Positions 1 through 44,142 of a stretch of 44,142 nt of DNA are shown piece after piece. A program made the translations under genes and the position numbers. The DNA comes from Clostridium algifaecis (lineage in GTDB: Bacteria; Bacillota; Clostridia; Clostridiales; Clostridiaceae): positions 1 through 44,142 of the forward strand of contig NZ_JAGGLM010000019.1 in NCBI RefSeq assembly GCF_017874415.1, read 5' to 3'. The first letter of the stretch is position 1. Every line of letters begins with the position of its first letter. The notes beneath the pieces were generated by a model, which had not been told where the DNA came from, searched no databases, and saw only the letters and a program-made list of their open reading frames with translations.

Positions 1-116
1 AAAATCGGAATTTATTAATTCTACTAAAAATGCTCATAAACCTTTATAATCTAGAGGACTACCGTCCTAAAAATTTTTTAAGTGCTAAACTTCTGGTATT
101 TTTTTAAAATTTTATA

Positions 117-144
117 TTGATTTTAATCTTTTATGTGGTAATAT
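117..144 (+). promoter_or_regulatory. Probable sigma-A promoter of the thiamine operon
   Basis: A -35-like TTGATT (117-122) and a -10-like TAATAT (139-144) are separated by 16 bases, with a TG just upstream of the -10. They lie about 35 bases before the TPP riboswitch, the expected place for the promoter of its transcript. Bases 1-116 hold no gene I can support, only a small AGGAC/GTCCT hairpin (55-68) followed by A and T runs that may end an upstream transcript. Confidence 0.55.
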
Positions 145-177
145 AAATATATAAGCTAATGACAATTTAATATGTTA

Positions 178-263
178 CAAGGAGAGGTCATGTGATGATC
201 TGAGAGTGGAATGTTATTCCTTATCCTCATAACCTGATTTGGATAATGCCAACGTAGGGAGAC
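178..263 (+). ncRNA. TPP (THI-box) riboswitch aptamer
   Basis: The conserved TPP aptamer blocks are present: CTGAGAG at 200-206 and the long 3' block ACCTGATTTGGATAATGCCA continuing into ACGTAGGGA up to about 260. The element precedes thiS-thiG-thiH-tenI and is followed by a terminator hairpin, so thiamine pyrophosphate binding should end transcription before thiS. The aptamer edges are approximate because P1 was judged by eye. Confidence 0.95.
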
Positions 264-292
264 GTATATCTATATATAATTTTGCTATTTTT

Positions 293-325
293 ATACACAA
301 ATTCTTCCGGAATTTGTGTATTTTT
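293..325 (+). terminator. Riboswitch expression-platform terminator
   Basis: Twelve bases at 293-304 (ATACACAAATTC) pair perfectly with 310-321 across a 5-base loop, followed by a T run. It sits about 30 bases after the TPP aptamer and is the likely ligand-dependent terminator. The 140 bases from here to the thiS ribosome site show no ORF. Confidence 0.85.
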
Positions 326-480
326 AGTTTATAGTATTATTTTATCTAGTACATCTTTAATTAGATTATGGGGAAACATTTATTTGTTTCTCTTTTTTAT
401 GTAAAGAATTTTGGCATTTTCAGGCTTGAATATAATTGTTATTTATGGTTTATAAATTTTGAAAATAGGAGGTGAAATTT

Positions 481-675
481 ATGATAGTAAACGGAGAAAA
501 TATGGAATTTAAAGATGGAATGACTGTTTCTGATCTTTTAAACAACTTGAATGTGGAACCATCTCATGTAGCGGTGGAAATTGATCTTGACATAATTGAT
601 AAAAACGAATTCAAAACTAAAAGATTGGACAGTAATTCAAAAGTAGAAATTATACGGTTTGTAGGTGGAGGTTAA
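481..675 (+). CDS. thiS: Sulfur carrier protein ThiS
   Basis: ThiS carries sulfur as a C-terminal thiocarboxylate and donates it to ThiG during synthesis of the thiamine thiazole ring. The 64-residue length, the beta-grasp pattern (MIVNGE, then MTVSDLLNNLNV, then VEIIRFVGGG) and the terminal Gly-Gly are typical. An in-frame GTG at 472 overlaps the AGGAGG at 467-472 and cannot be the start; ATG 481 is spaced correctly. It is the first gene of the TPP-controlled operon. The adenylating enzyme ThiF, often encoded next to ThiS in clostridia, is absent between thiS and thiG, so activation must rely on a gene elsewhere. Confidence 0.93.
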   Translation: MIVNGENMEFKDGMTVSDLLNNLNVEPSHVAVEIDLDIIDKNEFKTKRLDSNSKVEIIRFVGGG

Positions 676-726
676 AACAAATTTGTGTTTATGATTTGAC
701 AAAATTACAAAACGGAGGCTTTATTA

Positions 727-1494
727 ATGGATGATAAATTAATTATTGGTGGAAAAGAATTTAAAAGCAGACTATTTATAGGTACTGGCAAATATTCTTC
801 AGATAAATTATTGCCTGAAGTTCTAAAAAAATCAGGAACTGAGATGGTAACTGTAGCTCTTAGAAGAGTAGACATGCACTCAAATACGGGAAATATAATG
901 GATTTTATAGGAAATGATTATACTCTTCTTCCAAATACATCAAGTGCAAGGACGGCAGATGAAGTAGTTAGACTTGCAAAACTTGGACGTGCAGCTGGAT
1001 GTGGAAATTGGATAAAGATAGAAGCTATAGCAGACAACAAATATCTTCTTCCTGATAACATTGAAACAATAAAGGCTACAGAAATTCTTGTGAATGAAGG
1101 ATTTGTAGTGCTTCCATACATAAATCCTGATCTTGGGACTGCTAAAAGATTGGTAGATGCAGGAGCTGCTGCAGTTATGCCTCTTGGAGCACCTATAGGT
1201 TCAAACAGGGGATTAAAAACTAAGGAAATGCTTAGAATACTCATAGATGAAATAGATATTCCTATAGTAGTTGATGCCGGTATTGGAAAGCCATCTGATG
1301 CAAATTTAGCTATGGAGATGGGAGCAGATGCAGTGCTTGTAAATACAGCAGTAGCTACAGCAAAGGATCCTGTACTTATGGCAGAAGCTTTTAAATATGC
1401 AGTAGAAGCTGGAAGAAAAGCATATATTGCAGGGCTTGGGGCTGAGAAGGACAAAGCTGATGCATCTTCTCCACTTACAGGATTCTTAGGTTAG
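727..1494 (+). CDS. thiG: Thiazole synthase ThiG
   Basis: ThiG condenses 1-deoxy-D-xylulose 5-phosphate, dehydroglycine and ThiS-bound sulfur into the thiazole phosphate moiety of thiamine. The 255-residue TIM-barrel protein has the normal family length. Lys97 in the WIKIEA segment fits the Schiff-base lysine. Phosphate-binding glycine segments are visible at [24 protein letters not shown] and [17 protein letters not shown] at 714-718 places the ATG at 727. It lies 51 bases after thiS and 13 before thiH, in one operon. Confidence 0.97.
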
Positions 1495-1507
1495 GAGGTA
1501 AAATATT

Positions 1508-2623
1508 TTGGATATTGGAATATACGATGAGATAAGAAAATATGATAATTTTGATTTTGACGGTTTTTTTGATAGTGTAACAGATGAACAGATAGAGTCT
1601 ATACTTCTTAAGGATAGAATTTCTAGAGAAGATTTTTTAGCTCTTTTATCACCAACTGCTGAAAAATATCTTGAGCCAATGGCAAGAAAGGCTAAGGAGA
1701 TAACTCTTAGAAATTTTGGGAAAAGTATAGTTTTATACACTCCTATGTATATTGCAAATTATTGTACGAATGGATGTATTTATTGTGGCTATAATGTAAA
1801 AAATAAAATAGCAAGGAAAAAGATGAGTTATGAAGAAATAGAAAAGGAAGCTCAGTCTATAGCAAAAACTGGATTAAAGCATGTAATACTCCTCACAGGA
1901 GAATCCAAGCTGTATTGTCCTATGGAATATTTAAAGGGAGCTATTAAGATTCTTAAAAAATACTTTGATTCTGTATGCCTTGAAATATATCCACTTGATG
2001 AAGAAGAATATAGAGAACTTGTTGAGGTTGGTGCAGATAGCTTAACTGTATACCAGGAGACTTATAATGAAGAGGTATATAAAACTGTTCACTTGTCAGG
2101 AAAAAAGAGAGATTACAGGTATAGACTTGAAGCTATAGACAGGGGCTGCAGGGCAGGAATTCACTCAGTTGGTATGAGTGCATTACTCGGACTTTATAAG
2201 TGGAGAAATGAAGCTTTTTTAACTGGAGTACATGCAGATTATATTTCAAAAACATATCCTTCTGTTGAAATAAGTATGTCTGTCCCAAGGATAAGACCAC
2301 ATGCAGGAACTCCAATAAAAATATATGATGTTACGGATAAGAATTTTGTACAGGTAGCGGTTGCTTATAAATTATTCCTTCAGAGGGCAGGATTTAATGT
2401 TACAACAAGAGAAAATGCAAAAATGAGAAATAACCTCATACCACTTGGAGTTACAAAGATGTCTGCTGGAGTTACTACGGAAGTTGGAGGTCACTCATTG
2501 AGTGATGAAAATAAGGGAGAGGGACAATTTGAAATAGCTGATCCAAGATCTGTAGATGAAATAAAAGATGCAATAGAAAAATTAGGGTATAATCCTGTAT
2601 TTAAGGATTGGCAATTCTGTTAA
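1508..2623 (+). CDS. thiH: 2-iminoacetate (dehydroglycine) synthase ThiH, radical SAM
   Basis: ThiH cleaves L-tyrosine by radical SAM chemistry to give dehydroglycine for ThiG and p-cresol, the anaerobic route (aerobes often use glycine oxidase ThiO). Cys86, Cys90 and Cys93 form the CxxxCxxC cluster motif within CTNGCIYCGY. The 371-residue length and the C-terminal segment with MSAGVTTEVGGHS fit the family. The start is TTG 1508, nine bases after AGGAGG at 1493-1498; no ATG is suitably placed. Its TAA stop directly abuts the ATG of the next gene, which suggests translational coupling. Confidence 0.96.
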   Translation: MDIGIYDEIRKYDNFDFDGFFDSVTDEQIESILLKDRISREDFLALLSPTAEKYLEPMARKAKEITLRNFGKSIVLYTPMYIANYCTNGCIYCGYNVKNKIARKKMSYEEIEKEAQSIAKTGLKHVILLTGESKLYCPMEYLKGAIKILKKYFDSVCLEIYPLDEEEYRELVEVGADSLTVYQETYNEEVYKTVHLSGKKRDYRYRLEAIDRGCRAGIHSVGMSALLGLYKWRNEAFLTGVHADYISKTYPSVEISMSVPRIRPHAGTPIKIYDVTDKNFVQVAVAYKLFLQRAGFNVTTRENAKMRNNLIPLGVTKMSAGVTTEVGGHSLSDENKGEGQFEIADPRSVDEIKDAIEKLGYNPVFKDWQFC

Positions 2624-3241
2624 ATGGAAAATAGAGATATTTTCAAATTAAAAGGTAATAAAAAAATAATTGCAGTAACAAATAGATATCTCGTAAAACA
2701 GGGGAGTTTATATAATGCAGTAGAGAAATGCTGCAGACTTGGTGCGGATTATATAATGGTTAGAGAAAAAGATTTAGAATATAGAGAACTTTTAAAAATT
2801 GCCATAAAGATAAAAAAGATAACTGATGAATTCTGTACTCCACTTATAATAAATGGAAATTTGAAAGCAGCTGTAGAGCTTAAAGTTTTTGGATTTCATA
2901 CGGGGATTGAAAAATTTAAAAATATGGTTGAAAATAATAAAGAGGATTTAGGACTACTTAAAGCTGAAAATATAAAAAAGGGAGTTTCCATTCATAGTGT
3001 CTCTGAAGCTATAGAAGCAGAAAAATTAGGCGCAGATTATGTAATGGCAGGCAATATATTTGAGACAAGCTGCAAGGTAGGATTAAAGGGTAGAGGTCTG
3101 AAATTTATAGATGATATAGGTAATAGCATAGGAATACCTATAATTGCTATAGGAGGAATTAACTCTTTAAACATTCAATCAGTTTTATTAAACACTAAAG
3201 CGGCAGGTGCAGCAATAATGTCACAGGCTATGTCAATTTAA
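2624..3241 (+). CDS. tenI: TenI-like thiazole tautomerase (ThiE superfamily)
   Basis: This 205-residue TIM-barrel protein belongs to the ThiE/TenI superfamily. The segment GNIFETSCKVGLKGRGL matches what I recall of Bacillus subtilis TenI (GHVFETDCKKGLEGRG) rather than the ThiE pattern (GPIYPTxTK), and the SIHS histidine and IINGN segment are also TenI-like. TenI isomerises the thiazole carboxylate made by ThiG, which suits its place directly after thiH. A true thiamine-phosphate synthase may lie elsewhere. Database pipelines may label it ThiE; a dual role cannot be excluded. It is the last gene of the operon, with no intergenic base after thiH. Confidence 0.8.
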   Translation: MENRDIFKLKGNKKIIAVTNRYLVKQGSLYNAVEKCCRLGADYIMVREKDLEYRELLKIAIKIKKITDEFCTPLIINGNLKAAVELKVFGFHTGIEKFKNMVENNKEDLGLLKAENIKKGVSIHSVSEAIEAEKLGADYVMAGNIFETSCKVGLKGRGLKFIDDIGNSIGIPIIAIGGINSLNIQSVLLNTKAAGAAIMSQAMSI

Positions 3242-3256
3242 AATATTATATATTTA

Positions 3257-3300
3257 AAAATTAAGCTATCATACATGAATATGTGTGGTAGCTTAATTTT
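3257..3300. terminator. Bidirectional terminator between tenI and the chemoreceptor gene
   Basis: AAAATTAAGCTA (3257-3268) pairs with TAGCTTAATTTT (3289-3300), with further pairing inside. A and T runs flank the stem on both sides, so it can terminate the thi operon and the convergent minus-strand gene ending at 3301. Confidence 0.8.
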
Positions 3301-4131
3301 TTACTCGGATAATTTATTAAGCTTGTCTATTAATATTGTTAGACTGTTTATAGAAGAATTCAATTGTTGTATTTGTGAAAGCTGTTCCTTAAATGTATCA
3401 GAAGTAGAATTTATATCGGTAGATATGTTGCTTATGGATTTTTCTATTTGCTTTAGTGTTGAATTTATTTGGGAAGTTGATTTATTACTGGAACTTGATA
3501 ATTTTCTTATTTCATTTGCAACTACTGAAAAGCCTCTTCCATCTTTACCAGCTCTTGAAGCTTCAATCGCAGCATTTAGTCCTAAAAGATTTGTTTTTGA
3601 AGATAGATTCTTTATAAAATCAAGTATTTTATCTGTGTTTTTAGCTTTTTCAGTAGTATCATTTACTTCTGACACTATTTGTTCAGTTAAATTCACAGAT
3701 TTTTCTATTCCAGATGTAATTATCTTGGAAGCTTCAGATATATTATCAATGGATTTGGCTAATATATGGGAAGCTTCTAAAAATTCATAATGTCTTTTTA
3801 AACTTTTTACTAACACTATACTTCCTATTATCTTATTGGTATCCTTTACAGGTATGCCAATAGCTTTTATTTCTATTCCAAAAGTTTCTTTTGGAACTAT
3901 TGTTACAATTGGTTTTCCGGCTTTTATGCATTCGTAAGCTGCTCCTTTCGGCCTGAGAGGGTCTCCAGATTTTGCATTCATGTGTATGTTTTCACTATTT
4001 ACAACTTTTATAAAATTGCTGGTTGTAGACATAGTAAAAGCTATTTCTTCATCAAAAAAATAGTGCATATACGGCATCAATGTTTCAAAAGATTTCTGAA
4101 GTTTGTTTTGAACTTCAATATTTTGTTCCAT
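3301..4131 (-). CDS. Soluble methyl-accepting chemotaxis protein
   Basis: A 276-residue chemoreceptor without a membrane segment, so probably cytoplasmic. The N-terminal 130 residues resemble a PAS/Cache-like sensory domain ([20 protein letters not shown], then [22 protein letters not shown]). The C-terminal half is a compact MCP signalling coiled coil with the conserved hairpin tip [29 protein letters not shown] cut short in this entry to its key elements: [11 protein letters not shown] and [12 protein letters not shown]. It should control CheA/CheW; the ligand is unknown. The start follows a GGGAGATGG ribosome site on the minus strand. The length suits YfmS-like soluble receptors. Confidence 0.85.
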
Positions 4132-4316
4132 TATTTATACCATCTCCCAATTTTAAATTATAGTGTTAGTAATGTAAGATCTAATATAATTTTATGATTT
4201 TATGATTTATTTGTCTACTAAAAAAATTTAATAAGTAACATTTATTGATTTAATTAATATTATATAAGTATAGAACACAAGATAAAAAAGTAGAGTACCT
4301 ATAAATATTAAAGATA

Positions 4317-4336
4317 ATAAGGGGGGATCTTTTATG
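4317..4336 (+). repeat. Duplicated 20-base translation leader, copy 1
   Basis: The 20 bases ATAAGGGGGGATCTTTTATG end in the start codon of the first micro-ORF and recur exactly at 4550-4569 before the second. Including the GAT a few bases upstream, similarity extends with one mismatch. The GGGGGG run supplies an unusual ribosome-binding site. This conservation supports both micro-ORFs as translated genes. Confidence 0.9.
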
Positions 4337-4426
4337 TCACACAGATGTTGCAGGGGTTCAGGATCAGGTAGAGAGGTATTGATAATAGTAATTTTATTAA
4401 TATTATGCTGTGGTATTAGATGCTAG
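4334..4426 (+). CDS. Micro-ORF 1: 30-aa cysteine-rich membrane peptide
   Basis: Not recognised at family level with certainty. The peptide begins MSHRCCRGSGSGRE, then runs through a hydrophobic stretch (VLIIVILLILCC) and ends GIRC. It is a short basic, Cys-rich head followed by one membrane segment with a CCG exit motif, like its neighbour at 4567. Both share an identical leader and have their own terminators. Small hydrophobic spore-associated proteins (YjcZ-like) of Firmicutes have a comparable plan; a hydrophobic type I toxin is an alternative. The function is unknown. Confidence 0.7.
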   Translation: MSHRCCRGSGSGREVLIIVILLILCCGIRC

Positions 4427-4472
4427 AATATAATGCCAATTTACTGCTAGATTATGAACCAAATTACTAGAG

Positions 4473-4494
4473 GAGGGATTTATTCCCTCTTTTG
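4473..4494 (+). terminator. Terminator after micro-ORF 1
   Basis: GAGGGA (4473-4478) pairs with TCCCTC (4484-4489) across a 5-base loop and is followed by TTTT. It separates the two micro-ORFs into independent transcription units. Confidence 0.7.
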
Positions 4495-4549
4495 TAGGAA
4501 ATAAATTTTACCAAAGATTAAAAATGATTTAACTTAAAATATTTGGATG

Positions 4550-4569
4550 ATAAGGGGGGATCTTTTATG
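4550..4569 (+). repeat. Duplicated 20-base translation leader, copy 2
   Basis: Exact second copy of the leader at 4317-4336, ending in the ATG of micro-ORF 2. The DNA between the two copies is otherwise different, so the leader and peptide have been kept while the spacer diverged. Confidence 0.9.
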
Positions 4570-4650
4570 TGTAAAAGACGTGGTGGAAATGAAATAATAG
4601 TAATAATAGTAATCTTATTATTATGCTGTGGTTGTGGATGCAATAGATAA
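4567..4650 (+). CDS. Micro-ORF 2: 27-aa cysteine-rich membrane peptide
   Basis: A 27-residue peptide paralogous to the one at 4334: charged head MCKRRGGNE, hydrophobic IIVIIVILLL, then CCGCGCNR. The shared pattern is a basic/Cys head, an acidic residue just before the membrane segment, and LLCCG or LLLCCG at the exit. It has the same leader and ribosome site as its partner and a strong terminator downstream. The function is unknown; I infer a membrane peptide, possibly sporulation-related. Confidence 0.7.
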   Translation: MCKRRGGNEIIVIIVILLLCCGCGCNR

Positions 4651-4692
4651 TATAGCAAATTAGTAACAGATTATGTAATAAGTAGTATTAAG

Positions 4693-4725
4693 ATGGAAAA
4701 CGATGAATTTCGTTTTCCATTTTTA
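4693..4725. terminator. Bidirectional terminator between micro-ORF 2 and the Crp-type gene
   Basis: ATGGAAAACGA (4693-4703) pairs perfectly with TCGTTTTCCAT (4710-4720) over a 6-base loop, followed by a T run. It can serve the micro-ORF 2 transcript and the convergent minus-strand gene ending at 4737. Confidence 0.85.
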
Positions 4726-4736
4726 CAAAAATTAGT

Positions 4737-5414
4737 TTAATATAGTAAATTATACATAGAGTTTATGTCTATTATGGTTATTATGTTCTTATTCATGTGA
4801 ATTAAGTTTTCACGCTCCATATTTAAAAGTTCCCTTGAAAGAGAAGGTCTTGGAATGCCCAACTGTTCAGCCAGGCTTTTTTTTGTCATGTCCAATTTTA
4901 TTGTCAATTTATTTTGAACTTTGTATTCGTCTAAAATAAAATAAGTAATCTTTTGTCTTATAGTCTGATAAGATATATTTTTTAATTTTTTATTTAACAT
5001 AAGTATTTTATTGGATAATAGCGTCATAAAATTTTTCAGAAAAATAGGAGCCAGATTGCACAGCTTTAATATGTTTGCTTTTGATATAAACATCACGGTG
5101 GAATTATGTGATGAAATTATAGTGGACGGGTAAGTATTTTTATTTGAAAATACTACAACTTCACCAAATATATTACCTTCTCTTAATACACCCATTGTAA
5201 TTGATTTGCCGGAAGCGTATATTCTTTGAACTTCTACATTCCCTGAAAGTACTATTCCAATACTTGAACAATTTGAACCTTCAAAAGCTATTACTTCTTC
5301 TCTGGAATAATTGCAAATAGTATAGTTTACTTTATTTAGAAAATTGTCTATATCATCTTCAGTAAAATCTTTCATCAGTATGCATTTTTTTAGTGGTTCT
5401 ATGAATTTATTCAT
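4737..5414 (-). CDS. Crp/Fnr family regulator, HcpR-like
   Basis: A 225-residue transcription factor with an N-terminal cyclic-nucleotide-binding fold (residues about 15-130: EEVIAFEGSNCSSIGIVLSGNVEV, MGVLREGNIFGEVVVFS) and a C-terminal winged helix. The recognition helix is in KKSLAEQLGIPRPSLSREL. It is transcribed divergently from a ferredoxin-like gene. The intergenic region holds a perfect GTAAC-ATAA-GTTAC palindrome, the form I recall as reported for clostridial HcpR, regulator of nitrosative-stress genes such as hcp. The effector is not visible in the sequence. HcpR identity is inferred from motif and context; a generic Crp/Fnr label is certain. Confidence 0.8.
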   Translation of the reverse strand: MNKFIEPLKKCILMKDFTEDDIDNFLNKVNYTICNYSREEVIAFEGSNCSSIGIVLSGNVEVQRIYASGKSITMGVLREGNIFGEVVVFSNKNTYPSTIISSHNSTVMFISKANILKLCNLAPIFLKNFMTLLSNKILMLNKKLKNISYQTIRQKITYFILDEYKVQNKLTIKLDMTKKSLAEQLGIPRPSLSRELLNMERENLIHMNKNIITIIDINSMYNLLY

Positions 5415-5460
5415 AAATTAATCCTCTGCACAATAATTTTATTTTTAATTTTATAATAAG

Positions 5461-5502
5461 GTAACATAAGTTACTGATTATATTAAATTATTTTATTATA
5501 AT
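5461..5502 (+). promoter_or_regulatory. HcpR-like operator and class II promoter of the ferredoxin gene
   Basis: GTAAC (5461-5465), four bases, then GTTAC (5470-5474) form a perfect dyad. A -10 TATAAT lies at 5497-5502; 17 bases before it the -35 is poor (CTGATT). With transcription starting near 5509, the dyad centre is about 41.5 bases upstream, the position used by Crp/Fnr proteins as class II activators. It may also autoregulate the divergent regulator. Confidence 0.7.
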
Positions 5503-5530
5503 AATCATATAAAAACAAGGAGGGAAAATT

Positions 5531-6241
5531 ATGATAAGAAAAATAGTTAATATAGATAAAGAAAAATGTAATGGATGCGGTTTGTGTGTTAATGCATGTC
5601 ACGAGGGTGCTATAGAACTTGTAGATGGAAAAGCAGTACTTATAAGCGATGAATACTGTGATGGCCTTGGAGATTGTCTACCTGAGTGCCCTACAGGAGC
5701 AATAAACATAATTGAAAGAGAAAGTAGTGCTTACAATGAGGAACTGGTTATGAAGAAAAAGGATATGAAAAAGAGTGAAAATATTGAACAAAAAATGCCA
5801 TGCGGATGTCCGGGAACAGCAGCTAAAAGTATAAAAAGAAATTCAGTAGTTAAAGTCAAAAATGAGCATCAGGTATCAGAGCTTAGACAGTGGCCTGTAC
5901 AATTAAAACTTATAAATACCAGAGCACCTTATTTGAAGGAAGCAAATCTTTTGGTTGCAGCTGATTGTACTGCATATGCGTATGCAGATTTTCATAGGGA
6001 TTTCATCAAGAACCATATAACGGTTATTGGATGTCCAAAATTAGATGATATTTCATATTATGAAGATAAACTTGCTGAAATTATAAAGAACAATAACTTA
6101 AAAAGTATAACTGTAATTAGAATGGAAGTACCATGCTGTGGTGGAATTGTAAATGCAGTAAAAAATGCTATGTTAAAAACTCAAACTATAATTCCATATA
6201 AAGAAATTGTAATATCTACTGAAGGAAGTATCCTAAGATAG
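5531..6241 (+). CDS. 4Fe-4S ferredoxin-like protein, probable HcpR target
   Basis: A 236-residue iron-sulfur protein. The N-terminal ferredoxin module has Cys13, Cys16, Cys19 and Cys23 (CNGCGLCVNAC). Its second motif is CDGLGDCLPECP, with Cys43, Cys49 and Cys53 and a non-Cys at the usual second ligand place; this is typical of the family but implies an unusual second cluster. A linker with CGCPG follows. The C-terminal domain has AADCTAYAYADFHRDF, VIGCPKLDD and PCCGG, which may bind another cofactor. The strong AGGAGG gives the ATG. Ferredoxins of this kind are often co-regulated with hybrid cluster protein; hcp itself is not in the window. Confidence 0.8.
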   Translation: MIRKIVNIDKEKCNGCGLCVNACHEGAIELVDGKAVLISDEYCDGLGDCLPECPTGAINIIERESSAYNEELVMKKKDMKKSENIEQKMPCGCPGTAAKSIKRNSVVKVKNEHQVSELRQWPVQLKLINTRAPYLKEANLLVAADCTAYAYADFHRDFIKNHITVIGCPKLDDISYYEDKLAEIIKNNNLKSITVIRMEVPCCGGIVNAVKNAMLKTQTIIPYKEIVISTEGSILR

Positions 6242-6244
6242 AAA

Positions 6245-6532
6245 TTAATTTATTCTTCTGGATGTAAGGTCCTGTATACTTTTTATAAGTTTATTCTTTT
6301 TATCTATGGAATTTTTTATAGTTGATATTTTATGAACAATTTCTGTATTTTTTTGATTTACAGCTTTTAAATCTATTTTTAGTTTATTTATTTGGGCAGT
6401 TTTGTCTTTTATTATACTGGAATACATATTGTCAATAATTTTCTTTTGTTTGAAGAATTTATTAAAATAATTTATACTTGATATTATAAAGTTTTTAATA
6501 TTTTTTATTGCCGATTTATGTTTAGTAATCAT
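6245..6532 (-). CDS. Hypothetical small coiled-coil protein (95 aa)
   Basis: Not recognised. The 95-residue, Lys/Ile/Asn-rich protein is basic and largely helical, with heptad-like spacing from about residue 40 (KTAQINKLKIDLKAVNQKN). No signal peptide or membrane segment is evident. A ribosome site (AGGTGA) precedes the ATG on the minus strand. It converges on the ferredoxin gene with only 3 bases between stop codons and diverges from another coiled-coil gene at 6637. Low-complexity AT-rich composition means it could be spurious, but the ribosome site and divergent arrangement favour a gene. Confidence 0.5.
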   Translation of the reverse strand: MITKHKSAIKNIKNFIISSINYFNKFFKQKKIIDNMYSSIIKDKTAQINKLKIDLKAVNQKNTEIVHKISTIKNSIDKKNKLIKSIQDLTSRRIN

Positions 6533-6636
6533 AGTATCACCTATATATGATTGTATATGAAGATGGAAGTATTAACAAGTATTGTTGTAATATTTTTATA
6601 TTTTATTTATTTGAAAATTTCGAAAGGAAATGAAAT

Positions 6637-7101
6637 ATGTATAATATAAGCAATATGTTTTCAAAGTTTTTATTGGACTATGATAAGTCAAAAAAGAGCA
6701 AGATAAAAAACTTAGACAGCAGAATAAATGAATTAAATACTAAAATTGAAACGCAGGGGAAAAAATATAATGAAAATTTAAGCCTTATGGAGAATATCAA
6801 AAAAAAAGAAAATGAATTAGATAAAACATACAAATTACTTATAAAAATATTAAAATCACGAGGTATAATATTTCAAGTCAATGCAAGAAATCTTATTGTA
6901 CAGGAATGGCAGAATTTATATATAAACAAAGCTAATGGAAATTATAATCTGGTAGATAAGGAGTCGAATATTATATGTGAAATTGGAAACAATTTTCATG
7001 ATTTTATAAGTCACATACTTAAAAATTATAGTTATAGTGTACTTGTTATAAGAAAAGATGAATATTTTATTACACTTCAACTCAGGATAATTGAAAAATG
7101 A
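6637..7101 (+). CDS. Hypothetical coiled-coil protein (154 aa)
   Basis: Not recognised. Residues about 18-72 form a charged coiled coil (SKIKNLDSRINELNTKIE). Residues about 75-154 look like a small mixed alpha/beta domain (GIIFQVNARNLIVQEWQNLY, YSVLVIRKDEYFITLQLRIIE). No membrane segment. AAAGGAAAT precedes the ATG by a suitable distance. It is divergent from the small coiled-coil gene 105 bases away, and recQ follows 66 bases downstream on the same strand, so it could share a transcript with recQ. No function is claimed. Confidence 0.65.
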   Translation: MYNISNMFSKFLLDYDKSKKSKIKNLDSRINELNTKIETQGKKYNENLSLMENIKKKENELDKTYKLLIKILKSRGIIFQVNARNLIVQEWQNLYINKANGNYNLVDKESNIICEIGNNFHDFISHILKNYSYSVLVIRKDEYFITLQLRIIEK

Positions 7102-7167
7102 AAATTTTCAGATATCAAGTATGCTATAATATTTTTATAAAAAATTATTTTTAAGAGGTGTGAATTA

Positions 7168-9324
7168 TTGACTCAGGATGCATTGAAAGTGCTGAAAAAA
7201 TATTATGGATATGAGAGCTTTAGAGAATCCCAGGAAAATATAATAAATAGTATACTTGATAAAAAAGATACACTTGCAATAATGCCTACAGGGGGAGGAA
7301 AGTCTATATGCTATCAAATTCCGGCACTTCTATTTGACGGAATTACGATTGTAATTTCTCCTCTGATTTCACTTATGAAGGATCAGGTAGACAGTATAAG
7401 AGATTTAGGGATAAAGGCTGATTATATAAATAGTTCCTTGAATCAGAGTGAACTGTCATCCATAATATCAAAGCTAGAGCAAAACTCCATAAAAATCTTA
7501 TATATAGCTCCGGAGAGACTTGAATCTATGAATTTTTTCAGACTTGTGAAAAATATGTCCATATCACAGGTAGCTGTTGATGAGGCTCATTGTGTATCAC
7601 AATGGGGACATGATTTTAGAAGCAGCTACAGATACATATGGAAGTTCATAGAAAGTTTGAATAAAAGGCCGGTGGTTACAGCTTTTACAGCCACTGCTAC
7701 ACGGGAAGTCAGATCTGATATCATAAAACAGATAAGGTTAAGGGATCCTGCTGTATTTATATCCGGTTTTGATAGAAAGAACTTAAGAATAAATTGTTTA
7801 AAAATAGGTGATAGATTTTCTTATTTACTAAATTACATATTGGAAAATAAAGAACAAGCTGGTATAGTTTATGCTTCTACAAGAAAAGAAGTTGACAGCA
7901 TTTATGATAAACTTCTTAAAAATCATATATCTGTAGTTAAATATCATGCAGGATTATCCGATAATGAAAGGAAAAAGAATCAGGAGGATTTTGTATACGA
8001 TAGAGCAGATGTAATTGTTGCTACAAATGCTTTTGGAATGGGCATAGATAAATCCAATGTAAGATATGTAATCCATTATAATATACCAAGAAATATAGAA
8101 AGCTATTATCAAGAAATAGGCAGAGCGGGACGTGATGGTGAAAGCAGTGAATGCATACTTATGTTTGCTCCTCAGGATGTAATTACCCAGAAATATTTAA
8201 TAGAAACGAGTATACAATCAGAGGATAGGAAGCTAAATGAATATAAAAAACTTCAGCAGATGATAGATTTTGTCCATTATAATGGATGCCTTAGAAAATA
8301 TATTTTAAATTATTTTGGAGAAGAAGTAGAGTATGATGAATGTGGGAACTGCAGCAATTGCATAAGTGAAGGTGAATATGTAGATAAAACCATAGATGCT
8401 CAAAAGGTACTGTCATGTGTATATAGAATGAAAAGAGATTTTGGCGTAAATATGATAGTAGATGTCTTGAGGGGTTCATCTCAAAAAAAGATTATTCAAA
8501 ACAGATTTAATGAATTGTCTACCTATGGAATAATGAGAGAATATTCTAAAGTTGAGCTTTCTAATTTTATAAATACTCTTATAGCACAAGGACATATATC
8601 TTTAAAAGAGGGAGAATATCCTACAGTGATTTTGAATAATGAATCAATAAAGATTTTAAAGGGACAGGAAAAAGTTGTGCTGAAAGAGAAAATTAAGGCT
8701 AAGAAGATAAGTGTAAATAATGATCTCTTTGATGAGCTTAGAACTCTTAGAAGAGAGATAGCAAGTGAAGAGGAAGTACCTCCATATCTCGTATTTTCAG
8801 ATAGTACATTAAAAGAACTTAGCAGCAGATATCCATGTAAAGAAGATCAGATGCTTGATATATCAGGCGTAGGTGAGCTCAAGTTAAAAAAATATGGAAA
8901 AATGTTTTTGGATAAAATTAAGGATTATGTTGAAAAAAATAATATAAATGTAAACTGGGCATTTGAGAAAGAAAGTAATTCTTTTAAAAATGAAAGTAGA
9001 AAAAGTGATAAGCTTAGGACTCATGAGATAACTATAAACATGATTAAACAAAATATGGGAATACTGGAGATAGCAAAAAAACGCCATCTTACGATAGGTA
9101 CTATATTGACACATATTACAAAATACTTTGAAGAGGGAAAAAGTGAAAGTTTAAATGTAGATTTTCAAAATGTATTCAGTGAAGAAGAGGAAAAGACAGT
9201 ACTTTCAGCAGTAAAAAAAGTTGGAATTGAAAGATTATACCCAATTAAAGAATTGGTTCCTCAAGAGATAAACTATGATAAAATAAAAGCTGTGATAATT
9301 AAAAACTATGTTTTAGCCAGATAA
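7168..9324 (+). CDS. recQ: ATP-dependent DNA helicase RecQ
   Basis: A 3'-5' DNA helicase of recombination and replication repair. An N-terminal Q-like region (YYGYESFRESQ) precedes Walker A MPTGGGKS (39-46), Walker B DEAH (138-141) in DEAHCVSQWGHDFR, and motif VI QEIGRAGRDG. The RecQ zinc motif is visible in CLRKYILNYFGEE with DECGNCSNC. A winged-helix and HRDC region (SDSTLKELSSRYP) and a C-terminal HTH_40-like segment (ITINMIKQNMGILEIAKKR) follow, giving 718 residues, the longer firmicute form. The start is TTG 7168 after AGAGGTG. Only 23 bases separate it from the next gene. Confidence 0.96.
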   Translation: MTQDALKVLKKYYGYESFRESQENIINSILDKKDTLAIMPTGGGKSICYQIPALLFDGITIVISPLISLMKDQVDSIRDLGIKADYINSSLNQSELSSIISKLEQNSIKILYIAPERLESMNFFRLVKNMSISQVAVDEAHCVSQWGHDFRSSYRYIWKFIESLNKRPVVTAFTATATREVRSDIIKQIRLRDPAVFISGFDRKNLRINCLKIGDRFSYLLNYILENKEQAGIVYASTRKEVDSIYDKLLKNHISVVKYHAGLSDNERKKNQEDFVYDRADVIVATNAFGMGIDKSNVRYVIHYNIPRNIESYYQEIGRAGRDGESSECILMFAPQDVITQKYLIETSIQSEDRKLNEYKKLQQMIDFVHYNGCLRKYILNYFGEEVEYDECGNCSNCISEGEYVDKTIDAQKVLSCVYRMKRDFGVNMIVDVLRGSSQKKIIQNRFNELSTYGIMREYSKVELSNFINTLIAQGHISLKEGEYPTVILNNESIKILKGQEKVVLKEKIKAKKISVNNDLFDELRTLRREIASEEEVPPYLVFSDSTLKELSSRYPCKEDQMLDISGVGELKLKKYGKMFLDKIKDYVEKNNINVNWAFEKESNSFKNESRKSDKLRTHEITINMIKQNMGILEIAKKRHLTIGTILTHITKYFEEGKSESLNVDFQNVFSEEEEKTVLSAVKKVGIERLYPIKELVPQEINYDKIKAVIIKNYVLAR

Positions 9325-9347
9325 AATTAATTTTGGAGGTGTATAAA

Positions 9348-10247
9348 TTGAAGTTAATTACTTATTTAAAAGGTAAGGAAGAAAAAATAGGAGTTCTAAA
9401 ACAAAATTCTGTGGTTGATATAAAGTGTATATTAAAAAAAATGGGAGAAAAAAATCTACCTGAGAGTATGATAGATTTTATAAAGTATTCAGATGATTGT
9501 AAATTAAAAAAGATAGATGAATTTTTAAAGAATGAGGACATAGAGGCTGATTCTTTAGATTCTGTTAAAATTGAAGCACCTATACCTTATCCTGAAAGAA
9601 ATGTTTTTTGTCTCGGCAAGAACTATGTGGAGCATGCAAGAGAAGTAAAACTTACTAGAATAACTGGAACTGATATTCCAAAGCAGCCTATATATTTTAC
9701 TAAAGTTGCATCACCTGCTATTGGAAATGGAGATTTTGTAAAATTTTCTACAAAAGTCACAAAACAGGTGGACTATGAGGCTGAACTTGCGGTTATAATA
9801 GGAAAAGAAGGAATAAACATAAAAGCTGAAGAAGCAGAAGACTATATATTTGGTTATACTATAATAAATGATGTTTCAGCAAGAGATCTTCAGGGAAAAC
9901 ATGTGCAGTGGTTTAAGGGAAAAAGTTTGGATACATTTTGTCCAATGGGACCATGTATAGTAAATAAAAGCGATATACCTTTTCCTGTGGAGCTTAACAT
10001 AGGATGCAAGGTAAATGGAGAGGTAAGACAGAAATCCAATACTAAAAAACTTATTTTTGATATACCTTATATAATAAGTGATTTGTCAAAAGGTCTTACA
10101 TTAAAACCTGGAGATATAATATCTACAGGCACACCAAATGGTGTTGGAATGGGATTTAACCCTATAAAAATTCTCAAAAATGGTGATGTGGTAGAATGTT
10201 TTATTGAAGGAATAGGAACTTTAACAAATAAAATTTTGGAGATTTAG
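9348..10247 (+). CDS. Fumarylacetoacetate hydrolase (FAH) family protein
   Basis: An enzyme of the FAH superfamily, which hydrolyses, decarboxylates or tautomerises acylpyruvate-like compounds. Visible motifs are FCLGKNYVEHARE, DYEAELAVIIGK, YTIINDVSARDLQ, WFKGKSLDTFCPMGP and GDIISTGTPNGVGMG, which together contain the expected metal ligands. An upstream in-frame TTG at 9333 overlaps the GGAGGTG ribosome site at 9335-9341; TTG 9348 is correctly spaced, giving 299 residues. It probably shares the recQ transcript and is followed by a terminator. The physiological substrate cannot be told; oxaloacetate tautomerase/decarboxylase-type activity is one possibility known in the family. Confidence 0.85.
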   Translation: MKLITYLKGKEEKIGVLKQNSVVDIKCILKKMGEKNLPESMIDFIKYSDDCKLKKIDEFLKNEDIEADSLDSVKIEAPIPYPERNVFCLGKNYVEHAREVKLTRITGTDIPKQPIYFTKVASPAIGNGDFVKFSTKVTKQVDYEAELAVIIGKEGINIKAEEAEDYIFGYTIINDVSARDLQGKHVQWFKGKSLDTFCPMGPCIVNKSDIPFPVELNIGCKVNGEVRQKSNTKKLIFDIPYIISDLSKGLTLKPGDIISTGTPNGVGMGFNPIKILKNGDVVECFIEGIGTLTNKILEI

Positions 10248-10249
10248 GC

Positions 10250-10274
10250 TGCAGCGTTAAGCTGCACTTTTTTT
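10250..10274 (+). terminator. Terminator of the recQ-FAH unit
   Basis: TGCAGC (10250-10255) and GCTGCA (10261-10266) flank a 5-base loop and precede a seven-T run. The stretch from here to the argF promoter (10275-10446) is AT-rich with no supported gene. Confidence 0.88.
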
Positions 10275-10446
10275 ATAGAAAAAATTATTTTATATGAATA
10301 TTTATTATTTTTTACAGGCAAATGTATAAAAAATTTTACTATAATACCAATCTGCATATTAATAAGCATATCTGAAGTATTACAAGTAAAATAGCCGTAA
10401 TAAGCAATTATTGAGTTTAAAAATTAAAAATATATTTTAAAATCGT

Positions 10447-10476
10447 ATTGAATTTTTATGAATATAAATGTATAAT
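10447..10476 (+). promoter_or_regulatory. argF-carAB promoter with overlapping ARG box
   Basis: The -35 TTGAAT (10448-10453) and -10 TATAAT (10471-10476) are 17 bases apart. The -35 is embedded in ATTGAATTTTTATGAATA (10447-10464), whose first 13 bases match the reverse complement of the Bacillus ARG-box consensus as I recall it (CATGAATAAAAATTCAAT). An ArgR dimer here would block the promoter when arginine is abundant. The 5' leader to argF is about 70 bases with no obvious riboswitch. Confidence 0.72.
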
Positions 10477-10553
10477 TATAAAATATATTATAACTTATTA
10501 AAAAAATAATAGGAACTTGTTTATATAAATAATAATTTTGGAGGTAATACATT

Positions 10554-11558
10554 ATGAATTTTCAAGGAAAAAGCTTTTTAACATTAAAAGATTTTACAGC
10601 GGAGGAAATTGAATTTTTCTTGGATTTAGCAAGTAAGTTAAAAATAGAAAAGAAAAGTGGCAAACAGAAGAAAAGGTTGCAGGATAAAAATATAGCACTT
10701 ATATTTGAAAAACAATCACTAAGAACAAGATGTTCCTTTGAAGTAGGTGCACATGACATGGGGGCACAGGTAACTTATATAAATTCATCCGAGTGTCATA
10801 TTGGAAATGAAGAAGCACTAAAGGATACTGCAAGGGTGCTCGGGAGAATGTTTGACGCTATAGAATATAGAGGATTTTCACAGAGAAATGTAGAAACACT
10901 TGCAAAATATTCAAAACTGCCTGTTTGGAACGGACTTACAGATGAGGATCATCCAACACAGGTACTTGCAGATTTTTTGACTATAAAAGAACATATAGTC
11001 AAACCATTAAATAAAGTGAATTTCGTATATATAGGTGATGGCAGAAATAATATGGCCAATGCTCTTATGATAGGAGCTTCTAAGATGGGTATGAACTTTA
11101 AAATAATTACTCCAAAAGAGCTCTTTCCTGATTCTAATTTAGTTGCAGAATGCAAGAATATAGCTAAAAGTTCTGGAGGAAATATCACTATTAGTGAAGA
11201 AATATATGAAAATGTTAAAAATGCAGATGTCATATATACGGATGTATGGCTTTCTATGGGAGAAAGTGATGATTTGTGGAAGTCAAGAATAGATCTTCTT
11301 ATGCCATATCAGGTAAATAAAAAATTAATTGAGGCTTGTGAAAATAAAAAAGTTAAATTCATGCACTGTCTTCCAGCCTTTCACAATAAGGATACAGGAA
11401 TTGGAAAAGACATATATGAAAAATTTGGTCTTTCAGCTATCGAAGTTACAGATGAAGTATTTGAAGGAGAAAATTCTATAGTGTTTGATGAAGCTGAAAA
11501 CAGACTCCATACTATAAAAGCAGTTATGGTTGCAACTTTAGGATTTGACAATATTTAG
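10554..11558 (+). CDS. argF: Ornithine carbamoyltransferase
   Basis: Transfers the carbamoyl group of carbamoyl phosphate to ornithine, giving citrulline for arginine synthesis. The 334-residue protein has the ornithine-specific pattern: [40 protein letters not shown] (133-136), WLSMGE, HCLP (271-274) and [16 protein letters not shown]. The carbamoyl-phosphate loop, usually STRTR, reads SLRTR (55-59), so the second residue is Leu rather than Thr; both arginines and Thr58 are kept. GGAGG precedes the ATG. It is followed 14 bases later by carA, placing carbamoyl-phosphate synthesis in the arginine rather than the pyrimidine branch. A catabolic role is less likely because arcA and arcC are absent. 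Confidence 0.93.
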
Positions 11559-11572
11559 AAAGAAGGTATACT

Positions 11573-12640
11573 ATGAATTCTATTTTATATTTGGAAGACG
11601 GAACTGTATTTATGGGGGAGGCCATAGGTAAAGTAGGCATAACTGTAGGAGAATTGGTTTTTAATACATCAATGACAGGATATCAGGAAATACTTACAGA
11701 CCCATCCTATAGTGGGCAGGTAATAAATATGTGTTATCCTTATATAGGAAATTATGGAATCGACCACAAAGTAAACCAGTCGGATAAAATTCAGGCAAAA
11801 GGGATAGTAGTTAAGAATAGGTATAACAACACCTCTCATTATTTAAGTGAGGACAGCTTTGAAAATTTTCTTCTAAGAAATGACATAGTTGGAATAAGCG
11901 GTGTTGACACAAGAAGTGTGACTAAAAAGATAAGATCCCACGGTACTATGAAATGTGTAATATGCAGCGAAAATGAGTCTATATATGAAATAAAAGAATT
12001 ATTAAATTCATATAAATATACCAATTTAGTAGAAGAGGTCAGTACAAAAACTGTAAAACATATAAAAGGCAGCGGACCAAAGGTGGCTGTTTTGGATTTT
12101 GGAGCCAAAAGAAATATAATAAGAAATTTGATGAATAGGAATTGTGATATAACTATTTTCCCATATGATACTAAGTATGATAATATCATGGATATAAATC
12201 CAGATGGAATATTGCTTGGAAATGGACCTGGAAATCCTAAAGATTTAGAAAAAATAATGCCTGATATAAAAAAAATTATAACAAGTAGGATACCTGTATT
12301 TGGAATATGCCTTGGGCATCAACTTATTTCCCTTGCATTTGGCGGAGATACGTACAAAATGAAATTTGGACATAGAGGTGGAAATCATGGTGTATATGAT
12401 AGAGATATGGATAAAGCCTTTATAACTTCTCAAAATCATGGATATGCAGTTAAGGAGAACAGTCTTAATAAAAAAGATATTGTAGTAACTCATATAAATT
12501 TAAATGATAATACAGTAGAGGGAATAAGACATAAGAGCTTACCTGTATTTACAGTACAGTTTCATCCAGAAGGTTGTCCAGGACCAACTGATACAGCATA
12601 TTTATTCGATAAATTTTTAAAATTCATGACTTTAGTATAA
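11573..12640 (+). CDS. carA: Carbamoyl-phosphate synthase small (glutaminase) subunit
   Basis: Hydrolyses glutamine and channels ammonia to the large subunit. The N-terminal CPSase domain has FNTSMTGYQEILTDPSY; the C-terminal class I amidotransferase domain has the nucleophile Cys246 in FGICLGHQL and the catalytic His331 and Glu333 in FHPEG. Length is 355, normal. AGAAGGT precedes the ATG. It is sandwiched between argF and carB, with 14 and 21 bases between genes, so the synthase should be arginine-regulated; the organism may also have a separate pyrimidine-linked copy. Confidence 0.96.
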   Translation: MNSILYLEDGTVFMGEAIGKVGITVGELVFNTSMTGYQEILTDPSYSGQVINMCYPYIGNYGIDHKVNQSDKIQAKGIVVKNRYNNTSHYLSEDSFENFLLRNDIVGISGVDTRSVTKKIRSHGTMKCVICSENESIYEIKELLNSYKYTNLVEEVSTKTVKHIKGSGPKVAVLDFGAKRNIIRNLMNRNCDITIFPYDTKYDNIMDINPDGILLGNGPGNPKDLEKIMPDIKKIITSRIPVFGICLGHQLISLAFGGDTYKMKFGHRGGNHGVYDRDMDKAFITSQNHGYAVKENSLNKKDIVVTHINLNDNTVEGIRHKSLPVFTVQFHPEGCPGPTDTAYLFDKFLKFMTLV

Positions 12641-12661
12641 ATAACGAGGAGAAGTGATAAA

Positions 12662-15600
12662 ATGCCATTACGAGATAGCTTGAAAAAAATTTTGATTATA
12701 GGCTCGGGTCCTATAATAATAGGTCAGGCTGCGGAATTTGACTATTCTGGAACACAAGCATGTGAAGCTATAAAAACAGAAGGTATAGAAACTGTACTTA
12801 TAAACAGTAATCCTGCAACTATAATGACAGATAAAAATATAGCAGATAAAACTTATATAGAACCACTTACAGTTGAAGCTGTAGAAGAAGTAATTAAAAG
12901 AGAGAGACCGGATGGAATACTTGCTGGCTTCGGAGGACAGACTGCACTTAATTTGGCTATGGAACTTGATAGACTCGGAATACTTGAAAAATATAATGTG
13001 GAGCTTTTGGGAATAAAAACAGAATCCATAAAAAATGCTGAGGATAGAGAAAGTTTTAAAAATTTAATGGAAACTATAGGAGAGCCTATAGCAACAAGTG
13101 CAATTGCTACAAATCTGGATGAATGCAAAAAATTTCTAGATAAAGTAAGTCTTCCAATCATAATAAGACCTGCATATACCTTAGGCGGAACAGGTGGAGG
13201 CATTGCAGAGAGTTATGAAGAATACATGGAAATATGTGAAAATGGTCTTGAACAAAGTCCTATACATCAGATATTAGTCGAGCAAAGTGTAGCCGGATGG
13301 AAAGAAATTGAATATGAAATAATGAGAGATAAAAAAGATAACTGTATGGTTGTGTGCAATATGGAAAATATTGATGCTGTTGGAATTCATACAGGAGACA
13401 GCATAGTAGTGGCACCATCACAGACATTAAATGATAAAGAATATCAGATGTTAAGACGTTCTGCACTAAAGATAATAAGAACCCTTAAAATAGAAGGGGG
13501 CTGCAATGTACAGTTTGCACTTGATCCTAATAGTAATAATTATATAGTAATCGAGGTAAATCCAAGAGTAAGTAGATCCAGTGCCCTTGCATCAAAAGCA
13601 GCAGGGTATCCAATAGCAAAGATTGCAGCAAAAATTGCAATTGGTTATTCTCTGGATGAACTTAAAAACTATGTAACGGGAAATTCAAGTGCATTATTCG
13701 AACCTGCACTGGATTATTGTGTAGTCAAAATACCAAAATGGCCTTTTGATAAATTCAAAAAAGCGGAGAGAACTTTGAAGACTCAGATGAAGGCTACAGG
13801 TGAAGTCATGGCTATAGATAGAAGCTTTGAAAGCGCACTTTTAAAAGCGGTTATAAGCCTTGAAGGAAAGATTATAGGCTTAAAGCTTGATAAGCTTGAA
13901 AAACTCAGCATGGATGGCATAATTAAAAAGTTAAAATTGCAAGATGACGAAAGAATATTTGCTGTAGCTGAGGCTCTCAGAAAAAAAATGAGCATAGATG
14001 AAATTCATAATATAACTAAAATAGACAAATGGTTTATAAGCGGCATAAAAAATATAGTGGATATGGAAAACAAGCTTCTTAAAAGTGTGCCTGGTGTGGA
14101 TCTAATTCAGCAGGCTGAACTCATGGGATTTACTGATGAATATATATGCAAGCTTATAGGTATAAAGCTTGATGATTTAAAAAAGCTTAGGGAAGTAAAT
14201 GGTATAAAGCCAGTATACAAGATGGTAGATACCTGCAGCGGAGAATTTGAGGCTAAAACTTCATATTACTATTCCTGTTTTGATCTTGAAAGCGATAATG
14301 TGGTTTCAAATAATGAAAAAATACTAGTTATAGGTTCAGGACCTATAAGGATAGGTCAGGGAATTGAATTTGACTACTGCTGTGTAAATGGAGTCTGGGC
14401 AATAAAAAAAGCAGGAAGGGAAGCTATTATAATAAACAATAATCCCGAAACTGTAAGTACGGATTTTGATACTTCCGACAAGTTGTATTTTGATCCTCTT
14501 TATATAGACGACGTAATGAACGTAATAAATGAAGAAGGGGTAGAAGGTGTAATAGTACAATTTGGAGGACAGACAGCACTTAATCTTGCTAAAAAATTAA
14601 ATGATAGAGGAGTTAATCTTCTTGGAACTTCTTTTGAATCAATTGACCTGGCTGAGGATAGAGAAAAATTTAGAATACTTCTAAAAAAATTAAATATAAA
14701 TTCACCTATAGGAGGTTCTGTAACAAGTATTGAAGAAGCTTATGAGCTTGTTCGTGAAATAGGATATCCGGTTATTGTAAGACCTTCGTATGTAATAGGC
14801 GGCAGGGCAATGAAGGTCGTATATAATGACAGTGAATTATCTAGATATCTTAAAGAAGCAGTAAATTTATCCAAAGAATATCCTGTACTTGTTGACAAGT
14901 ATATAATTGGAAAGGAAATTGAAGTAGATGCAATTTCAGATGGTAAAGATCTTATAATTCCAGGAATAATGGAGCATGTTGAAAAGACAGGAGTACATTC
15001 AGGAGATAGTATGGCAGTTTATCCAACATTTGATCTTGAAGATGATGTACTTCAAAAAATAGAAGAATATACAGTTAAAATAGCAAGAGCATTAAATGTA
15101 AAAGGACTTCTAAATGTTCAATATGCGTATGATGGAGAAAAAGTATATGTAATAGAGGTAAATCCAAGAGCATCAAGGACAGTTCCTATTTTGAGCAAGG
15201 TTACAGATATACCTATGATAAAGATAGCTGTTGATATCATGCTTGGTAAAAAAATAAAAGATTTTGGATATGAGCAAAATATGTATAAAAAGAGTAAAAT
15301 ATTTGCAGTTAAAATGCCTGTATTCTCAAGCAATAAATTACCTGGAGTTGATGTCGCACTTGGACCTGAAATGAAATCTACAGGTGAAGTACTTGGTGTA
15401 GATTTTGTAAAAGATAATGCTGTATATAAGGCATTCAAGGCAGCGGGAATCAATATATTGAAAAGCGGAAATGTTTATGTTTCAGTAAATGATGTAGATA
15501 AAAAGGAAGCAGTTACTGTAGTTAAAAAATATGAATCTTTAGGTTTTAATATTTTTGCATCTTCGGGTACCTATGAATTTTTAAGGAATAATGGAGTAGT

Positions 15601-15850
15601 ATGCAAAGAACTTAGCATAAAAGATGCAATAGAAGATCTAAAGAAAAAGGAGATAGATATAGTAATAAATACTCCGACTGTAGGTTACATTAGTGGCACA
15701 CCTGGCTTTGATTTGAGATATACTGCACTTGTACACGACAGACTTATATTTACATGTTTGAACACGGCGGATATATATACATCATCTGTGATTTTGAAAA
15801 AGAATGGTACAAAAATACAATATAAATCCATGGCAGAATATTTAGGATAA
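12662..15850 (+). CDS. carB: Carbamoyl-phosphate synthase large subunit
   Basis: Makes carbamoyl phosphate from bicarbonate, ammonia and two ATP. The 1062-residue protein shows the internal duplication: the first half starts with KILIIGSGPIIIGQAAEFDYSG and the second (about residue 555) with KILVIGSGPIRIGQGIEFDY. Each has an ATP-grasp domain (IIRPAYTLGGTGGG; VIVRPSYVIGGRAM) with EVNPR motifs. The C-terminal methylglyoxal-synthase-like allosteric domain (about 930-1062) has GFNIFASSGTYEFLRNNG. GAGGAG places the ATG at 12662. It is the last gene of the argF unit; no strong hairpin follows it before the next promoter. Confidence 0.97.
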   Translation: MPLRDSLKKILIIGSGPIIIGQAAEFDYSGTQACEAIKTEGIETVLINSNPATIMTDKNIADKTYIEPLTVEAVEEVIKRERPDGILAGFGGQTALNLAMELDRLGILEKYNVELLGIKTESIKNAEDRESFKNLMETIGEPIATSAIATNLDECKKFLDKVSLPIIIRPAYTLGGTGGGIAESYEEYMEICENGLEQSPIHQILVEQSVAGWKEIEYEIMRDKKDNCMVVCNMENIDAVGIHTGDSIVVAPSQTLNDKEYQMLRRSALKIIRTLKIEGGCNVQFALDPNSNNYIVIEVNPRVSRSSALASKAAGYPIAKIAAKIAIGYSLDELKNYVTGNSSALFEPALDYCVVKIPKWPFDKFKKAERTLKTQMKATGEVMAIDRSFESALLKAVISLEGKIIGLKLDKLEKLSMDGIIKKLKLQDDERIFAVAEALRKKMSIDEIHNITKIDKWFISGIKNIVDMENKLLKSVPGVDLIQQAELMGFTDEYICKLIGIKLDDLKKLREVNGIKPVYKMVDTCSGEFEAKTSYYYSCFDLESDNVVSNNEKILVIGSGPIRIGQGIEFDYCCVNGVWAIKKAGREAIIINNNPETVSTDFDTSDKLYFDPLYIDDVMNVINEEGVEGVIVQFGGQTALNLAKKLNDRGVNLLGTSFESIDLAEDREKFRILLKKLNINSPIGGSVTSIEEAYELVREIGYPVIVRPSYVIGGRAMKVVYNDSELSRYLKEAVNLSKEYPVLVDKYIIGKEIEVDAISDGKDLIIPGIMEHVEKTGVHSGDSMAVYPTFDLEDDVLQKIEEYTVKIARALNVKGLLNVQYAYDGEKVYVIEVNPRASRTVPILSKVTDIPMIKIAVDIMLGKKIKDFGYEQNMYKKSKIFAVKMPVFSSNKLPGVDVALGPEMKSTGEVLGVDFVKDNAVYKAFKAAGINILKSGNVYVSVNDVDKKEAVTVVKKYESLGFNIFASSGTYEFLRNNGVVCKELSIKDAIEDLKKKEIDIVINTPTVGYISGTPGFDLRYTALVHDRLIFTCLNTADIYTSSVILKKNGTKIQYKSMAEYLG

Positions 15851-15876
15851 AGATACAAAAATTTAAAATTATATTG

Positions 15877-15905
15877 TTGACAAATTAAGTTTTAAAAAGT
15901 ATAAT
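15877..15905 (+). promoter_or_regulatory. Consensus sigma-A promoter of the sulfate assimilation operon
   Basis: A perfect TTGACA (15877-15882) and a perfect TATAAT (15900-15905) are separated by exactly 17 bases, the strongest promoter visible in the window. Transcription should begin near 15912, about 500 bases before cysC, and runs through the T-box and SAM riboswitch. So strong a promoter suggests that control lies mainly in attenuation. Confidence 0.88.
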
Positions 15906-15934
15906 TAGGACAATGTTAATTTAATAAATTAATA

Positions 15935-16184
15935 CTATGACTAAGAGAAGTATATTATGGAGTCTTTAAGAGAGAAATCTTATTTGGTGGAAAAGATTTT
16001 AAGATTAAGTAATAGAAATTGCACTTAAGAGTACTTAAGCTGAAATTAGTAGGTTTATGCGGAGACGTTCGTTAAAGCGTTATAATATATATGAGTTGTT
16101 GCATGAAGATGTATTTATATGCAATAAACAGAGTGGAATCGTGGAAATACTTCTGCCTCTGTAAAGAGGACAGGAGTGTTTTTT
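15935..16184 (+). ncRNA. Cysteine T-box leader with its terminator
   Basis: T-box landmarks are in order: AGAGAG and TTGGTGGAAAAG of stem I (about 15970-15994), a specifier TGC (16020-16022, Cys) in GAAATTGCACTT, and the T-box AGAGTGGAATCGTGG (16131-16145). The bulge TGGA (16134-16137) complements UCCA, the acceptor end of tRNA-Cys with discriminator U. CAGAG (16129-16133) can pair with CTCTG (16157-16161) as antiterminator. The competing terminator joins 16150-16160 to 16165-16176, then six T (16179-16184). Uncharged tRNA-Cys should allow read-through. The 5' edge is approximate. Confidence 0.88.
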
Positions 16185-16202
16185 GTATATATTAGATTAT
16201 AT

Positions 16203-16311
16203 TCTTATCAAGAGAGGTGGAGGGACTGGCCCAATGAAACCCGACAACCGGCATTCTCATTCGAATGTATCGGTGTTAATTCCTACGGAATAATTTTTCG
16301 AAAGATAAGAA
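16203..16311 (+). ncRNA. SAM-I (S-box) riboswitch aptamer
   Basis: The S-box core is nearly canonical: TTCTTATCAAGAGAGGTGGA, GGGACTGGCCCAATGAAACC, CGACAACC, then GGTGTTAATTCCTAC and GAAAGATAAGA closing P1 with the 5' TTCTTATC. It lies only about 20 bases after the T-box terminator in the same transcript. SAM binding should stabilise P1 and favour the downstream terminator, switching the sulfur operon off. Confidence 0.96.
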
Positions 16312-16384
16312 AAACCGGTCAGTTGGATAATATTATTTTTGTAACCAGAAGCCGTTTTTCTTATTATAGAAAAACGGCTTTAAA
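16305..16384 (+). terminator. SAM riboswitch antiterminator/terminator switch
   Basis: AAGCCGTTTTTCT (16349-16361) pairs with AGAAAAACGGCTT (16368-16380), the terminator. Alternatively ATAAGAAAAAC (16305-16315), which includes the 3' strand of aptamer P1, pairs with GTTTTTCTTAT (16354-16364). The two are mutually exclusive, as expected of an S-box. The T run after the terminator is short (TTT, then AAATTTT), so termination may be imperfect. Confidence 0.85.
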
Positions 16385-16410
16385 TTTTGGAAAATATGGG
16401 AGGTTATTAT

Positions 16411-16998
16411 TTGAATAGAAAATCAACCAACATATTCTGGCATAAAATGCAAATTAATAGGGAAAAAAGAGAAGAATTACTTGATCAGAAGGGAATACTT
16501 ATATGGTTTACAGGACTTTCTGGCTCAGGTAAATCAACTGTGGCGTCTGCACTTGAAAGTAAATTATATGATATGGGAAAGCTGACGTATCTTCTGGATG
16601 GTGATAATGTAAGATATGGATTAAATTCAAATCTTGGATTTACAAAGGAGGACAGAAGTGAAAATATAAGAAGAATATCAGAAGTGTGCAAATTATTTGT
16701 TGATGCTGGACTTATTACTATAGCTACTTTTGTATCGCCTTTTAAAGAAGACAGGGACAGGGCAAGAAAATTACTTGGAGATGATTTTATAGAGATATAT
16801 GTAGATTGTCCTCTTGAAGTATGTAAAAAGAGAGATCCAAAAGGAATTTATAAGAAGGCAATAAGTGGCAAAATAAAGAATTTTACAGGAATAGATTCCG
16901 AGTATGAAGTACCACATGATGCTGAAATTACAATATCAACACATATAAGTAGTTTAGAGGATTGTGTAAATAAAATATTGAACTATATAAATTTATAA
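16411..16998 (+). CDS. cysC: Adenylylsulfate (APS) kinase
   Basis: Phosphorylates APS to PAPS using ATP. Standard motifs are intact: P-loop GLSGSGKS (35-42), LLDGDNVRYGL with Asp63 and Asp65, GFTKEDRSENIRR, and ATFVSPFKEDRDRAR. An in-frame TTG at 16387 lies before the GGGAGG ribosome site at 16398-16403; TTG 16411 is properly spaced and gives 195 residues. It is the first gene of the riboswitch-controlled operon, 18 bases before aprA. Its presence beside an APS reductase is notable because that enzyme does not need PAPS. Confidence 0.94.
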   Translation: MNRKSTNIFWHKMQINREKREELLDQKGILIWFTGLSGSGKSTVASALESKLYDMGKLTYLLDGDNVRYGLNSNLGFTKEDRSENIRRISEVCKLFVDAGLITIATFVSPFKEDRDRARKLLGDDFIEIYVDCPLEVCKKRDPKGIYKKAISGKIKNFTGIDSEYEVPHDAEITISTHISSLEDCVNKILNYINL

Positions 16999-17016
16999 TG
17001 CAGGGAGGGTTCATGA

Positions 17017-18705
17017 ATGAAATTGAAACCTAATATTTTGTCTGCCGATATACTTATAATTGGAGCCGGCACAGCGGGATGTTTTGCAGCAATTGAAGGG
17101 GCAAAATTATCTGAAGCAAAAATAATACTTGCAGAAAAGGCCAATATAAAGAGAAGTGGATGTCTGGCAGCTGGCATTAATGCACTCAATGCATATATAA
17201 ATGAAGGAGAAACAGCGGCTTCCTTTGTAGATTATGTAAGAAGAGAATTTAATGGAGTTGTAAGAGAAGATTTGGTGTATACAGCGGCCCAAAAGTTAAA
17301 TGAGGTTACACATAAAATAGAAAAAATGGGTCTTCCAATTTTGAAGGATTCAGAAGGAAAATATGTAAGGCGGGGAAAGAGAAGTATAAAGATAAATGGA
17401 GAGAATATTAAGCCTATACTTGCAAAGGCAGTAAGTGAAGAAAAAAATATACAGGTAATAAACGGAATAAACATTATTGATTATATATATAAAGATGAAA
17501 AAGTTATAGGAGCTTATGGGTTTTCCGTTCATGAAGAAAAATTCTTTGTCATATACTCAAAAGCTGTTATATGCACTACTGGCGGAGCAGCTGGAATTTA
17601 TAAACCTAATAATCCAGGTTTCTCAAGGCACAAGATGTGGTATTCTCCATTTAATACAGGAGCAGGATATGCCATGGGAATAAGAGCAGGTGCCGAGATG
17701 ACTACTTTTGAAATGAGATTTATTGCATTAAGGTGTAAGGACACTATAGCACCAACAGGCACTATAGCCCAAGGAATAGGTGCTGTACAGGTAAATAAAG
17801 ATGGACAAGAGTATGTAAAAAAATATGGAAAGACAACTACTATAAATAGACTTTATTCTACGGTAATGGAAAATGAAAATGGCAGGGGACCCTGCTTTTT
17901 AAACACAAAACATATTACCAAAATGGAAGAAAGTGATCTTTTAAAAGCGTATTTAAATATGGCACCAGCCCAAGCACTCAAGTGGATAGACAGTGGAAAT
18001 ATGCCATCTGTAAAAAATGTAGAAATTGAAGGCACGGAACCATATATAGTAGGAGGACATACTGCCAGTGGATACTGGGTGGATACAAACAGACAGACTA
18101 CACTTCAAGGTCTTTATTCAGCAGGTGATGTAAATGGAGGAAGTCCTAAAAAATATGCTACGGGATGTTTTGCCGAAGGAGAAATAGCGATGCAGTCTGC
18201 AATAGGCTATATTAAAGATGTTGAAATTAGTGATCTGGATGATGAGACTATTTATAATAAACTAAAAGAAGTTAATAAGTTCTTTGAAAATAGCAATAGC
18301 TTTTATACAGTAGAACAGTTAGAAGAAGCTATGCAGAAAACTATGGATGAATATGCCGGAGGAATATCTAAGAATTACAGGTACAACAATAAAAAACTAA
18401 ATATTGCGGAAAACAGAATAGACGAAATTATCAAAATAGTAGACAAATTAAGTGCAAAAGATTGTCATGAACTTTTGTTTATATATGAGTTGATTGACAG
18501 GCTTTATGTATGTAAAGTCATCATAGCACATTTAAAAGCAAGATGTGAAACAAGATGGAAATGTTATGAAGAAAATGCTGATTTTCCACTTAGAGATGAT
18601 GTTAACTGGCTTAAATATGTTAATTCTGTTTATAAGGATGGAAAGGTAAATATTATATTCAGAGATATAGTTAGAAAGGATGAGACATATGAGCATAAAA
18701 ATTGA
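17017..18705 (+). CDS. aprA: Adenylylsulfate reductase alpha subunit-like flavoprotein
   Basis: FAD subunit that reduces APS to sulfite and AMP. The N-terminal FAD motif is GAGTAG (16-21). The segments FEMRFIALRCKDTIAPTG and GGHTASGYW, followed by GLYSAGDVNGGSPKKYATG, match the dissimilatory AprA pattern, including active-site Arg and His positions of the archaeal enzyme as I recall them. At 562 residues it is shorter than sulfate-reducer AprA (roughly 620-670), consistent with an assimilatory clostridial form. GGGAGGG at 17003-17009 selects ATG 17017. Its end overlaps aprB by 17 bases. Fumarate-reductase-like flavoproteins are the alternative family, but aprB and the context decide. Confidence 0.87.
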   Translation: MKLKPNILSADILIIGAGTAGCFAAIEGAKLSEAKIILAEKANIKRSGCLAAGINALNAYINEGETAASFVDYVRREFNGVVREDLVYTAAQKLNEVTHKIEKMGLPILKDSEGKYVRRGKRSIKINGENIKPILAKAVSEEKNIQVINGINIIDYIYKDEKVIGAYGFSVHEEKFFVIYSKAVICTTGGAAGIYKPNNPGFSRHKMWYSPFNTGAGYAMGIRAGAEMTTFEMRFIALRCKDTIAPTGTIAQGIGAVQVNKDGQEYVKKYGKTTTINRLYSTVMENENGRGPCFLNTKHITKMEESDLLKAYLNMAPAQALKWIDSGNMPSVKNVEIEGTEPYIVGGHTASGYWVDTNRQTTLQGLYSAGDVNGGSPKKYATGCFAEGEIAMQSAIGYIKDVEISDLDDETIYNKLKEVNKFFENSNSFYTVEQLEEAMQKTMDEYAGGISKNYRYNNKKLNIAENRIDEIIKIVDKLSAKDCHELLFIYELIDRLYVCKVIIAHLKARCETRWKCYEENADFPLRDDVNWLKYVNSVYKDGKVNIIFRDIVRKDETYEHKN

Positions 18706-19000
18706 CAGCGATAAATGTATAGGGTGCTTTAGATGCATGAGTGTCTGTCCGGGAAACTTAATATATAAAAACCGTGAAGGAAAAGCATATATAAAATATG
18801 AAAAAGATTGCTGGGGATGTACAGCCTGTGTTAAAGAATGTAAAAATAACGCTATTAACTATTATTTGGGAGCAGATTTAGGAGGAAATGGAGCTTATCT
18901 GTATACAACTCAAAATAAGGAAGAGTTAAAATGGCACATAAATAAAGATGGAAAAGAAGTATTAATAAACACAAATAGAAAAGAATCAAATAAATATTAA
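18689..19000 (+). CDS. aprB: Adenylylsulfate reductase beta subunit, 2[4Fe-4S]
   Basis: A 103-residue ferredoxin subunit that feeds electrons to AprA. Two complete cluster motifs are present: Cys10, 13, 16, 20 (CIGCFRCMSVC) and Cys41, 44, 47, 51 (CWGCTACVKEC). The tail with GADLGGNGAYLYTTQNKEEL resembles the AprB extension that wraps the alpha subunit. An ATG at 18680 is in frame, but AGGA at 18677-18680 overlaps it; ATG 18689 is better spaced. It overlaps the aprA end, which indicates translational coupling. Confidence 0.87.
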   Translation: MSIKIDSDKCIGCFRCMSVCPGNLIYKNREGKAYIKYEKDCWGCTACVKECKNNAINYYLGADLGGNGAYLYTTQNKEELKWHINKDGKEVLINTNRKESNKY

Positions 19001-19017
19001 AATTAGGAGGCATTAAA

Positions 19018-20052
19018 ATGAAAATTAAAAGAATAGCATTATCTTTAACAACAGTATTGATTTTGGGGTTATTTTCTGGATGTGGAAATACGAAATCCGG
19101 CGAAAATAGTAGTAATACTGTTACTATAGGATTTTTCCCTAATATAACTCATTCACAAGCATTAGTTGGAAAACAGAAGAAAAGTTTTGAGAAAGCATTT
19201 GGAAATAATGTAAAAGTTGACTGGAAACAATTCAATGCAGGTTCATCTGAGATAGAGGCATTTTTAGCAGGAGCAGTAGATATAGGATATATAGGACCTG
19301 GACCGGCTATTAATGGATATACCAAATCAAAGGGTGATGTGCAGATAATTGCAGGAGCGACAGATGCAGGAGCAATACTTGTCTCAAGAAAAGATGAGAA
19401 GATAAAAAGTGTAAAAGAACTTGCAAATAAAAAAGTAGCAGTACCTCAGTTTGGAAATACTCAGGATTTATCACTCAGAAATTTATTACAGAAAAATGGA
19501 CTTAAAGATAAGACAAAAGGTGGAAATGTAGAAATAGTACAGGCAGATAATCCTGACATAAAAACTCTATTAAGCAGCAAACAAATAGATGCGGCGCTTG
19601 TACCTGAGCCATGGGGATCAAGATTAGTTGTAGAAACTGGTGCGAATGTTGTACTTGATTACAAAGATATTTGGAGAGATGGAAAATATCCTACAGCTGT
19701 AGTACTTGTAAGAAAAGAATTCTTAAAGGAACATCCTGATCTTGTAGATAAATTCTTGAAAACTCATATTGAGCTTACAAATTATATACAGAAGAATAGC
19801 AGTGAAGCAAGTAATGTAGTGAATGATCAAATTTATAATTTAACGAAGAAAAAGCTTTCGAAAGATGTGCTAGATCCTGCATTTAAGAGGATAACTACTA
19901 CCAATGACCCTGAACGCGATGCTACACTTGAAATGGTGAATTTGTCAGTTAGTACAGGATTTATTAAAGAAAAACCTGATACAAAAGATCTTATAAATTT
20001 ACAGCCACTTAATAAGGCACTAAAAGAAAAAGGAGAAAAACAGCTCCAATAA
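19018..20052 (+). CDS. ABC transporter substrate-binding lipoprotein (SsuA/TauA/NMT1 family)
   Basis: An extracytoplasmic solute receptor. The signal peptide ends in the lipobox LFSGC (Cys about 22), so it is a lipoprotein. The mature part follows the sulfonate/nitrate/taurine-binding fold: TIGFFPNITHSQALVG, FNAGSSEIEAFLAGAVDIGYIGPGPAINGY, and AALVPEPWGSRLV. Length is 344. With the ATPase and permease that follow it forms a complete importer inside the sulfur operon. No FMN-dependent SsuD monooxygenase, which needs oxygen, is encoded nearby, so the ligand may be sulfate or another sulfur oxyanion rather than an alkanesulfonate. Confidence 0.88.
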   Translation: MKIKRIALSLTTVLILGLFSGCGNTKSGENSSNTVTIGFFPNITHSQALVGKQKKSFEKAFGNNVKVDWKQFNAGSSEIEAFLAGAVDIGYIGPGPAINGYTKSKGDVQIIAGATDAGAILVSRKDEKIKSVKELANKKVAVPQFGNTQDLSLRNLLQKNGLKDKTKGGNVEIVQADNPDIKTLLSSKQIDAALVPEPWGSRLVVETGANVVLDYKDIWRDGKYPTAVVLVRKEFLKEHPDLVDKFLKTHIELTNYIQKNSSEASNVVNDQIYNLTKKKLSKDVLDPAFKRITTTNDPERDATLEMVNLSVSTGFIKEKPDTKDLINLQPLNKALKEKGEKQLQ

Positions 20053-20072
20053 ATCTATAGGGAGGATTAAAA

Positions 20073-20912
20073 TTGTCATTAACTATAAAAGGTATAAGTA
20101 AAAAATTTGTTACAAAGACAAAACAAACTTTAACTCTTGATAATATAAATATTTCATTTAATGATGGTGAATTCATATGTCTTTTAGGACCTTCTGGTTG
20201 TGGTAAATCTACTCTTTTAAATATAATTGCAGGGCTTGAAAAACCTACTGAGGGGAAAATTTTTTTAAATGATAAAAAGGTAGACGATGTAGGTGTAGAC
20301 AGGGCTATGATGTTCCAGGACTCGGCATTATTTCCATGGCTTAAAGTAATAGACAATGTAGAATTTGGAATGAAAATAGCTGGAGTACCAAAGGAAGAAA
20401 GAAGAGAAAAAGCAATAAAATATTTGAGGATGGTTCACCTTACTAAATTTCAAAATTCATATATACATGAATTATCAGGTGGAATGAGACAGAGAGTTGC
20501 CCTTGCCAGAGCACTTACGCTGGACTCAAAGGTTCTTTTAATGGATGAACCTTTTTCAGCACTAGACAGTCAAACCAGGAGCATACTTCAAATTCAGCTT
20601 CAGAGGATATGGATGGAGACTAAAAAAACTATAATTTTTGTAACTCACAATGTAGAAGAGGCCGTACTTTTAGCTGATAGAGTTGTAGTTATGGCTGCTA
20701 ATCCTGGAAAGATTAAAGGAGAATTCAACATAAAACTTGCAAGACCCAGAACAATTGAGAATACCGATTTATCTTATATAGTAGCACAGGTAATGAAAGA
20801 ACTTAAAGAGGAGGTGGAAAAGGTTGCAAAAGCTGAGTACGATAGTGATTGGAGTATTGAAGAGGGTAATATTTTACATGATCCTGATAATAATATGGGA
20901 AATGGTATATAA
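20073..20912 (+). CDS. ABC transporter ATPase (SsuB/TauB type)
   Basis: ATP-binding subunit of the importer. Walker A is GPSGCGKST, the signature is LSGGMRQRVALARAL and Walker B is VLLMDEPFSALD, followed by the switch His in FVTHNVEEAVLLADR. Length is 279, slightly long because of a C-terminal tail rich in Glu and Lys. GGGAGG precedes TTG 20073. The last 89 bases overlap the permease gene, and the permease ribosome site lies within this coding region, implying coupled translation. Confidence 0.93.
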   Translation: MSLTIKGISKKFVTKTKQTLTLDNINISFNDGEFICLLGPSGCGKSTLLNIIAGLEKPTEGKIFLNDKKVDDVGVDRAMMFQDSALFPWLKVIDNVEFGMKIAGVPKEERREKAIKYLRMVHLTKFQNSYIHELSGGMRQRVALARALTLDSKVLLMDEPFSALDSQTRSILQIQLQRIWMETKKTIIFVTHNVEEAVLLADRVVVMAANPGKIKGEFNIKLARPRTIENTDLSYIVAQVMKELKEEVEKVAKAEYDSDWSIEEGNILHDPDNNMGNGI

Positions 20913-21621
20913 AATAGGTGTAAATGTACTTGGAATATGGAAAGCATATACTTTCCCATCACCTATAGATGTGGCCAAAACTTTGATTAAACTTATAGGT
21001 GATAATACGCTCGCAGTAGCAGTAGCTATTAGTTTAAAAAGACTTATAAGTGGATATTTTATATCACTTGCAATAGGTCTAATTGTTGGACTTTTAATTG
21101 TAAAATACAAATATATCGATGAAAATTTCAGTTCTCTTATACTTGGAATGCAGACTCTTCCAAGCATCTGCTGGGTTCCTTTTGCAATTCTTTGGTATGG
21201 ACTAAATGAAAAGGCAATATTATTTGTAATTACAATTGGGTCTACCTTTGCTATAGCAATAGCTACAGAGTCTGGAATTAAGAATGTAAATCCACTCTAT
21301 GTAAGAGCTGCAAGAACTATGGGAGCAAGGGGATTAAAACTTTATAAAAATGTAGTAGTGCCTGCAGCTATGCCGTCTATTATAACCGGTATGAAGCAGG
21401 GATGGTCTTTTGCGTGGAGAGCACTTATGTCAGCTGAGATGATGTCGGCTACAAAAGGACTTGGACAAGTTCTTATGGTAGGAAGAGACCTTGCTGATAT
21501 AAGTCAGGTAATGGCGGTCATGATTGTCATACTTGTTCTTGGATTGGTTTTTGATAAACTTATATTTACAAAACTTGAAAAGAATATCAGATATAAATGT
21601 GGACTTGATACAAGAGCATAA
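20824..21621 (+). CDS. ABC transporter permease (SsuC/TauC type)
   Basis: Membrane subunit of the importer, 265 residues with about six hydrophobic helices (VIFYMILIIIWEMVYKIGV; AVAISLKRLISGYFISLAIGLIVG; others). The cytoplasmic coupling loop is seen in AARTMGARGLKLYKNVVVPAAMP. TTG 20824 is chosen because GAGGAGG at 20808-20814 lies nine bases upstream and no later start leaves the first helix whole. It overlaps the ATPase gene by 89 bases and lies 18 bases before cysD. Confidence 0.92.
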   Translation: MQKLSTIVIGVLKRVIFYMILIIIWEMVYKIGVNVLGIWKAYTFPSPIDVAKTLIKLIGDNTLAVAVAISLKRLISGYFISLAIGLIVGLLIVKYKYIDENFSSLILGMQTLPSICWVPFAILWYGLNEKAILFVITIGSTFAIAIATESGIKNVNPLYVRAARTMGARGLKLYKNVVVPAAMPSIITGMKQGWSFAWRALMSAEMMSATKGLGQVLMVGRDLADISQVMAVMIVILVLGLVFDKLIFTKLEKNIRYKCGLDTRA

Positions 21622-21639
21622 TTTAAGGGAGGAATAAAA

Positions 21640-22440
21640 ATGGATCATTTAGACAGATTGGAAGCTGAAAGTATTTATATTTTTAGGGAGGCCTATAAGA
21701 AACTTGGAAAACTTGCTATGCTGTGGTCAATAGGAAAGGACTCCACGGTAATGCTTTGGCTAGCACAAAAAGCGTTTTTTGGAAATTGCCCATTTCCACT
21801 TATACATGTGGATACAACTTTTAAAATTCCAGAAATGATAAAATTCAGAGATGAAGTTGCTAAAAAGTACAATTTAAACTTAATAGTTCATACAAATACC
21901 AAAGCACTAGAGGAAGGCATGGGACCTAAAAAAGGAAGACTTGTGTGCTGTAAGGCGTTAAAAACAGATGGACTTCAGCAGGTAGTAGATGAATATAAAT
22001 TTGAAGGACTTATAGTTGGAATAAGAAGAGATGAAGAAGGTTCTCGTTCTAAGGAGAGAGTATTCAGTGAGAGAAATGCAGAATCCAAATGGGACTATAC
22101 AGATCAACCACCTGAACTATGGGATCAATTTAAAACTGACTTCAAGAAGGGAAATCATATAAGGGTACATCCAATTATAAACTGGACAGAACTTGATATA
22201 TGGGAATATATAAGAAGAGAGAATATACCTGTTGTAGATTTGTATTTTGCTAAAAATGGTAAGAGATATAGAAGTCTTGGTTGTGCACCATGTACAAACC
22301 CTATTGATTCAAATGCAACTACGTTAGACGAGATAATAGAGGAACTCAAAAATACTAATGAGACAGAGAGATCTGGAAGAGCTCAAGATAAGGCAGATGC
22401 ACACGCTCTTGAAAAACTTAGAAAAGATGGATATATGTAA
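21640..22440 (+). CDS. cysD: Sulfate adenylyltransferase subunit 2
   Basis: The adenylyl-transferring subunit of ATP sulfurylase, which makes APS from sulfate and ATP with energy from CysN GTP hydrolysis. It is a PP-loop protein of the PAPS-reductase superfamily: [19 protein letters not shown] is the nucleotide loop, and [19 protein letters not shown] and CAPCTNPI are CysD-specific. The 266-residue length is a little short against about 300 in enterobacteria. GGGAGG places ATG 21640. It is 30 bases before cysN, its obligate partner. Confidence 0.95.
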
Positions 22441-22470
22441 TTATTAACTAAAAAAGTTGGAGGGATATAA

Positions 22471-24303
22471 ATGGCAAAAGACAGAGAAAATTTAAATATA
22501 GTAGTTGTTGGTCATGTAGACCATGGTAAATCCACTTTAATAGGTAGATTACTTTATGATACAAAATCATTACCTGAAGGAGAAATTGAAAAAGTAAAGA
22601 GGATATCCGAGGATAACGGGAAAAAATTTGAATATGCATATTTGTTAGATGCTTTTGAAGAAGAACAAAAGCAGGGAATAACTATAGATATAACTATGCT
22701 TCAGTTCTTTACAAAGAAAAGGGATTATTTAATTATAGATGCTCCTGGTCATAAGGAATTTTTAAAAAATATGATATCTGGTGCTGCAAGTGCCGAGGCT
22801 GCTATTTTGGTTATAGATGCTAAAGAGGGAGTTCAAGAGCAGTCAAAGAGACATGGATACATACTTTCGCTTCTTGGAATTAAAAAGGTGTTTGTTGCTA
22901 TAAATAAAATGGATTTAGTGGATTATTCTGAAGAAAGATTCAACCAGGTTCAAGATGATTTCAATAAATTCCTAAATAATATAAATATATATCCAGAAAA
23001 GTATATACCTATTTCCGCATCTGATGGTGAAAATGTGGCAAACAAGTCTGATAAGATGCCATGGTACCATGGACAGAATGTTTTAGAATCCATGGACAGC
23101 ATAGAGAAAGATAAAGGAATTGAAGAAAAAGAGCTCAGATTCCCAATTCAGGATGTATACAAATTTGACAGCAGAAGGATTATAGCAGGCAGGATTGAAT
23201 CAGGCACACTTAAAAAAGGTGACGAGGTTGTAATTTATCCTTCTGGAAAAGTTACAAAAGTAAAATCCATTGAAGCATGGCAGGCTAAAGATAAAACAGA
23301 TATAGTCAAGGCTGGAATGTCTGTAGGAATTACTGTTGAAGATGAGTTTTACAACAAGAGAGGAGAGGTTATCTGTCATAAGGATACTCCTATTACTGTA
23401 GGAAATGTATTCAATGCAAATGTATTTTGGCTTGGAAATAATAATCTTGTAAAAAATAAAACTTACAAGCTTAAAATTGAAACTCAGGAAGCAGAGTTTA
23501 GGATAATATCCGTGAATAAGATAATTGATGCAGTTACACTGGACAGTAGTGAAAATCTTGATTTTCTGAAGAAGAATGATGTAGCTGAAGTGACAATAAA
23601 GACAGAGATACCAATCTGTTTTGATAAATTCAGTGAACTTCAATCAACTGGAAGATTTGTAATAGTAGATGGATATGACATATGCGGTGGAGGAATAATT
23701 TCAAATGTAGAAGATTCTCTTAAAAGAGAAATAAAAGATGTAAAGAGCAAGAATATATCCATAAGGAAAAGGCTTGTATCAAGAAAAGACAGAGAGAATA
23801 ATTTAGGACAGGCCGGAAGAGTTATATGGCTTACAGGTCTTCCTGGATGCGGCAAAAATGAAATAGCAGTAAAACTTGAAAAAAAACTTATGGATTTAGG
23901 TAAGAAGGTATATTATCTTGATTCATCTCATCTTAGATTTGGACTTAGCTCCGATCTTGCTTTTACACAAAAAGATGCACATGAACAAACTAGAAGAATT
24001 GCTGAGGTAGCAAATTTATTTGCTGATAGCGGAATTATAACTATAGTTACTTCTGTAAGCAGGTTTAAAGAAGACAGGGAATACGCAAAAAATATAATTG
24101 GAAATGAAAACTATACAGAAATATTCATAGAAGCTGATAAAGATGTATGCAAAAATAGAAATCCAGAGGTGTTTAGCGAGGACAGCGATTCTATATTTGG
24201 ATATGAAAGATCAGGTTATCCTGTTGTAACTCTTTATATAGATAATGCTGAATTTAACTCAGATTCAAAGGTTAATGATATAGTTGAAATTTTAGGATAT
24301 TGA
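22471..24303 (+). CDS. cysN: Sulfate adenylyltransferase subunit 1 fused to a degenerate APS kinase domain
   Basis: The N-terminal region (1-440) is a translation-factor-like GTPase with GHVDHGKST (14-22), DAPGHKEF and NKMD, followed by beta-barrel domains. The C-terminal region (about 449-610) is an APS-kinase domain, the CysN-CysC fusion layout. Its nucleotide loop reads GLPGCGKN (456-463), with Asn in place of the Ser/Thr that holds magnesium. The usual DGDNVR is DSSHLR and the FVSPF segment is SVSRF. The kinase half is therefore probably inactive, with real APS kinase supplied by cysC at the head of the operon. A role in binding APS or PAPS as a regulatory site is inference. It is the last gene of the operon. 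Confidence 0.93.
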
Positions 24304-24318
24304 CAAATAGTAAAAAAG

Positions 24319-24371
24319 ATGGTTGTTTGAATAATTTCAAGCTTTGTAAATTATTCAGGCAGCCATTTTTA
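24319..24371 (+). terminator. Terminator of the sulfate assimilation operon
   Basis: Bases 24319-24337 pair with 24348-24366 (ATGGTTG opposite CAGCCAT at the base; AATAATTT opposite AAATTATT inside), with minor mismatches, followed by TTTTT. It lies 15 bases after the cysN stop. Bases 24372-24520 hold no supported gene. Confidence 0.85.
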
Positions 24372-24541
24372 TTTAATCCAGGACATAAATTACAAAAAAT
24401 AAAAATAATATAATTAATTTGATAGGATTTATTTAACTTTTGTCGAATTATAAAAATAAGATAATAATATCTTAAATGTTAGTTAAATGCTATAATTGTA
24501 ATATGCGTCAATGCAAAAATCATAAGGAGGTAATTTTAGGT

Positions 24542-26584
24542 ATGAGCATAAAGAAAAAGATACCAATGTTCATTGGAATACTTGTTTTAATAACTATGTT
24601 AGTGGCATCCAGTCTAGTATATTATGAAACTTCCAGTAAACTTTATAGTGCAAGTAAAGTTGAAATGGATTCACTTGTAGATAGTTATGTTATTACTATG
24701 GAACATATGATAGATAAAGAACAAATAAAAGTAGAAGGGTTAACACAAAAGAAATCGATATATGATATTTTAAACCTTCGCAGTAGTTCAGCTAATTCAG
24801 ATGCATATAAAAGTGCAGTTAATACAGTTAGTGCAGAATTGGATGCTTATGTAAAAAAAGAGGGAAATCTTGAACATGCATTTATTGTTGATAAAACTGG
24901 TACTATAATAGCTGACAGCGATAGACATTTAATAAACACAAGTATATCCGACAGAAATTATAATATTGAAACATTGAAGGGGAAAAATGTAATTAGTGAA
25001 ACTATGACTTCAAAGTCTACGAAAGCTCAGATAATAGTATTTTCAAGTCCTTTAATAATTAATGGAAATTTGTATGGGTATTCGGCAGCAGCAGTTGTTG
25101 CGAAAAGCTTTTCGACACCATTTAAAAATGTAACAGTATCACAAACTCAAGGAAGCTACGCTTATCTTGTAGATGAAAAGGGAAATATTATATTTCACCC
25201 GGATACTAGCAAAATAGGCAAACCTGTAGAAAATAGTGCAGTTATAAATTTTGTAAATGATATGAAAAAAGGAAAAAATGTTGGATCAAAATTTGTTGAT
25301 TATACATTTCAAGGTGATGAAAAAATAGCATATTGTAACTTAATACCTGGAGTAAAATGGACTTTTGTGTTATCAGCAAATAAAAGTGCAATAGTTGCAG
25401 GTGCAAGAAAAATTACTCTTCTTATAGTAAGCATGATGCTTGTACTAGCTATAATATCCATATTAGTTGGAGCGATTATATCTAAAAGAATAATAAATCC
25501 AATAGAAAAAGTTAAAAAAATAATTGATAAAACTTCAAAATTGGATTTAAAAAGCTTGGATGAAGCTGATGAATATAAAGAATTGTTTAATTATAAAGAT
25601 GAAATAGGGGATATATTTAGATCTATATTGACTATGAGAAAAACTCTTAAGGGAGTAGTGGACAACCTTTCTTCCGAATCAAATAAGGTAACTGAAAATG
25701 CTGCTTTTCTAGAAAACCTTACAAAAGAGTTGAAACAATATGTTGAAGAAACTTCAAATGAAACAGATAATATATCGGCTGGTATGGAGGAAAATTCAGC
25801 TGTAGCGGAAGAAATTGCGGCATCTTCAGGAGAGATGGGCAATGCGGTAAATGATATGGCAAACAAGGCAGAAGAAGGTTCTAAAAATTCCGAGGATGTT
25901 TCAAAAAAAGCAGAAGAACTTAAAGAATCTTCCAATCAATCCAAGATGGCAGCAAAAAATATTTATAATGATATAAAGAATAGCATGGAAAATGCAATTG
26001 AGGATAGCAAATCTGTAAATAAAATAAATGAACTTACAGAAGGAATACTTGATATAACAGAACAAACCAATCTTCTATCTCTAAATGCGTCAATTGAGGC
26101 AGCAAGAGCTGGAGAAGCAGGAAAAGGTTTCGCAGTAGTTGCCGATGAAGTAAGACAGCTTGCGGAACAATCATCACAAACAGCAGAGAATATAAAAAAT
26201 GTAGTTGGTATAGTTGAAAGTTCTGTAAAAAAGCTTGTTGATAGTTCAAGCAGCATATTAAAATTCTTGGAAAATACAGTCAACAAGGATTATGATAAAT
26301 TTGGAAATGTGGCAGTTCAATACAATAAGGACGCAGATACTATGAATGAATTTATGATGGATTTTAGTGCAGTTTCGGAAGAACTCAATGCATCAATTGA
26401 AGGCATAGTAAAAGCTGTAGGAGAAATGGCCCAAACTGTAAGTGATGGTGCTTCTGGAATACAAAATGTATCTGAAAAAACCTCAAATATATTTAAAAAG
26501 CTTGAAAATATTAATTCTACTGCAACTAAAAATAGGGAAAGTGCAGATGTTTTGAAGGAAATAATAGAAAAATTTAGTATTTAG
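24542..26584 (+). CDS. Transmembrane methyl-accepting chemotaxis protein
   Basis: A 680-residue chemoreceptor. The first membrane helix is at about 8-28 ([20 protein letters not shown]). A dCache-type extracellular sensor follows to about 285 ([33 protein letters not shown]). The second helix is at about 300-325, then a HAMP region. The cytoplasmic coiled coil carries the tip [20 protein letters not shown] and [20 protein letters not shown] at 24523-24529 selects ATG 24542; an ATG 66 bases upstream has no ribosome site. It stands alone between two terminators. The ligand is unknown; many dCache receptors bind amino acids. Confidence 0.94.
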
Positions 26585-26623
26585 GTGTAAAGTATTATAA
26601 TACTTAAGCATTTTAAACTATTC

Positions 26624-26674
26624 AATGATTTGGTAGTGAAATTCAAATAATTTCACTACCAAATCATTTTTTTA
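26624..26674. terminator. Strong terminator after the chemoreceptor gene
   Basis: A 20-base arm (26624-26643) pairs fully with 26649-26668 across a 5-base loop and is followed by a T run to 26673. The stem is long enough to suggest near-complete termination before the xylose genes. Confidence 0.93.
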
Positions 26675-26725
26675 ATTCTAAATTATATATTCTATAAAAT
26701 TATTTAATCAACTTTATAAAGCCTA

Positions 26726-26754
26726 TTGAAAAAGTTTACTATACGTGATATACT
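26726..26754 (+). promoter_or_regulatory. Sigma-A promoter of the xylose operon
   Basis: TTGAAA (26726-26731) and TATACT (26749-26754) are 17 bases apart; transcription would start near 26761, leaving about 32 leader bases before xylA. The spacer holds only a weak dyad (AAGT, 16 bases, ACTT), which could be part of a XylR site but is not convincing. No clear catabolite-responsive element was seen. Confidence 0.75.
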
Positions 26755-26792
26755 TACATCGTAAATTAAAAATAAGATGTGGAGTGATAAAA

Positions 26793-28115
26793 ATGAAAGA
26801 GTATTTCACTAATGTTTCTAAAATAAATTATGAAGGACCAAATTCAAAAAACGCTTATTCATTTAAATATTACAATCCTGATGAGGTAATTGGCGGCAAA
26901 CCAATGAGAGAACATTTGAGATTTGCTATGTCGTATTGGCATACTTTAACAGCAAATGGGACAGATCCTTTTGGCGCAGGTACAATGCTTCGTCCATGGG
27001 ATAATGAAAACGATAGCATGAGCTTGGCAAAGGCGAGAATGGAAGCAGCATTTGAATTTATGGACAAGTTACAGATTGATTATTTCTGCTTCCATGATAG
27101 GGATATAGCACCTGAAGGAAAAGACTTAGCAGAAACTAATAAAAATTTAGATGAAATTGTGGCAATGTGCAAAGATTTAATGGAAAAATATAATAAGAAA
27201 CTATTATGGGATACAGCTAATTTATTTAATAACCCAAGATTTGTTCATGGTGCAGGGACAACATGCAATGCAGATGTTTTTGCATATTCTGCAGCACAAC
27301 TTAAAAAAGCAATTGAAGTTGGAAAAGAATTAGGTGCAGAAAATTATGTATTCTGGGGTGGACGTGAAGGATATGAAACTTTACTTAACACAGACATGGG
27401 ATTTGAATTAGACAATTTTGCAAGACTTCTTAAAATGGCAGTAGATTATGCTAAAGAAATAGGATTTAAAGGACAATTTCTTATAGAGCCAAAACCGAAA
27501 GAACCTACAAAACATCAATATGATTTTGATGTAGCTACAGTTTTAGGATTTTTAAGAAAGTATAAATTAGATAAATATTTTAAGATAAATATTGAAGCAA
27601 ATCATGCTACTTTAGCAGGACATACATATGAGCATGAGATATGTCTTGCAAGAAATAATAATGCACTTGGAAGTCTTGATGCAAACCAGGGAGATCCAGC
27701 ACTTGGATGGGATACAGATCAATTTCCAACTAATATATACAATTCAACTTTTGCTATGTATGAAGTACTTAAAAATGGAGGAATTGCACCTGGGGGATTG
27801 AACTTTGATGCTAAGGTTAGAAGACCATCATTTGAACCAGAAGATTTATTCCTTGCATATATAGCAGGCATGGATACTTTCGCCAAAGGTTTGAGAATTG
27901 CTTATAAACTTTTAAAGGATGGACCAATTGAAGATTTTGTTAAAGAAAGATATTCAAGCTTTAATACAGGGATAGGTAAGGAAATAGTAGAAGGCAAGGT
28001 TGGATTTAAAGAACTAGAAAAATATGCTCTTGAAAACAGCAACATAAAGAATAAATCAGGAAGACAGGAAATGTTAGAATCTATAGTTAATCAGTATATG
28101 CTTGAAGATAAGTAA
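26793..28115 (+). CDS. xylA: Xylose isomerase
   Basis: Isomerises D-xylose to D-xylulose. Class II-type length of 440 residues. The catalytic segment [12 protein letters not shown] has His101 and Asp104; metal ligands are visible in [36 protein letters not shown] and [10 protein letters not shown]. An in-frame upstream ATG at 26745 lies within the promoter; ATG 26793, after GTGGAGTG, is the true start. It is the first gene of the xylose set, with xylB 74 bases downstream across a hairpin. Confidence 0.97.
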
Positions 28116-28123
28116 TAATTAAT

Positions 28124-28152
28124 GTGGAGATAGCAAATTAGTTTGTCTCCAC
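28124..28152 (+). other. Intercistronic hairpin between xylA and xylB
   Basis: GTGGAGA (28124-28130) pairs with TCTCCAC (28146-28152), with an inner CAAA/TTTG pairing. There is no T run, so it is unlikely to be a strong terminator. It may be a 3' stabiliser of xylA mRNA or a processing site that gives more xylA than xylB. Confidence 0.6.
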
Positions 28153-28189
28153 GATAACTTATATTATTTATATGAGAGAAGGATTGATT

Positions 28190-29686
28190 ATGAATTTTTT
28201 GGGAATAGATTTAGGAACTTCTTCCGTTAAAATTATAATAATGAATGAACAAGGTAATATTATAGAAAGCGTATCAAAAAATTATGATGTAAGTTATCCA
28301 CATGCTGGATGGGCAGAACAGAATCCAGATGACTGGTGGAACAGTACTAAAAATGGAATTAAAGAATTATTAAATAGAGAAAACATAAAGCCAGAGGAGA
28401 TTAGTGGTATAAGTTTTAGCGGCCAGATGCATGGTTTAGTGATACTTGATGATAAAAATCAGGTCTTGATGCCAGCTATATTGTGGTGTGATCAGAGGAC
28501 ACAAAAGCAGTGTGATTATTTGAATAAAGAGTTTGGACAGGAAAAACTTTCAGAATATACAGGAAATATGGCATTGACAGGTTTCACATTGCCAAAGGTT
28601 CTGTGGGTTAAAGAAAATAGACCGGATATATATAAGAGAATAGCACATATTATGCTCCCAAAAGATTATATAAGTTTTAAACTTACAGGTATATTTGCAT
28701 CTGATGTATCAGATGCTTCAGGGACTATAATGTTTGATGTTAAAAATAGAAAATGGTCTAAAAAAATTGTAGAACTTCTCAAGATAGAAGAAAAGGTTTT
28801 GCCTAAAGTGTATGAATCATCTGATGTTATAGGAAATGTATCTAAGGAAGCATCAAGAGAAACAGGACTTTCGACTGAAACTTTAGTTATAGCTGGTGCT
28901 GGAGATCAGGCAGCTGGTGCTGTAGGCACGGGTGTAGTTGATTCAGGTATGATTTCAGTGTCACTTGGAACTTCAGGTGTAGTATTTTCAAGCAGCGAAA
29001 AGTTCTACATGGACAAGGAAAATAGATTACATTCATTTTGTCATGCAAATGGGAAGTGGCATCAAATGGGTGTTATTCTTTCAGCTGCATCAAGTCTTAA
29101 ATGGTGGGTTGAGAATGTTAATTTAGATACAGATGGAGATGCATTTGAGAAATTGCTTTCAGAAGCTGGAAGATCTTCTGTAGGTAGTAATAAATTATTA
29201 TTCTTACCTTATCTTATGGGTGAGAGAACACCATATAATGATCCTGATGCAAAAGGCAGTTTTATTGGTCTTAATATAACTCATAAAAGAGGAGATATGA
29301 CAAGAGCTATTTTAGAGGGAGTTTGTTTTGCACTTAGAGATTCTCTTGAGATACTTAAAAGTATGAATGTTGAAATGAGTGAAATAAGAGTAAATGGAGG
29401 GGGAGCAAAGAGCAAGCTCTGGAGACATATACTTGCGGATGTATTTAATCTTAAGGTAAACATAGTTAATTCTAAAGAAGGACCGGCATACGGGGCATCA
29501 ATACTTGCAGCTGTAGGATGTAAACTTTTTAAATCTGTTGATGAAGCATGCAAGGTACTTATAAAGACATCAGATAGTGTAGAGCCAATAAAAGAAAATG
29601 TTGAAAAATATAATAAAATTTATAAAGTATATTCATCACTATATTACTGTTTAAAGAACAAATTTACAGAAATAAACAACTTATAA
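28190..29686 (+). CDS. xylB: Xylulokinase
   Basis: Phosphorylates D-xylulose to xylulose 5-phosphate for the pentose phosphate or phosphoketolase route. FGGY-family kinase with the phosphate loop FLGIDLGTSSVKIIIM, the substrate segments SFSGQMHGLV and WCDQRT, and the catalytic Asp in IAGAGDQAAGAVG. The GGGAKSKLWRHILAD segment is the usual FGGY C-terminal signature. ATG 28190 follows AAGGA; the ATG at 28172 precedes the ribosome site. Length is 498, normal. Confidence 0.96.
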   Translation: MNFLGIDLGTSSVKIIIMNEQGNIIESVSKNYDVSYPHAGWAEQNPDDWWNSTKNGIKELLNRENIKPEEISGISFSGQMHGLVILDDKNQVLMPAILWCDQRTQKQCDYLNKEFGQEKLSEYTGNMALTGFTLPKVLWVKENRPDIYKRIAHIMLPKDYISFKLTGIFASDVSDASGTIMFDVKNRKWSKKIVELLKIEEKVLPKVYESSDVIGNVSKEASRETGLSTETLVIAGAGDQAAGAVGTGVVDSGMISVSLGTSGVVFSSSEKFYMDKENRLHSFCHANGKWHQMGVILSAASSLKWWVENVNLDTDGDAFEKLLSEAGRSSVGSNKLLFLPYLMGERTPYNDPDAKGSFIGLNITHKRGDMTRAILEGVCFALRDSLEILKSMNVEMSEIRVNGGGAKSKLWRHILADVFNLKVNIVNSKEGPAYGASILAAVGCKLFKSVDEACKVLIKTSDSVEPIKENVEKYNKIYKVYSSLYYCLKNKFTEINNL

Positions 29687-29709
29687 AATTTTTAAGGAGA
29701 TTTTATATT

Positions 29710-30771
29710 ATGGGGATTGTAAAAGAATTATTTGGAGTATTACCAGAAAATAAAAAAGTATATCTTTTTACCGTAAAAAACCGTAATGGAATGACTATAA
29801 AAATATCAAATTTTGGTGCTGCCCTTGTATCTCTTATGGTACCAGACAAATATGGCAGATTTGATGATATAGTACTTGGATATGATAATTTACAGGGATA
29901 TATAGATGGCAAATTTTTTTTCGGTGCAACTATAGGACGTAATGCGAATAGAATAAGAAATTCTAGAATTAAAATAAATGATCAGATATACAGTTTAACG
30001 AAAAATGAGGGAGAAAATCAACTCCATGGTGGAATTAAGGGATTTGATAAAGTTCTGTGGTCATCGAAAACATACACTGATAATGAGGAAAATCAATGTA
30101 TTGAATTGTCTTACTTGAGTAGAGATGGTGAAGAAGGATATCCTGGCAATTTAAGTGCTAGAATCATATACACTCTCTCTGATGATAATAAGTTCAAAAT
30201 TGATTATTTTGCAATTTCAGATAAAGACACAATAGTTAACATGACCAATCATTCCTATTTTAATTTATCGGGACATTCATCTGGCAGTATATTGAAGCAT
30301 CAGGTTATGATAAATTCAGATAAGTTTACTGCAAATGATGAAAGTAGTATTCCGACAGGTGAAATAAAAAGTGTAGAGGATACACCTATGGATTTTAGAG
30401 AGCTTACTACTGTAGGTAAAAATATATCAAGTAATTATGATCAAATAATTTATGGACATGGGTATGATCACAATTGGATATTAAATAAAAAGGATAATGA
30501 TCTAGGAATGGCAGCAAAAGTGTTTGATCCTTACAGTAGAAGAGTTATGGAAGTGTATACGACTAAACCAGGAGTGCAATTTTATTCAGGAAATTATATA
30601 AATGAGTCTCAAAATTGTAAAGACAATGCTTGTTATGCTAAAAATAATGCACTTTGTCTTGAAACTCAATATTTTCCTGATGCAATAAACCATGATAATT
30701 TTAAATCTCCTGTATTGAAAGCAGGAGATGAGTACAAACATATGACGATATACAAATTTTCAGTTATATAA
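29710..30771 (+). CDS. Aldose 1-epimerase (mutarotase)
   Basis: Interconverts alpha and beta anomers of aldoses; in this operon it should supply the xylose anomer used by the isomerase. Galactose-mutarotase family features are GATIGRNANRIRNSRI, NQLHGGIKGFDKVLW with the catalytic His pair partner in TNHSYFNLSGH, and ALCLETQYFPDAINH with the catalytic Glu. Length is 353. AAGGAG precedes the ATG. It lies 23 bases after xylB and is followed at 22 bases by the transporter. A narrow substrate range cannot be read from the sequence. Confidence 0.93.
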   Translation: MGIVKELFGVLPENKKVYLFTVKNRNGMTIKISNFGAALVSLMVPDKYGRFDDIVLGYDNLQGYIDGKFFFGATIGRNANRIRNSRIKINDQIYSLTKNEGENQLHGGIKGFDKVLWSSKTYTDNEENQCIELSYLSRDGEEGYPGNLSARIIYTLSDDNKFKIDYFAISDKDTIVNMTNHSYFNLSGHSSGSILKHQVMINSDKFTANDESSIPTGEIKSVEDTPMDFRELTTVGKNISSNYDQIIYGHGYDHNWILNKKDNDLGMAAKVFDPYSRRVMEVYTTKPGVQFYSGNYINESQNCKDNACYAKNNALCLETQYFPDAINHDNFKSPVLKAGDEYKHMTIYKFSVI

Positions 30772-30793
30772 ATTAAAAAAGGAGATGTGTTTA

Positions 30794-32170
30794 ATGGGAG
30801 TAAAAATTAATAGTACAATGGTATATATTTTTGGCGCACTTGGCGGTCTTCTATTTGGTTATGATACTGGAGTTATTTCAGGAGCAATCTTATTTATTCA
30901 AAAACAGATGAGTCTTGACTCATGGCAGCAAGGGTGGGTTGTTAGTGCTGTATTAGTAGGAGCCGTTCTTGGAGCTGCAATTATTGGACCAATGTCTGAT
31001 AAGTATGGACGTAGAAAGCTTATTTTGTTATCAGCAGTTATTTTCTTTGCTGGAGCACTTGGATCAGCATTTTCAAAAGGATTTAGTACACTTATTATAT
31101 CCCGTATTATTCTTGGTATGGCAGTTGGCTCTGCATCAGCATTAATTCCAACATATTTGGCAGAATTATCGCCTGCTGAAAAACGTGGATCTATGTCAAG
31201 CTTATTTCAATTAATGGTTATGAGTGGAATTTTATTAGCATATATTACTAACTATAGTTTCTCTGGTCTATATACTGGATGGCGTTGGATGTTAGGATTT
31301 GCAGCTATTCCATCTGCAATACTTTTCTTGGGAGCTCTTGTACTGCCTGAAAGTCCCCGTTACTTAGTTAAAGATGGAAAACTTGATGCAGCTAAAGAAG
31401 TTTTGAATCAAATGAATGAACATAATCAAAAAGCTGTTGACGCTGAACTTGTTGATATTAAGAAACAAGCTGCGATTAAAAGTGGTGGGCTTAGCGAGTT
31501 ATTCGGCAAATTTGTTCGTCCGGCATTGGTTATTGCTATTGGTTTAGCTGTTTTCCAACAGGTTATGGGCTGTAATACAGTTCTTTATTATGCACCAACT
31601 ATTTTTACTGATGTTGGTTTTGGTGTTCAAGCAGCTTTACTCGCTCATATTGGAATTGGGATTTTTAATGTTATAGTTACTGCCATAGCTGTTTCTATAA
31701 TGGATAAAATTGATCGTAAAAAAATGTTGATTTATGGCGGCCTTGGAATGGGTGTTTCTTTACTGGTTATGAGCTTTTCAATGAAGTTGTCTAATGGTTC
31801 ATTTACAGGTTCAATTATTTGCGTCGTTGCATTAACCGTTTACATCGCTTTCTTCTCAGCTACCTGGGGACCTGTAATGTGGGTAATGATTGGTGAAATA
31901 TTCCCATTGAATATTCGTGGTTTAGGTAATTCGTTTGGAAGTGTAGTTAACTGGGCTTCTAACGCAGTAGTATCATTAACATTTCCAACATTACTAAGTT
32001 ACTTTGGCACTGGTAATTTATTCATAGGTTATGGTGTTATTTGTTTTGCAGCAATCTGGTTTGTTCATTATAAAGTATTTGAAACACGTAATCGTTCACT
32101 TGAAGAAATTGAAGAGACTCTTAGAGCATGTGCTGGCGAAGCAAAACAAGAACTTGCAACTGACAAATAA
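30794..32170 (+). CDS. MFS sugar:proton symporter, probably xylose
   Basis: A 458-residue sugar-porter family transporter with 12 predicted membrane helices. Signatures are GALGGLLFGYDTGVISGA, DKYGRRKLIL after helix 2, PESPRYLVKDGK before the central loop, DKIDRKK, and FETRNRSLEEIEE at the end. It resembles XylE/XylT-type D-xylose-proton symporters, which its operon supports. ATG 30785 overlaps the GGAG ribosome site, so ATG 30794 is chosen. Ten of its twelve Arg codons are CGT and two AGA, whereas neighbouring genes mainly use AGA; this suggests recent acquisition, perhaps from Lactobacillales. Confidence 0.92.
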   Translation: MGVKINSTMVYIFGALGGLLFGYDTGVISGAILFIQKQMSLDSWQQGWVVSAVLVGAVLGAAIIGPMSDKYGRRKLILLSAVIFFAGALGSAFSKGFSTLIISRIILGMAVGSASALIPTYLAELSPAEKRGSMSSLFQLMVMSGILLAYITNYSFSGLYTGWRWMLGFAAIPSAILFLGALVLPESPRYLVKDGKLDAAKEVLNQMNEHNQKAVDAELVDIKKQAAIKSGGLSELFGKFVRPALVIAIGLAVFQQVMGCNTVLYYAPTIFTDVGFGVQAALLAHIGIGIFNVIVTAIAVSIMDKIDRKKMLIYGGLGMGVSLLVMSFSMKLSNGSFTGSIICVVALTVYIAFFSATWGPVMWVMIGEIFPLNIRGLGNSFGSVVNWASNAVVSLTFPTLLSYFGTGNLFIGYGVICFAAIWFVHYKVFETRNRSLEEIEETLRACAGEAKQELATDK

Positions 32171-32198
32171 GTTTCAACTTATTATTTTTACAATTTTA

Positions 32199-32233
32199 GG
32201 TGCTGATGAAAAAAATCATCAACACCATTTTTG
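32199..32233 (+). terminator. Terminator of the xylose operon
   Basis: GGTGCTGATGA (32199-32209) pairs with TCATCAACACC (32216-32226), one mismatch, followed by ATTTTTG. It ends the xylA-B-epimerase-transporter transcript 30 bases after the last stop. Confidence 0.88.
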
Positions 32234-32333
32234 TTATTTATAAAGCCCATTTAAAAACTATATAAATTAATGTTATAATACTTAATTATAGAGTTATATA
32301 AAATAATTTTTAAAATTGAATGGTGGCATTGGA

Positions 32334-33512
32334 ATGAATAAATTAAAATCTGTAGATCAGGAAACTATAAAAATATTGAATCAGAAAAAAATAATTAATT
32401 TGCTGTATAGAAATAAGCAACTTACAAAACAAGAAATATCGCAAGAACTGAATATAAGCATTCCAACAGTTATAAATAATATAAATGAACTTATAGAGAG
32501 AGGAATTGTGGATGATGCTGGTGTTGCAGAATCTACAGGCGGAAGAAAACCAACAATTATTAGATTCCTTCCTAATTCAAGATATTCTTTTGGCGTTTGT
32601 ATTACAAAAGATAAAGTTAGAATAATCTTGACAAATTTGAACTTTAATATAATAGAAGAAAGAGCATTTGATATGCCGGAAGAAGTGCAGGATTTTAGAA
32701 GCTTGATTTTAAAAATAAAGGACGAAATAGAAGATATTTTAAGTGTATACAAAATCCCATTTGATAAAATACTCGGCATTGGTTTTTCTCTTCCAGGTAC
32801 TATTGATGAAGAAAAGCTTTTTCTAAAAAACATGACAAATTTTAAAGTAAAAAATATATATTTTAAAGAGTTTGAAAAGAACTTTAAAATGCCAATTTTT
32901 ATAGAAAATGAAGCAAACGCTTCAGCTTATGCAGAATCATTTATTAATTTTAAAGGGTATAAAAATAATCTTGTATTTATATCTATTACAGAAGGTATAG
33001 GCGCTGGTATTATTATAAACAACAATGTTTATAAAGGCATTAACAAGCGAGCAGGTGAAATTGGACATATGACTGTTGTAAAAAACGGCAGAAGGTGTAA
33101 TTGTGGAAAAAAAGGCTGCTGGGAAGTATATGCTTCAAAAAAAGCACTTTTAAATGAGTATAAAAAAGAATTTGGAGTTAAAAATAAGAGCTTAAATGAT
33201 TTTTTAGATATGACTAAGGACAATTTAAAGGCTAAAGAAATACTTGATAATTATGTAGGATTTCTAGCGGAGGGCATTAAAAATATAATTTTAATTTTTG
33301 ATCCACAAAATATAATTATAGGTGGAGAAGTGTTTTCATATAAAGATTTAATAGAAGAAGACTTAATAAATAAAGTATTTGAGGATAATAGCCTATATGA
33401 TAAGAACGAATGTAATGTTATGTTTTCAAGTTTAGGAGGCAATGCTGCTATATTTGGAGCGGCACTTCTGCCTATGGAAAGTGTATTTTTTTTGACCGGG
33501 AATGTGATTTGA
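32334..33512 (+). CDS. xylR: ROK family transcriptional repressor, XylR-like
   Basis: A 392-residue regulator. The N-terminal winged helix (about 15-75) includes QLTKQEISQELNISIPTVINNI. The ROK sugar-kinase-like domain has ITEGIGAGIIINNNVYKG and the zinc motif CNCGKKGCWE. ROK repressors of this layout control xylose genes in Firmicutes. An upstream in-frame TTG at 32316 is possible, but GGTGG at 32322-32326 suits ATG 32334. It follows the operon terminator, so it has its own promoter, probably near 32270-32310. The operator was not identified by eye. Confidence 0.87.
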   Translation: MNKLKSVDQETIKILNQKKIINLLYRNKQLTKQEISQELNISIPTVINNINELIERGIVDDAGVAESTGGRKPTIIRFLPNSRYSFGVCITKDKVRIILTNLNFNIIEERAFDMPEEVQDFRSLILKIKDEIEDILSVYKIPFDKILGIGFSLPGTIDEEKLFLKNMTNFKVKNIYFKEFEKNFKMPIFIENEANASAYAESFINFKGYKNNLVFISITEGIGAGIIINNNVYKGINKRAGEIGHMTVVKNGRRCNCGKKGCWEVYASKKALLNEYKKEFGVKNKSLNDFLDMTKDNLKAKEILDNYVGFLAEGIKNIILIFDPQNIIIGGEVFSYKDLIEEDLINKVFEDNSLYDKNECNVMFSSLGGNAAIFGAALLPMESVFFLTGNVI

Positions 33513-33584
33513 ATAAATTATTAATTTTAAAAGATACTATCCTAAAAGAGAAATAAAAAATTATTTACTTTTGGAGGTATTAAG

Positions 33585-34481
33585 TTGAAAAAGATAATTA
33601 TTACAATATGCGTAATTATTACACTAGCAAGTCCTGTAAGAGCTACAGACTCTAGTAAATATGAAATTACAATGAAACAGGATATATTATGTTTAATGAT
33701 GGCATATCCTGAATATATTAAAGATGTAACAAAAGAAAATGATGGATCAGTATATATCATAATGAACTCAGGAAAAAAAGTTTTATATGATGATAAGAAA
33801 AATAAAAGCTTCGATGAAAAATTATTCAATACAGATATTCAGGATATGTTGGAACAGCCTTATCCACTTACTTCAATAAATAAAGTTATGGATAAAAATG
33901 TAGATCCTGGACGGTTAAGGGTATATCCTATTTTAAATGAGGTATATGGACAGTCTAAGAGCAAAGTTGAGGCTAATCTTAAGATGGCAAATTTAGGCTA
34001 TAGGAGATTTCAGTTTAATGGAAATAATAATGCTGCAAAATCTCTTGAAAATGCTGTAAATGAGCTTTTACCTATAGCTAGAAGTAACAGAAAGGTATCT
34101 TCTTGTTTGTTCCCAAGCAGTGGCACATTTAACTATAGGAATATTTCAGGAACTAATTTAAAAAGTCCTCATTCTTTTGGAATAGCTATAGACCTGGCTC
34201 GTGATAGGAAAGATTACTGGAAATGGGTAAGTAAGAATGAAGGAGATAGCAGAATAAATTTTTATCCTAAAGAAATTGTAGAAACATTTGAAAAAAATAA
34301 CTTTGTATGGGGTGGAAAATGGAACCACTTTGATATATTACATTTTGAATACAGGCCTGAAATAATTTTAAAAGCTAGATACTTTGGAAATAAAAATAAT
34401 AATGAAAAAAAATGGTATGCAGGAGCTCCCAGCGAGGACAAAAATGTAAAAGAATATATTGAAAAAATTAACAGAATGTAA
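33585..34481 (+). CDS. Secreted M15-family D-Ala-D-Ala carboxypeptidase-like protein
   Basis: A 298-residue exported peptidoglycan peptidase. The signal peptide covers about residues 1-20 (LASPVRA as cleavage region). The zinc site is visible in SPHSFGIAIDL (His196, Asp203) and WNHFDILHFEY (Asp250 as catalytic acid, His253 as ligand), the VanY/Peptidase_M15_4 pattern. The start is TTG 33585 after GGAGG. It is followed by an amidase-domain protein on the same strand, suggesting a small cell-wall remodelling unit. The exact bond cleaved (D,D or L,D) is not shown by the sequence. Confidence 0.87.
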   Translation: MKKIIITICVIITLASPVRATDSSKYEITMKQDILCLMMAYPEYIKDVTKENDGSVYIIMNSGKKVLYDDKKNKSFDEKLFNTDIQDMLEQPYPLTSINKVMDKNVDPGRLRVYPILNEVYGQSKSKVEANLKMANLGYRRFQFNGNNNAAKSLENAVNELLPIARSNRKVSSCLFPSSGTFNYRNISGTNLKSPHSFGIAIDLARDRKDYWKWVSKNEGDSRINFYPKEIVETFEKNNFVWGGKWNHFDILHFEYRPEIILKARYFGNKNNNEKKWYAGAPSEDKNVKEYIEKINRM

Positions 34482-34546
34482 TTATGTTTCATTGGAGATA
34501 ATATATATGTCAATTAAATTACAATTATTGAGATAGGAGTATGGAT

Positions 34547-35650
34547 ATGAAATTTTCTCTGATGAAAACAGGCATTCGTTTTGCAAATATAATACTGTTG
34601 TTCTTGTTTGTAATTAATCTATTTGCTTTTAAAGTAAAAGGTGAGGAAGCTTATACTAAAGATGAGATCCAGACTGAAATTCAGAAAATATTTAGTGATA
34701 GAAATAATGCTATATTGAAAGGAAATCTTAAGCTTGTAGAAAATATTTATGACAAGAATACAAAGTATGGTACTTGGGCATATGAATATGAAGAAAAAAA
34801 GATGAAATATATTAAAAACTGGGAAGAAAAACAGGGAATAAAATTTAAAGACATAACTCCTAAAGTGATAGTTAAGAGAGTTAGAAAAAATGGAGATAAA
34901 CTTTCTGTTAATTTGATTTGCTCAACCCAATATAGATATGCATATAATGATAAACCGGATGTTATTAATGTTTTCAGAATAGGAACATCGCATATATTAA
35001 ATATTGTAAAAAAGGATAATGGATGGATTGTTACAAAAGAGTGGTATAAGGATCCTTTTGCAGATTCACTGAAAATAAATAATTTAAAGGTGGACTCAAT
35101 AAAGAATTATATAATGTCACAAAATATTAGAGACATGTCTACAATAAGTGATAGAAGAAAATCAGTAGTTGAATATGCTGACAGATATTGTGGAATAGCA
35201 TCTGAAGAAATATATGGTTTCAAATATAATAAAAAATACAGAAACTATAATTCACAGGGCGGAGATTGTGCTAATTTTGCATCTCAGATATTATTTGAAG
35301 GCGGCAAATTCAAAAAAAATTCTTCATGGAGTTATGATAATAGTGGTGCTACAAGAGCATGGCTGAATGCTGATGGATTTAAGGAGTATATGATATACAG
35401 CGGAAGAGCATCTGTTATAGCTCATGGGAGTTATGAAAAAGTATATAAAGCATCTTATAGACTTCTTCCGGGCGATTTTGTAGCCTATGAAAAAAAAGGA
35501 GACATAACTCATATTTCCATGGTAACAGGTATAGATTCAAAAGGATATGCTCTTGTTACATGTCATAATACCGACAGGGATAAAGTTCCATGGGACTTGG
35601 GCTGGAATGATAAAAATATAAAATTCTGGATTGTAAGAGTCAATTATTAG
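34547..35650 (+). CDS. Secreted Amidase_6 (NlpC/P60-like) domain protein
   Basis: Exported protein of 367 residues. An N-terminal hydrophobic helix (about 12-30) ends at FKVKGEE and acts as signal or anchor. A stretch of about 130 residues resembling an NTF2-like accessory domain comes next. The C-terminal Amidase_6 domain has Cys241 (GGDCANFASQ), His322 (DITHISMVTG) and the HNTD segment (His340), a papain-like set. ATG 34541 sits one base from AGGAG; ATG 34547 is spaced properly. A wall-lytic role is inferred from family and from its M15 neighbour. Substrate unknown. Confidence 0.82.
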   Translation: MKFSLMKTGIRFANIILLFLFVINLFAFKVKGEEAYTKDEIQTEIQKIFSDRNNAILKGNLKLVENIYDKNTKYGTWAYEYEEKKMKYIKNWEEKQGIKFKDITPKVIVKRVRKNGDKLSVNLICSTQYRYAYNDKPDVINVFRIGTSHILNIVKKDNGWIVTKEWYKDPFADSLKINNLKVDSIKNYIMSQNIRDMSTISDRRKSVVEYADRYCGIASEEIYGFKYNKKYRNYNSQGGDCANFASQILFEGGKFKKNSSWSYDNSGATRAWLNADGFKEYMIYSGRASVIAHGSYEKVYKASYRLLPGDFVAYEKKGDITHISMVTGIDSKGYALVTCHNTDRDKVPWDLGWNDKNIKFWIVRVNY

Positions 35651-35664
35651 AAAATAGATAATAT

Positions 35665-35706
35665 AAAAAATTCAGGCCTACGCTATAAGGTAAGCCTGAA
35701 TTTTTT
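35665..35706. terminator. Bidirectional terminator between the amidase and gerW genes
   Basis: AAAAAATTCAGGC (35665-35677) pairs perfectly with GCCTGAATTTTTT (35694-35706), giving a T run on either strand. It serves both convergent transcripts. Confidence 0.92.
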
Positions 35707-35709
35707 ATA

Positions 35710-36183
35710 TTATTCATTATATTTGTCTTTTACTTTGTCAGATGATTGACTGTTATATTCTTTACTTTTGTAACTATCGTTAGATTTTTTATAGTTATCA
35801 TTAGTTTTTTTCGAACACATCATTTCCTTTGCAAATTGCATTATTTGAGGAATAGAATCTACTATTTTATCATAAGTATTATTTTGATTGAGAGACAAAA
35901 GTCTCACGGAATCACCTTTTGTAACTAGAAACGCTATAGGTTTAACTGTAACTCCTGCACCGGAACCTCCACCGAATGGATAATTGGATTTTGATTCGTC
36001 TTCATTTTCTGTATTGAATTCACTTCCACCGGAAGCAAAGCCAAAAGATACTCTGGAAATTGGGACTATTAAGGAACCATCTTTTGATTCTATTGCGTCT
36101 CCTACTATAGTATTGACATCTATCATATCTTTTAAATTTTCCATGGTGCTTTTTAATAAATTTTCTATAGGATGACCATCCAT
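35710..36183 (-). CDS. gerW: GerW family sporulation protein (YtfJ-like)
   Basis: A 157-residue protein of the GerW/YtfJ family, needed for spore properties and germination in Bacillus. The core (1-125) has the family pattern MDGHPIENLLKSTMENLKDM, DGSLIVPISRVSFGFASGG, FGGGSGAGVTVKPIAFLV. The last 30 residues are a low-complexity Lys/Asn/Ser/Tyr tail not usual in the family. It lies downstream of a DUF2953 gene on the minus strand, 25 bases apart, the same pair as ytfI-ytfJ in Bacillus subtilis. A good AGGAGG precedes the start on the minus strand. Confidence 0.9.
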   Translation of the reverse strand: MDGHPIENLLKSTMENLKDMIDVNTIVGDAIESKDGSLIVPISRVSFGFASGGSEFNTENEDESKSNYPFGGGSGAGVTVKPIAFLVTKGDSVRLLSLNQNNTYDKIVDSIPQIMQFAKEMMCSKKTNDNYKKSNDSYKSKEYNSQSSDKVKDKYNE

Positions 36184-36208
36184 AAAAATTCCTCCTTGAT
36201 CTGCATAA

Positions 36209-36733
36209 TTATGTTATTTGTTTTAATTTAATTTTTTTTATAGCTAATAGTAAAACTATATACATAATTTTTGCAAAACTTATGTAAATTATACTAGTAA
36301 TTTCTATCTTAAAAAAATTTTTATTAAAATAGGGAGATAAATTTACTTTACATTTTTTAAATATAAATACTTTGGAAAGTAATATAAAAAGTGATTGAAT
36401 AATTGAGTTTATGATTCCATATAAAATAGCTGTATAAGCTGCATCATTAAGTCCATATGACATATTCAACTTAATATTTATAGGAATTTTGAACCCAATA
36501 TTTTTAATTGATTTTAAAATGAACTTTACTTTTTTAATATGTTTTGCAGAATCAATATTTTTTTTTGCTGATTTTTTTTTGCGCTTTTTTTGATTCTTAA
36601 ATTTATGAACTATATCTATATTAAAAATGTAAAGCTGAAGTTTCTTATTATTGTATTTAAAATGAAGTTTAATGGGTATAGGTACAAATAACAAAATGAA
36701 TAAAATTATTAAAATAGCTAGTAAAATAAACAT
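36209..36733 (-). CDS. DUF2953 membrane protein (YtfI-like)
   Basis: A 174-residue membrane protein. The N-terminal helix is MFILLAILIILFILLFVPIP, followed by a very basic segment (KNQKKRKKKSAKKN) and two further hydrophobic stretches (YTAILYGIINSIIQSLFILL; ISFAKIMYIVLLLAIKK). The pattern IKLHFKYNNKKLQLYIF near the start and LSPYFNKNFFKIE fit DUF2953/YtfI. It forms a conserved sporulation pair with gerW, which it precedes on the minus strand. Function within the spore is unknown. Confidence 0.8.
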   Translation of the reverse strand: MFILLAILIILFILLFVPIPIKLHFKYNNKKLQLYIFNIDIVHKFKNQKKRKKKSAKKNIDSAKHIKKVKFILKSIKNIGFKIPINIKLNMSYGLNDAAYTAILYGIINSIIQSLFILLSKVFIFKKCKVNLSPYFNKNFFKIEITSIIYISFAKIMYIVLLLAIKKIKLKQIT

Positions 36734-36911
36734 TCAATGAAATACCACCATTTAATTAGGATATTTTTGTATAAATAAATATGTATATAAGTATAACCTT
36801 AATTGTAAATTATATACTTAAGTGGAATTAAGATTAGGTTTAATTTAATTATTTTAGTAAAAAATAATTTATGTATAAATAAATTCTCGTTTAATTAGGA
36901 GGAATATCCAG

Positions 36912-38027
36912 ATGAATAAAAAATTAAAGAGCTTTTTAGTATTCATATTAATTTTTTCTATAGTTATCAATATAAATACTAATGTAGTAATGGCAGATAA
37001 AAATAGTAAAAATAAATCTCCTAATATACAAGCTGGTTGTGCTATAGCACTGGATAGTAAATCAAAGGTTGTATTATATGAAAAAAATGCTTATCAATTA
37101 GTTCCTATGGCTAGTACAACTAAAATTATGACGGCATTAGTTGCAATAAAATATGGAAATTTGGATAGGAAGATAGAAATTTCTAAGAGATCAGCAGGTG
37201 TTAGGGGATCGACCGTCGGCTACAAAAAAGGTGAAAATATTAAACTTAAAGAACTTTTATACGGACTCATGTTGAGATCTGGCAATGATGCTGCAATAGC
37301 TATTGCAGAGGGTGTAAGCGGAAATGTAGAGGAATTTGTAAAACTTATGAATGAATATGCAAGCGAGATAGGAGTACTTAATACTCATTTTGAAACTCCA
37401 CATGGACTTGACAAGGATGAGCATTATTCAACCGCATATGATCTATCGGTAGTTACCAGCAAAGCCAGAGAAAATGAACTTTTCACTAAAATTGTAAATT
37501 CAAAAGATGTAGATGGAAAGGAAAATGATTTTACTAGAAGTTATCATAATATAAATAAAATTCTCTGGGAAATTCCATATGCTAATGGAGTTAAAACAGG
37601 ATATACAGGAAAAGCTGGAAAATGCCTGGTTACATCTGTAAACATCAATGGAAATGAGGTAATTATAGTAGTATTAAATTGTCCTGGCAGGTGGAAGGAG
37701 ACAAAAAAGATATCTGAATATGTGAATAATAATTATGAATTTAAAAAGATGTTTTCAAAAGATGATAATGCTGTTGATATAAATTTAAATAAAAAGAAAC
37801 TAAGACTTAAGTATGGAGAAGACATAATTATACCTGTAAATCCTGAATGTAAATATACTACAAAGATAATAAAACCGGAAAAGATAGGCTGCACTATAAA
37901 AAAAGGAGATAAAGTTGGAAAGTTATGTATTTATAAAGATGGAAAGAAAATATACAGCACTTCACTAAAAGCTGGAAATACTTTCAGAATACATAGGTTT
38001 CACTTTTTAAATAAATTTAATTTTTAG
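36912..38027 (+). CDS. dacF: D-alanyl-D-alanine carboxypeptidase (S11, DacF type)
   Basis: A serine carboxypeptidase (penicillin-binding protein) that trims peptidoglycan stem peptides. The signal peptide covers about 1-28. The three active-site motifs are intact: STTK (68-71), SGN (123-125) and KTG (228-230). A C-terminal beta domain ends in a basic, aromatic tail (FRIHRFHFLNKFNF) that may touch the membrane. Length is 371. AGGAGG precedes the ATG. Location beside gerW/DUF2953 suggests the sporulation-linked DacF; a sigma-F/G promoter was not clearly seen in 36734-36911. Confidence 0.92.
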   Translation: MNKKLKSFLVFILIFSIVININTNVVMADKNSKNKSPNIQAGCAIALDSKSKVVLYEKNAYQLVPMASTTKIMTALVAIKYGNLDRKIEISKRSAGVRGSTVGYKKGENIKLKELLYGLMLRSGNDAAIAIAEGVSGNVEEFVKLMNEYASEIGVLNTHFETPHGLDKDEHYSTAYDLSVVTSKARENELFTKIVNSKDVDGKENDFTRSYHNINKILWEIPYANGVKTGYTGKAGKCLVTSVNINGNEVIIVVLNCPGRWKETKKISEYVNNNYEFKKMFSKDDNAVDINLNKKKLRLKYGEDIIIPVNPECKYTTKIIKPEKIGCTIKKGDKVGKLCIYKDGKKIYSTSLKAGNTFRIHRFHFLNKFNF

Positions 38028-38080
38028 ATATGCAAGGGCTGTTAAAAAATAAATTTTGAAACAGTCCTTGCATATTTTTA
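38028..38080. terminator. Terminator after dacF
   Basis: ATATGCAAGGGCTGTT (38028-38043) pairs with AACAGTCCTTGCATAT (38060-38075), one wobble pair, followed by TTTTA. It begins at the base after the dacF stop. Confidence 0.92.
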
Positions 38081-38092
38081 TTTAATATTATG

Positions 38093-38572
38093 TTAATGGC
38101 AATAAAATAAATTTTGTTTCTTAGAATCATTTGTTAAATTAAATCTTTTTAAATGTATATGATCCATAAATTTAATATTATTTGATATAGTACTTAAAAA
38201 TTCTTTGGAAAATTTAAAACGATAGTCCTCGGACATAGGGTTCTGTATTGAGTATTCTATGTGATAAGGAATATGATCAACTATATACATTGGTATAAGA
38301 TGTTCTATTCTTTTGTTTATTAATGCATATTCATATATACTGGCATCTATTATGATACCATCATAAACATTAAAACAATGGGCAAAGCTTCTACTATAAA
38401 TATTATTAATACATATAGTTATAATTCCTTGTACGGGAATTGCATCTATATTGTGAAATTTACAGAGCTCATATATAAGGGAAGATATAATCGGAGAACT
38501 GTTTGATATGGAGTAATTGGTAATACAATATTCACATATTTTTTTTAAAATATCCTTGTCTGATTTATTCAT
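38093..38572 (-). CDS. Unknown protein with transglutaminase-like pattern
   Basis: Not assigned to a family with confidence. The start on the minus strand is taken at 38572, because AAAGGTGAG at 38582-38590 sits upstream; an ATG at 38659 has no such site. That gives 159 residues. The central part (SSLIYELCKFHNIDAIPVQG, then FAHCFNVYDGIIIDASIYEY) resembles the transglutaminase/protease core in which a His and an Asp follow a helix with a nucleophilic Cys. Here the nucleophile position appears to be Ser, so the protein may be inactive or have other chemistry. It is cytoplasmic, with no signal or membrane segment, and it is transcribed away from rseC. Confidence 0.6.
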   Translation of the reverse strand: MNKSDKDILKKICEYCITNYSISNSSPIISSLIYELCKFHNIDAIPVQGIITICINNIYSRSFAHCFNVYDGIIIDASIYEYALINKRIEHLIPMYIVDHIPYHIEYSIQNPMSEDYRFKFSKEFLSTISNNIKFMDHIHLKRFNLTNDSKKQNLFYCH

Positions 38573-38659
38573 AAATGTAATCTCACCTTTTAAATTAGTT
38601 ATTATAAAATAATTATATAACATTTTACAGTATAAAATTATTAAATAAATATTTAACAA

Positions 38660-38988
38660 AATATCAGGTGCTACAATTTTAATATTTTATAATATGATTT
38701 GATTTTTATAAGAAGAAAAGATAATATATAAAAATATTATAACAGATGTAAAAATAATTATAATACAGAAACTAAATTTATATGTTTATAAATTAACAAT
38801 ATTCAATTAAATTGCTTTTTAAAATTTGGATTTATAGGTACTAAAAAGTTGTTATAATAAGATATTAGTACAGAATAAAAAAAAGTAGTGACACAGGATG
38901 AAATTTTTATAAATTGTGATATAATTAAAATGTAATTAAATTTTAGTTGAATTGTGAAAACAATCACTAATTTAAGGAGGTAATATAA
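38660..38988. promoter_or_regulatory. Intergenic region with probable rseC-rnf promoter
   Basis: No supported ORF lies in these 329 bases. An extended -10, TGATATAAT (38917-38925), sits about 64 bases before rseC; the -35 at the usual spacing is poor (GATGAA), as in activator-dependent or extended -10 promoters. A second TATAAT is at 38853-38858. Transcription from the first would start near 38932. The region also serves the divergent unknown gene. Confidence 0.5.
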
Positions 38989-39402
38989 ATGAAAAATGAA
39001 TCTTCAGGCATTGTAATTGAAGTTGATAACGATATTGCTAAAGTTAGGACAAGCAAACATGGTGATTGTGAAAATTGTGGTGCTTGTCCTGGAGCTGCTG
39101 CATCTGTAGTTAATGCTAAAAATCCTATCGGAGCAAAACCAGGTCAGCATGTTATGTTTGAAATAGAACAGACAAATATGTTAAAAGCTGCATTTGTTGT
39201 GTATATATTGCCAATTATTGCAATCTTATTAGGAGTATTTATTGGAACTGTTTTAGCTGATAAAATTGGTGGAAATGAAAAAACATTTCAAATAGTAGGA
39301 GGTATAGTATTATTTGTTTTATCACTTTTGTATGTAAAAATTTTTGATAAATCTACTGGAAAAAAGCAATCTATGAAACCAGTTATAAAACGTATTTTGT
39401 AG
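38989..39402 (+). CDS. rseC: SoxR-reducing system / RseC family membrane protein
   Basis: A 137-residue protein. The N-terminal soluble part has the family cysteine cluster (CENCGACPG; Cys25, Cys28, Cys31 in HGDCENCGACPG), and two membrane helices follow (MLKAAFVVYILPIIAILLGVFIG; IVGGIVLFVLSLLYV). RseC homologues sit next to rnf operons in many bacteria; in C. ljungdahlii RseC has been reported to affect rnf expression and autotrophic growth. AAGGAGG precedes the ATG. The rnfC gene starts 160 bases later, beyond two inverted repeats. Confidence 0.92.
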   Translation: MKNESSGIVIEVDNDIAKVRTSKHGDCENCGACPGAAASVVNAKNPIGAKPGQHVMFEIEQTNMLKAAFVVYILPIIAILLGVFIGTVLADKIGGNEKTFQIVGGIVLFVLSLLYVKIFDKSTGKKQSMKPVIKRIL

Positions 39403-39450
39403 ATATTTGGAATATTATATTGATATATTTCTGTAAATATTTTATTATAG

Positions 39451-39465
39451 TATTGTTAAACAATA
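39451..39465. promoter_or_regulatory. Perfect 15-base dyad in the rseC-rnfC gap
   Basis: TATTGTTAAACAATA is a perfect palindrome about one central base. It contains TTGTTAA, a half of the Rex (NADH/NAD+ sensor) operator, but the second half is closer than in the Rex consensus TTGTTAA-N4-TTAACAA. It is a possible protein-binding site ahead of rnfC. Confidence 0.45.
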
Positions 39466-39509
39466 TGTTTTCATAATGTTTTTATAAATTTAATATAAAA
39501 CTAACTAAG

Positions 39510-39541
39510 ATTTTGTTACAGGAAGTTTCCTGTAACAAAAT
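39510..39541 (+). promoter_or_regulatory. Perfect 15-bp inverted repeat just upstream of rnfC
   Basis: ATTTTGTTACAGGAA (39510-39524) pairs without mismatch with TTCCTGTAACAAAAT (39527-39541); only two bases separate the arms. It ends 9 bases before the rnfC ribosome site. It could be a terminator or attenuator separating rseC from rnfC, an mRNA stabiliser, or a DNA operator. The following TTT run is too short for certain termination. Confidence 0.75.
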
Positions 39542-39562
39542 TTATTGAAAGAGGTGTTGATA

Positions 39563-40897
39563 GTGATAAAAAGTTTTAGGGGTGGAGTTCATCCTGATGG
39601 CAGCAAAAAATATACAGCCAATAAGCCCATCGAAATAGCTCCCATACCTGATAAGGTATTTATACCTGTTAGACAACATATTGGAGCTCCAGCTTCACCT
39701 GTTGTACAAAAAGGTGATTTGGTAAAGAAAGGTCAGTTAATTGCTAAAAGTGGTGGATTTGTATCTAGCAATGTACATGCATCGATTTCTGGCAAGGTAT
39801 TAGACGTAGGCGATTACCCTCATCCTAATTTTGGAATGTGTACATCCATAGTCATTGAAAATGATGGAAAAGATGAGTGGGAAGAAGGAATTCCAACTTC
39901 AAGAAAATTTGAAGATTTAAGTGAAAATGAAATTATGGACATCATAAAAGAAAAAGGTATTGTAGGAATGGGTGGTGCTACTTTTCCAACTCATGTAAAG
40001 TTGAGTCCACCAAAAGACAAAACAGTTGATACATTTATTTTAAATGCAGCTGAATGTGAACCATATTTAACAGCAGACCACAGAGCTATGCTTGAGTATG
40101 ATGACAAAATAGTAAGTGGAGTTAAAATAGTAGAGAAACTTTTAAAACCTAAAAAATGTTATGTTGGTATAGAAGATAATAAACCAGATGCTATAGAAAA
40201 TATGAAAAAAGCATTTTCTGGCACAGGAGTGGAAGTCGTTGGGCTACCTACTAAATATCCACAGGGAGCAGAAAAAATGCTCATAAAAGTTTTAACAGGG
40301 AAAGAAGTTCCATCAGGCGGGCTTCCAGTTGATGTAGGGGTAGTTGTTCAAAATGTAGGTACAGTAATTGCAATAAGTGATGCTGTAGAAAGAAATATTC
40401 CACTTATACAGAGAATAACAACAGTAAGTGGAGGCGCAATTAAAGAACCAAAAAATATTTTGGTAAGAATAGGTACAACCTTTGAGGAAGTTATAAAATT
40501 TTGCGGTGGTTTTTCAAAAGATCCAGTTAAATTAATTACAGGTGGACCTATGATGGGATTTGCGCTATCAAATTTAGATGTTCCTGTAATTAAAGGTGTT
40601 TCAGGCATACTGGCTATTTCAAAAGAAGATGCAAACACTGGAGAAGAATCCCCATGTATAAGATGTGGACGATGTATAAATGCATGTCCTATGGGACTTA
40701 ATCCAAGTATGCTAAGTATTCTTGGACAAAATGATTTATATGAAGAAGCCAAGGAAGACTATAATCTTTTAGATTGTATAGAATGCGGCAGCTGTGTATT
40801 TACATGTCCTGCTAAGAGAAACATTGTCCAGTATATTAAATATTCTAAGGACAAGGCAAGAAATGCAGCTAATAAGGCTAAAGCTGAAAAAAAATAA
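39563..40897 (+). CDS. rnfC: Rnf complex subunit RnfC
   Basis: Peripheral NADH-side subunit of the ferredoxin:NAD+ oxidoreductase that pumps ions across the membrane. The N-terminal part (KSFRGGVHP, GAPASPVVQKGD) and the flavin/NAD fold (GIVGMGGATFPTHVKLSPP, NAAECEPYLTADHR) are typical. The C-terminal part has two 4Fe-4S motifs, CIRCGRCINACPMG and CIECGSCVFTCPAK. Length is 444. An in-frame TTG at 39545 lies before the ribosome site (AGAGGTG, 39550-39556); GTG 39563 is the better start, and TTG 39557 is too close. First gene of the rnfCDGEAB set. Confidence 0.95.
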   Translation: MIKSFRGGVHPDGSKKYTANKPIEIAPIPDKVFIPVRQHIGAPASPVVQKGDLVKKGQLIAKSGGFVSSNVHASISGKVLDVGDYPHPNFGMCTSIVIENDGKDEWEEGIPTSRKFEDLSENEIMDIIKEKGIVGMGGATFPTHVKLSPPKDKTVDTFILNAAECEPYLTADHRAMLEYDDKIVSGVKIVEKLLKPKKCYVGIEDNKPDAIENMKKAFSGTGVEVVGLPTKYPQGAEKMLIKVLTGKEVPSGGLPVDVGVVVQNVGTVIAISDAVERNIPLIQRITTVSGGAIKEPKNILVRIGTTFEEVIKFCGGFSKDPVKLITGGPMMGFALSNLDVPVIKGVSGILAISKEDANTGEESPCIRCGRCINACPMGLNPSMLSILGQNDLYEEAKEDYNLLDCIECGSCVFTCPAKRNIVQYIKYSKDKARNAANKAKAEKK

Positions 40898-40914
40898 AGG
40901 AGAGGTTATGAAAA

Positions 40915-41913
40915 ATGGCAGAAACGGAATTAACAAAAAAAAGAATTTTTACTGTTTCAACTTCACCACATGTAAGATGTGACGAGTCTATATCTAAAAT
41001 AATGTGGAGTGTAAATATAGCACTTGCTCCAGCTGCGATATTTGGAATTTATCATTTTGGATTTCCAGCTTTAAAGATCATGATAGTTAGTATTTTATCA
41101 GCAGTTATAACAGAAGCAATAGTTCAAAAAATAAGAAAAAAACCAATAACTATCAGTGATGGAAGTGCATTTTTAACAGGACTTTTGCTTGCTATGAGTG
41201 TATCGCCTGAAATGCCACCTTATATGGTAGGAATAGGATCTTTTATAGCGGTAGCAATAGCAAAGCAGTCTATGGGTGGACTTGGATACAACATATTCAA
41301 TCCAGCTCACGTAGGAAGAGCAGCTTTGATGGCTTCATGGCCGGCAGCAATGACACTATGGAGTAAAATGACAACTAGCGTAGATGTAGTATCATCAGCT
41401 ACACCTCTTGGAATTTTAAAACTTCAAGGATATTCTAAATTAGTAGAAACTTTTGGCGGCACAGGTAATCTTTATAAGGCTTTATTTATAGGAAATAGAA
41501 ATGGATGTATAGGTGAAACTTCAACAATACTTCTTGTTTTAGGTGGAGCATATCTTATATACAAACATTATATAAATTGGCAGATTCCAGTTACTATGAT
41601 TGCTACTGTAGGAATTTTAACATGGATATTTGGACCAAGTGGTGCATTTACTGGAGATCCAATATTCCATATGATGGCTGGAGGACTTGTTATAGGAGCA
41701 TTCTTTATGGCTACAGATATGGTTACAGTTCCAATAACTATAAAGGGACAAATTATATTTGCAATCGGTGCTGGAGCAATTACTGTACTTATAAGATTAA
41801 AAGGTGGTTATCCTGAGGGAGTTTGTTATTCAATACTTTTGATGAATGCTGTTACACCATTAATTGATCGTTTAGTTAAACCAAAGAAATTTGGTTCAGA
41901 AGCAGGGAGGTAA
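40915..41913 (+). CDS. rnfD: Rnf complex subunit RnfD
   Basis: Integral membrane subunit with covalently bound FMN and riboflavin in the ion-pumping core. About nine or ten hydrophobic helices are visible in 332 residues. The N-terminal FTVSTSPHVRCDESISKIMW is typical. The threonine in MATDMVTVPIT fits the phosphoester-linked FMN site. AAAGGAGAGG precedes ATG 40915; an ATG at 40908 is out of frame. It overlaps no gene; 17 bases separate it from rnfC and 4 from the next start. Confidence 0.95.
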   Translation: MAETELTKKRIFTVSTSPHVRCDESISKIMWSVNIALAPAAIFGIYHFGFPALKIMIVSILSAVITEAIVQKIRKKPITISDGSAFLTGLLLAMSVSPEMPPYMVGIGSFIAVAIAKQSMGGLGYNIFNPAHVGRAALMASWPAAMTLWSKMTTSVDVVSSATPLGILKLQGYSKLVETFGGTGNLYKALFIGNRNGCIGETSTILLVLGGAYLIYKHYINWQIPVTMIATVGILTWIFGPSGAFTGDPIFHMMAGGLVIGAFFMATDMVTVPITIKGQIIFAIGAGAITVLIRLKGGYPEGVCYSILLMNAVTPLIDRLVKPKKFGSEAGR

Positions 41914-41917
41914 TTTT

Positions 41918-42469
41918 ATGGCAAAGGATAAGTTTTCTATTTTTAATGTTGCTAAAAATTTAACAGCAGCCTGTTTTATATCTGGTATTATAATTGCAAC
42001 GACATATTATTTTACAGCTCCAGTAGCAGCAAAAAAACAGGTACAGCTAAAAAATCAGTCTATGAAACAATTAGTAACTAATGCAGATAATTTTAAAGAA
42101 GTTAATGGGAAAAAGGATTGGTATGCGGCAGAAAAAGGAAATAAGACTATAGCATATGTTGTTCCGGCTTCCAGTAAAGGATATGGCGGAGCTATAACTA
42201 TGCTTGTCGCAGTTACACCACAAGGAAAAGTTATTGATTTTAGCATTGTATCTCATAATGAAACGCCAGGACTTGGAGCAAATGCTGCTGAAGAGCCATT
42301 TAGAAAAGAATTAAGAAATAAAGGTGCAGATGGCTTGGAAGTAACAAAAGATAAATCAGATACAAAACATGTTCAAGCTATGACTGGTGCTACTATAACT
42401 TCTAGAGCTGTAACTAAAGGCGTTAAAGAGGCTGTAGTTCAGGTTACTAAGTATACAGGAGGTAAGTAG
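41918..42469 (+). CDS. rnfG: Rnf complex subunit RnfG
   Basis: Membrane-anchored flavoprotein on the outer face. One N-terminal helix (about 15-35, LTAACFISGIIIATTYYF) leads into an FMN-binding domain with covalent FMN on Thr159 in MTGATITSRAV. HNETPGLGANAAEEPF is the other family signature. GGGAGG selects ATG 41918; the in-frame start at 41891 lies inside rnfD without a ribosome site. Length is 183. Confidence 0.95.
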   Translation: MAKDKFSIFNVAKNLTAACFISGIIIATTYYFTAPVAAKKQVQLKNQSMKQLVTNADNFKEVNGKKDWYAAEKGNKTIAYVVPASSKGYGGAITMLVAVTPQGKVIDFSIVSHNETPGLGANAAEEPFRKELRNKGADGLEVTKDKSDTKHVQAMTGATITSRAVTKGVKEAVVQVTKYTGGK

Positions 42470-42473
42470 TAAT

Positions 42474-43097
42474 ATGAAGAATTTATGGAACATATTTAAA
42501 AAAGGCATAATTGCAGAAAATCCTATTTTCGTGCTTGCTTTAAGCCTTTGTCCAGCATTAGCAGTAACCAGCAAAGCAGTCAATGCACTTACAATGGGAT
42601 TATCTGTAATGTTTGTTATAACTGCAAATAATACAGTAGTTTCTATAACTAGAAAGTTTGTTAATCAAAAAGTTCGTGTACCAGTATATATTACTTCGAT
42701 AGCTACAATAGTTACTATGGTTGAACTTGTACTTCAAGCAGTTGCACCAGTTTTGTATAAAGCTTTGGGTATATATCTGGCTCTTGTAGTTGTTTTTGCT
42801 ATTATACTTGCACGTGCAGAAGTTTTCGCATCAAAAAATAAAGTAATACCATCATTCTTTGATGGACTTGGTATGGGAACTGGATTTTGTATTGCTCTTG
42901 TTGTAATTGGAATAATTCGTGAATTATTTGGTTCAGGAGCTATATTTGGATTTAAAGTATTAGGGGCATGGTATAATCCAGCTCTTATCATGATTTTACC
43001 TCCTGGTGGTTTTATATTAATTGGATATTTAGTTTCTATAGTTAAGATATATAACCAGCACCAGGAAAAGTTAAAAATGAGCAGAGGTGAAATGTAA
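42474..43097 (+). CDS. rnfE: Rnf complex subunit RnfE
   Basis: Integral membrane subunit of 207 residues with about six helices, homologous to RnfA and to NqrD. ENPIFVLALSLCPALAVTSK and GLGMGTGFCIALVVIGIIRELFGSG are characteristic and include the conserved cysteines that in related complexes hold a membrane-buried iron centre. It lies 4 bases after rnfG, and its TAATG stop-start overlap with rnfA implies coupled translation. Confidence 0.95.
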   Translation: MKNLWNIFKKGIIAENPIFVLALSLCPALAVTSKAVNALTMGLSVMFVITANNTVVSITRKFVNQKVRVPVYITSIATIVTMVELVLQAVAPVLYKALGIYLALVVVFAIILARAEVFASKNKVIPSFFDGLGMGTGFCIALVVIGIIRELFGSGAIFGFKVLGAWYNPALIMILPPGGFILIGYLVSIVKIYNQHQEKLKMSRGEM

Positions 43098-43675
43098 TGG
43101 CGTATCTTACTTTATTTATAAGTTCAGTAGTTATAAATAACTTTGTTTTGACTAGATTTTTAGGACTTTGTATTTTCTTTGGAGTTTCAAAAGATTTAAA
43201 TGCTTCCGTTGGTATGGGAATGGCAGTTACTTCAGTTTTGACACTTAGTTCTATATTTGCATGGATTGTATATCACTTTGTACTTTTACCATTCCATTTA
43301 ACTTTTTTAACTACAGTTGTTTTTGTACTTTTAATTGCAAGTTTTGTACAACTTCTTGAGATGATAATTAAAAAACAGGCACCTGCACTTTATAATATGT
43401 GGGGAATTTATTTACTTTTAATAGCAACAAATTGTATTGTGCTTTCAGTACCTCTTTTAAATGTAGATTCAAACTATTCATTCCTTATGAGTGTAGTTAA
43501 TGCTATTGGAGGAGGAATGGGTTTTGCACTTGCTATAATTTTGATGGCAAGTTTAAGAGAAAAATTGAGACTTGCTGATGTACCTAAACCACTTGAAGGA
43601 CTTGGAATTGCTTTTATTCTTGCAGGAATGTTAGCATTGGCTTTCCTTGGTTTTTCAGGAATGATAGCTGTATAG
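43097..43675 (+). CDS. rnfA: Rnf complex subunit RnfA
   Basis: Integral membrane subunit of 192 residues with six helices, opposite in topology to RnfE. FISSVVINNFVLTRFLGLCIFFGVS holds the conserved Cys, and NCIVLSVPLL and GGGMGFALAIILMASLREKL are family features. It overlaps the rnfE stop by one base. GAAAGGAG follows for rnfB. Confidence 0.96.
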   Translation: MAYLTLFISSVVINNFVLTRFLGLCIFFGVSKDLNASVGMGMAVTSVLTLSSIFAWIVYHFVLLPFHLTFLTTVVFVLLIASFVQLLEMIIKKQAPALYNMWGIYLLLIATNCIVLSVPLLNVDSNYSFLMSVVNAIGGGMGFALAIILMASLREKLRLADVPKPLEGLGIAFILAGMLALAFLGFSGMIAV

Positions 43676-43693
43676 AAAGGAGATTTGTAAATT

Positions 43694-44053
43694 ATGGAAA
43701 TAGCAATTATGGTTTTAGTTGTAATGACAGTTACAGGATTGATATTCGGGCTTGTGCTTGGATATGCAAATAAAAGATTTGCTATTGAATCAAATCCACT
43801 TATAGATTTAGTTGAAGAAGAACTCCCAAAAGGTCAATGTGGAGGCTGTGGATTTGCAGGATGCCGTGCTTATGCAGAGGCAGTAGTACTTGATAAAGAT
43901 GTAGCCCCAAATCTTTGTGTTCCAGGAAAAGCTGCTGTAGCAGATAAGGTAGCAGAATTAACAGGAAAGAAAGCAGAGGCTGTTGAACCTAGAGTTGCAC
44001 ATGTTATGTGTAAAGGTGATTCGAAAAAGGCAAATAGAAAATATGAAGAGTAA
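43694..44053 (+). pseudogene. rnfB: rnfB 5' part, interrupted after 119 residues
   Basis: RnfB accepts electrons from ferredoxin. The membrane anchor (1-24) and the first iron-sulfur motif, Cys49, Cys52, Cys57 and Cys75 (CGGCGFAGC), are intact. The usual protein is roughly 270-330 residues with several more ferredoxin clusters; here the sequence runs to NRKYEE and stops at 44051-44053. In the clostridial homologues I recall, the text continues KYEYEGI; none of the three forward frames after 44053 resumes that. The break therefore looks like an inserted or rearranged DNA segment rather than a point mutation. The rest of the gene may lie beyond the window. Typed as pseudogene for lack of an interrupted-CDS type; it could still be functional if spliced. 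Confidence 0.85.
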
Positions 44054-44142
44054 GCTCGGAAACTAATTTCAAGCTGGCTCAAAAATATTGGTTATGTTAT
44101 TTTTGTGCAGATAACTCTTAGAGGAAGACATTATTCCTAAAA
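44048..44142. mobile_element. Unidentified sequence interrupting rnfB (left end of an insertion or intron?)
   Basis: From about 44048 to the window edge the DNA does not code for RnfB. It begins with an imperfect hairpin, GAGTAAGCT (44048-44056) with AGCTGGCTC (44072-44080), eight pairs of nine across a 15-base loop. A smaller AGGAA/TTCCT hairpin lies near the end. No GTGYG start of a group II intron, transposase or recognised terminal repeat is visible in these 95 bases. Identity is unresolved. Confidence 0.35.

Follow-up and report, generated by a model that had tools for sequence, protein, structure and literature searches.

Insertion sequences (IS) that settle at a fixed distance from a host landmark have been described before. 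The ISAjo2-type IS1202 elements are targeted to dif sites at a fixed distance and in a fixed orientation; they have a length of 1.5 kb, imperfect inverted repeats, ends that begin with TGT, 5-bp duplications, a DDE transposase and a position 5 bp from the XerC site of dif (PMC10132070). The family described here, one member of which interrupts rnfB, shares with them the imperfect inverted repeats, the 5-bp duplications, the DDE transposase and the constant orientation at a fixed, short spacing from a host landmark; it differs in its length (about 1.9 kb in complete copies), in its ends, which do not begin with TGT, and in its landmark, a motif resembling a Shine–Dalgarno (SD) sequence about 10 bp away. 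IStrons, like the rnfB element, are mobile elements of Firmicutes that often lie inside genes; unlike it, they consist of a group I intron joined to an IS200/IS605- or IS607-type element, and their group A has neither terminal inverted repeats nor target duplications, group B both inverted and direct repeats (PMC4227781). A third comparison is with the IS1182 family (NCBIfam NF033551): the transposases of the rnfB-element family are likewise about 500 aa long and match the IS1182 model over roughly their last 190 residues, but they score far under its 270-bit equivalog cut-off. In the annotated IS1182 of Sporosarcina psychrophila, a single record with ends set by the best repeat only, the best inverted repeat was unrelated and no SD motif lay beside either end. 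MITEs are short, transposase-less elements with the ends of an autonomous IS, and a 110-bp copy in a relative (G005) is like them in keeping little more than its two ends.

The window, that is, the whole stretch of 44,142 nucleotides analysed here, makes up contig C19 in a genome of 2.96 Mb and 53 contigs, and it stops at 44142 because the contig itself ends there. The features near its end and the copies of the element in this genome are collected in Table 1. In the ORF listing, rnfC, rnfD, rnfG, rnfE and rnfA are all open frames, and rnfB is represented by an ORF at 43694–44053 of 119 aa with the C-terminus NRKYEE-stop. Native RnfB accounts for residues 1–118 of this ORF, of which the NCBIfam model NF005503 (RnfB) covers residues 5–118, and the final codon GAG and the stop TAA are supplied by an inserted element that starts at 44048. 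The earlier note was therefore right that the other rnf genes are intact and that rnfB breaks off after its first Fe–S motif. It had also pointed beyond 44142 for the remainder of the gene, and this lies on another contig of the genome: the 3′ half, beginning YKGVQDCYAANLLFGG, opens C2 behind the right end of the element. Searched with Fer4_9, the genome showed a ferredoxin-like frame right where C2 begins, which is the rest of RnfB; the frame reads YKGVQDCYAANLLFGGPK...EAAAN-stop and matches NF005503 from position 115 on. Among named relatives, the most similar RnfB proteins are those of Clostridium tyrobutyricum (80%) and Clostridium sp. cel8 (81%), and in both rnfB runs uninterrupted across the insertion point (RRYEYQGVKDC... 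and RKYDYVGVKDC...). PF04060 matched once in the readable genome sequence, the shortest contigs excluded, and therefore no second rnfB was found in that sequence; an intact copy elsewhere, raised in the note as a plain alternative, did not come to light there.

Table 1. Features around the interrupted rnfB and paired copies of the element in this genome (positions are those of the window unless contigs are named)
Feature	Position	Strand	Evidence or remark
rnfA, open frame, immediately 5′ of rnfB	43097..43675	+	ORF listing
rnfB 5′ part: 118 codons, N-terminal region and first Fe–S motif (PF04060)	43694..44047	+	ORF; PF04060, 42 bits; NCBIfam RnfB models
Left copy of the 5-bp target site duplication ATGAA	44043..44047	+	Unique pairing of left and right flanks
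IS element left end, 95 bases, cut by the contig end; premature rnfB stop (GAG TAA)	44048..44142	+	Three identical contig ends; 83/95 vs G230 left end
Left terminal inverted repeat GAGTAAGCTCGGAAAC	44048..44063	+	Pairs with right end AAGTATATTCGGAAAC read inwards; similar pairing in complete relatives
Hairpin noted earlier, part of the IS left end	44048..44080	+	z −2.57
rnfB copy	C19/C2		Duplication ATGAA, 5 bp
cheC copy	C12/C22		Duplication TAATAG, 6 bp
Third copy	C31/C8 end		Duplication TTTTA, 5 bp
Fourth copy	C10/C8 start		Duplication TAGTT, 5 bp

The 95 bases at the end of the window recur unchanged, in reverse complement, where contigs C10, C12 and C31 start, and the right end, represented by the first 95 bases of C2, recurs over 93–94 bases at both ends of C8 and at the end of C22. 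Each of these eight contig ends carries 93–95 bases of the element beside unique flank. When all four left flanks were compared with all four right flanks for a shared duplication, the left ends paired one-to-one with the right ends and no other pairing exceeded 3 bp; at rnfB, the right copy of ATGAA lies on C2 immediately past the right end of the element. The termini form imperfect inverted repeats (GAGTAAGCTCGGAAAC / AAGTATATTCGGAAAC). The cheC gene is split in the same way by another copy, and its halves, scanned apart, match PF04509 (CheC) with 60.6 and 41.3 bits. The inserted sequence is a mobile element, present at least four times in this genome, and because the readable ends are identical, its copies appear to have multiplied recently.

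The sequence that follows rnfB had been described in the note as non-coding, structured DNA whose opening hairpin would suit an intron or a transposon end. The inverted repeats, the target duplications and the identical copies at other contig ends identify it as a transposon end. The new sequence is real, and its description is better put as the repeated end of a mobile element (44048–44142). The hairpin at 44048–44080 is also real and belongs to this end, but it is modest (−9.8 kcal/mol; 5 of 200 shuffles fold as well), and the full 95-base left end folds less well (z −1.58; 14/200 shuffles as good).

A diverged right end was found on contig C15 next to a transposase ORF of 503 aa. The C15 IS, 1874 bp long with a 5-bp target duplication, splits a gene that resembles gamma-glutamylcyclotransferase (PF06094, 50.1 bits in one part, with the open frame continuing on the other side). 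The C15 ORF scored 25.6 bits against PF13751 (DDE_Tnp_1_6), just above the cut-off of 25.1, and the transposases of two relatives scored 19.1 and 20.6, so the cut-off is passed by one of the three scanned; against the IS1182 model, the C15 transposase scored 58.7 bits and the three together 49.7–58.7, short of the 270 required. A complete IS of 1861 bp with the target duplication GATTA is present in another genus (G230). Its transposase is 87% identical to the resident C15 transposase over 502 residues (the two proteins have 502–503 aa), and, where its ends align with those at rnfB, 83 of the 95 bases on the left and 83 of the 89 on the right are identical. The complete copies in C15, G230 and a further relative (G218) are about 1.9 kb long, and in C15 and G230 the transposase gene points away from the right-hand target. 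The element was absent from the viral collection by exact pattern, as was any relative of the family's transposase, and this transposase was unmatched in the phage collection. Taken together, it is highly likely that rnfB was inactivated by an IS, or by an internally deleted derivative of one, from a DDE family with only a remote relationship to IS1182, the target having been cut about 5 bp apart on its two strands and the right end facing an SD-like motif. That no second transposase was found in the genome says nothing on whether the rnfB copy is short, as the shortest contigs lay outside that search.

Several minor features of these copies were seen along the way. By eye, in the transposase leaders of G230 (L142, about 2220–2260) and C15 (L171), an inverted repeat (CCTCACAATAT...ATATTGTGAGG in C15) lies immediately before the transposase start codon and overlaps its own GAGG motif; such a repeat could mask the transposase ribosome-binding site in transcripts entering from outside. 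Near the C15 IS and its split gene are two overlapping serine-recombinase-like ORFs (L034, 1305–3870; by eye). A left end in G006 (L044, 1501–1595; 83% identical) starts exactly at GAG and lies upstream of AAGGAGG and a start codon; no right end was recognised there, and it is probably a decayed copy. The 110-bp copy in G005 (C10 of that genome, L065) sits downstream of a SAM riboswitch (RF00162, 90.1 bits) and, by eye, directly before the ribosome-binding site of an ABC-transporter-like ORF; here the mobile element seems to have extended a riboswitch leader. Finally, a three-codon frame (ATG/GTG-GAx-xxx-TAA/TGA) occurs from about column 67 in six of seven aligned right ends (not in G005); its third codon varies, and it may be a coincidence in a conserved stretch.

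The position of the right end was then analysed across relatives. The starting observation came from 12 right ends inspected with their flanks, and a right-end profile, using sequence only, was built from seven of those 12; of the 206 genomes of the bacterial family, 40 had a hit to this profile (E ≤ 0.01). Examination covered 38 of the 59 listed right-end matches, the remainder being G220:C130 (E 8e-18) and 20 weak matches (E 2.4e-4 or worse). The addition of 13 more distant copies gave 51 right ends, and 48 distinct sites were left after removal of three duplicate sites. Most of the right ends examined are followed by about ten bases, then by an AGGAGG- or GGGGG-like sequence, and usually then by a start codon; G makes up 58–74% of bases at positions +12 to +16, compared to roughly 16% further out.

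Under a strict criterion (a hexamer with at least 5/6 match to AGGAGG that starts +7 to +16 beyond the right end), the SD-like hexamer was present at 36 of the 48 distinct sites compared to 5.2% of 4452 control windows located further downstream in the same loci, with a peak at +11 that alone holds 16 sites. The binomial p is about 2e-36, a value that assumes full independence of the sites, whereas insertions that are related are partly dependent. With a looser purine criterion, 43/48 sites qualified (control, 7.4%). On the opposite strand of the same window beyond the right end, the strict motif was found at 0/48 sites, and the flanks outside known left ends contained it on either strand in 0 of 8 cases. 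The hallmark of target-specific IS elements, a fixed orientation and distance relative to a host motif, was thus observed, the motif here being SD-like. Divided by origin, the strict motif was present at 8 of the 12 sites that gave the idea, at 19 of 23 later ones found by right-end sequence alone and at 9 of 13 distant sites, which were placed after their flanks had been viewed; within this genome, it was present at four of five sites. An ORF of at least 50 codons begins at +15 to +42 in 38/48 sites, the interiors of rnfB and cheC counted, compared to a background of 25%. Among named records beyond Clostridiaceae, Thermoanaerobacterium and Carboxydocella plasmids satisfy the strict criterion, and Alicyclobacillus has GGGGG.

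A blind check was also performed, in which ends were set by inverted repeat and target duplication with a CGGAAA anchor and without any use of a flank motif; this anchored version was used as end-finding without a motif anchor gave too noisy results. Of 43 transposase loci, 23 were resolved, 10 were partial and 10 had no ends. Among the resolved rows, the target duplication was an exact 5 bp in 14 and 4 of 5 in the other nine; the inverted repeats matched at 11–16 of 24 bases in the 14 exact-duplication rows and at 9–18 in all 23, the floor being 9. The strict motif occurred in 16/23 resolved rows and was missing from seven, and in the rows with exact duplication it occurred in 12/14 (11 of 13 sites), the two others reading AAGGGG and ACGGGGG at the place. 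Some of the nine resolved rows without an exact duplication are doubtful, and in one (L192) the blind end differs from the end set by eye. As for the exceptions among the 48 sites, 12 miss the strict criterion, C15 included, and five miss the looser one, cheC included. The G-rich motif at G230 and at G054 (= L175) resembles part of a terminator rather than a ribosome-binding site. In the G230 copy, terminator-like sites numbered three compared to 1.3 in shuffles, and a promoter scan gave seven sites compared to a shuffle mean of 9.2, so that no outward promoter stands out.

These data lead us to favour, as a reasonably probable reading, an IS family spread across the Firmicutes in which the transposase recognises the SD motif on duplex DNA and inserts the element with its right end some ten bases 5′ of that motif, so that copies come to lie in 5′ leaders with reading frames whole and the insertions in rnfB and cheC are missed targets. 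Recognition of an SD-like tract in DNA would fall to the transposase, by itself or together with a host factor; the target would be cleaved about 5 bp apart on its two strands, and the right end would be joined about ten bases before the tract. Since such tracts mark gene starts in SD-rich genomes, copies would settle mostly in 5′ leaders, downstream of the promoter and ahead of the ribosome-binding site, and would leave the latter and the coding sequence intact. The rnfB and cheC copies would then be off-target insertions at SD look-alikes within genes; at rnfB, the look-alike is AAAGGAG, and the tract TATAAAGGAGTG supplies codons Y-K-G-V. Two considerations argue for a choice made at the DNA level: a fixed spacing is hard to obtain from selection against gene damage alone, and at three intragenic sites in this genome a comparable tract occurs where no translation starts (rnfB, AAAGGAGTG; cheC, GGTGAGGATG; C15, AAGGGGTGAG).

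A search of openly licensed papers gave no report of an IS family that targets Shine–Dalgarno motifs, which is weak evidence of novelty. We propose as new that an SD motif in DNA serves as the address of an IS family; fixed-distance IS targeting itself is known. Some eukaryotic elements settle just upstream of genes, and the family would, if this proposal is true, be a bacterial counterpart of them, one that finds gene boundaries throughout the genome by their ribosome-binding sites. The proposal would then predict the landing sites of the family in any SD-rich genome, and the rule could be of use where DNA is to be inserted in a 5′ leader with the frame kept intact. How an A/G-rich motif is recognised from some distance by a DDE transposase likewise becomes a question open to experiment.

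Another possibility is that the element is a mobile cis-regulatory leader, with copies inserting widely and being kept only where a two-hairpin right end before an SD sequence usefully controls the downstream gene. The right end is indeed conserved over about 95 bases, is predicted to form two hairpins (z −2.89) and mostly faces a gene start. However, no covariation was found in its predicted fold (0/26 pairs with both sides changed), and the spacing is present even in this genome's copies, which are identical and presumably recent. The spacing also occurs inside rnfB, cheC and the gamma-glutamylcyclotransferase-like frame at C15, where control of a downstream start would be senseless. We regard this reading as improbable and retain targeting of the SD motif by the transposase.

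The earlier note had thought a self-splicing intron, an IStron-like element or programmed excision worth testing, any of which would restore rnfB in the mRNA or the DNA. That identical ends split two genes, rnfB and cheC, is compatible with such an element, and the right end, like the left end over its first 33 bases, has a predicted fold more stable than that of most shuffles. On the other hand, terminal inverted repeats together with 5–6-bp duplications of the target are marks of a DNA transposon. Rfam showed no intron at gathering scores in the window and three contig ends, nor at E ≤ 1 in both readable ends, the C15 IS and two relatives; the four matches of the latter scan were the SAM riboswitch in G005 and three at E 0.096–0.83, far under gathering scores. 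Moreover, most right ends precede an apparent gene start (38/48 sites) and not the second half of a gene, and the protein encoded by the resident C15 relative is a DDE-type transposase, not an IS605/IS607 protein as an IStron would have. A common splice register for rnfB and cheC is also excluded if the copies are equally long: with duplications of 5 and 6 bp, respectively, a splice at fixed boundaries would be out of frame in at least one of the two genes. Restoration of rnfB by splicing or excision is therefore very unlikely. Equally unlikely is a misassembly at the repeat, in which rnfB would be whole and no element would ever have lain between C19 and C2 in the cell: the break coincides exactly with the repeat boundary, as happens in de Bruijn assembly, but eight ends carry element sequence beside unique flank, the four left and four right ends pair uniquely by their duplications, and a whole rnfB would be expected to assemble through.

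With insertion of an IS as the preferred reading, the consequences for the Rnf complex can be considered. The insertion most likely inactivates rnfB. The truncated RnfB retains the N-terminal region and the first Fe–S motif but lacks the ferredoxin-like part, and the complex is therefore most likely dead; from the predicted protein, we infer that RnfB, and hence Rnf, is non-functional in this strain. The earlier note had regarded such a loss as hard to tolerate in an acetogen, a premise that found no support: the acetyl-CoA synthase family PF03598 had no match in this genome (listed as 99.98% complete; some short contigs excluded), a result that is suggestive only, as the 14 control genomes, with matches in two methanogens, included no recognised acetogen. 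As acetogenesis is not indicated, loss of Rnf would be tolerable in principle. The rnfB case thus reads as a plain IS knock-out, with no new intron, in a Clostridium relative without sign of acetogenesis. Elsewhere in the window, Rfam matched a TPP riboswitch at 170–279 (68.6 bits) and a SAM riboswitch at 16202–16311 (86.8 bits).
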